Position numbers and translations under genes: made by a program. The notes beneath the pieces were generated by a model. That model was not told the origin of the DNA. It saw nothing but the letters and a program-made list of their open reading frames with translations, and did no database searches. 64,000 nucleotides of DNA from Acidimicrobiales bacterium (lineage in GTDB: Bacteria > Actinomycetota > Acidimicrobiia > Acidimicrobiales > SKKL01), in contig JAXHLR010000010.1 of the NCBI GenBank assembly GCA_034521975.1, positions 1-64,000 on the forward strand, given 5' to 3'. Position 1 is the first letter of the stretch; each line of letters opens with the position of its first letter. Of the stretch, positions 1-64,000 are shown one piece after another.

Positions 1-640
1 TCGAGATCGTCGGCGGGTCGGTGCAGGTGCGAGGGACGCCCTCGCGCTCGGTGAGCCTCGGTGAGATCGCCGTGGCCCTCATCCCGGCCGGCGCCCGGCG
101 GCTCGAGATGGAGCCGGAAACTCGGCGCCCAGGCTGGTTCGAGGTCACCCACATGGCCTACCCCTACGGGTTGCACCTCGCGGTGGTGCGCATCGATCTG
201 AGACCGCATCGAGCGCTCTCGCTACCTCGTGGCCTACGACGTGGGTCTCGGCGATCAACCCCATGATGATCGAGGGGCAGATCGCTGGCGGTGCTGCTCA
301 GGGCATCGGCGGGGCGCTGCTGCAGGCTTCAGCTACGACGAGCTCGGTCAGCCCCAGTCGGCGTCGTTCATGGAGTACCTGATGCCGACCATCCACGAGA
401 TGCCCGATGTCGAGATGCTGCTGTCCGAGGATGCGCCTGCCCTCGCCTCTCAACCCGCTGGGCGTGAAGGGAGCAGGCGCGCAAGGAAACCACCGCCGTC
501 GGCGCGGCGCTTGCCGCCGGCGCCGTCGACGACGCCTCGGTCCGGTGTCGTCACCGAGCTCCCGATCACGCCCCAGATGGTCCGTGCCGCGGTGCGTCCA
601 TGGCCTCGACCGCGACCCCCCACCCGCACATCCGCCTGAC
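1..640 (+). pseudogene. C-terminal part of a CoxL-like molybdenum hydroxylase large subunit, frameshifted
   Basis: Three reading frames together spell the C-terminal third of a xanthine dehydrogenase/CO dehydrogenase large subunit. About nt 1-200 has the LGEIA and WFEVTHMAYPYG stretches, nt 229-430 has AYDVG, MIEGQIAGGAAQGIGGALLQ and FMEYLMPT, and another frame has the NPLGVKGAG segment near nt 450, which in this family contacts the molybdenum cofactor. The N-terminus lies left of the window. Frame changes fall near nt 200-230, 430-440 and 480-520. The same disorder affects the next five genes, so sequence errors are likelier than a dead gene. The region that separates form I CO dehydrogenase from other hydroxylases is not present, so the substrate is unknown. 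Confidence 0.75.
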
Positions 641-652
641 AAGGAGAACACC

Positions 653-1454
653 ATGGAAATCGTCGTTCAACCAGCCACCCTGGAACATGCACACCCCGGG
701 TGGCTGGGCCATCCGGGTGCGAGGATCTACTACACCCAGACGCTGCAGATGAACCGCGTCGTATCGCAGCGCATCGAGACCTCGCTGCACACCGGGACCC
801 ACCTCGACGGTCCGATGCACATGGCCGACGGAGGCCCCGACATGGCGTCGTTGCCGATCGACAAGCTGATCCACGAGGGCGTCGTCGTCGACGTGTCCGG
901 CGACGTCGGCCATCGGGACACGATCACCCCCGAGCACATCACGTCCAAGGTCGAGGTGAAGAAGGGTGACATCCTCATCGTCCCACCTGGCAGACGGGCA
1001 GCAGCACGACCCAGGGCCAGCCCCAACAGGACCTGGTCCGCTACTTCTGCATGCACCCCGGCGGCGGTGTGGAGCTCGCGGAAGTGGATGCTCGACATGG
1101 AGATCGCGGTGGTGGGGTGTCGACGTGGGCTCGGTGAACTCACCGATGAACACCACGATCCGGCACATGCGCCCCGACCTGACCAAGCGGTTCGAGGAGC
1201 ACGTGGGGTATGCCCGCGCACGACTACTTCGGTGACGCACGAGTACACCCACCACCTGTCGGGCCGGCGCATCAAGGTAGACCTCTTCCCGACGCACGAC
1301 CTCGCGGTCCGCGATGGATGCATCCACGCCGAGAACGTCGGGCGACATCGAGAAGGTGCTGAACCAGCGCTGCATCATCGGCGCCTTCCCCTGGAAGTTC
1401 GAGGGCGGCGAGGCCTGCCCGTGTCGGATCATGGCGTTCTTCGAACGTGGGTGA
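653..1454 (+). pseudogene. Cyclase family protein (kynurenine formamidase-like), frameshifted
   Basis: An ATG at 653, preceded by AAGGAGAA, opens a frame with the metal-binding HTGTHLDGPMH signature of the cyclase/kynurenine formamidase family, followed by KKGDILIV. After about nt 985 the protein continues in other frames: the YTHHLSGRRIKVDLFPTHDL region near nt 1240-1310 and a C-terminal GAFPWKFEGGEACPCR stretch ending at the TGA of 1452-1454. Family members are metal-dependent amide or ester hydrolases. Following directly after the coxL-like gene, it may be an accessory enzyme of that hydroxylase operon; this is inference. At least two indels break it. Confidence 0.7.
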
Positions 1455-1519
1455 CGGCATGGACGTCCGCGAGCGCGCGCTGACCGACTGGAACGGGTGC
1501 CCGCGGGAGCGGGCACCGT

Positions 1520-2261
1520 TCAGGCCAGCGTGTCGACCAGGAGCTTGACCGCGGTGGCGGCCAGGACGGCGAGCACCCAGATGTTGAAGGCGCGGGCCGA
1601 GATGGAGCGGCCGTAGCGCATGCCGCCGACCAGTCCGAGCGCCATTGGCACCAGGACCGTGCTAACCCGAGGGCCAGTCGTTCCAGGGTGTAGAGGCCCG
1701 CGACCGCGAGGGCCCCCATCTGGATGATGGCGAACACCAGGAACAACGTCGTGATCGAGACGACGTACGCGCTCCGGGGCATGCGATAGGCGTGGAGGTA
1801 AGGGGAGAGCAAGGGGCTCGACACCCCGGTGCCTCCTTGGAGCACGCCTCCGAGGAAGCCGATCGGTGCGGCGGTGAGCCGCGCCACGGCACCCTGGATC
1901 GAGAAGCTGGGGTGCAACAGGTCGATCATCAGGTAGATGCCGATCACCCCGGCGGCGAGGATCAAGGACATGACCTCGTCGTCGACCGTGGTCAGCACGT
2001 AGGTGCCGGCGGCCACGCCGACCACTCCCGAGAGCACCATCGCGAGCAGGTGCCGGGTCTCGGCGAGGTGCCCGAGGTTGTCGCGGATCAGCAAGACGTT
2101 GCTGACGATGCCGGGCACCACCATGATCACCACCGCCTCCTGGACCCCGATGAAGGTTGGCCATCACGGGGATCGCCACCGACGGGGAGCCCGCTGCCGG
2201 TGACCCCCTTGACGAAGGCGCCGAGGAGCACGCCGATCACGATGATGAGGACATCGCTCAT
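1520..2261 (-). pseudogene. TauE/SafE family membrane transporter, frameshifted
   Basis: Read on the minus strand from the ATG at 2261 (MSDVLIIVIGVLLGAFVKG) this is a roughly 245-residue, very hydrophobic protein with about eight predicted membrane segments, typical of the TauE/SafE sulfite or organic-anion exporter family. GGVLQGGTGVSSPLLSPYL in the middle matches the second conserved half-repeat. The frame shifts near 2165 and again near 1665; the last segment (MALGLVGGMRYGRSISARAF) ends at 1520. It runs opposite to its neighbours. Substrate cannot be told from sequence. Confidence 0.7.
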
Positions 2262-2356
2262 GGGATGGGGTCGCTCATGGGGTGGGTCTCCGATGCGGGT
2301 CGAGTTCAGTGTGACTACACTCGAATTTCACGTATAAATGATGTTGGAGGAGAGTC

Positions 2357-2982
2357 GTGGAGCACCTGCTGCCCGAGCGATGCGCACTCGTCGTCGTCGA
2401 CGTCCAGAACGACTTTTGTCACCCCGAGGGTGCGTTCTCCCTGGTCGGACACGACACCAGCACCGCGCGCGGCAGCGCTCGAACCGATCGAACGCCTGCG
2501 CGACCACGCCCACGCCGTCGAGGTGCCGGTCGTCCTCGTGCGGGTGGCCCACTCGCCGTGGACCGACGACCCCGCCTGGCGTGACCGGTTCCTCGGGCTA
2601 CCCGAGGACCGACGTCCGCAAGGCCCCGTGGCCGCCGAGGGCACCTGGGGCGCCGAGTTCTACGGGTTCGAGCCCGACGTCCGCGACCTGGTGATCACCA
2701 AGCACCGCTACTCGGCCTTCTCCACACACCGCTGCCGTTGGTCCTGCGAGCGGTCGGAGCCTCGACGCTGGTGATCACCGGCGTGCAGACCGAGGTGTGC
2801 GTCCTGTCGACGGCAAGAGAGTGCGGCTCGACCACGGGATCCTGCCGGTGGTCGTGTCCGAGCGCGGTGGCGACGACCGACCCCGCCGCCCACGACGCGG
2901 CCCTCGGATGGGTGCGCGGTGCGGGATGGGCCCGGTGGCTCGGAACTGAGGACATCATCGAGGAGCTGGAGCCGGAACATGA
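2357..2982 (+). pseudogene. Isochorismatase-like cysteine hydrolase, frameshifted
   Basis: A GTG at 2357 follows a GGAGGAGA ribosome-binding site. The expected catalytic triad of the isochorismatase/nicotinamidase fold is present across frames: Asp in VVVDVQNDF (nt ~2390), Lys in VITKHRYSAF (nt ~2700) and Cys in TGVQTEVCV (nt ~2780). The protein changes frame near 2460, 2735 and 2820. The end is uncertain; a coupled ATGA junction with the next gene at 2979-2982 would fit a protein of about 205 residues. Such enzymes hydrolyse amides or N-carbamoyl compounds; the substrate is not evident. Confidence 0.7.
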
Positions 2983-4950
2983 CCGACGACGTGGTGTGGA
3001 CCATGGCCGAGTCCGACCGGGCGGCCGCGGCGAGCGGCCCGCTTCATGGCTGCGGCCGGCGTCGACTCGTACCCGGCGCTGGTTCAGCGCTCGGTCGAGG
3101 ACCCGGAGTGGTTCTGGGCCGAGGTCGTCGAGCTTCCTCGGCATCCCCTTCCAGCGGCCCGCTTCACAGGTGGTCGACGTCTCCGACGGCATCGAGTGGA
3201 GTCGTTGGTTCGTCGACGGAGCGGTGGACGTGTCCGAGGTGTGCATCGACCGGTGGGCGGCGGTGGCCCCCGAACGCCCGGCCGTCATCGTCGAGTCCGA
3301 GGACGGACACACCGTCGAGCACTCCTACGCCGACCTGCTGAGCCTGGTCGAGCGGGCGGCCTCGGCCTTCCGCGAGCTCGGCGCAGGACCGGGCGACCGC
3401 ATCGCCAGCTACCTTCCCATGGGTCTCGATGCCGTGGTCGTGCTGCTCGCCACGGCCCGCATCGGCGCGATCGTCGTCGCCCATCTTCTCGGGGTTCGGC
3501 GCACCCGCGGTGGCCTCGCGCTGGAACCGACTCCAGGAGCCCGGATCATGGTGTGCGCCGACTCCTATCAGCGTCGCGGCCGGGCGGTGGACATGAAGGC
3601 CGTCGCCGACTGCGTGGCCGCGCTGCAGTCGCCCCACCTCGAGCACCTCGTCGTCGTGGGCGGAGGCCAGTGCCGGCCGGGCGATCGCGATCGTTCGCGG
3701 AGGTCCGACCTGCTGCGCCACCGCGCCCACCGGCGAGCACGGCGCGGCGGCTCGATCGACGCCCCGAGCGAGTACCCCGTTCTTGCTGGCCTTCACCTCC
3801 GGCACGACCGGTCGGCCCAAGGGGGTCGTGCACGTCCACGGCGGGTTCACGGTCAAGATCGCCCAGGAAGCGGCGTTCCAGACCTATGTCCAGCCGGGAG
3901 ATCGCGTCACGTGGCTGACCGACATGGGCTGGATCATGGGCCCCTGGATCACCCTGGGCGCCCTGGCCAACGGGGCCACGCTCGTGCTCTACGACGGGGC
4001 GCCGGACCATCCCGACCCTGGCCGGGTGTGGCGGTTTGCCGAGGGTCAACAGCTCACGTTCCTCGGGGTTGTCGCCGACCCTCGCCCGGTCGCTGGGTTC
4101 CACCGCACCGACCGCCCACGATGGGGTCGATCTGTCGGCCTTGCGGGCCTTCGGGTCGACGGGCGAGGCGTGGAACGAGGGGCCGTGGTGGTGGCTCTTC
4201 GACGACGTCGGAGGCCGAGACATCCCCATCGTCAACCTGTCGGGCGGTACCGAGGTCGGCGCCTGCTTCCTGTCGGTCAACCTCCTCCAGGGCCTCAAGC
4301 CGGTCTCGGTCGGTGGTCCGGCGCTCGGGATGGACGTCGACGTCATCGATGCGAGCGGCCAGACGGTTCTCGACGGTCTTCGGTCGAGCTGGCCTGTCGG
4401 TCACCGTCGGCCGGGCATGACGCGGGGCGTGTGGAACGACCCCCAGCGCTACCTCGAGACCTACTGGTCCCGGATCCCCGGCGTGTGGGTCCATGGGGAC
4501 TGGGCCTCACGTGACGCCGACGGGTTCTGGTACCTCCACGGCCGCAGCGACGACACCCTGAACATCGCCGGCAAGCGGATCGGGCCGGCCGAGTTCGAGT
4601 CGGTTGCGGTGTCGGTAGCCGGTGTGGTCGCGGCCGCAGCGGTCGGCGTGCCCGACCCGGTCGAGGGCGAGTCGAGCGTGCTGTGCGTGGTGGCCGGGCC
4701 GAACCCGCCCGACGATCTGGTCGAGCAGGTGTCGGCTGCGGTGGTGCGCGAGCTCGGCAAGGCCTTCAAGCCGAGCGCCGTCCACGTCGTCGACGACCTT
4801 CCTCGCACCCGGTCGGCCAAGATCGTCCGACGAGCGGTGAAGGCGGTCCTGCTCGGCGACGACCCCGGAGACGTGTCCACGCTGGAGAACCCAGAGAGCC
4901 TGGGAGCCCTGCCGGGCTCCCCATCGCCCGAGGAGGGCCCCGACCGATGA
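2979..4950 (+). pseudogene. Acyl-CoA synthetase (acetyl/acetoacetyl-CoA synthetase type), frameshifted
   Basis: Pieces in all three frames rebuild an AMP-forming acyl-CoA synthetase of about 650 residues: an N-terminal YPALVQRSVEDPEWFWAEV segment typical of the acetyl/acetoacetyl-CoA synthetase branch, the P-loop-like FTSGTTGRPKGVVHVHGG (nt ~3790-3845), STGEAWNEGPWWWLF (nt ~4155-4200), and the C-terminal GRSDDTLNIAGKRIGPAE hinge (nt ~4540-4590) with the catalytic lysine region RSAKIVRR (nt ~4810). The C-terminal part is intact from about 4415 to the TGA at 4948-4950. The start ATG at 2979 overlaps the expected end of the preceding gene. Acid substrate unknown. Confidence 0.75.
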
Positions 4951-5563
4951 GGTTGACCAACGAGTTCGACACCCGGTTGTCCGTCGGGCAGGTCTGGGAG
5001 CTCCTGGAGGACCCCAGCGGTGCGGAGCGAGGCCATGCCCGGTGTGAACCTTCGACCCGACGACGGTGGTGTGCACCGGGGCACGATCGAACTGCCCGTC
5101 GGCCACGACACCGGTCCGCTACGACGCTACCGGTCACGCTGTCGTCGACCTCGATCGGGATGAGGGTGTGTGCGTCCTTGGCGTCGAGGGCGCGGGCACC
5201 AGCGGCCACGGTGATCTCGATGCGACGGTCACCCTCCGGCTGACGGGATCCGGTGAGGGATCGGTCGTCTATCTCGATGCTGAGGTGCAGGTGACCGGGC
5301 GACTGGCGCGTCTCGGTAGAGGAGCGCTCGGCGACGTCTCGAATGAGCTCGCTCGTCATCTCCGGGCGACCTTGGCTCCGGAGCCCGTCGGTGCCGATGC
5401 AACCCCCGCCGTGGTGGCCGCGACCCGTGATGCCGATTCGGCCACGGTCCGAGCCGGTAGAGCAGGGGTGGCGAACACCGCACTGGCCAAGGTGGCGCCA
5501 TCGATCGCGGCGGCTGCGCTGCTGGTGCTGCTGTGGCGCTGGCTGGGCCGGAGGGCCTCCTAG
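4947..5563 (+). pseudogene. CoxG-like SRPBCC protein with C-terminal membrane anchor, frameshifted
   Basis: The ATG at 4947 overlaps the stop of the synthetase (ATGA). The first residues (MRLTNEFDTRLSVGQVWELL) are characteristic of CO dehydrogenase subunit G, an SRPBCC lipid/ligand-binding fold. The frame is lost near 5030 and again near 5105, then continues intact to 5563. A hydrophobic helix followed by WRWLGRRAS closes the protein, so it is probably membrane-anchored. In known cox operons CoxG tethers the hydroxylase to the membrane, which fits the coxL-like gene upstream. Its TAG stop lies within a CTAG tetranucleotide that could also be the stop of the convergent nitroreductase. Confidence 0.7.
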
Positions 5564-6095
5564 GCGCTCGCGCGTGCCACCAGCGCTCCCAGTGCACGAC
5601 CTCGTCGAAGGGGCGGCGGTCGGGCCTGACGATCGGTGACAGGGGACGGTCGGCCGGTCGGCCCAGGGTGATGAGATAGGCGCACCGCTGGTCGCCGGGG
5701 AGGCCCATCAGGCGGCGGGCCAGATCCTGGTCGGCCACGCTGCTGTGGCCGGAGGCGATGCCGAGATCGGCTGCCGCGATCATCATGTGGGCCGTGGCCT
5801 GGCCGAGGTCGAAGGTGTTGGTGAGACGGCGGTCGTCGTCGTCGGTGGGACCTGTCACGACGGCGATGGTGGCTGCGGACTCGGCGACAGGGCCGGCTCC
5901 GGTCCAGACCTTCGACAACTCATCCAGGGTCGTGCGGTCGGTCACCACGACGAAGTCCCACGGCTGGCGGTTCTTGGCCGATGGTGACCGCCGACCGGCC
6001 TCGAGGACCCGCTCGAGATCGGCTCGGTCGATGGAGCTCGAGTCGAACCGCCGGACGTTGCGCCGTGACCTGATCGCATCCCATGTCTCCATCAT
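5560..6095 (-). CDS. Nitroreductase family protein
   Basis: From the ATG at 6095 the protein has the nitroreductase signature: an N-terminal RSRRNVRRFDSSSID flavin-phosphate binding stretch, GRRSPSAKNRQPWDFVVV, an AHMMIAAADLGIASG helix and a C-terminal LGRPADRPLSP. It is an FMN/NAD(P)H-dependent oxidoreductase fold of about 178 residues. The literal frame does not stop after the conserved end (EVVHWERW) but reads through to 5229; a TAG one base out of frame lies at 5562-5560, so I suspect a single-base sequence error in this unreliable zone and place the end there. Confidence 0.75.
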
Positions 6096-6148
6096 TCGAG
6101 GGTACCGGTGACCCGTCCCCTTCGGGCGCGGCCGTTAGCCTCCCCTCG

Positions 6149-7435
6149 ATGCGAGTCGGACCAATGCTCTGCCTGTCTGCGGCAGCGCTGGTGCCCATGG
6201 CGTGTGGCGACGACCGCAACGCCGACCCGCCGATCGAGATGGCCCAGGCGCCGCCCAGCTACCAGGACGACTCGGCGTTCTCCGGGCGCCACCAGATCGA
6301 CGACGAGCCGCCCGCCATGCCCGGCCAGTACCGGACCCGCAGGATCGTCGAGCTCGACGAAGGGCTCGAAGCGGTCAATCTCGTCGCCCACCCCGGCCTG
6401 GAGGACACCCTGTTGGTGGTCGAACGGAGCGGACTGGTGTTGGAGCTGAGGGGCGATGAGCTGGCCGCAGAGCCGTGGCTCGACCTGACCGAGAGCATCG
6501 ACTCGGAGAGCAACTACGAGCGCGGGTTGCTCGGGCTCGCCCTCTCCGAGACCCATGCCTACCTCTACTACACCGATCTCGAGGGGCACTCGAACGTGGT
6601 GCAGCACGAGCTCGATGACGACGGTCGGCCCGACACCGAGCGTGAGGACCTACTGCTCCACGTCGAACAGCCCGCCGGGACCCACAATGGGGGCATGCTC
6701 CAGCTCGACGAGCGGGGGTATCTGTGGGTCGCCTTCGGTGATGGTGGCGTCGGAGCGCCGAGCTGGAACGCGCAGGACCCGACCACGTTGCTCGGCTCGA
6801 TCCTGCGCATCCGACCCACCCCCGACGGCGAGCAGCCGTACGCGATCCCAGCGGACAACCCGTTCGTCGGCGACTCCTCCCATGCTCCCGAGATCTGGGT
6901 CTACGGCCTCCGCAACCCGTGGAGCTTCTGGTTCGACGATCGCACCGGAGCCCTGTGGGTCGCCGACGTCGGCCAGGCCGAGCACGAGGAGGTGGATCTC
7001 CTCCGCCACGACGAGAGCGGCGCCAACCTCGGATGGCCCTGGTACGAGGGCTATGACCCCTACACCCCGGACCCGGACTTCGGCGCGGAACCCGACCAGG
7101 GCGACGAGCCACCAGAGGACCGCCACGACCCGCTGCTCGCCTACCACCACTCGGCTCTCGGCTGCGCGATCGTGGGAGGCGAGGTCGCCCGGGACGGGCC
7201 CGATCGCCTCGAGGGCGCCTACCTCTTCGGCGACCTCTGCGACCGTCGCGTCGTCGCGCTGTGGCCCGACGGCGCCGACCGCGACGAGGTGGTCGAAGTG
7301 GTGGCGACCGCCCCCGCCGACCTGACCTCGATCGGCGTCATCGACGGCGATGTGTATCTGACCACCCGAGAGCCGGGCGGGGTCCACGTGCTGGAGCGCG
7401 GCTCGGCCAGTGACCGAGCTCGACGTGGTGGGTGA
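6149..7435 (+). CDS. PQQ-dependent sugar dehydrogenase-like lipoprotein
   Basis: The ATG at 6149 starts a lipoprotein signal peptide (MRVGPMLCLSAAALVPMAC; lipidation Cys about residue 19), which makes this start better than an in-frame upstream one at 6083. The mature part is a soluble glucose/sorbosone dehydrogenase beta-propeller of about 430 residues: ERGLLGLALS, THNGGMLQLD, YLWVAFGDGG, ILRIRPTPDG, YGLRNPWSFWFD and ADVGQ are family landmarks. Such enzymes oxidise aldoses outside the membrane with PQQ. A TAGCCT hexamer at 6136-6141 sits 7 nt before the ATG, suggesting leaderless transcription. No PQQ biosynthesis genes are in view. Confidence 0.85.
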   Translation: MRVGPMLCLSAAALVPMACGDDRNADPPIEMAQAPPSYQDDSAFSGRHQIDDEPPAMPGQYRTRRIVELDEGLEAVNLVAHPGLEDTLLVVERSGLVLELRGDELAAEPWLDLTESIDSESNYERGLLGLALSETHAYLYYTDLEGHSNVVQHELDDDGRPDTEREDLLLHVEQPAGTHNGGMLQLDERGYLWVAFGDGGVGAPSWNAQDPTTLLGSILRIRPTPDGEQPYAIPADNPFVGDSSHAPEIWVYGLRNPWSFWFDDRTGALWVADVGQAEHEEVDLLRHDESGANLGWPWYEGYDPYTPDPDFGAEPDQGDEPPEDRHDPLLAYHHSALGCAIVGGEVARDGPDRLEGAYLFGDLCDRRVVALWPDGADRDEVVEVVATAPADLTSIGVIDGDVYLTTREPGGVHVLERGSASDRARRGG

Positions 7436-7436
7436 G

Positions 7437-7520
<84 letters not shown>

Positions 7521-7600
7521 GAGCAGCGTGGAGAGCGTATCGCGCCACCACGGGCCTCCCGCCATCGGGGCCTCGCTCGGGCCGGTATGGTTGCAGGACC

Positions 7601-8260
7601 ATGGGCCTACAAGCGTTCGAACGGCGCCTCGAGCGCATGGTCGAAGGGGTGTTCGCCCGCGCCTTTCGGTCGGGGCTGCGTCCGGTCGAGCTCGGCCGGC
7701 GCCTGGTGCGGGTCATGGACAGCCAGCGCTCGATCGGGGTGTCGGGCCGCCCGGTGGTGCCCAACGCCTTCACGGTGTTCCTTGCGCCCGACGACCACGA
7801 GCAGTTCGCCGAGATCGCCGACACGCTCATCCGCGAGCTCTGCGACGCGGCCCGCGAGCACGCTCGCGACGAGGGCTACTCGTTCATGGGGCCCATCTCG
7901 GTCGAGCTCGTCGTCGATGAGAACCGCCGCAAGGGAAGCTTCGAGGTCGAGGGCCGGCTCCGCGAAGGCGAGGGTGGAGGCGGACCCGGCTCGCTGCTGT
8001 TGCCCACCGGCGAGCGTGTGCTGCTCGGCGAGTTCATCGTCACCGTGGGGCGCATGCCCGAGTCGACTCTGGTGCTCGCCGATCCCAACGTCAGCCGGAA
8101 CCACGCCGAGGTCCGCCCCCAGGGCGACGGCTACGTGGTGGTCGACCTCGGCTCCACGAACGGCACGCGGGTCAACGGAGTGAAGGTCTCCGAGCATGCG
8201 CTGCGCGACGGCGACGAGATCATGTTCGGCAACACCAGGGTGACCTTCACCGCGTCGTGA
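7601..8260 (+). CDS. fhaA: FHA-domain protein FhaA (DUF3662 + FHA)
   Basis: 219 residues. The N-terminal 120 form the DUF3662 domain found only in FhaA proteins (MGLQAFERRLERMVEGVFAR). A glycine-rich linker follows, then an FHA phosphothreonine-binding domain (about 140-215) with VGRMPES, DPNVSRNHAEV and DLGSTNGTRVNG. In mycobacteria FhaA binds a phosphorylated pseudokinase to limit peptidoglycan precursor export; here it heads the same conserved operon. A TATGGT hexamer at 7586-7591 lies 9 nt before the ATG. It is likely a substrate or partner of the PknB-type kinase encoded further along. Confidence 0.92.
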   Translation: MGLQAFERRLERMVEGVFARAFRSGLRPVELGRRLVRVMDSQRSIGVSGRPVVPNAFTVFLAPDDHEQFAEIADTLIRELCDAAREHARDEGYSFMGPISVELVVDENRRKGSFEVEGRLREGEGGGGPGSLLLPTGERVLLGEFIVTVGRMPESTLVLADPNVSRNHAEVRPQGDGYVVVDLGSTNGTRVNGVKVSEHALRDGDEIMFGNTRVTFTAS

Positions 8261-8289
8261 TCGTGGCGTGATCGTGGCGTGATCGTGGC
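8257..8289 (+). repeat. Three tandem copies of an 11-bp unit
   Basis: GTGATCGTGGC is repeated three times exactly, beginning at the fhaA stop codon (the first copy contains TGA 8258-8260). It lies in the gap between fhaA and fhaB, upstream of the TAGGCT motif of fhaB. Probably a slippage product; function unknown. Confidence 0.9.
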
Positions 8290-8344
8290 ACGTCGGCCGG
8301 CGCGCACCGAGCACTGCGGGGCAGGCCGGTAGGCTCACCGCTCA

Positions 8345-8854
8345 GTGTCCGAACCGTTGTTGAACGTGCTCAAGATCTGTCTGCTGGTACTGCTGTACCT
8401 GTTCTTCCTGCGCGTCCTGCAGGCGGTGTGGAGCGAGGTCAACGGCCCGCGGCGAACCCAACGCGGTCGGCGGGGGCGGACGGGAGACCACAGCCGGGCG
8501 GCCGAGTCGGTCCCCGGTCGGGCCACCAAGCGGGTCGCCCTCGCCGGCGGCCGATCGGCCGCTCGGGGCCCGGCCGGCCTCACCGTCGTCGAGCCCCCCG
8601 ACGAGGCGGGTCGCACCTATCCGCTGGGCGACGAGATCACCGTCGGTCGTGCCGCAGGCTGCCAGGTCACCCTCGATGACACCTATGTGTCCCAGCTCCA
8701 TGCCAGGATCTTCCAGCGGGATGGCGAACTGTTCGTCGAGGACCTGGGCTCGACCAACGGCACCTACCTCAACCGCACCAAGGTCTCGGGTCCCATGGCG
8801 ATGAAGTCCGGTGACCGCCTCCAGGTCGGCTCGGTCGTGATGGAGCTCACATGA
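8345..8854 (+). CDS. fhaB: FHA-domain membrane protein FhaB/FipA
   Basis: 169 residues from a GTG at 8345. One membrane helix (about 7-27, LLNVLKICLLVLLYLFFLRV) is followed by a basic linker and a C-terminal FHA domain (about 95-165) with VGRAAGCQVTLDD, YVSQLHARIF and DLGSTNGTYLN. This matches mycobacterial FhaB/FipA, a PknA/PknB substrate acting at the septum under oxidative stress. TAGGCT at 8330-8335, 9 nt before the GTG, gives a probable internal leaderless promoter. The stop overlaps the pstP start (ATGA at 8851). Confidence 0.9.
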   Translation: MSEPLLNVLKICLLVLLYLFFLRVLQAVWSEVNGPRRTQRGRRGRTGDHSRAAESVPGRATKRVALAGGRSAARGPAGLTVVEPPDEAGRTYPLGDEITVGRAAGCQVTLDDTYVSQLHARIFQRDGELFVEDLGSTNGTYLNRTKVSGPMAMKSGDRLQVGSVVMELT

Positions 8855-10197
8855 TCCACCTTCGATCCGGCGCCCGTTCCCACGTGGGGCGCCTGCGTGA
8901 CAAGAACCAGGACTGTGCCTTCGTCAGCGAGCGCGTGGTCGCCATCGCCGACGGCATGGGCGGACCTCCCGGTGGGGACGTGGCCTCGCTGCTGGCGGTC
9001 GAGTCGCTCCGCACGGCCATGGCCGACCCCGAGATCGACACCCTCGCCGACGCGTTCCGGTGGGCCAACACCCAGGTGTGGGACCGCTCCGCCGAGCGGG
9101 ACCTGCGGGGGATGGGCACGACCCTGTGCGCGCTGGCGCTGGTCGACGACGGCTCCGATGGTGATCCGCCGCAGCTCGCGATCGCCAACGTCGGCGACTC
9201 TCGCATCTACCTGTTGCGCGACGGCGACCTCGAGCTGCGCACCGAGGACCACAGCCTGGTCGAGGAGATGGTGCGCGACGGGCGCCTCACCGCCGAGGAG
9301 GCCCTCGCCCACGGCCAGCGCAACATCGTCACCCGCGCCATCGGCATCGCCCCCACCGTCGAGGTCGACTCGTGGGAGCTCGACGCCGAGCCCGGAGACC
9401 GCTACCTGCTCTGCAGCGACGGCCTGTTCAACGAGGTGGAGCCGAACCGCATCGCCGCCACGCTGCGGCGCCTGGCCGATCCCGATGAAGCGGCCAGCGA
9501 GCTGGTGTCGTTGGCCAACCAGGGTGGGGGACGCGACAACATCACCTGTGTGGTGGTCGACGTGGCCGAAGGTCCGCCGCCCGCGGGCGACCCGGGCTCC
9601 TTCGGCGACCGGGTCATCGTCCCCATGCCCGACACCGTCGGCGATCTTGCCGGGTTCCTCGCTGCCGGTTCCGGCGATGGCGGTGAAGCCGGAGCCGTCG
9701 GGACTGACCGGTCGATGCTCCCCGACCAGGGTGACGACGGCGAGGACGCCGGGGGGAGGTTCCGACTCCTCACCTGGCGCACCGGGCTCTTCTTCATCGC
9801 CGTGGTGGCGGTGTTCGCGGTCGCAGCCGCGGCGGTGGTCTGGTACGGCCGAAGCGGCTACTTCGTCGGCGTCGGCGACTCCGGGGAGGTCGCGGTGTTC
9901 GAGGGTCGTCCCGGGGGCCTGCTGTGGTTCGACCCCACCCTGGTCGAGTCGACCGGCGTCGACGTCGACGACCTCACCCCGGTGCTGCGCGAGTCGGTGG
10001 AGGCCGAACCGGAGTTCGCGAGCTTCGACGAGGCGCGCCGGTTCCTGGCGAACCTCGCCGACCAGCTCGACCGCTCCGGGCCGACCTCGACGACACCCCC
10101 CACCGTCACGACGACGTCGACCATGAGATCCACGACGACGACGGAAGGATCGGTCACCACCTCCTCCGATCCGACGACCTCCACCCCGGTGTCGTGA
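8851..10197 (+). CDS. pstP: PP2C-family Ser/Thr phosphatase PstP
   Basis: 448 residues. The N-terminal 240 form a PP2C domain with the metal-binding motifs GRLRDKNQD, AIADGMGG, GDSRIYLLRDGD, LLCSDGL and GGRDNITCVVV. An acidic linker, one membrane helix (about 310-333) and a Thr/Ser-rich extracytoplasmic tail follow. In relatives this phosphatase reverses PknA/PknB phosphorylation of cell-wall and division proteins. It overlaps fhaB and rodA by ATGA and GTGA junctions, so expression is translationally coupled. Confidence 0.93.
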   Translation: MIHLRSGARSHVGRLRDKNQDCAFVSERVVAIADGMGGPPGGDVASLLAVESLRTAMADPEIDTLADAFRWANTQVWDRSAERDLRGMGTTLCALALVDDGSDGDPPQLAIANVGDSRIYLLRDGDLELRTEDHSLVEEMVRDGRLTAEEALAHGQRNIVTRAIGIAPTVEVDSWELDAEPGDRYLLCSDGLFNEVEPNRIAATLRRLADPDEAASELVSLANQGGGRDNITCVVVDVAEGPPPAGDPGSFGDRVIVPMPDTVGDLAGFLAAGSGDGGEAGAVGTDRSMLPDQGDDGEDAGGRFRLLTWRTGLFFIAVVAVFAVAAAAVVWYGRSGYFVGVGDSGEVAVFEGRPGGLLWFDPTLVESTGVDVDDLTPVLRESVEAEPEFASFDEARRFLANLADQLDRSGPTSTTPPTVTTTSTMRSTTTTEGSVTTSSDPTTSTPVS

Positions 10198-11513
10198 CCG
10201 AGCTGAGATCGTTACGGAGGCGGGTCGAGCTCGGGCTCATCCTGCTCGGCACCATCATCACCGCCTCGGCCTATGCCCTCGCCGGGCTCGGGACCACCGC
10301 CTCGTTGCCCGCCGATGTGGTGCCGTTCCTCGGCGTGGTGCTGGCCCTGATGATCGTCGCCCACCTGGCGGTTCGGCGCTTCGCCCCCAACGCCGACGGG
10401 CTCATGCTGCCACTGGCCGCACTGCTCAACGGCATCGGCTACGTCTTCGTCGCCCGCCTCGACACCGAGCTGGCGGCACCGCAGGCCACCTGGACTGCGC
10501 TGGGCATCGCCGCCTTCGTCGCCACGTTGATCGTCGTGCGTCGGCCACGAGACCTGCAGCGCTACCGCTACACCTTCCTGCTCGTCGGCATCCTGTTGCT
10601 GCTGCTGCCGTTCACCCCGTTGGGCTTCGAGAACCTGGGTGCCCAGATCTGGGCACGCATCGGACCGATCGCCTTCCAGCCCGGTGAACTGGCCAAGCTG
10701 GCGTTGCTGCTGTTCTTCGCCGGCTATCTGGTCGAGAACCGCGAGCTGCTGTCGGTGAGCACCTTCAAGATCGGTCCCCTGATGCTCCCCGACCCCAAGC
10801 GGCTGGGTCCGTTGCTGCTGGCGCTCGGCGCCGCGCTGGTGATCTTCGTCTACCAGAGCGACCTCGGCCCGTCGCTGCTGTTGCTGATGCTGTTCCTGGT
10901 CATGGTGTGGGTGGCCACCGAACGGCTCTCGTACCTCGTGCTGGGGAGCTCGCTGTTCGCCCTCGGCGCCTATGTGGCCTACACCCAGTTCAGCCACGTT
11001 GCGCCCCGCTTCGAGGCGTGGCTCGATCCCTGGAACCCCGACCTGGTGCGGGGTGAGGCCTACCAGATCGTTCAGGCCACCTATGCGCTCGCCCAAGGTG
11101 GTCTCACCGGAACCGGTCTGGGCCTCGGCAACCCCGAGCGCGTCCCCGTGGTCACCACCGACTTCGTCTTCGCCGCCATCGGCGAAGAGCTGGGTCTCCT
11201 CGGCGGCACCGCCGTCCTCATCTGCTTCCTGTTGCTCGTCGGGTCGGCGCTGCGCCTGTCGATCGTGGCCGACCACGCCTTCGACAAGCTGCTCGCGGTC
11301 GGCATCGCCACCCTCATCGCCACCCAGGCCTTCATCATCGTCGGCGGGATCACCCGGCTGTTGCCCCTCACCGGGATCGCTCTGCCGTTCGTGTCCTACG
11401 GCGGTTCGTCCCTGGTCGTCAACTACGTGTTGCTGGCCCTGTTGCTGCGGCTCTCCGACGACGTCACCACCCGCCAGCTCCGCCGCGTCGAGCGTGAGGC
11501 GGTGCCGGCGTGA
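10194..11513 (+). CDS. rodA: FtsW/RodA/SpoVE-family peptidoglycan polymerase (RodA position)
   Basis: GTG at 10194 overlaps the pstP stop (GTGA). 439 residues with about ten to twelve membrane helices and the SEDS landmarks QPGELAKLALLLF, SDLGPSLLLL, and near the C-terminus LPLTGIALPFVSYGGSSL. SEDS proteins polymerise lipid II and work as a pair with a class B PBP; here the PBP gene follows with a GTGA overlap. The position between pstP and pbpA matches mycobacterial rodA rather than ftsW. Confidence 0.92.
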   Translation: MTELRSLRRRVELGLILLGTIITASAYALAGLGTTASLPADVVPFLGVVLALMIVAHLAVRRFAPNADGLMLPLAALLNGIGYVFVARLDTELAAPQATWTALGIAAFVATLIVVRRPRDLQRYRYTFLLVGILLLLLPFTPLGFENLGAQIWARIGPIAFQPGELAKLALLLFFAGYLVENRELLSVSTFKIGPLMLPDPKRLGPLLLALGAALVIFVYQSDLGPSLLLLMLFLVMVWVATERLSYLVLGSSLFALGAYVAYTQFSHVAPRFEAWLDPWNPDLVRGEAYQIVQATYALAQGGLTGTGLGLGNPERVPVVTTDFVFAAIGEELGLLGGTAVLICFLLLVGSALRLSIVADHAFDKLLAVGIATLIATQAFIIVGGITRLLPLTGIALPFVSYGGSSLVVNYVLLALLLRLSDDVTTRQLRRVEREAVPA

Positions 11514-13135
11514 ACCGCCAGATCCGTCGCCTGACCATCGCCATCATGCTCTGCTACCTCGCCCTGTTCGCCCAGCTGAACCGGGTGCAGATCTTCGACG
11601 CGCAGGCGCTGCGCGACAACCCCGACAACACCCGCGACGTGCTGGCCAACTACAGCCGGCCACGGGGCACGGTCTCGACGATCGACGGGGCGGTGGTGGC
11701 GCGAAGCGTCGAGGTCGACACGCCGCTGCAACGTCAACGGGAGTATCCCGAGGCCGATCTGTTCGCCCAGGTGTCGGGGTTCTTCTCCCTCCACTACGGC
11801 TCCACCGGGGTCGAGCAGGTCTACGACGAGGAGCTGGCCGGACAGACCCCCGAGCTCGAGCTGGAGAGCCTGTCCGACCTGTTCGTCGACCGGGATCGGT
11901 CCGGCAGCGTGGTGCTGTCGTTGCGCAGCGACGTCCAGCGTGTCGCACGCGACGCGCTGGGCGAGCGGGAGGGCTCGGTCGTGGCGCTCGACCCCCGCAG
12001 CGGCGAGATCCTGGCGCTGTGGTCGTGGCCCTCCTATGACCCCAACCTGATCAGTGCCCCCGACATCGAGCGGGCGTCGGAGGCACGTTCGTTGTACCTG
12101 CTCGATCCCGCCGACCCGATGCTCGGCCGGGCGTACCAGGAGCGCTACTTCCCCGGCTCGTCGTTCAAGGTGGTGGTCAGCGCCGCCGGCCTCGAGAGCG
12201 GGCGGGTCACCATGGACGAACCGTCGTACGAGCCGGTGTCCTCGTGGACGCCTCCGCTCACCACCCGTCCCATCACCAACGCCGGTGGAGCCGTCTGCGG
12301 CGGCACGCTGGCCGAGATCCTACGGGTGTCGTGCAACACCGCCTTCGCCGAGATGGGAGCACTCACCCTCGGGCCCGAGGTGCTGGCCGAAGGAGCCGAA
12401 GGGTTCGGGTTCAACGGCCGCCCGCCGATCGACCTACCCGCACCTGCGCGGTCGGTCTTTCCCACCGACTACGGCGAGCCCCTGTCGACCCCCGACCTCG
12501 ACGACCCCGATCCCGACGTGGCAGGCACGGTGTACGAGAACACGCCGGCACTGGCCCAGGCCGCCATCGGACAGCACGACGTCGCCGCCACTCCGTTGCA
12601 GATGGCACTGGTGGCAGCTGGTGTCGCCAATGGCGGGGTCATCATGGAACCGCGGGTCGTGCACGAGATCCGCAACGCCGATGGCGACCTCGTGGAGCGG
12701 CTCCAGCCCTCCGCCTGGCGCCAGGCGATGAGCCCCTCGAACGCAGCCGCCCTGCGCCAGGCCATGATCGGGGTGGTCACCGGGGGAACCGCGTGGCGCA
12801 TGGCGATCCCCGGCTACGAGGTGGGTGGCAAGACCGGCACCGCCCGCGTCGCCGAAGATGTCACCAGCACCCACGCCTGGATCGTCGGCTTCGCCGGTCC
12901 CCAGGGCGAGACCCCCCACGTCGCGGTGGCCGTGGTCGTGCTGGCCGACGAGGATGTGGGCGAACAAGCCGGTGGTCGGGTGGCCGCACCGGTTGCCCGA
13001 GCGGTGCTCGAGCGGGCACTGTCGCCAGCCTCGCCCGTCCGGGTCGACGACCCGCCAGATCCATCGCCGGACGGCGCGCCGGATGACGCGCCGGATGACG
13101 CGCCGGATGACGCGCCGGATGACGCGCCGGAGTAG
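11510..13135 (+). CDS. pbpA: Class B penicillin-binding protein (PbpA)
   Basis: 541 residues from GTG 11510. An N-terminal signal-anchor (about 5-25), a dimerisation region, and a transpeptidase domain with SSFK at 217-220, the SCN motif near 273-275 and KTG at 441-443. It cross-links peptidoglycan outside the membrane with the SEDS partner upstream. The last 35 residues form a low-complexity Asp-Pro-Ala tail made by a 12-bp tandem repeat (APDD units), unusual for the family and probably variable between strains. Confidence 0.93.
   Translation: MNRQIRRLTIAIMLCYLALFAQLNRVQIFDAQALRDNPDNTRDVLANYSRPRGTVSTIDGAVVARSVEVDTPLQRQREYPEADLFAQVSGFFSLHYGSTGVEQVYDEELAGQTPELELESLSDLFVDRDRSGSVVLSLRSDVQRVARDALGEREGSVVALDPRSGEILALWSWPSYDPNLISAPDIERASEARSLYLLDPADPMLGRAYQERYFPGSSFKVVVSAAGLESGRVTMDEPSYEPVSSWTPPLTTRPITNAGGAVCGGTLAEILRVSCNTAFAEMGALTLGPEVLAEGAEGFGFNGRPPIDLPAPARSVFPTDYGEPLSTPDLDDPDPDVAGTVYENTPALAQAAIGQHDVAATPLQMALVAAGVANGGVIMEPRVVHEIRNADGDLVERLQPSAWRQAMSPSNAAALRQAMIGVVTGGTAWRMAIPGYEVGGKTGTARVAEDVTSTHAWIVGFAGPQGETPHVAVAVVVLADEDVGEQAGGRVAAPVARAVLERALSPASPVRVDDPPDPSPDGAPDDAPDDAPDDAPDDAPE
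13078..13125 (+). repeat. 12-bp in-frame tandem repeat in the 3' end of pbpA
   Basis: GCCGGATGACGC occurs four times exactly and encodes APDD units at the extreme C-terminus of the PBP. A degenerate copy precedes the array. Length is a multiple of three, so copy-number changes keep the frame. Confidence 0.9.
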
Positions 13136-13207
13136 CGGCGTCGCCACCGACGCCGTGCTCTGACCCATACTTGTGCGGCGACCGCCCGAGGAGGCATCAC
13201 ACGTCCC

Positions 13208-15196
13208 ATGTCCGACCAGGAGCCCACGGTCTACAACGGCCGCTACGAACTGCATCGCCAGATCGCCCGCGGTGGCATGGCCGATGTCTTCTTGGCACGC
13301 GATCGCCTGCTCGACCGCCCGGTCGCGGTCAAGGTGCTGTTCTCACAGTTCGCGAGCGACCCGGCCTTCGTCGAGCGGTTCCGGCGCGAGGCCCAGTCGG
13401 CGGCGAACCTCAACCACCCCCACATCACCAGCGTGTTCGACTGGGGGGAAGAGGGTGGGACCTACTTCATCGTCATGGAGTTCGTCGACGGGCGGAGCCT
13501 GGCCGACATCCTGCGCTCGGAGGGGATGCTCCACCCGGACCGGGCGGCCGACATCGCCACCGACGTGGCCGCCGCGCTCAGCTTCGCCCATCGCAACGGC
13601 GTGGTGCACCGCGACATCAAGCCGGGCAACATCCTCGTCACGCCGAGCGGGCAGGTGAAGGTCACCGACTTCGGGATCGCCCGTGCCTTCGGTTCGTCCA
13701 CCGACGCCAACCTCACCCAGACCGGCTCGGTCATGGGGACCGCCACCTACTTCTCCCCCGAACAGGCCCAGGGCCGGCCGGTCGATCCCCGAAGCGACCT
13801 CTACTCGTTGGGCATCGTTCTCTACGAGATGCTGGCCAGCAGGCCCCCGTTCTCCGGCGACAGCGCCGTGTCGACGGCGTACATGCACGTCCAGGAGCGG
13901 GCCGAGCCCCCCAGCTCGGTCAACCCCCGGATCCCCCCGGCCATGGACGCCATCTGCATGCGGCTCCTCGCCAAGGATCCCAACGACCGCTATCCGTCGG
14001 CCGAAGACCTCAGGGCCGACCTTCGACGCTTCCGCGAGGGCCAGCAGGTGCTCGCTGGTGGTGGGGTCCCAGCCGCGGCCGCGGCGGCCCCGGCAGCAGC
14101 GGCTGCTGCTCCCGGTGCCACCGCCTCCATGCCGGTGACCACCGTGCCGCCAGGTCATGACACCTACGACGATCTCGATGACGACGACTACGACGAGCCT
14201 GCGAACCGGACCGGCTGGTTCGTCGCGGGACTGGTCGTGCTCATCGCGGTGCTGGTCGGTCTCCTCGCGATCTTCGCCAACGCGCTCGGCATCGGTGGTG
14301 GAGAGACCGGGACCCGGATCGAGGTCCCGGGCGTGGTGCTCCTGGACGAGACCGAGGCGACCGAGGTGTTGGAGGCCGAAGGGTTCGACGTCGACGTCGA
14401 CTACGAGGCCAACGTCGAACACGAGCCGGGGATCGTGTTCGATCAGGACCCGACCGGCGGTTCGATGGAGCCCGAGGGCAGCACCGTCACCATCATCGTC
14501 AGCCAGGGCGACGAGGAGTTCGCCATGCCCGAGGTCGTCGGGAACTTCGAGGAGGACGCCATCAAGTTCCTCGAGGACCGGGGGCTGGTGCTGGGCGACG
14601 TGAACCGGGTCTTCGACGACGAGAGCACCGAAGGCGAGGTGCTCACCCAGTTCCCTCCGGCCGAGCAGATGGTGACCCGCGGCGACGCGTTCGACCTCAC
14701 CGTGTCCCGGGGCCCCGAGGAGATCGAGGTCCCCGACGTCCGTGGCGACACGGTCGACGACGCGGTGTCCACGTTGGAGGAGGCGGGGTTCCAGACCCGG
14801 CTCGAGGAGGAGTACTCCGAGACGGTGGACGAGGATCGAGTCGTTCGGACCGATCCCCCGCACCGCACCGATGCCCCGAGCAACTCGTTCGTGATCATCT
14901 ACGTGTCGCGGGGGCCCGAACCACCCGAGGAACGTCCGGTGCCCAACGTGGTGAACCTCACCCAGCCGACCGCCGAGGGACGTCTGTCCGACGCCGGGTT
15001 CGTTCCCGAGGTCACCTTCTCGGCGTCGGACAGCGTGCCGTCGGGGTCGGTGATCACCCAGGACCCCGCCCCCGGTACCGAGCTGCTCACCGGGTCGCCG
15101 GTGGAGATCGTGGTGTCCACCGGACCGAGCCCGACCAGTACCACGTCCTCGTCGACCACGACCACCACCGACGGCGACGTCGACGAGATCCCCTGA
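13208..15196 (+). CDS. pknB: PASTA-domain Ser/Thr protein kinase (PknB type)
   Basis: 662 residues. Kinase domain about 12-275 with K42 in VAVKVL, D136 in HRDIKPGNI, DFGIA, and GTATYFSPEQ after the activation loop. An Ala-rich linker, one membrane helix (about 335-358) and four PASTA repeats (about 370-640) then a Thr/Ser-rich tail. PASTA domains sense muropeptides or lipid II, so the kinase links wall state to division. It is the only kinase of the operon: pknA, normally between pbpA and pknB in mycobacteria, is absent. CATACTT near 13166 followed by a leader with GAGGAGG suggests its own promoter. Confidence 0.95.
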   Translation: MSDQEPTVYNGRYELHRQIARGGMADVFLARDRLLDRPVAVKVLFSQFASDPAFVERFRREAQSAANLNHPHITSVFDWGEEGGTYFIVMEFVDGRSLADILRSEGMLHPDRAADIATDVAAALSFAHRNGVVHRDIKPGNILVTPSGQVKVTDFGIARAFGSSTDANLTQTGSVMGTATYFSPEQAQGRPVDPRSDLYSLGIVLYEMLASRPPFSGDSAVSTAYMHVQERAEPPSSVNPRIPPAMDAICMRLLAKDPNDRYPSAEDLRADLRRFREGQQVLAGGGVPAAAAAAPAAAAAAPGATASMPVTTVPPGHDTYDDLDDDDYDEPANRTGWFVAGLVVLIAVLVGLLAIFANALGIGGGETGTRIEVPGVVLLDETEATEVLEAEGFDVDVDYEANVEHEPGIVFDQDPTGGSMEPEGSTVTIIVSQGDEEFAMPEVVGNFEEDAIKFLEDRGLVLGDVNRVFDDESTEGEVLTQFPPAEQMVTRGDAFDLTVSRGPEEIEVPDVRGDTVDDAVSTLEEAGFQTRLEEEYSETVDEDRVVRTDPPHRTDAPSNSFVIIYVSRGPEPPEERPVPNVVNLTQPTAEGRLSDAGFVPEVTFSASDSVPSGSVITQDPAPGTELLTGSPVEIVVSTGPSPTSTTSSSTTTTTDGDVDEIP

Positions 15197-15217
15197 TCTG
15201 TTCCCGGTGCTCCGGGT

Positions 15218-15802
15218 TCAGGGGGTCCGGGCGCGGTCGAGAAAGTTGGCGATGAGGTCGTGGCCCGCCGCGGTGAGGATCGACTCGGGGTGGAACTGCA
15301 CTCCCTCGACGTCGAGGCTGCGGTGGCGCAGCCCCATCACGGTGCCGTCGTCGGCCTCGGCGGTGATCTCCAGCACGTCGGGCACCGAGTCACGGTCGAC
15401 GATCAGGCTGTGGTAGCGGGTGGCCTCGAGTGGTTGGGGCAGCCCCGCGAACACGCCCTGCCCCCGATGGCTGATCAGGGAGGTCTTGCCGTGCATGACC
15501 TCGGCGGCTCGAACCACGGTGCCGCCGTAGAGCGCGCCGATGCACTGGTGTCCGAGGCACACGCCGAGGATGGGAACCCGTCCGGCGAGGCGGTCGATGA
15601 CGTCGTTGCTCACCCCGGCATCCTCGGGTCGTCCCGGTCCGGGGCTGATGAGGACAGCGTCGGGGGCCAGGGCCTCGATCGCGTCGAGGTCGATGGCGTC
15701 GTGGCGGTGCACGATCGGTTCGGCCCCCAGCTCGCCCAGATACTGCACGAGGTTGTAGACGAAGCTGTCGTAGTTGTCGATGACCAGGACCCGGGTGCTC
15801 AT
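15218..15802 (-). CDS. Glutamine amidotransferase, anthranilate/aminodeoxychorismate synthase component II
   Basis: 194 residues from ATG 15802. Class I glutamine amidotransferase with [20 protein letters not shown] at the N-terminus, the nucleophile-elbow GVCLGHQ, and C-terminal GVQFHPES. It supplies ammonia to the chorismate-using partner for anthranilate (tryptophan) or aminodeoxychorismate (folate); sequence alone does not decide between TrpG and PabA. Mycobacteria keep the same gene opposite pknB. It is convergent with pknB, 21 bp away. Confidence 0.9.
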
Positions 15803-15899
15803 TGGGCGCTCAGGGTATCCGCGTCGCGGTGCCGTCCTCGACCGGGTTCGGTGCGAGGTGAGTTCCCGGCCGCCACCGCCGGTCGCTAGTGTCGGGTCC

Positions 15900-16226
15900 A
15901 TGGCCACACCGCCGAAGAAGAAGCCGACGAGCGGGAGGGTCACCCCCAAGGGAACCCGCCCCGACGATCGTGGGGCCCACGTCGAATCCGGCCCAGATGC
16001 CAGGGGCCGTGCGCTCAACTCGCGCTACACCGCACCGGTGCCGGTCACCGAGAAGGTGAGCCCCCCATGGGTGGCACCGACGATGTTCGGGCTGCTCGGA
16101 CTGGGTGCGCTGACCATCATCGTCAACTACCTGGACCTGCTGCCGGGCGGCACCGACAACTGGTACCTGTTCCTCGGGCTGGGGTTCATCCTCGGCGGCA
16201 TCGTCATCGCCACCAGGTTGCACTGA
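15900..16226 (+). CDS. crgA: Cell division protein CrgA
   Basis: 108 residues from ATG 15900. A Lys/Pro/Arg-rich cytoplasmic N-terminus, the [20 protein letters not shown] first membrane helix and a second helix ending [14 protein letters not shown]: the two-helix CrgA architecture. CrgA recruits or regulates the divisome through FtsZ/PBP contacts in actinobacteria. Its place next to the pknB/trpG block matches the mycobacterial order. TAGTGT at 15887-15892 lies 7 nt before the ATG. Confidence 0.88.
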
Positions 16227-16269
16227 CCTCGGCGTCAGGTGAACCCCGGGTGTCGGGACGACGGCCCCC

Positions 16270-16291
16270 AGGTGTGACAGAAGTTACACCT
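16270..16291. terminator. Stem-loop between convergent crgA and a small membrane protein gene
   Basis: AGGTGTGAC pairs with GTTACACCT around an AGAA loop (nine pairs with one wobble on one strand). It sits 44 nt after the crgA stop and 44 nt beyond the stop of the convergent gene, so it could end both transcripts. There is no T-tract. Confidence 0.5.
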
Positions 16292-16311
16292 GTGTGACCC
16301 TCCCCAGGTCC

Positions 16312-16328
16312 GTCCACAGCCTGTGGAC
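16312..16328. promoter_or_regulatory. Inverted pair of DnaA-box-like nonamers
   Basis: GTCCACAG-C-CTGTGGAC is a perfect inverted repeat. Its right half, extended, reads TGTGGACAA, the exact complement of the TTGTCCACA box known for streptomycete DnaA; the left half (CCGTCCACA) matches eight of nine bases weakly. It lies immediately before the stop of the minus-strand gene at 16335. It could equally be only a terminator stem. Confidence 0.4.
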
Positions 16329-16334
16329 AACCCG

Positions 16335-16586
16335 TCACTCGATGGGCGCGACCAAGTCCATCTCCTCGAGACAGTGCCGGGGAGGCGGCGGTTCCTCGTC
16401 GGGGGCCGCGGTCATGCGCATCTCGGTGCCACAGATGGAGCAGCGGTACTCGAGTCGCACCTTGCGGAGCTCACCCGGTGGTGGTGGCTCGGGTGGCGGT
16501 GCTCCCAGGCCTCGCAGCATGGCGAACCCCACGCGCAGGATCACATATGCGGCTGCCACCGCGATCAGCACTCGGACCAGGTTCAT
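16335..16586 (-). CDS. Small membrane protein with zinc-ribbon-like C-terminus
   Basis: 83 residues from ATG 16586. One N-terminal membrane helix (about 4-24), a Pro-rich spacer, then YRCSICGTEMRMT and a later PRHC pair that could complete a CxxC...HC metal site. I do not recognise a named family. Similar short anchor-plus-ribbon proteins are common in actinobacteria. No operon partner; convergent with crgA. Confidence 0.65.
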   Translation of the reverse strand: MNLVRVLIAVAAAYVILRVGFAMLRGLGAPPPEPPPPGELRKVRLEYRCSICGTEMRMTAAPDEEPPPPRHCLEEMDLVAPIE

Positions 16587-16631
16587 GCCCCGTCCACGAT
16601 AGAGGTCACCACCGCCGGCGCGTCCGCGCGG

Positions 16632-17825
16632 TCACCCCAGGCGCTCGATGATGGTGGCGTTGGCCATGCCGCCGCCCTCGCACATGGTCTGCAGGCCGTA
16701 GCGCCCGCCGGTGCGCTCGAGCTCGTTGAGCAGCGTTGTCAGCAGCTTGGTGCCCGAACAGCCGAGCGGATGCCCGAGGGCGATCGCGCCACCGTTGGGG
16801 TTGACCTTCGACATGTCGGGATGCAGCTCCTGCTCCCACGCCAGGACCACCGAGGCGAACGCCTCGTTGATCTCGGTCAGGTCGATGTCGTCCATCGAGA
16901 GCCCCGCCCGCTCCAGCACCTTCTTGGTCGCCGGGATCGGGCCGGTGAGCATGGTGATGGGATCGACACCGGTGACCGAGAAGCTGTGGAAGCGGGCACG
17001 GGGGGTGAGCCCCAGCTCGGCAGCCTTCTCCTCGCTCATGATCAGGGCCGCTGAGGCACCGTCGGTGATCTGTGACGAGTTGCCGGCGGTCACTTTGCCA
17101 TCGGGTTTGAACGCGGGCTTGAGGTTGGCGAGGGACTCGACGGTGGTGTCGGGGCGGATGCCCTCGTCGGCGGTGACCGTCTCGCCGGTCTCGATGATCC
17201 GGCCGGTCTCGCGATCGAGCCGCTTCTCGGCGACGGGGATGATCTCGTTGTCGAACCGGCCCTCGGCGGTGGCGGTGGCGGCACGCTGCTGTGACCTGGC
17301 CGAGAAGGTGTCGAGGTCGGTGCGGGAGAGGTTCCACTGGTCGGCGATGAGCTCGGCGGAGATGCCCTGTGGCACCAGGCCGCCGGCATCGGCGTAGCGG
17401 TCGCCGACGAGCGGACCGAACGGAGCGCCGAGGTCCTTGCCGATGGAGGCTCCCATGGGCACCAGGCTCATGACCTCGACCCCTGCGGCGACCACCACGT
17501 CGTAGGCCCCGGCCATGACGCCCTGGGCGGCGAAGTGCGCCGACTGCTGGGACGAGCCGCACTGGCGGTCGATCGTGGTGGCGGGGACCGACTCGGGCCA
17601 CCCGGCGGCGAGCACCGCGTTGCGGCCGACGTTGAGCGCCTGTCCGCCGACCTGCATGACACAGCCCATGATCACGTCGTCGACGGTGGCGGGGTCGAGT
17701 TGGTTGCGCTCGGCCAGGGCGGCGAGCACCTGGGCGGAGAGGTCGGCAGGATGCCACCCCGACAGTTGACCGTTGCGCTTGCCGCCGGCGGTGCGGACGG
17801 CGTCGACGAGGACTGCGTTGGGCAT
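16632..17825 (-). CDS. Acetyl-CoA acetyltransferase (thiolase II family)
   Basis: 397 residues from ATG 17825, preceded by AGGAGCAACC. Nucleophile Cys89 in DRQCGSSQQS, GHPLGCSG with the catalytic His, and a C-terminal MCEGGGMANA in which the second catalytic Cys sits. It condenses or cleaves acyl-CoAs. It is divergent from an acyl-CoA ligase across a 217-bp gap holding a perfect palindrome, so it probably belongs to a fatty-acid degradation regulon. A different thiolase is encoded at 51.8-53.0 kb next to ccr. Confidence 0.92.
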   Translation of the reverse strand: MPNAVLVDAVRTAGGKRNGQLSGWHPADLSAQVLAALAERNQLDPATVDDVIMGCVMQVGGQALNVGRNAVLAAGWPESVPATTIDRQCGSSQQSAHFAAQGVMAGAYDVVVAAGVEVMSLVPMGASIGKDLGAPFGPLVGDRYADAGGLVPQGISAELIADQWNLSRTDLDTFSARSQQRAATATAEGRFDNEIIPVAEKRLDRETGRIIETGETVTADEGIRPDTTVESLANLKPAFKPDGKVTAGNSSQITDGASAALIMSEEKAAELGLTPRARFHSFSVTGVDPITMLTGPIPATKKVLERAGLSMDDIDLTEINEAFASVVLAWEQELHPDMSKVNPNGGAIALGHPLGCSGTKLLTTLLNELERTGGRYGLQTMCEGGGMANATIIERLG

Positions 17826-17930
17826 GGTTGCTCCTGATCTGGTGGGTGTCACCCCGCTGTGGGGGCGGGATGGGGGCCCCGAATCGTCCGCCATTCGTGG
17901 GTGATCCCCGGACCGGATTCTCGCGAGGAG

Positions 17931-17946
17931 TTGACCGTGCGGTCAA
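17931..17946. promoter_or_regulatory. Perfect 16-bp palindrome, TetR-type operator candidate
   Basis: TTGACCGTGCGGTCAA reads TTGACCG-TG-CGGTCAA, seven-base arms around two bases. It lies in the divergent promoter region between thiolase (start 17825) and the acyl-CoA ligase (start 18043). Size, symmetry and context fit a TetR-family regulator of fatty-acid genes, but no regulator gene is adjacent. Confidence 0.55.
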
Positions 17947-18042
17947 TCGGAGCGCGACGAATCCCGACCGCGACGAGCTCCCCCCTGCCAACTAGTGTGA
18001 CCCCCGGTCATCGACCGCCGCGACGAGAGAGGGGATGCAGCG

Positions 18043-19845
18043 ATGCTCACCAACGAGGACCTGCTCGAACGAGTGGCGGGGCAGACCATCTCGTCGCGAT
18101 TCCTCGAGACCGCCCGAGACCTCGCGGATCACGTCGCGCTCCGGTGGAGGACCGACGACGGGGCATGGCACGAGTGGACCTTCGCCGACTACCTCGACCG
18201 GGTGGCGCGGGCCGCGGCCGCCTACCGGGCCCACGGCGTCGCCGACGGCGACCGGGTGGTGCTCATGTTGCGCAACGTCCCCGAGTTCCACGTGCTCGAC
18301 ATGGCGGCCTACTTCGTGGGTGCCACCCCCGTGTCGATCTACAACTCGTCGTCCCCCGACCAGATCCAGTACCTGGTCAACCACTGCGGCGCGGTCCTCG
18401 GGATCGCCGACGATGCCGCGTTCCTCGACCGGTTCCAGCAGGTCCACGCCGACATGGCGACGATGACCACGCTCGGCATCGTGTCGGACCCCGACGGCGC
18501 TGCCGGTGGCGACGTCGTGACCTTCGACGACATGTTGGCCAACGACCCGATCGATCTGGACCAGGCGGCCACGGTGGCCCAACCCGACGATCTCGCCACC
18601 ATCATCTACACCTCGGGCACCACGGGACCGCCCAAGGGTGTGATGCTCACCCACACCAACATCTGCTGGACCGTCGAATCGCTGAAGGAGACCATCGGTC
18701 TCACCGAGTTCGTCGGCAAGCGCCTGGTCTCCTACCTGCCGATGGCCCACATCGCCGAGCGGATGACCTCGCACTACCAGCAGTCGATGCTGGGGTTCGA
18801 GGTGTCCTGCTGCCCGGACCCGGGCCAGATCGCGCAGTACCTGGGCGAGGTGCGGCCCAACATCATCTTCGGCGTCCCACGGGTGTGGGAGAAGATCTAC
18901 GCGGGGGTCACCGCTGCCCTGGCCGCCGACCAGGAGCGGGCGAAGCAGTTCAACGAGGCGATCGAGGCGGCGTTGCCCATCGTCGAGAAGATGGACTGGG
19001 GAACCGCCACCGACGACGAGGTCGCCACCTGGGAGTTCCTCGACCAGGTGGCCTTCTCCACCGTGCGCGGTTTGGTCGGGCTCGACCAGGCCGAGGTCGC
19101 CATCTCGGGAGCAGCGCCCATCCCCGGAGATCTGCTCGCCTGGTTCCGCGCCGTGGGCATCCCGCTCAGTGAGATCTACGGCATGTCAGAGAGCTCGGGG
19201 CCCATGACCTATGCCGCCAGCCAGGTGAAGCCGGGCTGGGTCGGGCCAGGCATCGTCGGCTGCGAGGTCAAGCTGGCCGATGACGGCGAGATCGTGTGCC
19301 GGGGCGGAAACGTCTTCGTCGGCTATCTGAACAACCCCGAGGCCACCGAGGAGACGCTCGTCGACCAATGGCTGCACTCGGGCGACATCGGTGAGCTCGA
19401 CGCCGACGGCTACTTCCGCATCGTCGACCGTAAGAAGGAGCTGATCATCACCGCCGGCGGCAAGAACGTGAGCCCCGCCAACCTCGAAGCTGCGCTCAAG
19501 ATGATCCCGCTGGTCGGCCAGGCCTGTGCGGTGGGCGACCAGCGCCCGTTCATCGCCGCGCTCGTGGTGCTCGACCCCGATGTGGCGCCGTCGTGGGCGG
19601 CCAACGAGGGGCTCGAGACCACCGCCCTGGGCGAACTGGCCGACCACCCCCGGGTGGTCGAGGAGATCGAGCGTGGCCTCGAGGAGGTCATGGCTCCGTT
19701 CAACAACGCCGAGCGGGTCAAGAAGGTGAAGATCCTCGGCGAGGAGTGGTTGCCGGACTCCGATCTGTTGACCCCCACGTCCAAGCTGAAGCGGCGGGGC
19801 GTCCTGGCGCGCTACGCGGAGGAGATCGAGTCGCTCTATTCGTGA
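18043..19845 (+). CDS. Long-chain fatty-acid-CoA ligase (FadD15-type AMP-dependent synthetase)
   Basis: 600 residues from ATG 18043 (GAGAGGGGAT upstream; a TAGTGT hexamer at about 17994-17999 gives a leader of some 40 nt). Motifs: YTSGTTGPPKGVMLTH, a central SYLPMAHIAERM typical of long-chain ligases, EIYGMSESSG, WLHSGDIGELD, and DRKKELIITAGGKNVSP at the C-terminal hinge. It activates fatty acids for oxidation or lipid assembly. It may also provide acyl-CoA for the GNAT-fold acyltransferase encoded 183 bp downstream on the same strand, although a hairpin separates them. Confidence 0.93.
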   Translation: MLTNEDLLERVAGQTISSRFLETARDLADHVALRWRTDDGAWHEWTFADYLDRVARAAAAYRAHGVADGDRVVLMLRNVPEFHVLDMAAYFVGATPVSIYNSSSPDQIQYLVNHCGAVLGIADDAAFLDRFQQVHADMATMTTLGIVSDPDGAAGGDVVTFDDMLANDPIDLDQAATVAQPDDLATIIYTSGTTGPPKGVMLTHTNICWTVESLKETIGLTEFVGKRLVSYLPMAHIAERMTSHYQQSMLGFEVSCCPDPGQIAQYLGEVRPNIIFGVPRVWEKIYAGVTAALAADQERAKQFNEAIEAALPIVEKMDWGTATDDEVATWEFLDQVAFSTVRGLVGLDQAEVAISGAAPIPGDLLAWFRAVGIPLSEIYGMSESSGPMTYAASQVKPGWVGPGIVGCEVKLADDGEIVCRGGNVFVGYLNNPEATEETLVDQWLHSGDIGELDADGYFRIVDRKKELIITAGGKNVSPANLEAALKMIPLVGQACAVGDQRPFIAALVVLDPDVAPSWAANEGLETTALGELADHPRVVEEIERGLEEVMAPFNNAERVKKVKILGEEWLPDSDLLTPTSKLKRRGVLARYAEEIESLYS

Positions 19846-19860
19846 CCGTCCTGCAGGGAT

Positions 19861-19876
19861 CCACCACCGCTGGTGG
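19861..19876 (+). terminator. Short hairpin after the acyl-CoA ligase
   Basis: CCACCA-CCGC-TGGTGG forms a six-pair stem 15 nt after the ligase stop. There is no T-run, so termination by this stem alone is doubtful. Confidence 0.4.
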
Positions 19877-19929
19877 CTGAAATGTCTCGAAAAGTGGCTT
19901 TGGTCCCTTCACGGCCGTCGCGCAGGCTC

Positions 19930-19995
19930 TACGCTGTATGTGGCAGCGCCGAAGGAACGCCACGACCCTCGGCGGACAGTTTGGACGCTGCTGTT
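19930..19995 (+). promoter_or_regulatory. TACGCT -10 element and structured leader before the acyltransferase-decarboxylase-methyltransferase trio
   Basis: TACGCT at 19930-19935 fits the TANNNT -10 pattern used in this window, placing a start near 19942. From there the RNA can fold: GCAGCG (19943-19948) with CGCTGC (19986-19991), and within it CGCCGA (19947-19952) with TCGGCG (19969-19974); two bases are shared, so the stems would be trimmed or compete. About 85 nt separate the predicted start from the ATG at 20029, unusually long for this genome. It is a candidate cis-regulatory RNA; no known riboswitch class fits convincingly. Confidence 0.4.
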
Positions 19996-20028
19996 CATCT
20001 GAGGTCATTACGCGAGGACGGGCTCACC

Positions 20029-20661
20029 ATGAGCGTCACCATCGAGACGGTCGTCGATGATCCTGCGGTCGTCGAACAGTTCCTCGGTCTGTACCGGTCG
20101 GCGTTCGCACCGCTCGACTCGCTGGCCGCGGCGCGGCAATCGCTTACCGACGACGAGTTCCGGGACGAGATGAGCGAGGAGTCGGTCCTCAAGTTCGTCG
20201 GTTGGGACCGTCACGGCACGCCGGTCGCCATGTGCCTGCTGGCCACCGACCTCTCCAAGTTGCCCTGGATCAGCCCCGCGTTCTGGCAGCAGCGCTACCC
20301 CGAGCAGTTTGCACGCAACGCCATCTTCTATGTGGGCGCGGTGCTCGTCAGCCCCTCGGTCAAGGGCAGCCTGTGGTTCCGCCGCCTGCTGCTGGCCACC
20401 GTCCGCCACGCGGCCAGCCATCACGGTGTGGGGGCGCTCGACGTGTGCCGGTACAACGTCGAGGAGATCAACCTGCCTCGCATCGTCGCCGAGGTCTCCG
20501 CGGCGGTGGCCGAGGTCGAGTTCGAACACGTCGACACCCAGAGCTACTACGCCTACGTCTACGACGGGCTCAAGACCAAGACCTCCACCCCTGCCGAGAT
20601 CGACCTGCGCGACCCCGTCCACTCCACTGCCACACCGGGCGAGGGCGTGACCGGCCGATGA
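20029..20661 (+). CDS. GNAT-fold acyltransferase-like protein in an arginine-decarboxylase operon
   Basis: 210 residues from ATG 20029; an upstream in-frame GTG at 19873 would read through the leader hairpins and is rejected. The middle (NAIFYVGAVLVSPSVKGSLW followed by RRLLLATVRHAASHHGV) has the strand-helix layout of an acyl-CoA binding GNAT core, and the start resembles autoinducer-synthase-like or FeeM-like N-acyltransferases only in general shape. The exact family is not certain. Its stop overlaps the next start (ATGA at 20658), so it is coupled to a pyruvoyl-dependent decarboxylase whose amine product would be an obvious acceptor; that role is inference. Confidence 0.7.
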   Translation: MSVTIETVVDDPAVVEQFLGLYRSAFAPLDSLAAARQSLTDDEFRDEMSEESVLKFVGWDRHGTPVAMCLLATDLSKLPWISPAFWQQRYPEQFARNAIFYVGAVLVSPSVKGSLWFRRLLLATVRHAASHHGVGALDVCRYNVEEINLPRIVAEVSAAVAEVEFEHVDTQSYYAYVYDGLKTKTSTPAEIDLRDPVHSTATPGEGVTGR

Positions 20662-21227
20662 CCACCTTCTCCACCGCCCATCTCCGGGGATCGACCGAGC
20701 CCCGTGCCGTCCGCAGGGACTCCGCGGCCGAGTCTGCCGGTCTCACCATCTCGGTGACCTCCGCTGTCGGCACCGGCCCCACACCGGTGGTGGCGTTCGA
20801 CGCCGCGCTGCTCGAGGCCGGGGTCGGCAACCTCAACCTCGTCCGCCTCAGCTCGGTGGTCCCCACCGGCGCCACCATCGAGGTCGCGGCGGAACAGCCA
20901 CCGGCGGGCGGTCCACGCGACGCCGGGTGGGGCGACCGTCACTACGTCGTCTACGCCGATGCCAGGGCGGCCACCCCGGGCGAGGTGGCCGCGGCCTGTG
21001 TCGGCTGGGTCCAGGACCCGGCCACCGGTTCCGGGCTCTTCGTCGAGATCGAGGGAGACGACGAGGCCCGCGTGCGCCGAGAGGTCGCCGAGAGCCTCGA
21101 GGTCATGGCCGACGCCCGGAACCTCGATCTCGGCGCCCCGGTGCTGCTCAGCCGCTCGATCCGGTGCGACCACGATCCGGTGTGCGCCCTGGTGGTCGCA
21201 TCGTTCGCCACCGAGAGCTGGACATGA
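20658..21227 (+). CDS. Pyruvoyl-dependent arginine decarboxylase-like protein
   Basis: 189 residues from ATG 20658. FDAALLEAGVGNLNLVRLSS corresponds closely to the active-site segment of archaeal PvlArgDC, whose proenzyme cleaves itself between two serines to make the pyruvoyl group; the Ser-Ser pair (about residues 72-73), the preceding Asn, and the Glu in GLFVEIEG are all kept. It should remove CO2 from arginine (giving agmatine) or a related amino acid. Known enzymes of this family occur mainly in archaea and some bacteria for polyamine synthesis; here no agmatinase or spermidine gene is adjacent. Overlaps both neighbours by ATGA. Confidence 0.82.
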   Translation: MTTFSTAHLRGSTEPRAVRRDSAAESAGLTISVTSAVGTGPTPVVAFDAALLEAGVGNLNLVRLSSVVPTGATIEVAAEQPPAGGPRDAGWGDRHYVVYADARAATPGEVAAACVGWVQDPATGSGLFVEIEGDDEARVRREVAESLEVMADARNLDLGAPVLLSRSIRCDHDPVCALVVASFATESWT

Positions 21228-22135
21228 CCGCTGCGTCCCGCGCCCAGCCGGCACGCTCCACCGGGCCCGAACTGTTCGGATCACCATCGACCGCGTTCGA
21301 GCGCCTGGCCGACGTCGAACGCACCGCCAAGCTCATCGACGCGGTGGCCGACGTCGTTCGTCCCGGTGACCGTGTGCTCGAACTGGGGACCGGCACCGGG
21401 ATCCTGTCCCTCGCCGCGGCCCGTGCCGGGGCCGAGGTGGTCGATGCCTACGAGCTGTCAGCCTCCACTGCGGCCACGGCCCGGAAGAACGTCGCCGCCA
21501 ACGGATACGCCACTGTGGTCCAGGTGATCGAGGAGGACGTCACCGGCTGCCGGTTCTCCGGACCCTACGACGTCGTCATCGCCGAGCTCATCAGTGTCGG
21601 GCTGGTCGCCAGCCAGCTCGTGCCGGCGTTCAACAACCTGGTCACCCAAGGGGTCCTCGCGCCCGACGTGCGGATGATTCCGTCGTCGCAGTCGACCTTC
21701 ATCGAGCTGGTCGAGGCCGACGACGAGCTCTTCGGGTTCCAGTTCCCCATGATCCAGATCGAACAGGCCTGGCAGGAGCGCCGGGTGCGCGACACCATGA
21801 CCGAGCTGCGGCTGGTCGCGCACCCCGACTTCACCACTGCCGCCCGTGAAGGCTCCACGATCGACGAGCGGGCGCTGGCCATCATCGACCTCAAGGTGCT
21901 GCACTCCGGTCGGGTCAACGCCCTGCGGATGACCAGCATGTCCCACCTGGCACCCGGGATCGACTCCGGATGGACCCAGTGCATGAACTCGCCGGCACTC
22001 ATCCCGATCGAGCCCCGTGAGCTGGCGGTCGCCACCACCGTCGGCATCGACCTCAGCTACCGCATGGGCTCGGGGTTCTCCGGCCTGCGGTTCGACTGGA
22101 GCGACGGCATCACGACTGACATAAGCCTGGGCTGA
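21224..22135 (+). CDS. SAM-dependent methyltransferase, protein-arginine-methyltransferase-like
   Basis: 303 residues from ATG 21224. A class I methyltransferase core with motif I VLELGTGTGILSLAAARAGA, an acidic DAYELSAS strand end, EEDVTGCRF, and DVVIAELISVGL in the place of the PRMT double-E loop. The C-terminal 150 residues resemble the beta-barrel half of PRMTs (IPIEPRELAVATTVGIDLSY). With an arginine decarboxylase upstream, a small guanidino compound is a plausible substrate, but this is inference. Last gene of the coupled trio; the next gene on the strand begins 57 nt later. Confidence 0.8.
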   Translation: MTAASRAQPARSTGPELFGSPSTAFERLADVERTAKLIDAVADVVRPGDRVLELGTGTGILSLAAARAGAEVVDAYELSASTAATARKNVAANGYATVVQVIEEDVTGCRFSGPYDVVIAELISVGLVASQLVPAFNNLVTQGVLAPDVRMIPSSQSTFIELVEADDELFGFQFPMIQIEQAWQERRVRDTMTELRLVAHPDFTTAAREGSTIDERALAIIDLKVLHSGRVNALRMTSMSHLAPGIDSGWTQCMNSPALIPIEPRELAVATTVGIDLSYRMGSGFSGLRFDWSDGITTDISLG

Positions 22136-22192
22136 GGCGCAGAAACCCGGACTGATCGTCAACACCGGCGGTTTGGCGCCGATACGAGGACC

Positions 22193-25100
22193 ATGCCTGC
22201 GCTGTGGCTTCGCTTCCTGGTGCTCAGCCTGCTGCTTCACGCCGCGGGCCTGGTCACCGCGCCCACCGGCGCGGGGATCGCCGCCCAGCTCATCGGATGG
22301 GCGGCCGTCGTCGCCCTGGTCCGTCGAGGACGTCGCCACGACGATGCCCAGCGGTTCCCCTGGTACTGGCTGGGTGCCGGGGCCGGTCTGATCCTGGCTG
22401 GTGGTCTGGCCACCGTCGTGCACGGCGCGGCGATCGGCGTGAGCGAACCCTTCCCCTCCGCGGGTGAGCCGTTCTACATCCTCGGCTATCTGGCCCTCTT
22501 CGTGGGCGAGATCCAGCTGATGCGGCTGCGCACCGTCGTACGTCAGCGTTCGGATGTGATCGACGCGCTCATCGTCGCTGCCGCCGCAGGCCTCATCGTC
22601 TGGGTCACGATCCTGGCCCCCTATGTGCGTGACGACACGATCAGCCTGGCCGAGCGCGCCTTGAACGTGCAGTACTCGCTCCTGGCGCTGCTCATCGTTG
22701 GGGCCACCACCAGGCTGGCGGTCGGCCCCGGCTTTCGGGCTCCCAGCTACTACTTCTTCGCGGCCGCGGCGGGGGTGATCCTGCTCGCCGATGTGAACCT
22801 GACCCTTGAGACCACTGGTCAGGTCGAGACCGGTCTCTACCTCGCGCTCGCGCCGCTGGCCTACGTGTTCGTCGGTACGGCGGCGCTGCATCCCTCGGCC
22901 GATCGGCTCACCGCCCGTCCCGAGTACACCCCACCGCGGCTGACCCGGCGCCGCATCGCGATGCTGGCCGGCGCGTTGCTGATGGGACCCGCGGTCCTGG
23001 TGTTCCAAGCAGCACGTGAGAGCCCGATCGACCTGCCGGTGGTGGTGACCGGGTGGGTCGCGCTCTCGCTGCTGGTCCTGGCGCGGCTGGGCTCGCTCAT
23101 CCGGGAGGAGGAACGAGCCGCGGTCCGCGAACGGGTCCTGCGGGACATGGGTTCGGTCCTGGTGGTCGGCGGCAGCCGCGAGGAGATGCACACCGCGGCC
23201 CTCTGGGCGGTGCTCGAGCTGACGAACGGGCTCCCGGCCGGTCGGGCCAGCGTCTTGAGCATCGGCAGCGACGGCATGGTCGAGGTGGTCGCCTCGGTCG
23301 GGCGCCGCTCGACCGGTTCCGACGGCGTTCGCCTGTCCATCGAGGAGCTCCCCGGCCCGGTTCGCGAAGCGCTGTCCCAACGCCACCCCATCAGCCTCGA
23401 GCGGGTCCCGGCGTTCGACGTCCTCGACGCCGGTTCCGACGAGGTCGAGGCGTCGGTGGTCGTCGCCCCGCTCATCGCTCGTGGTCGCACCTCGGGGGCG
23501 ATCGTCGTCGCCTCGGCGATCCCGATCGAGCGGGGAGCGGTCACCGCGCTCACGTCGGTGGCCATGGAGGTGTCGCTCGCCATCGAGAGCGCGGCGCTCA
23601 CCGAGGACCTCCACCGGCGCAAGAGCGACCGGCGGTTCCGGGCCCTGGTCGAGAACAGCTCCGAGCTCATCGTGGTCCTCGACGACGAGGGCTTCGGCAT
23701 GTTCGCCACCCCGGTGGTCGAGCGCCTGCTCGGCCATCCCGAGCACTACTTCCTCGGCCCGCTTCCCCAGGACCTCATCCATCCCGAGGACCAGCTCCGC
23801 TTCGGCGCGCTGCTCGACGCCGCGCGAGAGGGCGGGAGCGAGGACGAGTCGCGCGAGCTTCGCCTCCTGCACGCCGACGGGTCGTACCGGTGGTTCGAGA
23901 TGCGTGCCCGCGACCTCTCCGAAGAGGAGGAGATCGGCGGCCTCGTGCTCACCGCACGCGACGTCACCGATCGCAAGCTGGCCGAGCAGCGCCTCGCCCG
24001 CTCCGAAGCCCGGTTCCGTTCCCTCGTCCAGAACAGCTCCGACGTGGTGGCGGTCATCGACGAGAAGGGTTCGCTGAGCTATGTGAGTCCTGCGGTCGGC
24101 CCCATGCTCGGGTTCCGCGCTGAGGAACTGGTGGGAACCAACATCATGCGGCTGCTCCCCGCCGATGAGGTCAGTCGGGCGATGAAGCTGCTCGACGGGA
24201 TCACCGCCGAGCCCTTCGAACAGCTCAACGTGGAGATGCGTCTCCGTGACCGCGACGGCACCTGGCGCAACGTCGACGTCACCATCTCCGACATGCGCGC
24301 GGAGTCAGCGGTGCAGGGCATCGTGTTGAACGTCCGTGACGTCACGGTGCGCCGAGCCCTCGAGCAGGACCTGCGTCACAGGGCGCTCCACGACGAGCTC
24401 ACCGGCCTCGGCAACCGGGTGCACTTCGAGCAGCGTCTCACCCGGGCGCTGGCGAGGACCGAGTCGCGCCTCGACCAGGTCGCGGTCCTGCTCGTCGACC
24501 TGGACGACTTCAAGGAGATCAATGACTCGCTCGGACACGGCACCGGCGATCAGCTCCTCATGTCGGTCGCCGAGCGGATCAGGGCCTGCCTGAGGGTCTC
24601 CGACGCCGCAGCCCGCCTCGGCGGTGACGAGTTCGGCATCCTCCTCGAGGACACCTACGGCGAGTCCGAGGTCTTCGCGGTGGCCGACCGCATCCTGCTG
24701 GCCATCTCCCAGCCCTACACCGTCGACGGCCGCGAGCTCACCTTCACCGCCAGCATCGGGATCGTGATCGACCCCAACCGGTCGTCCACCTCCGAAGCGC
24801 TGATGCGCAGTGTCGACGTCGCCATGTACCTTGCCAAGGACCGGGGCAAGGGTCGCTATGAGCTGTTCCAGGAGTCGGCTCACGCCGGCGCGTTCGAACG
24901 CCTCGAGCTCAAGGCTGCGCTCAGCGACGCGGTGCGCACCGGTGGGCTGGTCCTGCACTACCAGCCGATCGTCGAACTGGAGTCCGGCACCATCACCGGC
25001 TGCGAGGCGTTGGTGCGCTGGCAGCATCCCGAACGGGGGCTCATCGCTCCCGCCGAGTTCATCCCCCTGGCCGAGGACACCGGCCTCATCGTGGCCTTGG

Positions 25101-25723
25101 GGCGATGGGTGCTGATGGAGGCCTGCCTCCAGCTGGCCGAGTGGGACCATCGCGTGCCCGAGGCCGGGTCACTGCGGGTGAGCGTGAACCTCTCGGTCCG
25201 CCAGATCGAGTCCATGACCCTGATCTCCGACGTCTCCGACGCGTTGGCCGAGAGCGGGATCGCGCCGGACCGCCTGACCCTGGAGATCACCGAGAGCCTG
25301 GTGATGAACGACGATCTCGACACCCTCGAGCGCTTGGCCGAGCTGCGGTCGAGGGGGATCGCCCTGGCCGTCGACGACTTCGGCACGGGCTACTCCTCGC
25401 TGGGCTACATCCAGCAGTTCCCACTCGACGTCATCAAGATCGACCGCAGCTTCGTCACCCGTCTGGGGACCGCCAGCGCCGGCACCGGTCAGCTCGTGCG
25501 CACCATCGTCGAGCTGGCCTCGAGCCTGCGGGCCACGAGCGTGGCCGAGGGCATCGAGCACCCGGGGGAGCTGGACGAGCTGCTCGCCATGGGGTGCCAG
25601 TACGGCCAGGGCTTCTACTTCTCCCACCCGATCCCCGCCGATGAGTTCCTCACCTTGTTGCAAACCGCGGTGAACGGCGAGGGCGGCACCCATCAGCTGA
25701 GCCTCGGTCAACGCTCGCGGTAG
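22193..25723 (+). CDS. Membrane-bound GGDEF-EAL protein with GAF and PAS sensors
   Basis: 1176 residues from ATG 22193. About eight to nine membrane helices occupy residues 1-285; then a GAF-like region (about 305-460), two PAS domains (about 479-595 and 606-720, both starting RFR-LV-NSS), a GGDEF domain with RLGGDEF near 808 and a canonical RxxD inhibition site (RVSD) five residues before it, and an EAL domain with CEALVRW near 938 and DDFGTGYSSLGY. Both c-di-GMP synthesis and hydrolysis motifs look intact. The ligand of the membrane part is unknown. It is close enough to the methyltransferase gene (57 nt) to share its transcript. Confidence 0.93.
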   Translation: MPALWLRFLVLSLLLHAAGLVTAPTGAGIAAQLIGWAAVVALVRRGRRHDDAQRFPWYWLGAGAGLILAGGLATVVHGAAIGVSEPFPSAGEPFYILGYLALFVGEIQLMRLRTVVRQRSDVIDALIVAAAAGLIVWVTILAPYVRDDTISLAERALNVQYSLLALLIVGATTRLAVGPGFRAPSYYFFAAAAGVILLADVNLTLETTGQVETGLYLALAPLAYVFVGTAALHPSADRLTARPEYTPPRLTRRRIAMLAGALLMGPAVLVFQAARESPIDLPVVVTGWVALSLLVLARLGSLIREEERAAVRERVLRDMGSVLVVGGSREEMHTAALWAVLELTNGLPAGRASVLSIGSDGMVEVVASVGRRSTGSDGVRLSIEELPGPVREALSQRHPISLERVPAFDVLDAGSDEVEASVVVAPLIARGRTSGAIVVASAIPIERGAVTALTSVAMEVSLAIESAALTEDLHRRKSDRRFRALVENSSELIVVLDDEGFGMFATPVVERLLGHPEHYFLGPLPQDLIHPEDQLRFGALLDAAREGGSEDESRELRLLHADGSYRWFEMRARDLSEEEEIGGLVLTARDVTDRKLAEQRLARSEARFRSLVQNSSDVVAVIDEKGSLSYVSPAVGPMLGFRAEELVGTNIMRLLPADEVSRAMKLLDGITAEPFEQLNVEMRLRDRDGTWRNVDVTISDMRAESAVQGIVLNVRDVTVRRALEQDLRHRALHDELTGLGNRVHFEQRLTRALARTESRLDQVAVLLVDLDDFKEINDSLGHGTGDQLLMSVAERIRACLRVSDAAARLGGDEFGILLEDTYGESEVFAVADRILLAISQPYTVDGRELTFTASIGIVIDPNRSSTSEALMRSVDVAMYLAKDRGKGRYELFQESAHAGAFERLELKAALSDAVRTGGLVLHYQPIVELESGTITGCEALVRWQHPERGLIAPAEFIPLAEDTGLIVALGRWVLMEACLQLAEWDHRVPEAGSLRVSVNLSVRQIESMTLISDVSDALAESGIAPDRLTLEITESLVMNDDLDTLERLAELRSRGIALAVDDFGTGYSSLGYIQQFPLDVIKIDRSFVTRLGTASAGTGQLVRTIVELASSLRATSVAEGIEHPGELDELLAMGCQYGQGFYFSHPIPADEFLTLLQTAVNGEGGTHQLSLGQRSR

Positions 25724-25761
25724 CGACCGGGTTGGCGGAACCGCCAGCGGTACCAGGTTGG

Positions 25762-26448
25762 TCAGGACTCGTGGTCGGCCGGATGGCGACGCAGCGCCTC
25801 GGGGTCGTTGCGGGCGATCCGGAACACTGCCAGGGGGTCGACGAAGCGGGGCGTGAACTGGCGACGGCGATGGGCTTCTTCGTTCTCGTCCCGGGGAGGA
25901 AGAGCCATGACCACCCGGGTTCCGGCCAGGTGGTCGTGGACGCCGCGGTGGTGGTGGTTGGCGAACCCGGTGCCGCCCCACACGAGGGTGAGCGTTGCGC
26001 CGAACCAGGGACCTGGGATCGGCTGGACGATGCCCGGGAGGAGCCAACGCCGTGTGGCCTGGCCGAGCGTGGGTGTGTGGCCGGTGAGGTGGTCGATCAC
26101 CCGCACCCGCATCAGGTCCTTGCCGGGGGTGGCGCCGGTGCGGCTGATGAAGGTGATCTCGTAGGCCGCGTAGCAGGCCGCGAAGGTGAGCGTTGCAAGG
26201 AACCAGGTGCCCCACGGATCGGGCGCCACGCTCTGGGACCAGAGCTGGAGGTGGAGGAACACGTGGGCGATCGACAGGGCGAACACCCAGGTGGCGACCG
26301 CTGTCACGTCGACGGCTCGCGCCGCCAACCGACGCCACATCGGCGCGAGCAGAAGCTCGTGGGCACCGGTGTCGTCGGGCTTGTGGTCGGTGGCCGGTGG
26401 AGACCGAACTGCCTCGGTGTCGCTGGCTCCGGTGACGGACACGGGCAT
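25762..26448 (-). CDS. RDD family membrane protein
   Basis: 228 residues from ATG 26448 with GGGGGG-type ribosome binding site. The RDD domain (about 38-190) has RRLAARAVDVTAVATW, a GATPGKDLMRVRV loop and GVHDHLAGTRVV, with about three to four membrane helices. Function is unknown for most of the family; some are ion transporters or pole-associated factors. A TAGCCT hexamer lies 21 nt upstream of the start. Convergent with the GGDEF-EAL gene. Confidence 0.85.
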   Translation of the reverse strand: MPVSVTGASDTEAVRSPPATDHKPDDTGAHELLLAPMWRRLAARAVDVTAVATWVFALSIAHVFLHLQLWSQSVAPDPWGTWFLATLTFAACYAAYEITFISRTGATPGKDLMRVRVIDHLTGHTPTLGQATRRWLLPGIVQPIPGPWFGATLTLVWGGTGFANHHHRGVHDHLAGTRVVMALPPRDENEEAHRRRQFTPRFVDPLAVFRIARNDPEALRRHPADHES

Positions 26449-26520
26449 CCCCCCTTCGAATCGGGGTCAAGGCTAGCGCTTGTCCGGTCTCTCGCGAGGC
26501 CGTCCCCTCGAGGCGACCAG

Positions 26521-26593
26521 TGGAGGCGAAGGGAATCGAACCCTCGACCTACGGCTTGCAAAGCCGCCGCTCTGCCAACTGAGCTACGCCCCC
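26521..26593 (-). tRNA. tRNA-Ala (anticodon TGC)
   Basis: Minus-strand cloverleaf of 73 nt: acceptor GGGGGCG at 26593-26587 pairs with CGCCTCC at 26528-26522, D-arm AGCTCAGTTGGCAGAGC, anticodon loop CTTTGCAAG with TGC, and T-arm AGGGTTCGATTCCCT. Discriminator A; CCA not encoded. Confidence 0.96.
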
Positions 26594-26726
26594 GGCCTTG
26601 CCATCGTATGGCACCGCGAGCCCGCTCCACGAAACCGATCCCGGTCGGTGATTGCTCGCGGGCCGCAACCGTGCTCAGATCGGGGTCGTCGGAACTCCGA
26701 CGACGAGACCGCGAGGTGACCTGCAC

Positions 26727-27206
26727 GTGGACCTGATCCTGATCGCCGACGACCACTCCGACGCATCGCGACGGGCAGTCCGATGGGCGGCCGAGCACCT
26801 GCCGGTGTCCGATCGACGGGTGGTGCTGCTCAACGTGGCCGTGCCGCCCTCGGCTCCGCTGGCCAGCGGCGGTCTGGTCGCGCCCGACGTGCTGGTCGTC
26901 AACCCGGTCGACGATCCCGAGGCCACCGCCGCCGTGCGGGACGAAGCCATGGCAGCGCTGGCCGACACCAGAGAGCGCGCCGGCCTGCCGGAGCACACCG
27001 AGCTGAAGGTGGTGTGGGGCGATCCCGCGACCGAGATCGTGGTGGTCGGCGAGGAGCTCGAAGCAGATCTGGTCGTCATCGGCAGCCGTGGTCGGGGGTT
27101 CCTGGGCCGGATGCTGCTCGGCTCGGTGAGCGGGCACGTCGTCCACCACGCGCACCGGCCGGTTCTCGTCGTTCCTCCGGCCGAGGAGGACCAGGCCTCG
27201 GCCTGA
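26727..27206 (+). CDS. Universal stress protein
   Basis: 159 residues from GTG 26727, preceded by GCGAGGTGA. UspA fold: LILIADDHSDASRRAVRWAA at the N-terminus and the ATP-binding motif GSRGRGFLGRMLLGS with SGHVVHHAHRPVLVV at the C-terminus. The retained G-x2-G-x9-G-S pattern predicts nucleotide binding. Role in stress or dormancy is only known for the family. It stands alone between tRNA-Ala and a convergent short gene. Confidence 0.9.
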   Translation: MDLILIADDHSDASRRAVRWAAEHLPVSDRRVVLLNVAVPPSAPLASGGLVAPDVLVVNPVDDPEATAAVRDEAMAALADTRERAGLPEHTELKVVWGDPATEIVVVGEELEADLVVIGSRGRGFLGRMLLGSVSGHVVHHAHRPVLVVPPAEEDQASA

Positions 27207-27216
27207 CCCGCGTGGG

Positions 27217-27507
27217 TCAGGCGCCGATCTCCCCACCCGGCGACGAGGACGCGGTCGTCTCGGCGAGGTCGATCTCGTGGCCCTGTTCGGCCAGTTCGAT
27301 GGCGTGGGTGAGCGCATCGCGGGCCCGCTGTCCGATCGGCCCGGCGCGCCACCCGGCGCCGCGTTCGACTCGTGCCCTGGCGATCCGCAGTGCGGTGGTG
27401 TTGCGGTCGGCCTTGCGCAGCAGCTCGACGCCGACCTGTTCACGTTCGTATCCGGGCGCCATCGCGGATCGCACGGCGGCGACGGTGAGCTCTTCGATCG
27501 ATGGCAT
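27217..27507 (-). CDS. Conserved-looking small protein of unknown function
   Basis: 96 residues from ATG 27507, with a GGGGAAGGGG ribosome-binding stretch; an upstream in-frame extension to 27630 would run into the promoter of the divergent peptidase gene and is rejected. Predicted all-helical, rich in Ala, Arg and Glu, no Cys, no membrane segment. I do not recognise a family. It is convergent with the universal stress protein gene, whose stop is 10 bp away. Confidence 0.6.
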   Translation of the reverse strand: MPSIEELTVAAVRSAMAPGYEREQVGVELLRKADRNTTALRIARARVERGAGWRAGPIGQRARDALTHAIELAEQGHEIDLAETTASSSPGGEIGA

Positions 27508-27628
27508 GCTGCCCCTTCCCCTGCCCGGGTCAAGGCCGCCCTCCCCTGGGTTCGACCAGCGTACCGTGGGAATAGCGTGCTGAACAGGGGAAAGTGCCCC
27601 CCGGTCGGTCCCAGATAGCGTTCGGGCC

Positions 27629-29770
27629 ATGTCGACCGACGACCCCGCCGACGCCCCCGGGCGCTCGTTCCCTCGCCGTCAGGCCCGCACCCGACGCTTC
27701 ACCCTCGGCGCACCCCGCTCGTTCTCGGTGTCGGCGGATGGGTCGCGGGTCTGGTTTCTGCGGTCTGCTGGTTCCGACGACCCGGTTCACTCGCTGTGGG
27801 TGTTCGACGTCGCCCGAGGGGTCGAGCAGCTGGTGCTCGACCCTCGTTCGTTCGACACCGACGGCGAGGTGGTGCCCGACGCCGAGCGCGCCCGCCGGGA
27901 GCGGGCACGGGAGTCCGGTGCCGGCATCGTCACCTACGCCACCGACCGGATGGGACAACGAGCGGTCACCGTCATTGGAGGCCTGGTGGTGCTCGCCGGT
28001 GCCGACGGGTCCGAGGCGATCGTGCTCGACGCGGCGCCGGGCGCCTTCGATCCGCGACTCGACCCGTCGGGCGAGCGCGTCGCCTATGTGGTCGACGGTG
28101 CGCTGCGGGTGGTCTCGCCCACCGAACCCGATCGGGTGCTCGTGGCCGAGGAGGGGGTCGTGTGGGGCGCCGCCGAGTTCATCGCCGCCGAGGAGCTCTC
28201 CCGCACCAGGGGATTCTGGTGGTCGCCCGACGGTCGTACGATCCTGGCCGAGCGGGTCGACGAGTCGCCGGTGGCCGCGTGGCACATCGCATCGCCGGTC
28301 GAGCCGTGGTCGTCGCCCCGGACGGTCCGCTACCCCGCGGCCGGCACCGCCAACGCGGCATGCTCGTTGGCGTTGCTGGGGCTCGACGGCAGCCGGGTCG
28401 ACCTCGGGTGGGATGCCGCGGCGTTCCCCTATCTGGCCACCGTCACCTGGACCGACGGCGATCCGCTCACCATCTCGGTGCTCAGCCGCGACCAGCGCAC
28501 CATGTCGATCCTGACCGTCGCCCCCGGCACCGGTGACTGCACCGAGATCCGGCGCCACGAAGACCCTTGCTGGGTCGAGCCGGTCGCCGGCGTCCCGACG
28601 TGGGCCGACGGCCGCCTCGTCACCGTCGCCGACACCGAGACCGCCAGGCAGGTGATGCTCGAGGGCGTCGCCTTGTCACCGCCGAACCTGCAGGTCCGCT
28701 CGGTCGTCAACACCGACGCCGACGGGGTGCTGGTGACCGCCTCGGCGGGCGATCCCACCGAGACCCAGGTGGTGCGGGTGGGCTGGGACGCCACGACATC
28801 GCCGGTCGCCACCGGCTCCGGAGTCCACGGCGCGGTCGCCGGCGGTGACACGTTGGTGATCACCCATGCCGGCATGGACCACGACGGGACGGTGGCAACG
28901 GTGGTCCACGGGGACGGGTCACCCGAGGACTCGCCGGCGCTGTTGTCCTTCGCCGAGGCCCCGGGACTCGATCTCAACGTCCGCTTCCTCGAGCTCGGCG
29001 AACGGCAGCTGCGAGCCGCGCTGGTCATGCCATCGGACCCCGACGGCGATGACGGCCGTGCCGTGCTCCCGGTGCTGCTCGATCCCTACGGCGGACCCCA
29101 CGCCCAGCGGGTGGTTCGGGCGCGGGGCGCCTTCGCGACCTCGCAGTGGTTGGCCGACCAGGGCTTCGCGGTGCTGGTGGTCGATGGGCGGGGATCACCC
29201 GGGCGCGATCCGGGATGGGAGCGGGCGGTTCAGGGCGATCTGGCGGGTCCGGTGCTCGAGGACCAGGTCGACGCGCTCCATGCCGCCGCGACCGTCGAAC
29301 CGCGCTTGGACCTGGGTCGGGTCGGCATCCGCGGCTGGTCGTTCGGAGGGTACCTGGCGGCACTGGCCGTGCTGGCTCGTCCCGACGTGTTCCACGCGGC
29401 GGTCGCGGGTGCGCCGGTCACCGACTGGCGGCTCTACGACACCGCCTACACCGAGCGCTACCTCGGCCATCCCGCCGAGGCTCCCGAGCACTACGCGCGT
29501 ACCGACTTGACCCCGCTGGCGAGCGGGCTGGAGCGGCCCCTGATGCTGATCCACGGACTGGCCGACGACAACGTGGTCGTGGCCCACACCTTGCAGCTGT
29601 CGCGGGCATTGCTCGAAGCCGGCCGTCCCCACACCGTGCTGCCGCTGTCGGGCGTGACCCACATGACGCCTCAGGAGGCGGTGGCCGAGAACCTCTTGCT
29701 CCTGCAGGTGGCGTTCCTGCGCGACGCCCTGGGTCAGGGAAGCGGGGCCGGCGCCGGTGGGCCGATGTAG
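27629..29770 (+). CDS. S9 family (prolyl oligopeptidase/dipeptidyl peptidase IV-like) serine peptidase
   Basis: 713 residues from ATG 27629. An N-terminal beta-propeller (about 20-450) precedes the hydrolase domain, whose triad is visible: Ser571 in RGWSFGGY, an Asp in GLADDN (646 or 647) and His678 in GVTHMT. No signal peptide, so probably cytoplasmic, cleaving proline-containing peptides. TAGCGT at 27616-27621 is 7 nt before the ATG. The 3' end overlaps the convergent citrate synthase gene by 37 bp. Confidence 0.92.
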   Translation: MSTDDPADAPGRSFPRRQARTRRFTLGAPRSFSVSADGSRVWFLRSAGSDDPVHSLWVFDVARGVEQLVLDPRSFDTDGEVVPDAERARRERARESGAGIVTYATDRMGQRAVTVIGGLVVLAGADGSEAIVLDAAPGAFDPRLDPSGERVAYVVDGALRVVSPTEPDRVLVAEEGVVWGAAEFIAAEELSRTRGFWWSPDGRTILAERVDESPVAAWHIASPVEPWSSPRTVRYPAAGTANAACSLALLGLDGSRVDLGWDAAAFPYLATVTWTDGDPLTISVLSRDQRTMSILTVAPGTGDCTEIRRHEDPCWVEPVAGVPTWADGRLVTVADTETARQVMLEGVALSPPNLQVRSVVNTDADGVLVTASAGDPTETQVVRVGWDATTSPVATGSGVHGAVAGGDTLVITHAGMDHDGTVATVVHGDGSPEDSPALLSFAEAPGLDLNVRFLELGERQLRAALVMPSDPDGDDGRAVLPVLLDPYGGPHAQRVVRARGAFATSQWLADQGFAVLVVDGRGSPGRDPGWERAVQGDLAGPVLEDQVDALHAAATVEPRLDLGRVGIRGWSFGGYLAALAVLARPDVFHAAVAGAPVTDWRLYDTAYTERYLGHPAEAPEHYARTDLTPLASGLERPLMLIHGLADDNVVVAHTLQLSRALLEAGRPHTVLPLSGVTHMTPQEAVAENLLLLQVAFLRDALGQGSGAGAGGPM

Positions 29771-30927
29771 CGGGCGCTCGGACGGATGATCTTGTTGTCG
29801 TCCACCTGTTCGAGCACGTGGGCGACCCAGCCGATGGCCCGGCTGGTGGCGAAGGTCGGGGTGAAGAGGGAGCGGGGAACCCCGGCGAGCTCCATGGCGA
29901 CGCCGGCCCAGTACTCGACGTTGGTGTAGAGGTTGCGGCCGGGCTTGAACTCGTTCAGCAGCTCGATGACCCGGGCCTCGACCTGCTCGGCGAGCTCGAC
30001 CAGCTCACCCCCCATCTGTCGAGCGGCCCGGTGGAGGGGTTCGGAGCGGGGATCGAGCGTCTCGTACACCGCGTGGCCGAACCCCATGATCCGTTCTCCG
30101 GACTCGATCCGCGGGCGGACCCACTCGTCGATGCGGTCGGGGCTACCGATGGCGTCGAGGGTGTCGAGGGCACGTGAGGGGGCACCGCCGTGGAGCGGGC
30201 CCGACAGCGCCCCGATGGCGCCGGTGATGGCCGCACCCAGGTCGGCTCCGGTGGAGGCGATGACCCGCGCCGTGAACGTCGACGCGTTGAACCCGTGGTC
30301 GATGGTGGCGATGAGGTACTGCTCGATGGCCCGGGCATGGGTCGACGGGGGTGTGGTGCCGGTGATCATCCGCAGGTAGTCGGCGGGCCAGTCGAGATCG
30401 GGGCACGGGTCGAGCGGCTCGAGCCCGTTCGCCACGCGGTGGAGGGCCGCCGCCATCGCCGGCATGGCGGCGACCAACCGCATGCCCTGTGCCCGGATGG
30501 TGTCGCGGTCGAGGTCGAGGACCGGTGCGAAACCCTCGGACGCCGCCAGCAGCGACACCGCGGTGCGCAGAGCATCGAGTGGGCCTGCTCCGCCGGATCC
30601 CGCCAGGGCGGGCAGCAGGTCGCGCACCGGGGCGGGCAGTGGCGTGGCGCGAGCCTCGGCGACGGTCGCCCGGAACGCCTCTCGTTCGACATCGTCGGGG
30701 AGCCGGCCCTCGAGGATGAGGTGCCAGACCTCGTCGAGGGTGCGGCGCTCGACCAGGTCGGTGGCCGAGTACTGGCGGTAGTGGTAGAAGCCGGCCCGGC
30801 CCTGGACCTCGCCGATGCTGGTCTCGGCGGCGATGACCCCCTTGAGGCCCCGGGGCACCTCGATCAGGGGTGGTTCGGTGACCGGGTCGCTAGTGGTGGG
30901 GTCGCTGGTCAGGGAGTTGCTGGTCAT
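29734..30927 (-). CDS. Citrate synthase family protein (CitA type)
   Basis: 397 residues from ATG 30927; an upstream TTG at 30963 would place translation inside the likely -35 region. Catalytic His residues are visible in DHGFNASTF and GFGHAVYE. The position of the catalytic Asp (NVDF in most citrate synthases) reads NVEY here, as I recall for some actinobacterial CitA proteins. C-terminal GWVAHVLEQ matches the family. It condenses oxaloacetate with an acyl-CoA; citrate versus 2-methylcitrate cannot be told. Divergent from a second citrate synthase with a DNA-binding domain; they share a 65-bp control region. Confidence 0.9.
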   Translation of the reverse strand: MTSNSLTSDPTTSDPVTEPPLIEVPRGLKGVIAAETSIGEVQGRAGFYHYRQYSATDLVERRTLDEVWHLILEGRLPDDVEREAFRATVAEARATPLPAPVRDLLPALAGSGGAGPLDALRTAVSLLAASEGFAPVLDLDRDTIRAQGMRLVAAMPAMAAALHRVANGLEPLDPCPDLDWPADYLRMITGTTPPSTHARAIEQYLIATIDHGFNASTFTARVIASTGADLGAAITGAIGALSGPLHGGAPSRALDTLDAIGSPDRIDEWVRPRIESGERIMGFGHAVYETLDPRSEPLHRAARQMGGELVELAEQVEARVIELLNEFKPGRNLYTNVEYWAGVAMELAGVPRSLFTPTFATSRAIGWVAHVLEQVDDNKIIRPSARYIGPPAPAPLP

Positions 30928-30964
30928 GGGATCAGCGTGCCGCCCCTGCTCTGTACTTGTCAAC

Positions 30965-30994
30965 GTTGATCACATCAACCATGATTGGATCAAT
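30965..30994. promoter_or_regulatory. Operator-like inverted repeats between divergent citrate synthases
   Basis: GTTGAT-CAC-ATCAAC at 30965-30979 is a perfect inverted repeat, and ATTG-GAT-CAAT at 30984-30994 is a second with the same three-base spacing. On the minus strand TTGACA at 30963-30958 resembles a -35 element for the citA-type gene. The second repeat overlaps the start codon of the plus-strand gene. The HTH-citrate synthase encoded here is the obvious candidate binder. Confidence 0.55.
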
Positions 30995-32255
30995 GACCAA
31001 GGACGACTTCATCCTCACGTCGCAGGAGGCAGCGGCCCGGCTCGGCATCAAGGTCGAGACCCTCTATGCCTATGTGAGCCGCGGGATGCTCGAGCGGCGG
31101 GTGGCCGCCGACGGTCGCACGAGCCTGTTCAGCCCCGCCGACCTCGATCACCTGGCCGGCCGACGGCGTCGGGGACCCAAGCCCGAGGGGTTGGAGGTGG
31201 TGATCGACACCGCCCTGACCTCGATCGACGGGCACCGCCTGCGCTACCGGGGCCTCGATGCGGTCGAGCTGGCGGGTCGTCGCTCCTTCGAGTGGGTCGC
31301 CGAGTGGTTGTGGACCTCCGCGACAGGGGAGCAGGTCGATCCGTGGACACCCAGTCGCAAGTCGGCCGATCTGATCGCCGCCGAGGTGGCCGGACTGCCT
31401 CCCAGCGCCACCGTGGGTGATCGGCTGCGCGTCGCGACCGCCGTCGCCGGCGCCACCCACTCGTTGCGCCACGATCTGCGACCCGAGGCGGTGGTGCGGG
31501 CGGCCCGCCGGCTGATCGCCACCATGGTCGACGCCCTCCCGGTCCACCAGCACCTGCTGCCCCCCGCACTCGAGGTCGAGGACGAACCAACGCGTGGCGA
31601 CGCCATCGCCGTCCGCCTGTGGCCCCGCCTCGGGTCCCAGCCGGCGACGCCGGAGCTGATCACCACCCTCAACGCCGCCCTCATCCTGCTGGCCGACCAC
31701 GAGCTGGCAGCCTCGACCCTGGCCGCCCGGGTCGCGGCCTCGACGCGTGCCGACCCCTATGGGGTGGTGGGGACCGGACTCGGGGTCCTGTCGGGCAGCC
31801 TGCACGGCACCGCCAGCATCCCGGTGCATCGCCTGCTCAACGAGGTCAGCGAGGCCGGGCTCGACCGCACCGGGGCGATCGTGTCCGAGCACCTGCGCCA
31901 CGCCAGCTCCGTCCCGGGGTTCGGGCACCCGCTCTATCCCGACGGCGACCCGCGGGCGGTGGCCCTGCTCGATCTGGTGCGGCGGTCGGGAGCGGCCGCC
32001 GATCGTGTGGCTACCGTCGACGCGGTGCACGACGTCATGGCCGAGGATGCCCCCGCCGATCCCAACGTCGACTTCGGGCTGGCCGCGCTGGCACACGTCG
32101 CCGGGTTCAGCGTTGGCACCGGAGAGGCCGTGTTCGCGGTGGCACGTGCCGCGGGCTGGATCGCCCACGCCATCGAGGAGTACGCCGAGTCCGGCAACCG
32201 GTTCCGTGCCCGGGCCCGCTACCTCGGTCCCCGGCCACAGGGCCCACCGGGATGA
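30993..32255 (+). CDS. Citrate synthase with N-terminal helix-turn-helix domain
   Basis: 420 residues from ATG 30993 (ATG 30981 and TTG 30957 are alternatives). Residues about 6-55 form a MerR/excisionase-like winged helix: LTSQEAAARLGIKVETLYAY, then ERRVAADGRTSLFSPADLDHL. The rest is a divergent citrate synthase with DHELAASTLAARV, GSLHGTAS, GFGHPLYPDGDPRA and NVDFGLAAL, so active-site positions remain. The fusion suggests an enzyme or former enzyme acting as a transcriptional regulator, probably of itself and the divergent citrate synthase. Overlaps the next gene by ATGA. Confidence 0.88.
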   Translation: MTKDDFILTSQEAAARLGIKVETLYAYVSRGMLERRVAADGRTSLFSPADLDHLAGRRRRGPKPEGLEVVIDTALTSIDGHRLRYRGLDAVELAGRRSFEWVAEWLWTSATGEQVDPWTPSRKSADLIAAEVAGLPPSATVGDRLRVATAVAGATHSLRHDLRPEAVVRAARRLIATMVDALPVHQHLLPPALEVEDEPTRGDAIAVRLWPRLGSQPATPELITTLNAALILLADHELAASTLAARVAASTRADPYGVVGTGLGVLSGSLHGTASIPVHRLLNEVSEAGLDRTGAIVSEHLRHASSVPGFGHPLYPDGDPRAVALLDLVRRSGAAADRVATVDAVHDVMAEDAPADPNVDFGLAALAHVAGFSVGTGEAVFAVARAAGWIAHAIEEYAESGNRFRARARYLGPRPQGPPG

Positions 32256-33448
32256 GTCTCCGCACGCTGAGCCTGGGCCAGGCTCGCCGGATCGCCCTGG
32301 CTGCCCAGGGGCTGGCCCGACCATCACGAGCAGCCACCCGCATCGACCTGCGACAGCTCAGGTCCACCTTCGGTCGGCTCGGCGTGGTCCAGATCGATTC
32401 GGTCAACGTGCTCACCCGCGCCCACCACCTCCCCTTCTTCTCCCGCCTGGGTGCGTACGACCGCGACCGTCTCGATCGATGGCTGTGGCAGGGCGACGAG
32501 ACCTGGGAGTACCACGCCCACGAGGCCGCCATCGTCCCCCTCGAGCTGCACCCGCTGATGCGCCACCGGATGGAGTGGTTCCGGGACCACTTCTCGCTCG
32601 ATGCCCAGGCGTTGCGCTTCACCCGGGCCGTACGGGACGAGGTCGCCGAACGAGGGCCACTGGCCGCCACCGAGCTGGCCGACGGGGGCAAGCGCACCGG
32701 GCCCTGGTGGGGTCTGTCCCGGGGCAAGCGGGCCGTCCGGTACCTCCACCGGGTCGGCGAGCTCGGCATCGCCCATCGCCGCACCAACTTCGAGACGGTC
32801 TACGACCTGCCGGATCGGATCCTTCCTGCCCCGATCCTCGCCGCCGAGTCGGTCGACGCCGACGAGGCACATCGCGCCCTGGTGCGCCTCGCTGCTCGTG
32901 CCCACGGCGTGGGGACGGCGGCCGATCTGGCCGACTACCACCGCCTACGGGTCGCTCCGGCCCGCCGGGCGCTCGACTCGTTGGTCGCCGCCGGCGAGCT
33001 CGAACGGGTGGCGGTGCAGGGATGGTCGGACCAGGCCTATCTCGACCCCGAGGCGCCGATGCCCCGCAGGGCAAGCGGGCAGGCCCTGCTCAGCCCCTTC
33101 GACCCGCTGGTCTGGTTTCGTCCGAGGGTCGAGCGGCTGTTCGGGTTTCACTACCGCATCGAGATCTACGTCCCCGAGCCCAAGCGGCGCTACGGCTACT
33201 ACGTGCTGCCGTTCCTGCTCGGCGACGAGCTCGTGGCGCGGGTCGACCTCAAAGCCGACCGCGCCGCCGGGGTGCTACGGGTCCAAGGTGCCTTCGCCGA
33301 GCCCGGCGGCGATCCGCGTCGCGTCGCGGGGCCGTTGGCCGACGAGTTGACGTCCATGGCCCGGTGGCTGGGACTCGACGCCACCGTGGTCGCCGACCGG
33401 GGGGACCTCGCCCACCCCCTTCGTTCGGCGTTGTCGGCAGGCGGCTGA
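32252..33448 (+). CDS. YcaQ-type winged-helix protein (DNA crosslink glycosylase family)
   Basis: 398 residues from ATG 32252, translationally coupled to the HTH-citrate synthase. LGVVQIDSVNVLTRAHHLPF near the N-terminus, DRWLWQGDETWEYHAHEAA, and FDPLVWFRPRVERLFGFHYR near the C-terminus are landmarks of the HTH_42/YcaQ family; the first contains the QxD motif thought catalytic in characterised crosslink glycosylases. In E. coli YcaQ unhooks interstrand DNA crosslinks. Link to the citrate synthase is unexplained. Confidence 0.85.
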   Translation: MSLRTLSLGQARRIALAAQGLARPSRAATRIDLRQLRSTFGRLGVVQIDSVNVLTRAHHLPFFSRLGAYDRDRLDRWLWQGDETWEYHAHEAAIVPLELHPLMRHRMEWFRDHFSLDAQALRFTRAVRDEVAERGPLAATELADGGKRTGPWWGLSRGKRAVRYLHRVGELGIAHRRTNFETVYDLPDRILPAPILAAESVDADEAHRALVRLAARAHGVGTAADLADYHRLRVAPARRALDSLVAAGELERVAVQGWSDQAYLDPEAPMPRRASGQALLSPFDPLVWFRPRVERLFGFHYRIEIYVPEPKRRYGYYVLPFLLGDELVARVDLKADRAAGVLRVQGAFAEPGGDPRRVAGPLADELTSMARWLGLDATVVADRGDLAHPLRSALSAGG

Positions 33449-33498
33449 TCCGGGTCGGCGGCCTCCCTCGGATGGCGAGGTGGCTCTAGCCTGCGGGC

Positions 33499-34194
33499 AT
33501 GGACTTCTCGACCGTCGTACGGACCACTGGTGCAGTGCGGGAGTTCACCGACGAACTGATCCCCGACGAGGTGCTGCACACCATCCTCGACCACGCACGG
33601 TTCGCCCCCAGCGGTGGCAACCGCCAGGGCTGGCGGGTCATCGTGGTGCGCGATGCCGCCATCCGCCGTCGACTGCGCGAGCTGTACCAGCTGTCGTGGC
33701 GCGAGTACGTGGCTCACGTGGCCGAGGGCAAGGTCCCGTTCGCTCCCGGTCCCGACCGGCGCTGGCAGGGCCCCGCGGTGGACCTGGAGGCGGCTCGCGC
33801 CGCCGAGGCCCCCAACCCGTTCGCCGATCAGCTCGACACCGTCCCGGTCCTCATGGTGGTGCTGGTCGACCTCACCCAGCTTGCGGTGCTCGACAACGGG
33901 CTCGACCGCCAGAGCATCGTCGGCGGCGGCTCGATCTACCCGTTCTGCCACAACATCATGTTGGCCGCCCGTGATCAGGGCTACGGCGGGGTCATGACCA
34001 CCGCCATCTGCCGCCAGGAGGACGCCGTGCGCGAGCTGCTCGGTGTCCCCGATCCGTGGGCGGTGGCCTCGTTGGTGGCGCTGGGCCGGCCGGTCAAGCA
34101 GGTCACCCGCCTCCGGCGGGCTCCGGTCGAGGAGTTCACCGTGGCCGACCGTTTCGACGGCCAAGCCTTCGACAGTCAAGCCTTCGAGGTCTAG
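33499..34194 (+). CDS. Nitroreductase family protein
   Basis: 231 residues from ATG 33499; TAGCCT at 33487-33492 ends 6 nt before it, implying a leaderless message. VVRTTGAVREFTDELIPDEV and ARFAPSGGNRQGWRVIVVRD are FMN-binding landmarks; GSIYPFCHNIMLAARDQGYG forms the dimer-interface helix, and LVALGRPVKQVTR ends the fold. Larger than the nitroreductase at 5.6-6.1 kb and not close to it. Substrate unknown. Its TAG stop shares a CTAG with the convergent prfC stop. Confidence 0.9.
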   Translation: MDFSTVVRTTGAVREFTDELIPDEVLHTILDHARFAPSGGNRQGWRVIVVRDAAIRRRLRELYQLSWREYVAHVAEGKVPFAPGPDRRWQGPAVDLEAARAAEAPNPFADQLDTVPVLMVVLVDLTQLAVLDNGLDRQSIVGGGSIYPFCHNIMLAARDQGYGGVMTTAICRQEDAVRELLGVPDPWAVASLVALGRPVKQVTRLRRAPVEEFTVADRFDGQAFDSQAFEV

Positions 34195-35783
34195 CCCGAG
34201 GTGCCCTCGGCCACCAGACGTTCGAGGGTGAGCTCGGGGTGGTCGGCTTCGACCCGGTCCAGCCAGTAGGTCGAGACGAACAAGGCATAGCGGGTGCCGT
34301 CAGCCTTGCGGAGCACGTCGACGTCGCGCATGGCCCGCAGCGCCGGTTCGGACTCGGCATCGGTACGGCGGGCGATCGTGTAGCGGGTGGGACTCAGCTC
34401 GACCCTGGCGCCGAACTCGTGCTCGAGGCGGTGCACCGCCACCTCGAACTGCATCGGACCCACCGCGGCCAGCACTGGCGCCTGGTCGCCGATCTCGGGA
34501 TCGCGCAGCACCTGCACCACGCCCTCCTCGTCGAGCTGGGTGATGCCGCTGCGGAACTGCTTGAACTTGCTGGTGTCGAGGGCGCGGATGATGGCGAAGT
34601 GGGTGGGAGCGAAGTTGGGGATCCCGGCGAAGGTGACCGGCTCGTCGACCCACAGGGTGTCGCCGATTCGCACGTCGCCCGCGTTCACCAGCCCCACCAC
34701 ATCGCCGGGCCAGGCATCCTCGACGGTCTCTCGACCCTGACCGAACACCTGTTGGGCGTACTTGGTCGAGAAGGGCTTGCCCGTGCGGTCGAGGGTGACG
34801 ACCATGCCCCGCTCGAAGTGACCGGAGCACACTCGGAAGAACGCCAGGCGGTCGCGGTGTGATGGGTCCATGTTGGCCTGCACCTTGAACACGAATCCCG
34901 AGAACGGCGCGTCGAGTGGACGGGGCTTGTCGTCGACATCGAGGCGCGGCGTCGGCGGCGGGGCCATGTCGATCACACCGTCGAGCAGCAGTCTCACCCC
35001 GAAATTGGTGAGCGCCGAGCCGAAGAACACCGGTGTCGAGTCTCCGGCGAGGAACGAGTCGGGGTCGTGGTCGGCCTCCACCGCGGCGAGCAGCTCTTCC
35101 TCGTGCTTGGCGGTGTCCCAGGCCTCGCCCTCCTCGACCGCTGCCCGGTCGGTGTCGACGATCTCCTCGCCGGCCTCGGTGGCGCCACCGGCGGTGCGGG
35201 TGAAGCGGATGAAGGTGTCGGTGCGGCGGTCGATCACGCCGCGGAAGTCGCCGGGGATGCCGACGGGCCAGGTGACCGGCGTGGGGCGGAGCCCGATCTG
35301 CTCCTCGATCTCGTCGAGCAGCTCGAGCGCATCGCGTCCGGGGCGGTCCCACTTGTTGATGAAGGTGAGCAGCGGCATGTTGCGGGCCCGGCAGACCTCG
35401 AACAACTTGAGGGTCTGGGGCTCGATCCCCTTGGCCGCGTCGAGGACCATCACCGCCGCGTCGGCCGCGGCGAGGACCCGGTAGGTGTCCTCGGAGAAGT
35501 CGCGGTGGCCGGGGGTGTCGAGCAGGTTGACCAGGTGGTCGCGGTAGGGGAACTGCAGGACCGTCGAGGTGATGGAGATGCCCCGCTTCTGCTCCAGCTC
35601 CATCCAGTCCGAGGTGGCCGACCGCCGACCCGCCTTGCCCTTCACCGAGCCGGCCTCGGTGGTGAGCGCGCCGCCATAGAGCAGGAACTTCTCGGTGAGG
35701 GTGGTCTTGCCCGCGTCGGGGTGGCTGATGATGGCAAAGGTGCGGCGGCGGGCCGCTTCGGTCACTGGGTCGAGCGCTGGCAC
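34191..35783 (-). CDS. prfC: Peptide chain release factor 3
   Basis: 530 residues from GTG 35783. The start is chosen because TAGCGT at 35796-35791 lies 7 nt upstream and the length then matches E. coli RF3 (529). G-domain motifs: ISHPDAGKTTLTEK, switch region KRGISITSTV, DTPGHRDFSEDT and NKWDRPGRD. C-terminal RF3-specific domains follow. RF3 is a GTPase that recycles RF1/RF2 from the ribosome. It is patchily distributed in actinobacteria. Stop codon overlaps that of the convergent nitroreductase in a CTAG. Confidence 0.94.
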   Translation of the reverse strand: MPALDPVTEAARRRTFAIISHPDAGKTTLTEKFLLYGGALTTEAGSVKGKAGRRSATSDWMELEQKRGISITSTVLQFPYRDHLVNLLDTPGHRDFSEDTYRVLAAADAAVMVLDAAKGIEPQTLKLFEVCRARNMPLLTFINKWDRPGRDALELLDEIEEQIGLRPTPVTWPVGIPGDFRGVIDRRTDTFIRFTRTAGGATEAGEEIVDTDRAAVEEGEAWDTAKHEEELLAAVEADHDPDSFLAGDSTPVFFGSALTNFGVRLLLDGVIDMAPPPTPRLDVDDKPRPLDAPFSGFVFKVQANMDPSHRDRLAFFRVCSGHFERGMVVTLDRTGKPFSTKYAQQVFGQGRETVEDAWPGDVVGLVNAGDVRIGDTLWVDEPVTFAGIPNFAPTHFAIIRALDTSKFKQFRSGITQLDEEGVVQVLRDPEIGDQAPVLAAVGPMQFEVAVHRLEHEFGARVELSPTRYTIARRTDAESEPALRAMRDVDVLRKADGTRYALFVSTYWLDRVEADHPELTLERLVAEGTSG

Positions 35784-35910
35784 CTGGTCAACGCTAGGGC
35801 CTGGCTCTCGGTACCAGGTAGTCGTCGGCATCGAGCGGCGGTTCAGAGGGTAGGTCGTGGTGGCATGGCCCACGACCTCGAGCAGGCGGCCTGATCAGCC
35901 CCTCGTCTGG

Positions 35911-35961
35911 CGACATCGCGCGGATCTGTCGCGCTGAGCGCGACGAATCCGCGCGATGTCG
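35911..35961. repeat. Long imperfect palindrome (51 nt) between yibE/F and prfC
   Basis: Outer arms CGACATCGCGCGGAT (35911-35925) and ATCCGCGCGATGTCG (35947-35961) are fully complementary. After a two-base internal mismatch, GTCGCGC (35928-35934) pairs with GCGCGAC (35938-35944) around a TGA loop. It lies 67 nt beyond the yibE/F stop and about 130 nt before the prfC start, so it may terminate the former; no T-tract on either strand. The rest of the 244-bp gap shows only the prfC promoter. Confidence 0.7.
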
Positions 35962-36027
35962 GGGAGGCGTGGAGGGGAGGCATGATGAGGGGTCGAGGGG
36001 GTCCGGAGTGGTCAGGGGCCGGGGCGT

Positions 36028-37362
36028 TCAGGTGTCGGGGTGCTCGGCATGCTCGTCCGACCCGGACTCCCAGTCGACCGGCTCCCACTCGACGTCACCC
36101 CAGAACGGGTCGCGGCGACCACGACCGCGGCGGCCGCGGGCGGAGGAGTCCTCGGGCACGACCGCGCCGGCGATGACCAGCGCTGCGATCCCGGTGGTGA
36201 TCGGCACCGCCGCGACGAGTCCGATCGAACCGACCAGGGTCCGCACCACCTCCATGGCGACCGCCTCGCCGGTGACGACCTCCTCGAACGAGCGCTGGGC
36301 CTGGGTGAACAACAGCAGCAGCGGCAAGGCGGCACCGGCATAGGCGAGCGCGAGGGTGTTCACCACCGAGGCGATGTGGTCGCGCCCGATGTTGACCGCC
36401 CGGCGGTACAGCTCCCAGGCGCCGAACCGGCGATCGGCCAGCTTGAGCTCCCACACCGCCGCGACCTGGGTGACCGTGACGTCGTCGAGCACGCCGAGCG
36501 CGCCGATCATGATGCCCGCCAGCAGCAGGCCCTGGAGGTCGATGATCCCCGAACTGGCCTGCAACAGCATCACCTCCTCGCTGGCCAGGCCGGTGATGCG
36601 GGTGAGCGACACGAACAACACCGCGAGCCCGGCGGTGAGCGCGAGCGCGAGGAGCGTGCCGAGCAGCGCGACGGCGGTGCGCTCGTTGAGGCCGTGGGCG
36701 AGGAAGAGCGCCAGGTAGGCGATCGTCGAGGCGGCCACGAGGGCCAACAGCACAGGAGGGTCGCCGAGCAGCAGCGCCGGCAACAGGAAGGTGACGATGA
36801 CGACCAGGCTGACGGCGACCCCGACCAGGGCTCTCACACCCTTCCAACGGCCGAGGGCCACCACCGCCACCACGAACAGCGCACCCAGCCACAGCAACGG
36901 CGTGTTCCGTTGGAAGTCCGCGAACTGGAAGGCGAGCTCGGGCGGCGCTTGCGAGGAGTAGGAGAGGACGATCTGGTCGCCCGAGTCGAGCCTGGGGGAG
37001 TTGGCCGACGGGAACAGCTCGAAGGTCGCGGTCTGGCCACGCGGCGACCCGCTGGTGACTCGTGCGCTGATCAGCTCGCACCGAACCGTGGACGCGTCGC
37101 CGGCGCCGGAACAGGGCACCAGCTCCACCCGGTTGACGGTGGCATCGACCAGTTCCTCCCCGAACCCGACATCGAACCCGGCCGACACCTGCTCCTGTGG
37201 CCACAGCAGCACGAGGCCCGCCACCGTCACCGCGCCGATGAGGGCCAGTGCTCCCCACACGACCGCTCGTGCCCGGGGGCTGGTGAGAACCGACGAGTCG
37301 GTGTCCTCGGGAGCGTGGGAGTGTCCGTGAGCCACCTGCTGAGTCTCGCCGCTCGGTGGCAC
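36028..37362 (-). CDS. YibE/F family membrane protein
   Basis: 444 residues from ATG 37362. A His-containing cytoplasmic N-terminus and one membrane helix (about 35-55), an extracytoplasmic beta-rich region (about 60-150), then about seven helices with the family landmark GALGVLDDVTVTQVAAVWEL and VNTLALAYAGAALPLLLLF. The charged C-terminus is cytoplasmic. The family is of unknown transport function. It precedes, in the opposite reading sense of the chromosome map, a Fur-type gene on the same strand 27 bp upstream, so the two may be cotranscribed. Confidence 0.88.
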   Translation of the reverse strand: MPPSGETQQVAHGHSHAPEDTDSSVLTSPRARAVVWGALALIGAVTVAGLVLLWPQEQVSAGFDVGFGEELVDATVNRVELVPCSGAGDASTVRCELISARVTSGSPRGQTATFELFPSANSPRLDSGDQIVLSYSSQAPPELAFQFADFQRNTPLLWLGALFVVAVVALGRWKGVRALVGVAVSLVVIVTFLLPALLLGDPPVLLALVAASTIAYLALFLAHGLNERTAVALLGTLLALALTAGLAVLFVSLTRITGLASEEVMLLQASSGIIDLQGLLLAGIMIGALGVLDDVTVTQVAAVWELKLADRRFGAWELYRRAVNIGRDHIASVVNTLALAYAGAALPLLLLFTQAQRSFEEVVTGEAVAMEVVRTLVGSIGLVAAVPITTGIAALVIAGAVVPEDSSARGRRGRGRRDPFWGDVEWEPVDWESGSDEHAEHPDT

Positions 37363-37389
37363 CCAGCGGTGGCATTGCCACGCTGGGGG

Positions 37390-37851
37390 TCAGCCGTCGT
37401 CGGTGAGACAGGCCCGGCACCGGCCGATGAGGTCGAACCGGTGGCCTTCGATGCGGAACCCGGTCTCGGCGGCGATGGCATCGACGGCTCGGTCGAGCCG
37501 CCGTTCGACCGAGGGTGCCACCACGAAGTCGGTGACGCCGCCGCAGCCCGAGCAGATCAGGTGGTGGTGGTGTTCGGTGAGGTCCTCTGCCAGCTCGAAG
37601 CGGGCGAACTCGTCGGTGGCGACCACCCGCTCGACGACCCCGGCCCGTTCGAGCACCGCCAGGTTGCGGTAGGCCGAGCTCTGGGGGATGCCGGACTGGC
37701 GGTCGAGCAGGTCGGGGATGGTGAGGGGGCGGTCGGCGCCCTCGAGGAGCTCGACGAGCGCTCGGCGATTGCCGGTGTAGCGCTGTCCGTCGCGGCGGAG
37801 GCGTTCGGCGGCGGTGGTGTGGAGGGTGCTCGGCGAGGTGGTCGAGGGCAT
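37390..37851 (-). CDS. Fur family metalloregulator
   Basis: 153 residues from ATG 37851. N-terminal winged helix (RYTGNRRALVELLEGA, GIPQSSAYRNLAVLERAGVV) and a C-terminal metal/dimer domain with HHHHLICSGCG and CRAC, i.e. a two-CxxC structural zinc site plus His-rich sensor ligands. Zur, Fur and Nur cannot be separated by eye. A TAAGGT -10 element lies at 37863-37858, and the inverted repeat at 37870-37882 directly precedes it, suggesting autoregulation and control of the divergent hydrolase gene. Confidence 0.9.
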   Translation of the reverse strand: MPSTTSPSTLHTTAAERLRRDGQRYTGNRRALVELLEGADRPLTIPDLLDRQSGIPQSSAYRNLAVLERAGVVERVVATDEFARFELAEDLTEHHHHLICSGCGGVTDFVVAPSVERRLDRAVDAIAAETGFRIEGHRFDLIGRCRACLTDDG

Positions 37852-37869
37852 CCTCCCACCTTAGCCGGA

Positions 37870-37882
37870 AGTGAGAATCACT
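37870..37882. promoter_or_regulatory. Fur-box-like inverted repeat
   Basis: AGTGA-GAA-TCACT is a perfect inverted repeat containing TGAGAATCA, a half-site form common to Fur/Zur boxes; a second TGAGAA follows at 37882. It lies just upstream of the -10 of the Fur-type gene and about 70 nt from the -10 (TACGCT, 37949-37954) of the divergent hydrolase. Confidence 0.5.
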
Positions 37883-37960
37883 GAGAACTGACCGGTCCCC
37901 ATCCCTGAGTCGGAGGCGTCAGGTTCCCGTCCTGGCAGCACTTCCGCCTACGCTTGCCGC

Positions 37961-38878
37961 GTGCTCGAATCGACCAGGATGGACCTCGCCTACCCCGGAG
38001 CTCGCCGGCCCGACCGGGCATTTCACGTCGACAGCGCTGGCGTGTCGCTGGCTGCCTACGAGTGGGGCGACGCGGACCGACCGCCGATCCTGCTGGCGCA
38101 CGGGGGTTTCGACTTCGCCGCCACCTTCGACCTGCTGGCACCGTTGCTCGCCGACGCAGGATGGCGCGCGGTGTCCTGGGACCAGCGGGGCCACGGCGAC
38201 TCGGAACACGCTCCGCTCTACAGCTGGGACGCCGATGTGCGCGACGCGGTGGCGGTGATCGAATCGATCTCGGACGAGGCGATGCCGGTCGTCGGCCACT
38301 CCAAGGGCGGCAGCATGATGCTGCAGCTCGCCGAGTTGGCTCCGTGGCACGTCACCCGCGTGGTCAACCTCGACGGTCTGCCGTCGCGGGGCGCGGCCCC
38401 CGACATCGCCGACCACGAGCGCACCCGGATCATGGCCGACGAGCTCAACAGCTGGCTCGATCACCGGCTCAGGTCCCATGACATCCAACGCAGACCGGGC
38501 ACCGTCGACGAGCTCGCCGAGCGTCGAGGTGCGATGAACCCCCGCCTGTCGCACGAATGGCTGCGCTACCTCGTCACCATCGGCGCCCGCGAGGACGATG
38601 ACGGCTGGCGGTGGAAGATCGATCCCGCGCTGCGCCTGGGCGGGTTCGGTCCGTTCCGCCCCGAATGGTCCCTGAACCGGCTCCCGGGGCTGCCCGTCCC
38701 GATGCTCGGCGTGCTCGGAACCGTCGGCGAACCCATGGGCTGGGGTACCACGGCGGCCATGGTCGAACCGTTCCTGCCGCATCGTGCCCGTGTCGTCGAG
38801 CTGGACGACACCGGCCACTTCCTGCACGTCGAACGGTCTCGCGAGGTCGCCGACCTGGTGCTGGAGTTCCTGTCGTGA
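37961..38878 (+). CDS. Alpha/beta hydrolase
   Basis: 305 residues from GTG 37961, with TACGCT at 37949-37954 six bases before it; ATG 37979 is an alternative. LLAHGGFDFAATF oxyanion loop, SWDQRGHGDS, nucleophile elbow VVGHSKGG, and a C-terminal DDTGHFLH with the catalytic His. An intact esterase/lipase or haloalkane-dehalogenase-like enzyme of unknown substrate. Coupled to a second hydrolase-fold gene by a GTGA overlap at 38875. Confidence 0.88.
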   Translation: MLESTRMDLAYPGARRPDRAFHVDSAGVSLAAYEWGDADRPPILLAHGGFDFAATFDLLAPLLADAGWRAVSWDQRGHGDSEHAPLYSWDADVRDAVAVIESISDEAMPVVGHSKGGSMMLQLAELAPWHVTRVVNLDGLPSRGAAPDIADHERTRIMADELNSWLDHRLRSHDIQRRPGTVDELAERRGAMNPRLSHEWLRYLVTIGAREDDDGWRWKIDPALRLGGFGPFRPEWSLNRLPGLPVPMLGVLGTVGEPMGWGTTAAMVEPFLPHRARVVELDDTGHFLHVERSREVADLVLEFLS

Positions 38879-39525
38879 ACGGATCGGTCACCCTCCGCCA
38901 CGGCAAGATCGACCTGGCGCTGCACCCACTCCGAGGCGGGGACGGGCCCCACCCGCTGCTCATGTTGCACGGGTTGGGCGAGCGCACCCCACCCGAGGTG
39001 CCAGCCCCGCTGGACGCCTGGCCCGGCCCCATCTGGGGCCTCGACTTCACCGGTCACGGCGAGTCGACCGTTCCTGCCGGGGGCGGGTACACCGCCGAGG
39101 TGCTCATGGGGGATGCGGCGACGGCGCTGGCCCATCTTGGCCGGGCGACCATCCATGGCCGGGGGCTCGGTGCCTACATCGCACTCCTGCTGGCCGGGGC
39201 GCGCGCCGTCGATGTCCACGGCGCCATCCTCGACGATGGCCCCGGACTGGCCGGCGGTGGGCCGACACCGCCCAGCGCGGTGCTGCTGCGCATCGGCGAG
39301 GACGCACCGTCACCTCCGGACCCCTACGCGCTGGCCGAGTTGGCCCAGGACGTGCGACCGCCCGACTATGCGACGAGCTTCGTCCGCCAAGCCGTCCACT
39401 TCGGCAGTCTCGAGCCGTGCATCGCCGTCAGCGCCCGGGTCCACCCCGAGTGGCTGTCGGCGGTGGTCGACGAGTACGGCGTGGTCGTGGAGTCGCTTCA
39501 GGACGCGGTCGCCCGCTTCGGTTGA
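38875..39525 (+). CDS. Alpha/beta hydrolase-fold protein lacking the nucleophile serine
   Basis: 216 residues from GTG 38875. LLMLHGLGERTPPE, GLDFTGHGEST and a helix beginning IHGRGLGAYIALLLAG follow the hydrolase fold, but the elbow expected as GxSxG reads GRGLG, with Gly where the serine should be. It is also about 80 residues shorter than its upstream neighbour and keeps no clear catalytic His. It is probably non-catalytic, perhaps a partner of the upstream enzyme; this is inference. Confidence 0.75.
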   Translation: MNGSVTLRHGKIDLALHPLRGGDGPHPLLMLHGLGERTPPEVPAPLDAWPGPIWGLDFTGHGESTVPAGGGYTAEVLMGDAATALAHLGRATIHGRGLGAYIALLLAGARAVDVHGAILDDGPGLAGGGPTPPSAVLLRIGEDAPSPPDPYALAELAQDVRPPDYATSFVRQAVHFGSLEPCIAVSARVHPEWLSAVVDEYGVVVESLQDAVARFG

Positions 39526-39559
39526 GCTCTCCGACCGGCGCGGCTGCGCCGACCCGACG

Positions 39560-40651
39560 TCAGTGCTGACGGTTGCCGACGTAGGCGGCCAGCTCCTGCA
39601 GCGCCGCGACGGCGACGGGCACCAGCGGAGCCTCGGCGATCCGATCGGCGGCCTGGTCGGTGAGCGCGGCGATGCGGGCCTCGGACTCGGCCCTGGCACC
39701 GGTCACGTCGATGACGTGCTGGATGGCATGTACCTGCTCGGAGGTGAGGTCGGGTGAACCGATGGTGGCCAGCACCGCCCGCTGATCGGCGTCGGCCCGC
39801 TCGGTGGCGATCGCCAGCAGGGGAGTCGGCTTTCCTTCCCGGAGGTCGTCGCCGACCGGCTTGCCCGTGCGTTGTGCTTCTCCGTACACACCGAGCAGGT
39901 CGTCGCGGAGTTGGAACGCCTCGCCGAGGGGTAGCCCGTAGGCGGAGAGGGCGGGCTCGAGGTCGGTGAGGCGCTCTCGCAGGGCGGCCCCGAGGTGCAG
40001 CGGGCGCTCGATCGTGTACTTGCCCGACTTGTAGCGCGAGATGCGGCGCGCGGTGCTCAGGTCGGTCGCCGCTCTGGCCGTGCCCTCGATGTCGAGGTAC
40101 TGCCCGACGTTGAGCTCGATGCGCAGCTCGTGCCACACCGCGAGGGCGGCCTCTGGCGCATGGGTCATGAGCCGATCGGCGTACACGTGGGCGAGGTCGC
40201 CGGCCAGGATGGCGACCCCCTCACCGAAGCGTCGGGCTTCACCCCGCCAGCCCGAACGTCGGTGGGTGTCGGCGAACTCGGCATGGATGGCGGGAACGCC
40301 CCGGCGCGTGGGTGACCCGTCCATCACGTCGTCGTGGATCAGTGCGAAGGCCTGCAGGAACTCGAACGCCGCCCCGGCGTCGAGGACGACCGGATCGTCG
40401 GGGTCACCACCGGCTCCGACGAAGCTCCAGTGGCAGAACGCGGCCCGCAGGCGCTTGCCACCGGAGAGGACCAGCCTCGCCAGCGCGACGATGGGCGCCT
40501 CGAGCGCGGGGTCGAGCTTCTGCCACCGCTGGCGCTCGTCGTCGAGCACATCGGTGAGGCGGTCGCCGACTCGCTCGGCCACCTCGACCAAGGCCGGAGG
40601 CACCTGGGCGTCAGCGCCGGTGGCGCCGGTCGGTGTTGCCCCGGTGGTCAT
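39560..40651 (-). CDS. Polyprenyl diphosphate synthase
   Basis: 363 residues from ATG 40651. First aspartate-rich motif DDVMD near residues 106-110, followed by GSPTRRG; second motif QLRDDLLG in which the last Asp of DDxxD is Gly, as in several actinobacterial enzymes. It elongates isoprenoid diphosphates, probably to GGPP or longer. TAGGCT at 40663-40658 ends 6 nt before the ATG, and its TAG is also the stop codon of xseB upstream. Confidence 0.92.
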   Translation of the reverse strand: MTTGATPTGATGADAQVPPALVEVAERVGDRLTDVLDDERQRWQKLDPALEAPIVALARLVLSGGKRLRAAFCHWSFVGAGGDPDDPVVLDAGAAFEFLQAFALIHDDVMDGSPTRRGVPAIHAEFADTHRRSGWRGEARRFGEGVAILAGDLAHVYADRLMTHAPEAALAVWHELRIELNVGQYLDIEGTARAATDLSTARRISRYKSGKYTIERPLHLGAALRERLTDLEPALSAYGLPLGEAFQLRDDLLGVYGEAQRTGKPVGDDLREGKPTPLLAIATERADADQRAVLATIGSPDLTSEQVHAIQHVIDVTGARAESEARIAALTDQAADRIAEAPLVPVAVAALQELAAYVGNRQH

Positions 40652-40660
40652 CCGGGGAGC

Positions 40661-40924
40661 CTACCGGGGTGCCCCGGGCTCGGGTTCGGGGGTGGTCCCG
40701 TCGGTGGCGGCATCGAGGTCGGCGAGCACGCGGGTGACCTCCATGCGGGCGTCGCCGATGCGGCCACGCAGCATCCGCACCAGCTCCGCTGCCCGGCGGA
40801 CCCGGTGGGAGAGATGGTCGACATCGACGGCCTCGCCCTCCAGTTCGGCGACGATGCCCTCCAGCTCGCGGAGCGCCTCGGCGTAGCCCAGCTCGGAGGA
40901 GGGGTCGGGATCAGGATCGGTCAT
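40661..40924 (-). CDS. xseB: Exodeoxyribonuclease VII small subunit
   Basis: 87 residues from ATG 40924. LGYAEALRELEGIVAELEGEA followed by the helical RVRRAAELVRMLRGRI matches XseB. It binds the C-terminal coiled coil of XseA to form the exonuclease that degrades single-stranded DNA. Its start overlaps the xseA end by 14 bp, and its TAG stop is embedded in the TAGGCT promoter element of the polyprenyl synthase gene. Confidence 0.93.
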   Translation of the reverse strand: MTDPDPDPSSELGYAEALRELEGIVAELEGEAVDVDHLSHRVRRAAELVRMLRGRIGDARMEVTRVLADLDAATDGTTPEPEPGAPR

Positions 40925-42194
40925 CGTCGGTGGTCTCCGTGCTGGTCTCTGTTGTGGTGATCGTGTTGGTCGTCGTGCTCAGGATGGTGCCGTCGGAGAC
41001 ACGGGTGGACAAGGCGGTGCCCGGCTCGACCGAGGCGGCGCTGCGCACGAGGGTCCCGTCGGCGTCGCGGGTGATCGACCAGCCCCGCGCCAGCACTCGG
41101 GCGGGGTCGAGTGCTCCGACGTGGCGGTGCAGCGACTCGACGTGGCGCTCGGCCCGCTCCAGGGCGCGCTCGGGTTCGCGAGCCATGCCGGCCTGCAGCT
41201 CGACGAGGCGGGCTGCCCCGAGCTCGAGCGTGGTGCGGGCACCCGATGCGACTCGCGCGGCGGCGCTGCGGACCGAGGCGTCGTGGCGGTCGAGCACGTC
41301 GAGGCTCCGCGCCGCCATCGACCGCCAGGCGTCGTCGCATCGGTCGAGGTAGGCGGTGACGGTGTCGCAGAGGTGGGCAGCACAGGCGGTGGGGGTCTTG
41401 AACGATCGGTGGGCGACGCGGTCGGCCACGCTCTCGTCCACCTCGTGGCCGATGCCGGTGAGCACCGGGACCGGCATGGCGGCGATGGTCCGTGCCACTG
41501 TCTCGTGGTCGAAGGCGACCAGATCCGATCGTGAGCCGCCGCCGCGGACGAGGGCGACGACGTCGAGATCCATGCGGGCAGCGGTCCGTAGGGCGCCCAC
41601 GATCTCGTCGACCGCGTCGACGCCCTGCACCCTGGTGTCGATGAGCGACACCTGCCAGCCATAGGTGCTGGCCGCCAGCTCCTCGAGCAGGTCGTGGGCG
41701 GCGGCGCTGCCTTCACTGGTGATCACGCCCACCCGCAGGGGAACCGGGGCGAGCCGGAGCTGCCGGTTGCGTTCGAGGAGACCCTCGGCGGCCAGGGCCC
41801 GGAGGAGACGCTCACGGTCGGCGGCCATGCGCCCGAGGGTGTGACGGGGATCGATGGCGGTCATGCGCAGCTGGATGCGCCCCTGCGGCGGATAGAACAC
41901 GACCTCGCCCCGGATGCGGACCTCGAGACCGTCGCCGAGGGCCAACCCGCCTGCCTTGGCCAGCACGTGCTCGACGCCGCGCCGGTTCCCGGCGAAGCAC
42001 ACCACCGACAGGGTGGCCTCGCTGGGTTGGCCCAGCGTCCCTGGTTCAACCAAGGTGAAGTAGGCATGGCCCCGCGCCGAGGTCTTCCAGTTGTGGATCT
42101 CGCCTTGGACCCAGACCTGGTCACCGAAGGCGTCGCGCAGAGCATCCGAGATCCGCGCGTTCAGCTCGGCGACACTGTGGGTGTGCGTCTCCAC
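40911..42194 (-). CDS. xseA: Exodeoxyribonuclease VII large subunit
   Basis: 427 residues if started at GTG 42194, which follows TAGTGT (42207-42202) by 7 nt; an in-frame ATG at 42221 would include the promoter and is less likely. An OB-fold N-terminus (HSVAELNARISDALRDAFG, WVQGEIHNWK), then the catalytic domain with VGVITSEGSAAAHDLLEEL and ALVRGGGSRSDLVAFD, and a long coiled coil. The last 30 residues are a Thr-rich tail. Forms ExoVII with XseB. Confidence 0.94.
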   Translation of the reverse strand: METHTHSVAELNARISDALRDAFGDQVWVQGEIHNWKTSARGHAYFTLVEPGTLGQPSEATLSVVCFAGNRRGVEHVLAKAGGLALGDGLEVRIRGEVVFYPPQGRIQLRMTAIDPRHTLGRMAADRERLLRALAAEGLLERNRQLRLAPVPLRVGVITSEGSAAAHDLLEELAASTYGWQVSLIDTRVQGVDAVDEIVGALRTAARMDLDVVALVRGGGSRSDLVAFDHETVARTIAAMPVPVLTGIGHEVDESVADRVAHRSFKTPTACAAHLCDTVTAYLDRCDDAWRSMAARSLDVLDRHDASVRSAAARVASGARTTLELGAARLVELQAGMAREPERALERAERHVESLHRHVGALDPARVLARGWSITRDADGTLVRSAASVEPGTALSTRVSDGTILSTTTNTITTTETSTETTDDDRS

Positions 42195-42252
42195 CGCAGT
42201 GACACTAACGACACCTGCCATCGGTCCACGACCGGTGGGGCCATGGCGGTCG

Positions 42253-44514
42253 ATGGCACCCCGTAGCCCCCGCCCCGACGCGGCGCTGCCCTTCCCGGAC
42301 ATGGGCCCTGAGGTGGTCATCGACCTGCGCGCCGACGCGGTCCTCGCCCACGTCTCGGACCTGGTCGCGGTCGTGGGACCCGACGGAACCTTGCTCGCGG
42401 TCAGCGCCTCGGTCGAGCAGCGGCTCGGCCACCGCAGGGGCGGGCTCATCGGATCGCCTGTCTCGTCGCTCTTCGTGGCCGACCCCGACGATGTGCCCGC
42501 CGAGGTGCTCGACCGCATCTTCCTCGAACCGGGGGCGCACGGGCCCATCACGCTGTCGGCCATGACGGCGGATGGGCGCTCTCGCACCGTGGAGGCGATG
42601 ATCGACAACCAGCTCAGACCCGACGGCGAGGGTTCGGTCGTGGTCACCGCGGTCGATCTCACCGAGCGACGGATGCTCGACGCGGCCATGGCCGAGCAGC
42701 GGTCCCTGCTCGAGTCGATCGCTCGCGGCGTGTCGGTCGACAGTGTCGCCGACCGCCTGGTCGAGCGCGTCGAGCACTGGTTGCCCGATGCGGTGGCGGC
42801 GGTCCTGCTCACCGACGTCGCCGGCACCTGGCAGGTTGCCGCCGCGCCCTCGGTTCCCCAGACCGTCGTCGAGGTGCTCCACGGCGCGGCGCCGAGCTCG
42901 CCGGTCGGCAAGGCGATCGGGCGACTCCCCGACTGCACCACGGTGGTGTCGGCCATGGACCCGAACTGGTTCCCGTTGCGGACCGCGTGCCGGTCGGCCG
43001 GCGTCGAGTCGCTGTGGGTGCGTCCCTTCCACGTCCTCGGCCGCAGCGAACCGGTCGGGGCCATCGTGGTTGTTCGCACCGATCACCGTGTGCTCGACGA
43101 GGGCGAGCTCGACCTCATCGAGCAGTCGTCGCACCTCGCCGCCATCGCCGTCGAGCGCCAGTTGGCCACCGAGGCGCTCGAACACCGGGCCCTGCACGAC
43201 GACCTCACCGGACTCCCCAACCGGACTTTGCTGCTCGACCGGGTCGAACAGGCGCTGTACCGGGCGTCGCGCGACCGCTCGGGCGTCGCGGTGCTCTTCG
43301 TCGACCTCGATCGCTTCAAGCACATCAACGACACCCTGGGACACGCGGCCGGCGACGCTGTGCTCTGCGAGGTGGCCGGTCGGCTCCAGGGGGTGCTCAG
43401 GGCGGGCGACACCGTTGGACGCCTCGGTGGTGACGAGTTCCTCATGGTCTGCTCGGAGATCGCCGACGTCACCGATGCCCTCACCGTCGCCGACCGGGTG
43501 TGGGACGTGCTCCAGGCGCCCGTCTCGTTCCACGGGGACGACCTGCCCATGCGCGCCAGCGTCGGTGTCGCCATCGCCGAGGGACCAGAGACCACCGCCG
43601 ACGAGGTGATCCGCGACGCCGACCACGCCATGTACCGGGCGAAGGAGAACGGACGAAACGGGGTCGCGCTGTTCGATCGTGACGACCATGATCGGGTGGT
43701 GAGCCGGGTCGACATCGAACGCGGTCTCCACGGCGCCCACGACCGCGGCGAGCTGGTGCTGCACTTCCAGCCGGTGATGCATCTGGCCGATCGACGTCAG
43801 ACCAGTGTCGAGGCGCTCGTGCGCTGGGAACGGCCTGGCGCCGGGGTCGTCGGTCCGAACGAGTTCATCTCCATCGCCGAGGACACGGGACTGATCGTGC
43901 CGCTGGGTGCGTGGGTGATCGAGGAGGCGTTCCGCTCGGCAGTCGCCTGGCCCGAGCTCGACCGGGGGACCCACATGCGGGTGGCGGTCAACCTGTCGCC
44001 GCGACAGCTCTCGACCCCGGGGCTGGTCGATCGGGTCACCCGCCTGTTCGATCGGACCGGCATCGATCCGGGGCGCATCTGCTTCGAGGTCACCGAGCTC
44101 GCTCTCGCCCGCGACGAGGACCTGGCCATCGCCACCTTGAACCGGTTGAAGGGCCTGGGGGTCTGCATCTCGATCGACGACTTCGGGACCGGCTACGCGA
44201 CCCTCGACTACCTGCGTCGCTTCACCATGGCCGACGAGCTCAAGATCGACCAACGGTTCGTGGCCGGACTCGGCGATCCGCTGTCACAGGAGCACGCCAT
44301 CGTGGCCGCATCGGTCAACCTGGCCCACTCGCTCGGCATCGAGGTGGTGGCCGAGGGCATCGAGACCGAGGCGCAGCTCGCCGCTGCGATCGACCTTGGC
44401 TGCGACCAGGGCCAGGGCTACCTGTTGGGGTGCCCCGAGCACTTCGTGGCCGCGGTCGCCACCTCGACCGCGGACCCGGCCCCCACTCGCCGACGAGGAG
44501 CCCGTTCGGGCTAG
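42253..44514 (+). CDS. GGDEF-EAL protein with PAS and GAF domains
   Basis: 753 residues from ATG 42253 (ATG 42301 is an alternative). No membrane helix, unlike the other such protein at 22.2 kb. PAS-like region about 30-140, GAF-like about 155-300, GGDEF domain with RLGGDEF near 390 and an RxxD inhibition site (RAGD) five residues before it, EAL domain with VEALVRWE near 520 and DDFGTGYATLDYL. Probably a soluble bifunctional c-di-GMP enzyme. Divergent from xseA; its stop lies in a CTAG shared with the next, convergent gene. Confidence 0.9.
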   Translation: MAPRSPRPDAALPFPDMGPEVVIDLRADAVLAHVSDLVAVVGPDGTLLAVSASVEQRLGHRRGGLIGSPVSSLFVADPDDVPAEVLDRIFLEPGAHGPITLSAMTADGRSRTVEAMIDNQLRPDGEGSVVVTAVDLTERRMLDAAMAEQRSLLESIARGVSVDSVADRLVERVEHWLPDAVAAVLLTDVAGTWQVAAAPSVPQTVVEVLHGAAPSSPVGKAIGRLPDCTTVVSAMDPNWFPLRTACRSAGVESLWVRPFHVLGRSEPVGAIVVVRTDHRVLDEGELDLIEQSSHLAAIAVERQLATEALEHRALHDDLTGLPNRTLLLDRVEQALYRASRDRSGVAVLFVDLDRFKHINDTLGHAAGDAVLCEVAGRLQGVLRAGDTVGRLGGDEFLMVCSEIADVTDALTVADRVWDVLQAPVSFHGDDLPMRASVGVAIAEGPETTADEVIRDADHAMYRAKENGRNGVALFDRDDHDRVVSRVDIERGLHGAHDRGELVLHFQPVMHLADRRQTSVEALVRWERPGAGVVGPNEFISIAEDTGLIVPLGAWVIEEAFRSAVAWPELDRGTHMRVAVNLSPRQLSTPGLVDRVTRLFDRTGIDPGRICFEVTELALARDEDLAIATLNRLKGLGVCISIDDFGTGYATLDYLRRFTMADELKIDQRFVAGLGDPLSQEHAIVAASVNLAHSLGIEVVAEGIETEAQLAAAIDLGCDQGQGYLLGCPEHFVAAVATSTADPAPTRRRGARSG

Positions 44515-45728
44515 ACGAGCGCCGGGTAGATCAGCGACTTGAGTTGTCCCCGGAAGTTGTAGGTGCCCGATGGGATGAGCTGGGTCATGAACACCACCAG
44601 CAGCTCCTCGGCCGGATCGCACCAGAACGTGGTGGAGGCCATGCCGCCCCACATGTAGTCGCCGACCGATCCGATCTGGGCGGTGCGGGCCGGCCCGAGG
44701 CCGACCGCCATGGTGAGGCCGAAGCCCATGCCCTCGAAGCCGACCTCGCCGTAGCCACCGGGGAGGGCGTACTCGGTCATGTCAGCCCCGCCGGGCAGGT
44801 GGTTCGTCGTCATGAGCTCGACGGTCTTGGGTCCGAGGACCCGAACCCCGTCGAGCTCGCCACCGTTGAGCATCATCTGGGCGAAGCGCACGTAGTCAGC
44901 CATCGTGGACACCAGACCACCGCCTCCCGACAGCATGGCGCGCTGGCGGCGGTAGGGGCTGGTATCGGGGTCATCCTGGAGCTTGAGCGACTTGTCGCTG
45001 GCCCGGCGGTAGCAGGCGGCGAAGCGAGGAAGCGCCTCGTCGGTCACGCGGAAGCCGGTGTCGACCATGGCGAGCGGGTCGAAGACGTTCGTCTGGAGGT
45101 AGTCGTCGAAGCGCTGGCCGGAGATGATCTCGACCAGCCGGGCGCAGATGTCGGTGGACACGCCGTAGGCCCACTGGGTGCCGGGGTGGAAGTCGAGGGG
45201 CCGTTGGGCGAGCGCGTCGCACATGGCGGCGAGGTCGCGCTCGCCGTCGAGAAAGCTGTCGGGACCCGCTGCACCGCCGTCGGGGTTGCGCAGCGTCATG
45301 GCCCCCAAGCCGAAGCCGGACATGTGCATGAGCACGTCGCGGACGGTCATGGGGCGGATGGGCTCGACCAGGTGCGTCTCGCCGTCGGGGTCGCGCTGGC
45401 GGACCATCAGGTCGCCGAAGGCGGGGATGAATCGGTGGACGGGATCGGTGAGCTGGAAGTGCCCCTGTTCGTAGAGCTGCATGAGGGCGACACCGGTGAT
45501 GGGCTTGGTCATCGAGTAGATGCGCCAGATGGTGTCGTCGCCGATCTCGGTGCCACGTTCGCGGTCGGCGACCCCCAAGGCTTCGGAGTAGCCGACCGTG
45601 CCGCCCCGGGCGATGACGGTCTGGCAGCCGGCGAGCTTGCCGGGCTCGATGTAGCGGGAGCGCAGGTGTCGGCTGAGCCGCTCGAGCTGGCGCGGCTCGA
45701 GGCCTGCGGCGTCTGGATCGTGCTTCAT
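44511..45728 (-). CDS. Beta-lactamase-family serine hydrolase
   Basis: 405 residues from ATG 45728 with GGGGGGAACAC upstream. Class C beta-lactamase/esterase fold: SMTK supplies the catalytic Ser-Lys (IYSMTKPITGVALMQL), a YGVSTD stretch holds the second-motif Tyr, and GGGLVSTMADYVRFAQMM is typical of the family. No signal peptide, so a cytoplasmic esterase is likelier than an antibiotic-degrading enzyme. The stop TAG shares CTAG with the convergent GGDEF-EAL gene. Confidence 0.9.
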   Translation of the reverse strand: MKHDPDAAGLEPRQLERLSRHLRSRYIEPGKLAGCQTVIARGGTVGYSEALGVADRERGTEIGDDTIWRIYSMTKPITGVALMQLYEQGHFQLTDPVHRFIPAFGDLMVRQRDPDGETHLVEPIRPMTVRDVLMHMSGFGLGAMTLRNPDGGAAGPDSFLDGERDLAAMCDALAQRPLDFHPGTQWAYGVSTDICARLVEIISGQRFDDYLQTNVFDPLAMVDTGFRVTDEALPRFAACYRRASDKSLKLQDDPDTSPYRRQRAMLSGGGGLVSTMADYVRFAQMMLNGGELDGVRVLGPKTVELMTTNHLPGGADMTEYALPGGYGEVGFEGMGFGLTMAVGLGPARTAQIGSVGDYMWGGMASTTFWCDPAEELLVVFMTQLIPSGTYNFRGQLKSLIYPALV

Positions 45729-45787
45729 GTGTTCCCCCCTGTTTCGAATGAAGAGGGCCGGGGCGCACCGTGGTGCGCCCCGGCCGC

Positions 45788-45877
45788 TGGCGGAAGGTGT
45801 GGGATTCGAACCCACGGTGACCCGGAGGCCACAACGGCTTTCGAGGCCGCCCCATTCGTCCGCTCTGGCAACCTTCC
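45788..45877 (-). tRNA. tRNA-Ser (anticodon CGA)
   Basis: Class II cloverleaf on the minus strand: acceptor GGAAGGT (45877-45871) with ACCTTCC (45798-45792), discriminator G, encoded CCA at 45790-45788. Anticodon loop CCTCGAAAG gives CGA; a long variable arm follows; T-arm GTGGGTTCGAATCCCAC. Reads UCG codons. Confidence 0.95.
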
Positions 45878-45894
45878 GCCGACGATGGTAGCGG

Positions 45895-46347
45895 TCAGGT
45901 GCGACGCGCTGCGAAGAAGGAGCGCAACAGGTCGCCGCACTCCTCGCCGAGCACGCCGTGCACCACGTCGGGCTCGTGGTTGAGGCGGGGGTCGGCGCAC
46001 AGGTTGTAGAGCGATCCGCAGGCGCCGGCCTTGGGGTCGGCGGCGCCGTAGACGACGGTTGCGACCCGCGCCGCGACGGCTGCTCCCGCGCACATGGGAC
46101 ACGGTTCGAGGGTCACGACCAGGGTGGTGTCCTCGAGTCGCCATCCGTTGGCGAGCTCGGTCGCAGCGTCGCGCAGCGCCAGGATCTCGGCGTGCGCGGT
46201 GGGGTCGCCGTGCAGTTCGCGCTCGTTGTGGCGCCGGGCGATGACGTGCCCCTGGTGGGCCACGACCGCACCGATGGGGGCGTCGCCGTGGGCGGGTGCC
46301 CGCCGGGCCTCGTCGAGTGCCACCTGCATCAGATCCTGGTGTGACAC
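45895..46347 (-). CDS. tadA: tRNA adenosine(34) deaminase
   Basis: 150 residues from GTG 46347; the start is uncertain (ATG 46329 is possible) because no clear ribosome-binding site precedes it. Zinc-dependent deaminase motifs HAEILALRDAA (His and catalytic Glu) and EPCPMCAGAAV (two zinc Cys). Makes inosine at the wobble base of tRNA-Arg(ACG). It is encoded between two tRNA-Ser genes, an arrangement close to that in mycobacteria. Confidence 0.92.
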   Translation of the reverse strand: MSHQDLMQVALDEARRAPAHGDAPIGAVVAHQGHVIARRHNERELHGDPTAHAEILALRDAATELANGWRLEDTTLVVTLEPCPMCAGAAVAARVATVVYGAADPKAGACGSLYNLCADPRLNHEPDVVHGVLGEECGDLLRSFFAARRT

Positions 46348-46392
46348 CGGGGCTCCGTGGACGTGTGTGAGGGTGGGTCGTGGTGGTTGGTG

Positions 46393-46480
46393 TGGCGGAG
46401 GGGGTGGGATTCGAACCCACGGTGGGTTGCCCCACACACGCTTTCCAAGCGTGCCGAATCGGCCGCTCTCGCACCCCTCC
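46393..46480 (-). tRNA. tRNA-Ser (anticodon GGA)
   Basis: Class II cloverleaf on the minus strand: acceptor GGAGGGG (46480-46474) with CCCCTCC (46103-like distance; 46397-46403 on this strand), discriminator G, encoded CCA at 46395-46393. Anticodon loop CTTGGAAAG gives GGA; T-arm GTGGGTTCGAATCCCAC is identical to that of the CGA isoacceptor. Reads UCC/UCU codons. Confidence 0.95.
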
Positions 46481-46516
46481 GGGTGTTGGTACCGAACCGA
46501 CAGGCTATCGTGGTCC

Positions 46517-46655
46517 TGCGCCCGCCTTCGCATGTGGCGGTCGGGTCCTGTGCAACCGCAGCCCGTGAACCGAGTCAGGGCCGGAAGGCAGCAGCTCTCA
46601 GCGGATCCTGCAGTGTGCCGCAGATCGCCTGACCGCCACTTGCGAGGGCGGGCGC
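46517..46655 (+). ncRNA. ffs: Signal recognition particle RNA
   Basis: The conserved SRP domain IV is clear: GTCAGGGCCGGAAGGCAGCA at 46574-46593 with the GGAA tetraloop and the asymmetric loop, followed by GCTCTCAGCGG. The flanks close the rod: CGCCCGCC (46519-46526) pairs with GGGCGGGCG near 46646-46654, and GTGGCGGTC with GACCGCCAC. Ends are set by this pairing and may be a few bases off. Same position, after a tRNA-Ser and before dnaX, as in related genomes. Confidence 0.88.
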
Positions 46656-46679
46656 TTTCGCGTGCCACCATGAGCAGCG

Positions 46680-48416
46680 ATGACCTCGCGTGGACGATCA
46701 CCGTGGAGTGCCGCATCCACGGTTGCCGCGCGCAACGAGCTGCGCGAGCTGATGTCGATGGCCCGCCGCGTCGTGTTCGCGGCGGCGATCACCGGTGTGG
46801 TCGTCGGTGTGGTCGTCGGTGTGTTCGACCGGGTGGTCGACCGCGAGCTGCTCGAGCAGCTGCTCGAGGCCCCGATCGGGTTGCAGATGGTGCTTCCCGG
46901 GCTCGGCCTCGTGGTGTCGGTGCTGGCGTTGCGATGGATCGGGGCGGGGGCCAGTCCGGCCACCACAGACGAGTACCTGCGCGCGTTCCACGGTCTCGAA
47001 GCCCGCTTCGACGGCCGGGCGTTCTTCGCCCGGCTGGTGGCCAGCAGTGCCACCCTCGGTTCGGGTGGTGCTCTCGGCTTCGAGGGACCGTCGGTCTACT
47101 TCGGGACCGGGATCGGCCAGGCGTTCGGCACCAGGGTGCGGGCCCTGCTTGCCCGTGACGACGTCCGACTCCTGCTGGTGGCCGGCGCCGCGGCCGGGGT
47201 TGGGGCCATCTTCCGGGCACCGGCCACCGGCGCGGTGTTCGCCATCGAGGTCCCGTTCCGCAACGAGCTGGCCCGCCGGAGCCTGCTGCCAGCGCTCGTG
47301 GGTGCGGCGTCGGGCTATCTCGCCTTCGTCGCCATCAACGGCACCGAGCCGTTGTTCCCGGTGGCCGGGGCGACACTGATCGATGGACGCGACCTCATCG
47401 GTGCCGCCCTGGTGGGCATCACCTGTGGGGCCGGTGCTCGCCTGTTCGGGATGGTGATCCGATGGGCGAAGGGTGTGGCCGACCGCTCCCGAGCGCTGGT
47501 GGTCACCCCGATCGCGGCCGTGCTCCTCGGTGGTCTGGTCGTGGCCAGTCACGCGGCGTTCGACGGGCTCGCGCTCACCCTCGGTCCCGGATTGCCCGCC
47601 ATCGAGTGGGTGTTCGAGTTCGAGACCACCATCTGGTTGCTCGTGTTGTTGGGGAGCATGCGCGTCGTCGCCACCGCGGCGACGGTGGCGGGATCGGGAA
47701 CCGGCGGGCTCTTCGTGCCGCTGGTCGTGCAAGGCGCCATCACCGGTCAGGCCATCGGGGTGCTCATCGGGAGCCACAACCCCACCCTCTACCCGGTGCT
47801 CGGCATCGCCGCGTTCCTGGGCGCCGGCTACCGCGTGCCCTTGGCTGCGGTGATGTTCGTGGCCGAGGCGACCGGGCGGCCAGGGTTCGTGGTCCCGGGG
47901 CTCATCGCCGCCGTGTTCGGCCAGATACTGGCCGGAAGCAGCTCGGTCACCGCCTACCAGCGCGACGAGCGACTCGGCCACCTCGAGCGTCGTGCCGGCC
48001 TTCCCATCTCCACCGCGCTCATCACCGACGTGGCCACCACCGATCCCGACGACTCGCTGGCCGAGCTGTTCACCGAGCACATCGCGCTCGCCCGTCGCCG
48101 CGCCATCCCCGTTGTCGAGGGTGAGCGGTCCTACAGCGGGATGGTGCTGCTCGATGACGTCCTTGCCGTGGAGAGCGAGCGTTGGATGGAGACATCGGTC
48201 AGCGAGGTCATGCGCACCGACCTCGTCGTGCTCGATCCCGACACCACGGTGGCGGCGGCGCTCACCGCCCTGTCGAAGTCACCCGCCGATCACCTCGCGG
48301 TCGTCGACTCCGCCGGGCAACTCTACGGCCTGGTGTCCCAGGAGTCGATCCTCGATCTGGGCGAGCTCATGGACCGTCTCGACGCCGATGATCCGTCCGG
48401 ATCCGGTCCCCGCTGA
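46680..48416 (+). CDS. ClC-family chloride channel/transporter with CBS pair
   Basis: 578 residues from ATG 46680. About ten to twelve membrane helices with the anion-filter motifs GSGGALGFEGP and GAIFRAPATGAVFAIE, and GTGGLFVPLVVQG. The Glu of GFEGP corresponds to the gating glutamate, which would favour Cl-/H+ exchange. A C-terminal CBS pair (about 440-565) may bind adenine nucleotides. It separates the SRP RNA from dnaX. Confidence 0.9.
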   Translation: MTSRGRSPWSAASTVAARNELRELMSMARRVVFAAAITGVVVGVVVGVFDRVVDRELLEQLLEAPIGLQMVLPGLGLVVSVLALRWIGAGASPATTDEYLRAFHGLEARFDGRAFFARLVASSATLGSGGALGFEGPSVYFGTGIGQAFGTRVRALLARDDVRLLLVAGAAAGVGAIFRAPATGAVFAIEVPFRNELARRSLLPALVGAASGYLAFVAINGTEPLFPVAGATLIDGRDLIGAALVGITCGAGARLFGMVIRWAKGVADRSRALVVTPIAAVLLGGLVVASHAAFDGLALTLGPGLPAIEWVFEFETTIWLLVLLGSMRVVATAATVAGSGTGGLFVPLVVQGAITGQAIGVLIGSHNPTLYPVLGIAAFLGAGYRVPLAAVMFVAEATGRPGFVVPGLIAAVFGQILAGSSSVTAYQRDERLGHLERRAGLPISTALITDVATTDPDDSLAELFTEHIALARRRAIPVVEGERSYSGMVLLDDVLAVESERWMETSVSEVMRTDLVVLDPDTTVAAALTALSKSPADHLAVVDSAGQLYGLVSQESILDLGELMDRLDADDPSGSGPR

Positions 48417-48450
48417 TGAGCGTCGCTCTGCGCCGGTAGAGTCGGCGTCG

Positions 48451-50274
48451 ATGGCATACCAGACCCTCTACCGGCGCTATCGCTCGCAGCGCTTCAGCGA
48501 CCTGGTCGGCCAAGACCACGTGGTGCGCGCCCTGCGCAGCGCGGTGCGCGACGAGCGGGTTGGACACGCCTACTTGTTCAGCGGTCCGCGAGGCACCGGC
48601 AAGACCTCCACCGCCCGCATCCTGGCCAAGGCGCTCAACTGCGACCACCTCGAAGGGGGCGACCCCTGCGGCACCTGCGAGAGCTGCCGCTCGATCGAGT
48701 CCGGGGCGTCGTTCGACCTGCACGAGCTCGATGCCGCGTCCAACAACGGGGTCGAGGCGATCCGCGACCTCATCAGCCGCACCGGCATCGGGTCCCCTGG
48801 CCGCACCAAGGTCTACATCCTCGACGAGGTCCACATGCTGTCGGCGGGAGCGTCCAACGCCCTGCTCAAGACGCTCGAGGACCCGCCACCCCACGTGGTG
48901 TTCGTGCTGGCCACCACCGATCCTCACAAGGTGCTGCCGACCATCCGCAGCCGCACCCAGCACCTCGAGTTCGGGCTCATCGCCGCCGATGTGCTCGCCG
49001 CCCACGTCCGCTGGGTGATCGCCGACGCCGGGCTCGACGTCGATGAGGAGGGCATCGGCTATGCCCTCCGTCAGGGCGGTGGGTCGGCACGGGACACGCT
49101 GTCGGCGTTGGAGCAGATCGTCTCTGCCGGCGGTGTGCCCACCGAAGGCGGCTCGAGCGACGAGATCATCGACGCCCTGTGCGAGCGAGACAGCGGCGCC
49201 GCCATGGCCGCGGTGGCGTCGGCGATGGCGGTCGGGCGTGAACCGCGTCCGCTGGCCGAAGACCTGCTGGGGGCGCTGCGCGACGTCTTCCTCGCCTCGG
49301 TCGGTGGTCCGCTCGACCACCTCACCGACACCACCCGCGAACAGGCCCGCGACCGCGCCCATCGCATGGGTCGCGCGTCGATCACGCGGGCCTTGGAGCT
49401 GGTGGGCGAGGCGATCGCCGACATGCGCCACGTGGGCGATACCCGGATCCCGCTCGAGGTGGCGTTGGTTCGCCTCTCCAACCCCGAGGTCGACACCTCG
49501 CTCGAAGCGCTCGTCGAACGGGTGTCGCGGCTCGAACGCCTGCTCGAGGGTGGTGGGGCTCCGGCGCCCACCTCTTCGCCGGGTCCTGCCCCCGCGGCGC
49601 ACGACGCGCCCGCGGCACCAGGCGCTGCGAGCGCACCACCATCTGTACCACCACCGCCGATGCCGCCACGGGCCGGTTCCAGCCCGAAGTCCGACCCTCG
49701 GTCGGCTGCTCCGCCGCCGAGCCCCGCCGAACCGGTCTCTCCCGAACGGCCCGAGGCGAGCCCGCCATCCTCCGGGGGCGAGCTGCCGAGCCTCGACGCG
49801 ATGGCCAGCGCCTGGCAGGCGCAGGTGATGGGTCGGCTCTCCAACCGGGCGCGGGCGCGCTACGGAGCGGGACGGTTCGTGGCGGTCGACACCCACGCGG
49901 TGTTCGCGCTACCCAACCCCATCCACCGCGACCGCTGCGAGGACCTCCGCCCCGAGGTCGAGTCCGCGCTCGCCGACCACTTCGGCGTCGCGGTTCCGCT
50001 GCGGCTCGTGGTCGACGGCGAGTCGGTGCCGGGTCCCGACTCGGGCCCTGCCGGCGCCCGGGCCACTGCACAGACCGGAGCGCCCCCGGCGGGCGCGGGC
50101 GACGGCGGTCGCGGCACCGCCACCGCCACCGATACCGACAACGACGGCCCCGACGACCCCGACGATGTCGGCGATGTCTCCGAGCTCAGCGACGCTGACG
50201 TGGGCGCCCCGAGCTCGGTCGAGCGCATCACCGAGCTGTTTCCCGGCGCCGAGGTGGTCGAGGAGCAGCGATGA
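48451..50274 (+). CDS. dnaX: DNA polymerase III subunits gamma and tau
   Basis: 607 residues from ATG 48451; TAGAGT at 48437-48442 lies 8 nt upstream. Walker A in SGPRGTGKTSTARI, zinc module CGTCESC, DEVHMLS Walker B, and TTDPHKVLPTIRSR sensor I. Residues about 370-440 are a Pro/Ala-rich linker, and an acidic C-terminal tail follows. It loads the beta clamp. The run dnaX-ybaB-recR is a widely conserved recombination/replication cluster. Confidence 0.94.
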   Translation: MAYQTLYRRYRSQRFSDLVGQDHVVRALRSAVRDERVGHAYLFSGPRGTGKTSTARILAKALNCDHLEGGDPCGTCESCRSIESGASFDLHELDAASNNGVEAIRDLISRTGIGSPGRTKVYILDEVHMLSAGASNALLKTLEDPPPHVVFVLATTDPHKVLPTIRSRTQHLEFGLIAADVLAAHVRWVIADAGLDVDEEGIGYALRQGGGSARDTLSALEQIVSAGGVPTEGGSSDEIIDALCERDSGAAMAAVASAMAVGREPRPLAEDLLGALRDVFLASVGGPLDHLTDTTREQARDRAHRMGRASITRALELVGEAIADMRHVGDTRIPLEVALVRLSNPEVDTSLEALVERVSRLERLLEGGGAPAPTSSPGPAPAAHDAPAAPGAASAPPSVPPPPMPPRAGSSPKSDPRSAAPPPSPAEPVSPERPEASPPSSGGELPSLDAMASAWQAQVMGRLSNRARARYGAGRFVAVDTHAVFALPNPIHRDRCEDLRPEVESALADHFGVAVPLRLVVDGESVPGPDSGPAGARATAQTGAPPAGAGDGGRGTATATDTDNDGPDDPDDVGDVSELSDADVGAPSSVERITELFPGAEVVEEQR

Positions 50275-50299
50275 TCCCCACCAAGCAGAGGAGTCTGCG

Positions 50300-50722
50300 A
50301 TGAGCGAACCAACAGATCCTGGCGGCCAGCAGGCGTTCCCCGATCTCGGCGGTCTGTTGGCCCAGGCCCAACAGATGCAACAGCAGCTCATCGATGCCCA
50401 GGCCGAGGCGGCCTCGGCGGTGGTCGAAGGCAGCGCGGGAGGCGGCTCGGTCACCATCGAGGTCACGGGTGGTCTCGACTTCCGGTCGGTGCGGATCGAC
50501 CCCAGCGTTGTCGATCCTGACGACCCCAGCCTGCTCGAGGACTTGGTCCTCGCGGCGCTCCACGACGCGGTCGCCCGCATCAACGAGATGCAGGAGGGTG
50601 CCATGGGTGGGCTCGATCTCGGTGGTATCGCCGATGCCTTCGGGGGCCCCGAGATGGACGAGACGATGGGTGGTCTGGGTGGGCTGCTCGGTCCCGGGTC
50701 CTCTACCGAGCAAGACGACTGA
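50300..50722 (+). CDS. YbaB/EbfC family nucleoid-associated protein
   Basis: 140 residues from ATG 50300 (GAGGAG upstream). A core helix LLAQAQQMQQQLIDAQAEAA, GGGSVTIEVTGGLDFRSVRI strands and DLVLAALHDAVARINEM make the tweezer-like YbaB dimer fold that binds DNA. The C-terminal extension is Gly-rich (MGGLDLGGIAD). Lies between dnaX and recR as usual. Confidence 0.93.
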   Translation: MSEPTDPGGQQAFPDLGGLLAQAQQMQQQLIDAQAEAASAVVEGSAGGGSVTIEVTGGLDFRSVRIDPSVVDPDDPSLLEDLVLAALHDAVARINEMQEGAMGGLDLGGIADAFGGPEMDETMGGLGGLLGPGSSTEQDD

Positions 50723-50728
50723 TCGGCG

Positions 50729-51334
50729 GTGGGGGTCTACGCCGCCGCGGTCCAGGATCTCATCGACGAGTTGGGCCGGCTTCCCGGGATCGGTCCGAAG
50801 TCGGCGCAGCGGGTCGCGTTCCACCTGTTGAAGGTTCCCGAGCAGGACGCGGTGCGGCTGGCGACCGCCATCGTCGAGGCCCGCAAGCGGGTGTCGTTCT
50901 GTGTCCGGTGCTTCAACATCGCCGAGGGCGAGCTGTGTGGGATCTGTGCCGACGAGCGTCGTGACCCGCACCTGATCTGTGTGGTCGAGGAGTCGAGGGA
51001 CCTGGTGGCGGTGGAACGCACCCAGGAGTTTCGGGGTCGCTACCACGTGTTGCAGGGGGCGATCAGCCCGATCGAGGGCATCGGCCCCGATCAGCTGCGG
51101 GTGAAGGAGCTGTTGACCCGCCTCGAGCCCGAGGGCATCACCGAGGTCATCTTGTGCACCAACCCCAACATCGAGGGCGAGGCCACCGCCATGTACCTGG
51201 CGCGGCTGCTGACCCCCCTCGGCATCACCGTCACCCGGATCGCCAGCGGCCTGCCGGTCGGCGGCGACCTGGAGTACGCCGACGAGCTGACCCTCGGCCG
51301 GGCGCTCGAAGGCCGCCGGTCGTTCCAAGGATAG
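50729..51334 (+). CDS. recR: Recombination protein RecR
   Basis: 201 residues from GTG 50729. Helix-hairpin-helix [20 protein letters not shown], a four-Cys zinc finger (CVRC...CGIC), and a Toprim domain with [14 protein letters not shown] and [14 protein letters not shown]. Acts in RecFOR gap repair. The stop is followed at once by a GTGTCCG/CGGACAC hairpin. Confidence 0.95.
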
Positions 51335-51478
51335 TGTCCGGATCAGGGAACGGACACAGCACCTCGTCGGTGCGTTCCTCGCGACAGGCCCGGGTGCCGG
51401 CATCCCAGCCCGGGATCTCGCCGTTCGGTGTCGAATCCAGGCGGGGTGCTGGTGCGCATGTCGTGGTGTTTCGGATTC

Positions 51479-51546
51479 CTCGGGGTACCGCTCCGTACGA
51501 GTCGGGCGCGGGCGGTAAGTCCGACCCGCCGGAGCGGTACCCCGAG
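51479..51546. repeat. Perfect 17-bp inverted repeat with nested stem
   Basis: CTCGGGGTACCGCTCCG (51479-51495) and CGGAGCGGTACCCCGAG (51530-51546) are fully complementary. The 34-nt loop can itself fold: GTCGG near 51501 with CCGAC near 51521. Not associated with a transposase or a target duplication. Confidence 0.85.
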
Positions 51547-51743
51547 TGACCTGGGTGAGCGAACGATCGGTGGGCACGTCGTTGTGCGCCGATCGGTGTC
51601 CGTGGGGGAGTCGGAACGTGTGGAGGGTGGCTCACCCGGTCGATCTGTTGTTGCGATCACATTACAACAATGACGAACTGATGACAACCCCTCGATCGAT
51701 CGTAATATTTGGAATCGGGTTCCGAATCCTGCTGGGCGGGCGC

Positions 51744-51776
51744 GACGGGGCCCCGGGTCAGCGCCCGGGCCCCGTC
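51744..51776 (-). terminator. GC-rich stem-loop after the thiolase gene
   Basis: GACGGGGCCCCGGG (51744-51757) pairs with CCCGGGCCCCGTC (51764-51776) with a single extra base. It lies 22 nt past the thiolase stop on the minus strand. No T-run follows, as usual for high-GC actinobacteria. Confidence 0.65.
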
Positions 51777-51798
51777 GATCGAATCGTGGGTGCGAGGC

Positions 51799-52983
51799 CT
51801 ACGACACGGTGCGCAGGATCATGCCGTCGCCCTGACCACCACCGCCGCACAGGGCCGCTGCGCCGGTGCCGCCACCGCGGCGGCCCAGCTCGAGCAGCAG
51901 GTGCAGAGCCAGGCGGGTGCCCGACATGCCGATGGGATGCCCGAGGGCGATGGCCCCACCGTTCACGTTGGTGACCTCGTCGGTGATGCCGAGGTCACCC
52001 ATGGCGGCGACGCCGACCGCGGCGAAAGCCTCGTTGATCTCGAACAGGTCGAGATCGCCTGCGGTCATGTTGACCTTCTCGGCCGCCTGCTTGATCGCAC
52101 GCGACGGCTGGGTCAGCAGCGAGGCGTCGGGTCCGGCGACCATCCCGTAGGAGACGACCTCGCCCAGCGGAGTCACGCCGAGCTGGTCGGCGACTTCCTT
52201 GGAGGTGACGATCACCGCCGCGGCACCGTCGGAGATCTGCGAGGCGTTGCCGGCGGTGATGTTGCCGGCCGAGTCGAAGGCCGGGCGCAGCTTGCCGAGC
52301 GAGTCGAGGGTGGCCTCAGCTCGCACACCCTCGTCGGTGTCGACGACGATCGGGTCGCCCTTGCGCTGTGGCACCTCGACCGGGACGATCTCGGTGCCGA
52401 ACTTGCCGTCCTTCTGGGCAGCAGCAGCCCGCTCGTGGGACTTGGCCGCCATCTCGTCCTGGGGTCCACGATCGAGACCGGCCGAGGCGGCGTACTTCTC
52501 GGTGCCTGCACCCATGGCGCACTGGTCGAAGGCGCAGAACAGCCCGTCGTACATCATCGAGTCGATGACCGACTGGTCACCGATCCGGTATCCCTCCCTG
52601 GCACCGGGGAGGAGGTAGGGGGCCTTGGTCATCGACTCCATGCCACCGGCGACCACGATGTCGGCTTGACCGGTTTGGATCAGCATGTCGGCGATGAAGA
52701 TCGAGTGCAGCCCCGAGAGGCACACCTTGTTCACCGTGGTGGCCGACACGTCCATGCCGATGCCGCCGTTCACCGAGGCCTGACGGGCGGTGATCTGGCC
52801 GGCGCCGGCCTGCAGCACCTGCCCCATCACCACGTAGTCGACCTTGTCGGGGCTCACCCCGGCGCGTTCGAGCGCGGCCTTGATGGCGAAGCCGCCGAGG
52901 TCGGTCGCCTCGAAGGATCCGAGCCCTCCCGACAGCTTGCCGATCGGAGTACGAGCGCCCTGAAGGATGACGGAACCAGCCAT
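51799..52983 (-). CDS. Acetyl-CoA C-acetyltransferase (thiolase)
   Basis: 394 residues from ATG 52983 with GGGGAGGACC upstream. Cys88 in [10 protein letters not shown], catalytic His in [14 protein letters not shown] and C-terminal [12 protein letters not shown]. Biosynthetic-type thiolase condensing two acetyl-CoA to acetoacetyl-CoA fits the divergent ccr gene: acetoacetyl-CoA leads to crotonyl-CoA, the CCR substrate. The 128-bp gap between them would hold both promoters. Confidence 0.93.
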
Positions 52984-53111
52984 GAGGTCCTCCCCTGGAT
53001 GTGGCAGGTGTACGAAGCCCAGCATAGGGATGTCCCCGCCGCAACGGCCAGACGGGGTACCAGGCGGTAGCCATTGGAGCCGGAGTCCGACCCGCCACTA
53101 GGTTGCCGCCC

Positions 53112-54452
53112 ATGGAGCAGATTCTCGAGGCCATCACAGGGGGAGCGTCGGGCGAGGACCTCGCAGCGCTGCCCGTTCCGCAGTCCTACCGTGCCGCGCA
53201 CCTGCTGCGCAGCGAACAGGAGATGTTCGCCGGCATGGAGTCATCGCAGAAGGATCCCCGCCAGGCGATCCACGTGGGGGAGGTGCCGACGCCCGAGCTC
53301 GCCCCCGACGAGGTCTATGTCGCGGTGATGGCCAGCGCCATCAACTTCAACACGGTGTGGTCGGCCACCTACGAGCCGGTGTCGACCTTCGGGGCGCTCG
53401 ACCGCCTGGCCCGCCAGAGCGAGTGGTCGGCCCGCCATGCCCAGGACTTCCACGTGATCGGCTCCGACGCCTCCGGGGTGGTCGTCCAGGTCGGCTCGGC
53501 GGTGCGGGCCTGGAAGCCCGGCGACCGGGTCGTCGTGCACTGCAACTACGTGGACGACCAGGACCCGCTCAGCCACGACGACGCCATGCTGGCCTCCAAC
53601 GAGATGATCTGGGGATACGAGACCAACTTCGGCGGTCTGGCCGACCTGGCGGTGGTGCGCGCCAACCAGCTGATGCCCAAGCCGGCCCACCTGTCGTGGG
53701 AGGAGGCGGCCTGCAACGCGCTGGTCAACTCCACCAGCTACCGCATGCTGCTGTCGCCGAACTCGTACCAGATCAAGCAGGGCGAAGCGGTGCTCATCTG
53801 GGGCGCCTCCGGCGGTCTCGGTGGCTACGCCGTCCAGTACTGTCTCAACGGCGGGGCCACCCCGGTCGCGGTGGTCTCATCGGACGAGAAGGCAGATGTG
53901 CTGCGGGAGATGGGTGTCGAGCACGTCATCAACCGCAAGACCCAGGGCTATCAGTTCTGGAAGGACGAGCACACCCAGGACCCCAAGGAGTGGCGGCGCC
54001 TGGGCACAGACATCCGCGACCTGATCGGCCGCGACGTCGACGTCGTGTTCGAGCACCCCGGCCGCCAGACCTTCGGCGCATCGGTCTATGTCGTCGGGCG
54101 GGGCGGTGCCGTCGTCACCTGCGCCGCCACCAGCGGGTACATGCTCGAGTTCGACAACCGGCACCTGTGGATGCGACTCAAGCGCATCATCGGCTCGCAC
54201 TTCGCCAACTACCACGAGGCCTGGCAGGCCAACCAGCTCATCTGCGACGGCAAGATCCAGCCGATCCTCTCGGCGGTGCACGATCTCGCCCACACCGGCG
54301 AGGCCGCGTATCAGATGCACCAGAACCTGCACGAGGGCAAGATCGGCGTGCTGTGCCTGGCCAGCGAGGAGGGCCAGGGCATCGACGACCCCGAGCTGCG
54401 CGAACAGGTCGGCGAGGACAAGATCACGTTGTTCCGCCGGGCCGGCGGGTAG
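53112..54452 (+). CDS. ccr: Crotonyl-CoA carboxylase/reductase
   Basis: 446 residues from ATG 53112; TAGGTT at 53099-53104 ends 7 nt before it. Medium-chain reductase fold without catalytic zinc: ASAINFNTVWS, VIGSDASGVVVQVG, an extended insertion NYVDDQDPLSHDD, WGYETNFGGLADLAVV, Rossmann motif IWGASGGLGGYAVQ, and the family-specific GSHFANYHEAWQAN. It reductively carboxylates crotonyl-CoA to ethylmalonyl-CoA with NADPH and CO2, the key step of the ethylmalonyl-CoA pathway or of extender-unit supply. Followed by epimerase after 9 bp. Confidence 0.93.
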   Translation: MEQILEAITGGASGEDLAALPVPQSYRAAHLLRSEQEMFAGMESSQKDPRQAIHVGEVPTPELAPDEVYVAVMASAINFNTVWSATYEPVSTFGALDRLARQSEWSARHAQDFHVIGSDASGVVVQVGSAVRAWKPGDRVVVHCNYVDDQDPLSHDDAMLASNEMIWGYETNFGGLADLAVVRANQLMPKPAHLSWEEAACNALVNSTSYRMLLSPNSYQIKQGEAVLIWGASGGLGGYAVQYCLNGGATPVAVVSSDEKADVLREMGVEHVINRKTQGYQFWKDEHTQDPKEWRRLGTDIRDLIGRDVDVVFEHPGRQTFGASVYVVGRGGAVVTCAATSGYMLEFDNRHLWMRLKRIIGSHFANYHEAWQANQLICDGKIQPILSAVHDLAHTGEAAYQMHQNLHEGKIGVLCLASEEGQGIDDPELREQVGEDKITLFRRAGG

Positions 54453-54461
54453 GAGACCACC

Positions 54462-54863
54462 ATGTTGCTCACCGAGATCGACCACGTCGCCATCGCCGTC
54501 AATGACCTCGAGGAGGCCATCGGCTACTACCGGCGCACCTTCGGGGCCGAGGTCGCCCACCGCGAGGTCGTCGAGTCCGACGGCGTCGAAGAGGCCCTGC
54601 TCGAGGTGGCCGAGTCCTACATCCAGCTGCTCACGCCGGTCAACGACGACTCGCCGGTCGCCAAGTACCTGGAGAAGAAGGGCGAGGGCCTCCACCACAT
54701 CGGCTACCGGGTGGCCGATTGCGCCGCCGCGTTGCAGGCGGTCAAGGACGAGGGCGGTCGGGTGATCGACGAGGCTCCCCGCCCCGGCTCGCGGGGCACG
54801 ACGGTGGCCTTCGTGCACCCCAAAACCGCCTTCGGCACCCTCATCGAGCTGGTCGAGGAGTGA
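54462..54863 (+). CDS. Methylmalonyl-CoA (ethylmalonyl-CoA) epimerase
   Basis: 133 residues from ATG 54462. Two VOC modules: EIDHVAIAVNDLEEAIGYYR at the start with the metal His, and GLHHIGYRVAD in the middle; HPKTAFGTLIELVE ends the protein with the last metal Glu. The enzyme interconverts (2R)- and (2S)-methylmalonyl- or ethylmalonyl-CoA. Directly behind ccr it completes the carboxylation-epimerisation step. Overlaps the next gene by GTGA. Confidence 0.92.
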   Translation: MLLTEIDHVAIAVNDLEEAIGYYRRTFGAEVAHREVVESDGVEEALLEVAESYIQLLTPVNDDSPVAKYLEKKGEGLHHIGYRVADCAAALQAVKDEGGRVIDEAPRPGSRGTTVAFVHPKTAFGTLIELVEE

Positions 54864-55426
54864 GCCGCCCACCCCGGCCCTCCGAACCCAGGATCCGGCC
54901 GGTCGCCGACCCCACCTCCGAGCAGTCCGAGGTCCTCGAGAAGACCGGCACCCGCCCCGAGCGTGGCCCGCTGAACATCTTCGCCACCATGGTCCACAAC
55001 CGGCGGGTGGCCAACCGGGCGGTGCTGCTGGGCGGCGCGTTCCTCAACAAGGGCACGATCCCCGAGCGCGAACGTGAGATCGTGATCCTGCGGGTCGGCC
55101 ACCGGGCCAATGCCGAGTACGAGTTCGGTCAGCACACCCTCATCGGCGGGCGGGCGGGCCTCACCGACGACGAGATCGAGGCGCTGGCCACCAACGTCAG
55201 CGAGCATCCGTGGTCCGACGACGACCGGGCGCTGATCGCCATGGTGGACGACCTGAGCGCCGATGACTGCGTCAGCGACTCCACCTGGGGTGGGTTGGCC
55301 CAGCGCTGGAGCGACGAGCAACTGGTCGAGCTGGTCATGCTCGCCGGCTACTACCGCATGATCTCGGGCTTCTTGAACTCGGCGGGCGTGCAGCTCGACG
55401 ACGGGGTTCCCGGCTTCCCCGGCTGA
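54860..55426 (+). CDS. Carboxymuconolactone decarboxylase/AhpD-like protein
   Basis: 188 residues from GTG 54860, coupled to the epimerase gene. CMD-fold landmarks EREREIVILRVGHRANAEYE, FGQHTLIGGRAGLTDDEIEA and QLVELVMLAGYYRMISGFLN. The peroxidatic CxxC of AhpD is absent, so a decarboxylase-like or unknown role is likelier than peroxide detoxification. Its place at the end of the ccr-epimerase operon is suggestive but unexplained. Confidence 0.88.
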   Translation: MSRPPRPSEPRIRPVADPTSEQSEVLEKTGTRPERGPLNIFATMVHNRRVANRAVLLGGAFLNKGTIPEREREIVILRVGHRANAEYEFGQHTLIGGRAGLTDDEIEALATNVSEHPWSDDDRALIAMVDDLSADDCVSDSTWGGLAQRWSDEQLVELVMLAGYYRMISGFLNSAGVQLDDGVPGFPG

Positions 55427-55447
55427 GCGCGACCGGCCACCGTCCAC

Positions 55448-56710
55448 ATGTCCGCCATTCGATGGTCGCTCGGGTCGCTCGTCGTGGCAGCGGTGCTGAC
55501 CGCCTGCAGCGGTGGCGGCGACGGTGATGCCACCGGCCGTGGCGACAGATCGGATCCCACCACCACTGCTCCACCCGCGGCGGACACGACCACCTCCACG
55601 AGCACCACGACCACCACGACCACGGTGCCCCGCCCTACGGGGCCACCGGAATCGAGCGTCTGGGTCCACCTTTTCGACGACACGTTGAAGACACCGGCGG
55701 GGGTCGAGGCGGTGCTCGACGAGGTCGCTGCGGCGGGCGTCGACGCGGTGTTCGCCCAGGTGGCCCGACGACACGATGCCTACTACGACTCCGCCTACCT
55801 GCCCCCGACCCCCGATCCCGCCCTCGAGCCCGGCTTCGACGTGCTCGAGGCCCTCGTCGACGGTGGCCACGAGCGGGGCCTGCAGGTCCACGCCTGGTTC
55901 GTGGTCGCGCCCACCTACCACGACGAGTACGACGACCTCACCCTGCCGCCGGGGCACGTGTGGCTCGAGCACGGCTCCGACAGCGACGACCCGTGGACGA
56001 CCGTGGCCGAGGACGGAACCGACTCCGACTACCTCGACGTGGGGTTGCCCGTGGTGCACGACCACGTGGCCGCCATCGTCGAGGACATCGCCGGTCGGTA
56101 CCCGGTCGACGGGATCCACCTCGACTACGTCCGCTACGACGACGCCCGCTGGGGCTACCACCCGCGGGCACTCGACCGGTTCCGCCTCGACACGGGACGC
56201 TCCGGCCGGCCGGCACCCGACGACCCCGAGTGGGTGGCCTGGCGCACCGGGCGCACGGCGGCGCTGGTCGAGCGGGCCGCCACGACCCTCGACACCGTCC
56301 GCCCCGAGGCTCTGCTGAGCGCGGCGGTGATCGCCGGCGGAGAGGGCCCGTCCGCCGCGCCGGGCGGCTTCGCCGGCACCCGACCGGCTCGCCGGATGTT
56401 CCAGGACTGGCCTGCGTGGCTCGATGACGATCGACTCGACTTCGTCGTGGCCATGGCCTACACCCGCGAAGCCGTTCCCGAGCAGGCCGAGTGGTTCCGC
56501 CAGTGGGTCGGCTTCGCCGGATCGCTCGCCGACCGTCACCCCGGCCGGGTGGCGGTCGGTGTCGGCGCCTACCTCAACTCGGTGGACGACGCCCTGACCC
56601 AGGTCGAGCTGGTGCGTGAGGCCACCGGACACGTGGCCGTCTACTCCTACCAGCAGGACAGCGCCGATGGCCCCCATGGTGCCGTGCTGGACCGGTGCTG
56701 TCGCTCCTGA
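55448..56710 (+). CDS. Family-10-like glycosyl hydrolase lipoprotein (GHL10/DUF4015 type)
   Basis: 420 residues from ATG 55448. Lipoprotein signal with Cys about residue 20 (VVAAVLTACSGG), a Thr-rich spacer (about 38-62), then a TIM-barrel-like domain: SVWVHLFDDT, VLDEVAAAGVDAVFAQV, GLQVHAWFVV, VDGIHLDYVRYDDARWGY, and FVVAMAYTRE. The acidic IHLDYVRYDD segment resembles the active-site strand of GHL10 proteins, many of which act on envelope polysaccharide. Substrate unknown. Confidence 0.85.
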   Translation: MSAIRWSLGSLVVAAVLTACSGGGDGDATGRGDRSDPTTTAPPAADTTTSTSTTTTTTTVPRPTGPPESSVWVHLFDDTLKTPAGVEAVLDEVAAAGVDAVFAQVARRHDAYYDSAYLPPTPDPALEPGFDVLEALVDGGHERGLQVHAWFVVAPTYHDEYDDLTLPPGHVWLEHGSDSDDPWTTVAEDGTDSDYLDVGLPVVHDHVAAIVEDIAGRYPVDGIHLDYVRYDDARWGYHPRALDRFRLDTGRSGRPAPDDPEWVAWRTGRTAALVERAATTLDTVRPEALLSAAVIAGGEGPSAAPGGFAGTRPARRMFQDWPAWLDDDRLDFVVAMAYTREAVPEQAEWFRQWVGFAGSLADRHPGRVAVGVGAYLNSVDDALTQVELVREATGHVAVYSYQQDSADGPHGAVLDRCCRS

Positions 56711-56753
56711 CCTGTTGCTGTCGGTGGCCCCTGGCCTACGCTGCGCGCCGCCG

Positions 56754-57944
56754 ATGACCGTGACCGACCTGCGGTCCAGCTGGATCGCCGAGCTCGACCG
56801 TCGCGCCGTCGCGCTCGGCGTGCTGGTGCTGATCGCCGGGTATCTGCCGCTGACCCTGCTGGGTCCCGGCACCGACCTCGACGTCGGGGGCGTCTACCAC
56901 TCGGGTCGGTCGATCCTCGACGGCGGCTACCAGGTCTCGCGCGCTCCTGGGTCGCCGGTGTTCGAGGCGGTCACCGGCGTCTTGCACGCGGCGGGCGGAG
57001 CGACGCTGGTCAACCTCGGGTCGGTGCTCATGGCCGCGGTGACCGCGCTGGCGGTGTCCCGCCTGCTCCAGCGGGAGGGTCACCCACACGCGGCCTGGTT
57101 CGGTCTGGCCGTGCTGGTGAACCCCTTCGTGTGGGTGGCGGGGACCTCCATGGTCGATTTCTTGTGGGCGACAGGGTTCGTGCTGGTCGGGGCCAACCTG
57201 CAGCTGTCGCGCCATCTGGTGCCGGCCGTGGCCTGCTACGTGCTCGCCGCCGGGTGCCGGGTGAGCACGTTGCTGGTGGTCGCGGCGGTCGTCGTGGCCG
57301 ACGCCTGGGGCGACCCTCAGGTGCGTCGCCGGTTGGTCGCGGTCGTGGCTGCGGTCGGCGGATTGACCGTGATCGTCTACCTCCCGCCACTGTTCGAGCT
57401 CGGGTCCGACATCGCCCGCTCCGCCCCACAGACCGCTCCCTGGTACGCCCAGGTCGGGCGCTTCGGGATCAAGAACCTGTTCTTCCTCGGCCCGATCGTG
57501 GTCGCTCTGCTCGCCTGGGCCGTCCCGCGTCTCTGGCGTGAGCTTCCCCGCCGCTGGGCCACCTCGACCACGGTGCGGTTCGCGGTCGTCGGATTCGTCC
57601 TCATCGAGCTGCTGTTCCTGCGCTTCCCGTGGAAGCTGGCCCACCTCATCCCGGCATGGCTGTGCCTGGTGCTGGTCCTGGGTGTCACGCGGGTGCTCGG
57701 CAGACGGGGTCTCGCCGTGTTGATCGCCGGCCAGATCCTGTTGGGGGTGGTCACCGTCAACGTCGCCGAACCCGACCAGCCCGATGATGCGACGGGCGGG
57801 CACCTGACCTTCGAGGTGATCGAGGGGCCGTGGTTGCGCGATCTCCGGTGCCGTCTCGAGGGAGACCGGGAGATCTACCGGGAACCCGGCGAGGTGGAGG
57901 CGCTGCTCGACACCTGGGCGTGTGTCGTGCCCTGGTCGGAGTGA
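56754..57944 (+). CDS. Polytopic membrane protein, possible GT-C glycosyltransferase
   Basis: 396 residues from ATG 56754; TACGCT at 56737-56742 lies 11 nt upstream. About nine to ten membrane helices. A first extracytoplasmic loop carries GPGTDLDVGGVYHSG, an acidic motif placed like those of GT-C transferases that use polyprenyl-phosphate sugars, but I cannot name a family. The C-terminal 60 residues are soluble and contain two Cys (LRCRLEG, TWACVVPW). Same strand as the preceding lipoprotein, 43 bp away. Confidence 0.6.
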   Translation: MTVTDLRSSWIAELDRRAVALGVLVLIAGYLPLTLLGPGTDLDVGGVYHSGRSILDGGYQVSRAPGSPVFEAVTGVLHAAGGATLVNLGSVLMAAVTALAVSRLLQREGHPHAAWFGLAVLVNPFVWVAGTSMVDFLWATGFVLVGANLQLSRHLVPAVACYVLAAGCRVSTLLVVAAVVVADAWGDPQVRRRLVAVVAAVGGLTVIVYLPPLFELGSDIARSAPQTAPWYAQVGRFGIKNLFFLGPIVVALLAWAVPRLWRELPRRWATSTTVRFAVVGFVLIELLFLRFPWKLAHLIPAWLCLVLVLGVTRVLGRRGLAVLIAGQILLGVVTVNVAEPDQPDDATGGHLTFEVIEGPWLRDLRCRLEGDREIYREPGEVEALLDTWACVVPWSE

Positions 57945-58009
57945 CCGGCGTCGCGAGGGGCGATCGGCCCGCGTAGGCTCGGGAGTGCCACGATCAAGAC
58001 GGGGGAATC

Positions 58010-59071
58010 ATGCAGGCGATCGATGACGGCGGAGCCGACGGCGGGACCATCCCGTCCGCGCCGGTGACACCGGTGCAGAAGGCGACACCCATGCTGTTGG
58101 TGGCCGTGGTCGCGGGCGCCGCAGGGCTGATCCATGCGGCCGTGGCCGGCGCCCACGACGGGCAGCGAAGCGTTGCGGTGCTGTTGGCGCTGGCTGCGGG
58201 GCTCCTCGTGGGCGGGGCCGTGCTCGCGCTGTGGTGGCTGGTCACCGAGACCGGACCGGGCTGGCTCCATCACCGGTCGGTCCCACCGGTTGCCGCGGTG
58301 CTGGTGCTGGTGCTGGCGGCTCCCGCGATCGTCGTGGGTCTCGAGCCAGACGGTGGCTCGGTGGCGGCTGCGGATGAGGCGAGCGAGCCGGCCGACACCG
58401 AGCTGCCTGCCCAGGGCATCGCCTTCACCGAACAGCCCTCCGATGCCGGTCGAGCTCCCGGTTCCTCCGATGGTGACGCCGCCGTGGACGACGATGCCGT
58501 GGACGACGATGCCGATGCTGGCCACCAGGCCCACGCCGATGGTCCGGTCATCTCGCTCTACGATCCACGGGTCACCCCCGAACAGCGTCACGCGGCCCGT
58601 CAGCTCATCGACGACACCCGGGCGGGCATGGAGCGGTTCACCGACATCGATCGCGTGATCGCCGAGGGCTACCTCTCCATCGGCGACGGCGTCACCGGGT
58701 TCGAGCACTTCGTGCATCCCGGTTACCGGGCCGACGACGCCATCCTCGACCCGGACCGGATCGAGTCGATCGTCGCCCGGGTCAACCCCGACGGCTCGCG
58801 CGACATCGTGTCGGCGATGTACCTGCTGCCACCGGGAAGCACCATGGACGACGTCCCCGACATCGCCGGAGCGCTCACCACCTGGCACGACCACCAGAAC
58901 CTCTGCTGGGAAGATGCCCGGGTCGTGGCGACCACCGGAGAGGACGGCTCGTGCCCACGCGGCGTGTTCCGGCCGACGGCTCCGATGATCCACGTCTGGT
59001 TGGAGCCCCACCCCTGCGGACCCTTCGCCGGGCTCGAGGGACATGGCGGAGGTTGCGGCCATGAGCACTGA
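58010..59071 (+). CDS. Membrane protein with conserved His-rich C-terminal domain, paralogue 1
   Basis: 353 residues from ATG 58010 (GGGGGAA upstream; TAGGCT at 57974-57979). About three membrane helices lie in the first 115 residues; residues about 120-175 are an acidic linker; the remaining 180 form a domain shared with the next gene: GYLSIGDGVTGFEHFVHP, VNPDGSRDIVSAMYLLPPGS, TTWHDHQNLCW, and WLEPHPCGPFAGLEGHGG ending GCGHEH. Many invariant His, Cys and Glu suggest metal binding outside the membrane. I do not recognise a named family. Overlaps its paralogue by 11 bp. Confidence 0.75.
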   Translation: MQAIDDGGADGGTIPSAPVTPVQKATPMLLVAVVAGAAGLIHAAVAGAHDGQRSVAVLLALAAGLLVGGAVLALWWLVTETGPGWLHHRSVPPVAAVLVLVLAAPAIVVGLEPDGGSVAAADEASEPADTELPAQGIAFTEQPSDAGRAPGSSDGDAAVDDDAVDDDADAGHQAHADGPVISLYDPRVTPEQRHAARQLIDDTRAGMERFTDIDRVIAEGYLSIGDGVTGFEHFVHPGYRADDAILDPDRIESIVARVNPDGSRDIVSAMYLLPPGSTMDDVPDIAGALTTWHDHQNLCWEDARVVATTGEDGSCPRGVFRPTAPMIHVWLEPHPCGPFAGLEGHGGGCGHEH

Positions 59072-60206
59072 ACCCATGGCGAGGGGGCCGTTCCTGCTCG
59101 TCGCCGCTGCGTCGTCGGCTGCTGCGGGGCTGGTCCACGCGGCCGCGGCCGGATCCCACGCCGACCTTCCCACCATGGTGAGGCTGTTCGCCTTGGTCGC
59201 CGTGCTGCAGGCCGGGTGGGCCGCGTTGGTGGTGATCCACCCCAGCCGCTGGTCGCTGGTCGCGGGCGCCGCGCTCCACGCTGTGTCGGTGGCGGCCTGG
59301 CTGATGTCGCGCACCGTGGGCTGGCCGGTGGTCGAATCGATGACCGAACCCGGCACCGTCGGGGTCCAGGATTCGGCAGCGGTGCTCCTCGCCCTGCTCG
59401 CGGCGGGGTCCGCCTCGGTGGCCGCGGCCGGCATCGCGTCACCCCGCTGGTTCCGCGTCGCGCCGGTCCCGCCCCTGGCCGCGCTGTTGGTGCTCGGCCT
59501 GGCGGTTCCGGCCATCGCTGCCGATCACGCCCACGATCACGACCATGCGGGCGAGGCCCACGATCACGGCGACGAGGAGGCCCACGATCACCCTGATGAT
59601 GGGGCCCACGATCACGGCGATGGGCATGATGCCGCTGGCGAGGATGTGGCCGGAACCGCGTACGACCACGACGATCCGGTGGTCTCGCTCGACGATCCGC
59701 GCCTGAGCGCCGACCAGCGGGCTGCGGCCCAGGCCTTGGTCGACGACGTGCGGGCCGAGATGGAGCGCTTCAGCGATCCGGCGAGGGTGGAGGCCGAAGG
59801 CTACGTGTCGATCGGCGACGGCGTGACGGGCTACGAGCACTTCAGCCATCCGGTGCTTCGCGAGGATCCGATCACCCTCGAGCCGAGTCGACCCGAGTCC
59901 ATCGTGTTCCGGGTCAACCCCGATGGCACCAAGGACCTGGTGTCAGCGATGTTCATCATGCCCCCGGGCTCGACCATGGACGATGTCCCCGACATCGCCG
60001 GCACGCTCACCACCTGGCACGACCACCAGGACCTGTGCTGGCTCGGCGACCGTGTGGTGGGCACCGTCGACGCCGACGGCAACTGCCCGTTCGGGGAGTT
60101 CCGCGAGGGCCAGCCGATGATGCACGTGTGGCTCGAGCCCCATCCGTGCGGTCCCTTCGCCGGGCTCGAAGGCCACGGTGGCGACTGCACCCAACACCAG
60201 CACTGA
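59061..60206 (+). CDS. Membrane protein with His-rich linker and conserved C-terminal domain, paralogue 2
   Basis: 381 residues from ATG 59061, chosen over ATG 59043 because GGAGG lies 9 nt before it. Four to five membrane helices (about 10-155), then a linker with about a dozen His in AHDH/DHGD units, then the domain shared with paralogue 1: GYVSIGDGVTGYEHFSHP, VNPDGTKDLVSAMFIMPPGS, TTWHDHQDLCW, WLEPHPCGPFAGLEGHGG ending THQHQH-like His. The linker resembles the metal-loading loops of zinc, nickel or copper transporters. Function unknown; a metal-handling pair is the simplest inference. Confidence 0.75.
   Translation: MSTEPMARGPFLLVAAASSAAAGLVHAAAAGSHADLPTMVRLFALVAVLQAGWAALVVIHPSRWSLVAGAALHAVSVAAWLMSRTVGWPVVESMTEPGTVGVQDSAAVLLALLAAGSASVAAAGIASPRWFRVAPVPPLAALLVLGLAVPAIAADHAHDHDHAGEAHDHGDEEAHDHPDDGAHDHGDGHDAAGEDVAGTAYDHDDPVVSLDDPRLSADQRAAAQALVDDVRAEMERFSDPARVEAEGYVSIGDGVTGYEHFSHPVLREDPITLEPSRPESIVFRVNPDGTKDLVSAMFIMPPGSTMDDVPDIAGTLTTWHDHQDLCWLGDRVVGTVDADGNCPFGEFREGQPMMHVWLEPHPCGPFAGLEGHGGDCTQHQH
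59529..59615 (+). repeat. Four copies of a 12-bp His-encoding unit
   Basis: GCCCACGATCAC occurs at 59529, 59556, 59580 and 59604, each encoding AHDH in the same frame, with varied Asp/Glu/Gly codons between. It builds the His-rich linker of paralogue 2 and is absent from paralogue 1. Confidence 0.9.
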
Positions 60207-60287
60207 CGCCGGTGATCCCGGGCACCGTCCCCGAGGTGCTCGCCCTCGTGGCCTGCACCGAGCGGCAAGACCCGCGACACTGGTGTC

Positions 60288-61118
60288 ATGAGCGATCAGA
60301 GCACTTCATCCGGGGAGCATGAGGCCGGCTGGTACGCCGACCCGATGGGCCGGGGCGAGCTTCGATACTTCGACGGATCGAGCTGGACCGAGCACATCTC
60401 CACCAAGGGCGAGCAGCAGGTCGACCCGTTCGGTACCGACGAGAAGATGACCGAGGGTCTCGGCGACTACCTGCTCTCGGGCGCCAACGCCTCCAAGTTC
60501 ACCATGAACCGCCCGCAATGGACCGGTACCGGGCACCTGTTCACCGAACCGGTCCTGGTGGTCAAGCAGCAGGGCAGGATCGGTCCCGAGATTGCGGCGA
60601 ACTACGAGATCGAGAGCCACGACGGGACCCGGCTCGGGTCGGTCCGCCAGGTGGGCCAGAGCCAGGCCAAACAGCTCGTGCGGGCTTTCACCAAGTGGGA
60701 CAAGCACATGTCCCACACCTTCGAGGTGCTCGATGCCGAGGGCAACGTCGTGTTGTCGCTCCACCGCCCCGCGAAGCTGGTGAAGTCCAAGATCACGATC
60801 TCGGACGGCTCCGGCAACGAGATCGGCAAGGTCGTCCAGGAGAACGCGTTTCGCAAGATCCGCTTCGACCTGCAGGTGAACGACACCAGCATCGGCCAGA
60901 TCCGGGGGACGAACTGGCGCGACTGGAACTTTGTGATCTACGACCCCGCCGACGAGGAGATCGGTCGGGTCACCAAGAGCTTCGAAGGGATCGCCCAGGC
61001 GCTGATGGGAGGCGACTCGTTCGTGGTGGCGATGCACAAGCCGCTCGAGGATCCGCTCCGCCAGCTGGTGGTCGCCGCCGGCGTCTGCATCGACACCGCG
61101 CTGCACATGGACGAGTAG
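60288..61118 (+). CDS. DUF2510 and phospholipid-scramblase-like (LURP-type) protein
   Basis: 276 residues from ATG 60288; GACACT six bases before it fits a weak -10. The N-terminal GWYADPMGRGELRYFDGSSWT is a DUF2510 module, common in actinobacterial envelope proteins. Residues about 65-270 have repeated beta-hairpins (FEVLDAEGNVVLSLHRPAK, ISDGSGNEIGKVVQEN, FVIYDPADEEIGRVTKSFEG) typical of the scramblase/LURP-one barrel, which often binds lipid. No membrane helix. Role unknown. Confidence 0.82.
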   Translation: MSDQSTSSGEHEAGWYADPMGRGELRYFDGSSWTEHISTKGEQQVDPFGTDEKMTEGLGDYLLSGANASKFTMNRPQWTGTGHLFTEPVLVVKQQGRIGPEIAANYEIESHDGTRLGSVRQVGQSQAKQLVRAFTKWDKHMSHTFEVLDAEGNVVLSLHRPAKLVKSKITISDGSGNEIGKVVQENAFRKIRFDLQVNDTSIGQIRGTNWRDWNFVIYDPADEEIGRVTKSFEGIAQALMGGDSFVVAMHKPLEDPLRQLVVAAGVCIDTALHMDE

Positions 61119-61261
61119 CCCGTCCGGCGACGACCCCACCTGAGCGGTCCCGAGCCTCAGCAGGGTCTGATGGGTCGCGTGAGCGTCGCCATGTTCATCG
61201 GTGGTGGCTTGGTCTGTCTGTCCGGGGTGTGGATGAGTGAACGCCGCTCGCCGCTACACCG

Positions 61262-61429
61262 AACGGGTGGATCTGCGCGCCGGGCGATGACGTCGCGAAC
61301 GCAGCGGCGTTGCTCTCGGTTGCGGACGAGACCCTTTGTGCAGCCAAGAAGGCGGGGCGTTGCCGCCTTGCCTGGTGGGACGACCGCATCGAGGTCGGCG
61401 AGCCCTTCGGCGAGGCGGCTCCAACCTGA
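61262..61429 (+). pseudogene. Remnant of a GGDEF-domain C-terminus
   Basis: One frame reads GDDVANAAALLSVADETLCAA, KKAGRCRLAWWDD and ends at TGA 61427-61429. The LLSVADETLCAAKKAGRCR part follows the last helix of a GGDEF domain (LLxxADxALYxAKxxGRNR). No start and no GGDEF signature remain upstream: the frame is closed by TGA near 61234. The rest of 61119-61500 shows nothing else coding, so this appears to be a degraded gene end. Confidence 0.55.
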
Positions 61430-61508
61430 ACCTCGGCCCTCGGTCTCTGGCGTGTGCTCCCACGCCCGAGCGCGTCCACCGGACTAGTGCTACGTTGAAC
61501 CGAGACGC

Positions 61509-61537
61509 GACGGCTCGCTTGGGGGGAGGGAGCCGTC
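61509..61537 (+). promoter_or_regulatory. Leader hairpin before the cox operon
   Basis: GACGGCTC (61509-61516) pairs with GAGCCGTC (61530-61537) around a G-rich 13-nt loop. It lies between a TACGTT (61491-61496) that could be a -10 element and the small gene at 61568. It could be an attenuator or an RNA-stability stem. Confidence 0.4.
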
Positions 61538-61567
61538 ACCGGGAGAAGGAAGAATGGGGGCGCTCAC

Positions 61568-61807
61568 GTGCCGATCGAATCCGATGGCCACAGCGGCGGG
61601 AACCCGCGGCTGTACGAGCTGATCGAACAGACCCCGAAGACGGGCAAGAGCCCGACGGTGTGGGCCTGGCCCCAGCTGATCGACCACTTCAAGGTGGCGG
61701 GTCAACCGGTTCAGGGGCCATGGCCACCACACCAGCAGCGCCGGCCCGACCCCGATGACGAGTCGCTGCCCGTGGCGATCCCCGACCCGCACGGCTCCGG
61801 CGCCTGA
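61568..61807 (+). CDS. Small protein of unknown function ahead of coxM
   Basis: 79 residues from GTG 61568. Soluble, Pro/Trp-rich: NPRLYELIEQTPKTG followed by VWAWPQLIDHFKVAG, then a Pro/Asp-rich tail. No Cys, no membrane segment, no family recognised. It is 27 bp before coxM on the same strand, so probably cotranscribed with the molybdenum hydroxylase genes. Confidence 0.55.
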   Translation: MPIESDGHSGGNPRLYELIEQTPKTGKSPTVWAWPQLIDHFKVAGQPVQGPWPPHQQRRPDPDDESLPVAIPDPHGSGA

Positions 61808-61834
61808 CCGGCGCCGACGACGAAGAGGAGCGCC

Positions 61835-62710
61835 GTGTACCCGTCACGATTCCAGTATGAAGCACCCACAACCGTCGAGGCGGCGATCGACCTGTTGCAC
61901 CGGGGCGGCGGCGAGGCCAAGGTCCTGGCGGGTGGCCAGAGTCTCATCCCGATGATGAAGCTGCGGTTCGCTTCACCCGAGCTGCTCGTCGACATCAACC
62001 ACATCCCCGGCCTCGACTACCACCGGGTCGACCCCGACGGGTCGATTCACATCGGTGCGCTGTGCCGCCACGTCGACCTCGAGCAGTCGACGACGTTGGC
62101 CGACGCACAGCCGGTCCTGGCGGCGGTTGCGCCGTTGGTGGCCGACCCCATCGTGCGCACCCGGGGCACCCTCGTGGGCTCGCTCTGCCACGCCGACCCC
62201 CAGGGCGACTGGGCGTCGGCCATGGTGGCCCTCGACGGCCAGGTCGTGGCCCAGGGCCCGCAGGGTCGTCGCTCGATCCCCGTCGCCGACTTCGTCGCCG
62301 GACCGTTCCAGAACGTGCTCGCCCACGACGAGGTGGCGGTCGAGGCCGTCGTCCCCGCCCCCGCCGGCACCCCGGCGGGCGGGTACCTCAAGCTCGAACG
62401 CCGCATCGGCGACTTCGCCACCGCCGGTGTCGCGGTGGCCCTCGACCTCGTGAACGGGTCGGTGTCCCGGGCAGGTGTCGGCCTCACCGGTGTCGGCAGC
62501 TCCACCATCGCCGCGACCGACGCCGCGCAGGCGCTGGTCGGGGCGGCACTGTCGCCCGACGCGATCAACCGTGCCGCCGACCTCGCGGCCGAGGCGGCCC
62601 AGCCCCGCAGCGACCACCGCGGCAGCGCCTCCTACAAGCGACAGGTCGTGCGCACCTTCGTGGTGCGCATCCTCACCAACGTGCTCGAATCCGACGAGAG
62701 GGCAGCCTGA
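61835..62710 (+). CDS. coxM: Molybdenum hydroxylase FAD-binding medium subunit (CoxM-like)
   Basis: 291 residues from GTG 61835 with GAGGAGCGCC upstream. FAD-binding PCMH fold: [18 protein letters not shown] for the pyrophosphate and [18 protein letters not shown], where the family usually has TIGGN-like sequence, for the isoalloxazine side. C-terminal CO-dehydrogenase-flavoprotein domain with [16 protein letters not shown]. Passes electrons from the iron-sulfur subunit to quinone or other acceptors. Overlaps coxS by TGATG. Confidence 0.9.
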
Positions 62711-63269
62711 TGACGAGTCTCTTCTCGGAGATCTCCCCCGAACCCGCGGCCGATGTCCCGGTCCGGCGCATCACCGTCACTGTCAACGGTCAACGCCGCA
62801 GCGCCGATGTCGAGCCGCGGTTGCTGCTCGCCCACCTGCTCCGTCAGGCCTTCCGCCTCACCGGCACCCACACCGGCTGCGACACCACCAACTGCGGTGC
62901 GTGCACCGTGTTGTACGACGGTCAACCGGTCAAGAGCTGCACGATGCTGGCCGTCCAGGCCGACGGTCACGAGGTGACCACGGTGGAAGGGCTGGCCGGG
63001 GCCAGCGAGCTGCACCCCGTCCAGGAGGGCTTCCGCGACGAGCACGGCCTCCAGTGCGGGTTCTGCACCCCCGGGATGATGCTGGCCGCCAAGGCGTTGC
63101 TCGACCGCAACCCCGACCCCACCGAGGACGAGGTGCGCTGGGCGCTGTCGGGCAACCTCTGTCGTTGCACCGGCTACCAGAACATCGTCAAGTCGGTGCT
63201 GTGGGCGGCGGACAAGATGCGCGGACCCGACACCGGCGGTGGAGGCGACCGACACGACGAGGAGCAGCC

Positions 63270-63273
<4 letters not shown>
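62710..63273 (+). CDS. coxS: Molybdenum hydroxylase [2Fe-2S] small subunit (CoxS-like)
   Basis: 187 residues from ATG 62710. Plant-type [2Fe-2S] cluster ligands in [17 protein letters not shown] with a fourth Cys in VKSC, and the second cluster in [11 protein letters not shown] and [10 protein letters not shown]. Slightly long at the N-terminus (about 20 extra residues). Transfers electrons from the molybdenum centre to FAD. The overlap with coxL is ATGA. Confidence 0.93.

Positions 63274-64000
<727 letters not shown>

Follow-up and report, generated by a model that had tools for sequence, protein, structure and literature searches.

What does a pyruvoyl-dependent decarboxylase of the arginine decarboxylase family do in an actinobacterium, encoded between a putative acyltransferase and a methyltransferase-like protein? 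In the window, as we call the whole 64,000-nucleotide stretch of Acidimicrobiales DNA that was analysed, the forward strand carries a GNAT-fold putative N-acyltransferase (P0001, 20029–20661), a decarboxylase of the PvlArgDC family (P0002, 20658–21227) and a PRMT-like SAM methyltransferase (P0003, 21224–22135), joined by ATGA stop-to-start overlaps at 20658 and 21224. Genes, coordinates and overlaps are exactly as given in a preliminary description of the locus, which however ended the unit there and overlooked a fourth co-directional gene: 57 nt after the methyltransferase starts the gene for a membrane sensor-GAF-PAS-PAS-GGDEF-EAL protein (22193–25723, forward strand), a putative receptor with c-di-GMP output. 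The transcription unit probably runs past the methyltransferase into this sensor gene; promoter and terminator scans found no site.

P0002 matches the Pfam family PvlArgDC (PF01862) with an E-value of 4.5e-23 (82.3 bits against a cut-off of 22.7), and its alignment with the M. jannaschii enzyme (1n2m) equates N60 with N47, S65-S66 with S52-S53 and E130 with E109. The autocleavage Ser-Ser, the Asn and the active-site Glu that the preliminary description had picked out are thereby located, and they are near-invariant among 83 window-type relatives (Asn 83/83, first Ser 82/83, second Ser 83/83, Glu 83/83). S65-S66, whose codons lie at 20850–20855 on the forward strand, is accordingly the predicted site at which cleavage would generate the pyruvoyl group. 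The position equivalent to D35 is Asp in P0002 and His in 14 of the 83 relatives, so that the substrate may differ from arginine in some of them. P0002 misses the equivalog cut-off of TIGR00286, the polyamine-pathway arginine decarboxylase (54.2 against 106.95), and in a phylogenetic tree the window-type enzymes form a group of their own (support 0.79, with uncertain rooting). A profile of the window type gives canonical sequences 45–64 bits, and window-type sequences outside the locus list of its training set about 200 bits.

The extent of the system was defined by scanning the decarboxylase alignment over a collection of 84,980 species genomes of bacteria and archaea. Adding the window and two loci found in a search of its class to the 80 loci kept gives a set of 83 (82 distinct loci, as L030 and L047 lie on the same contig), about one third of which are from Nocardia. 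The kept loci belong to Acidimicrobiales, Nocardia, Actinoplanes, Klenkia, Geodermatophilus, Kineosporia and other actinobacteria, many Saccharibacteria and one Chloroflexi bin. Neighbouring ORFs were clustered by all-against-all BLAST and searched with purpose-built profiles. In 57 of the 83 loci a P0001-type GNAT is found no more than 1.5 kb from the decarboxylase, almost always on the same strand; the membrane domain of the sensor, usually fused to GGDEF, lies within 3.5 kb in 46/83; and both are near the decarboxylase in 42/83. Collapsed by lineage, the actinobacterial loci fall into 25 groups, the Chloroflexi bin being counted among them, and 18 of these have the membrane domain beside the decarboxylase; in Nocardia the decarboxylase, GNAT and sensor genes form a single overlapping run. 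The conserved core is thus decarboxylase, GNAT and membrane sensor, and the trio proposed as a unit in the preliminary description gives way to it: the methyltransferase occurs in only three of the 83 loci (the window, L035 and L075).

P0003 is therefore an accessory, lineage-specific extra. It is related to PRMTs by sequence (phmmer, 7e-10), and its homologues are adjacent in L035 (75% identical) and two genes away in L075 (32%). In its double-E loop the first glutamate is kept as E121 and the second is replaced by S130, a position at which L035, L075 and L007 keep Glu; its THW motif reads SGW, the histidine being missing. The likeness to PRMTs that the preliminary description had noted consequently stands, whereas its suggestion of guanidine methylation is weakened, since a copy lacking the second glutamate makes this activity doubtful on sequence grounds. 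The FadD11-like acyl-CoA ligase upstream (18043–19845, forward strand), which the preliminary description had noted just upstream, is separated from the GNAT gene by 183 nt; it keeps its synteny in the close relative L035 alone, and other loci do without it. It is rejected as a member of the unit and is probably a mere neighbour.

The GAF, two PAS, GGDEF and EAL domains of the sensor protein all match Pfam above cut-off, and the motifs of the GGDEF (24383–24853) and EAL (24917–25630) domains, both encoded on the forward strand, are intact. They follow a polytopic N-terminal membrane domain (22223–23101, forward strand) which matches no Pfam or NCBIfam family and, by sequence, has only insignificant matches in the PDB. 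A profile search finds one copy of this domain in the window's own genome, beside the decarboxylase, among about 32 GGDEF genes; across the phylum it is present in 138 of 396 genomes. Asp124, Asp200, Arg254 and Arg298 are near invariant in 89 sensors, whichever synthase adjoins. The model of the domain is confident (pLDDT 90.5), and its best fold matches are GPCR/rhodopsin-like seven-helix proteins (VIA Z 10.6, rmsd 3.9 over 180 residues), although unrelated helical bundles score likewise and the best Foldseek E-value is 0.044. In the phylum survey, Streptomyces-sized genomes (f65 g126) usually have one weak match to the domain each (E about 1e-13 to 1e-19), possibly from a developmental c-di-GMP enzyme that is already known and has a diverged form of the domain.

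The same type of sensor is also found next to a different enzyme. At 12 other loci (L164, L166–L169, L171–L173, L176, L177, L186 and L187), which were drawn from the highest-scoring sensor hits and whose fraction is hence a biased estimate, a sensor-GGDEF-EAL gene adjoins an alpha-oxoamine synthase, usually together with an MFS exporter. CqsA, an autoinducer synthase, belongs to the alpha-oxoamine synthase family, and in CqsA/CqsS alpha-hydroxyketone quorum sensing the synthase gene adjoins that of a polytopic membrane receptor. The synthases at the 12 loci show similarity to models of BioF, serine palmitoyltransferase and autoinducer synthase, all below cut-off and, for the autoinducer synthase, far below it (79.6–83 against 428). 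Judged from the gene arrangement, they represent a second pairing of a synthase with a putative receptor.

The recurrence of decarboxylase, acyltransferase and sensor in many actinobacteria suggests a signalling system rather than polyamine synthesis. From the observed gene identities, intact catalytic motifs, gene overlaps and pairing of synthase and sensor across genera, we infer, with moderate confidence, a small-molecule signalling operon in which the decarboxylase and the GNAT make an acylated amine, which the linked membrane receptor would sense and pass on as a change in c-di-GMP. With its motifs intact, the pyruvoyl-type enzyme would cleave itself to the pyruvoyl form and, as its family suggests, turn an amino acid, at a first guess arginine, into an amine, for instance agmatine. 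N-acylation of this amine would fall to the GNAT-fold enzyme, to go by its fold and by the FeeM-like proteins that replace it elsewhere, and the product might in addition be methylated in the window's genome. The pairing of genes points to the membrane domain of the GGDEF-EAL protein as the element that would sense the product and change c-di-GMP. The amino acid substrate, the acyl donor, the product, its binding by the sensor and any export between cells are each proposed in this conditional sense. The signalling reading is supported by the single-copy status of the membrane domain in a genome so rich in GGDEF genes, and by the persistence of GNAT–sensor pairs in the absence of the decarboxylase: among the genomes of the class, seven have a P0001-type GNAT and no decarboxylase match, and in these 8 of 8 GNAT genes adjoin a sensor-GGDEF gene. 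Further points in its favour are the variety of acyltransferases beside a constant decarboxylase, the pairing of related sensors with alpha-oxoamine synthases, the two Asp and two Arg residues that the membrane domain keeps in all pairings, and the want of a polyamine outlet for agmatine in the window's genome. The possibility of a signal, raised in the preliminary description, thus gains support from a conserved synthase–sensor pairing, the identity of the signal being conjectural. In the open-access papers searched, no description of decarboxylase, GNAT and sensor together was found.

Gene pairing by itself fits a receptor–ligand relation and mere co-regulation alike. The strongest rival is a specialised metabolite with no receptor relation: the acylated amine would serve as a lipid, antibiotic or osmolyte, and the c-di-GMP enzyme would only regulate its synthesis or be co-regulated with it. 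This explanation accommodates the decarboxylases that have no sensor nearby in Actinoplanes, Kineosporia, Virgisporangium and others, as well as the many sensor genes that have no recognisable synthase alongside, the domain standing solo in many genomes. It accounts less well for a dedicated, single-copy membrane domain that tracks synthase genes over many genera, and does so also where the synthase is a GNAT alone or an alpha-oxoamine synthase; we consider it unlikely. At the Actinoplanes loci L072, L082, L089–L091, L094 and L101 the window-type decarboxylase has neither GNAT nor sensor nearby, and several of these enzymes have His at the D35 position, perhaps reflecting another substrate.

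A second rival concerns the GNAT itself. By sequence, P0001 has no match in Pfam, NCBIfam or the PDB, and its assignment comes from an AlphaFold2 model (mean pLDDT 89.8) that adopts the GNAT fold (Foldseek E 8e-6, probability 1.00; VIA Z 14.3, rmsd 3.0 over 148 residues), in agreement with the fold named in the preliminary description. FeeM also turns up as a fold match, level with many other GNATs at Z 12.5; LuxI is not among the matches listed, which excludes nothing. Motif A, the acyl-CoA binding element (R/Q-x-x-G-x-G/A), is degenerate in P0001, so that its use of CoA is uncertain. PanZ, a GNAT protein, activates the pyruvoyl enzyme PanD (PMC3496974), and this precedent, the tight coupling of the GNAT and decarboxylase genes and the degenerate motif would all suit a PanZ-like factor that helps the decarboxylase mature by prompting it to cleave itself and is not an acyltransferase. 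A protein of this kind should occur only as the partner of a pyruvoyl enzyme, whereas homologues of P0001 adjoin either the decarboxylase or the sensor, and the eight pairs with the sensor in genomes without a decarboxylase match disfavour a PanZ-like role as its only one. Moreover, several acyltransferase types (P0001-type, FeeM-like and LPG_synthase_C-like) interchange beside a decarboxylase that stays constant; these observations make the maturation-factor explanation improbable overall, although such a role may hold where the GNAT is coupled to the decarboxylase. FeeM-like genes stand in for P0001 in L004 (G174), in L003 and L030 (Microthrixaceae) and in L037; the FeeM profile PF21926 gives no match for P0001, and with a cut-off of 27 bits the neighbouring genes score 26.8 in L003 and 28.3 in L004. 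In L058 (8581–9909), a P0001-type GNAT has a long C-terminal extension resembling a second GNAT-type domain and lies on the strand opposite to the decarboxylase.

That P0002 is an ordinary polyamine enzyme, an arginine decarboxylase whose agmatine is passed on to putrescine and spermidine, would be in keeping with its membership of the PvlArgDC family and its intact catalytic residues. The window's genome, which is 98.7% complete, nevertheless lacks genes of the arginase/agmatinase family and for agmatine deiminase, and none of its genes scores as a spermidine synthase above cut-off. As a control, canonical PF01862 loci of the same phylum have agmatinase-like and spermidine-synthase-like genes in 13 of 13 cases and a GNAT or sensor in none of the 13, whereas agmatinase or spermidine synthase (SpeE) is found at 0 of the 83 window-type loci, whose decarboxylases fall in a separate clade. 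On genome content and this control, a polyamine role is rejected as very unlikely, and the preference of the preliminary description for a small-molecule pathway over polyamine synthesis is supported; decarboxylase homologues sitting with agmatinase and SpeE, the arrangement that it had named as speaking against its reading, are found in the canonical clade only. Finally, that these genes are chance neighbours in a genome with some 32 GGDEF genes is scarcely credible given their overlaps, the single-copy sensor domain and the recurrence in 18 of 25 groups, for which a rough 6% rate derived from that number gives P of about 3e-17, a guide only, as lineages are taken as independent.

The signalling operon inferred for actinobacteria has a counterpart in Saccharibacteria. 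Downstream of the decarboxylase gene, these loci encode GNAT-type proteins (single or tandem P0001-type, FeeM-like or LPG_synthase_C-like) and a histidine kinase of the HisKA_7TM type; genes for one or two CheY-like regulators lie upstream in divergent orientation. The 7TM histidine kinase here stands in for the GGDEF sensor and, together with the CheY-like regulators, would provide the read-out. In four of these loci a separate membrane protein aligns with the profile of the actinobacterial sensor domain (hhalign probability 89%, P 2e-6), which suggests, at the level of profile comparison, that the two are homologous. Across L036–L063, the decarboxylase, GNAT, HisKA_7TM kinase and pairs of CheY-like regulators adjoin murI/murD/folD-like genes, and some of the GNATs are tandem repeats or are fused to other stretches.

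These parallels could be drawn together in an undescribed class of bacterial signalling common to Actinobacteria and Saccharibacteria, in which a pyruvoyl decarboxylase and interchangeable GNATs make acyl-amine signals, a new membrane receptor domain is wired to c-di-GMP or to a histidine kinase, and related receptors read the products of alpha-oxoamine synthases. We advance this generalisation tentatively, as a proposal with slightly less than an even chance of being right. To our knowledge, the signal read by most membrane-bound c-di-GMP enzymes is not known; here the probable ligand-making genes are fixed beside the receptor, and expression of two to four genes could reveal both. If the proposal is true, it accounts for a large group of "arginine decarboxylases" unlinked to polyamine synthesis, and actinobacteria including Nocardia have a signalling chemistry in common with the ultra-small Saccharibacteria. 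Some Saccharibacteria live on actinobacterial hosts, and acyl-amine signals could then even pass between epibiont and host.

Several known systems come close to parts of the locus. P0002 has the fold family, Ser-Ser cleavage site and active-site Asn and Glu of canonical PvlArgDC (M. jannaschii, 1MT1/1N2M), but the window type is a separate clade with a C-terminal PVCALV segment of its own, and is paired with GNAT and sensor where the canonical enzyme is paired with agmatinase and SpeE. P0003 has the SAM-binding motifs and first double-E glutamate of PRMT7-like arginine methyltransferases, from which S130 and the missing THW histidine set it apart. P0001 has the GNAT fold through which FeeM and other N-acyl amino acid synthases, as well as LuxI-type acyltransferases, make acylated small molecules, yet by sequence it matches neither FeeM nor any Pfam family. 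CqsA/CqsS likewise places a synthase beside a polytopic membrane receptor, and sensors related to that of the window adjoin alpha-oxoamine synthases of the CqsA family; in the window, however, the putative synthase consists of decarboxylase and GNAT, and the output is GGDEF/EAL. PanD and PanZ, lastly, provide a pyruvoyl enzyme with a GNAT partner, as at the window locus (PMC3496974), but there the decarboxylase belongs to another family, and the window's GNAT type is found also in genomes without a decarboxylase match.
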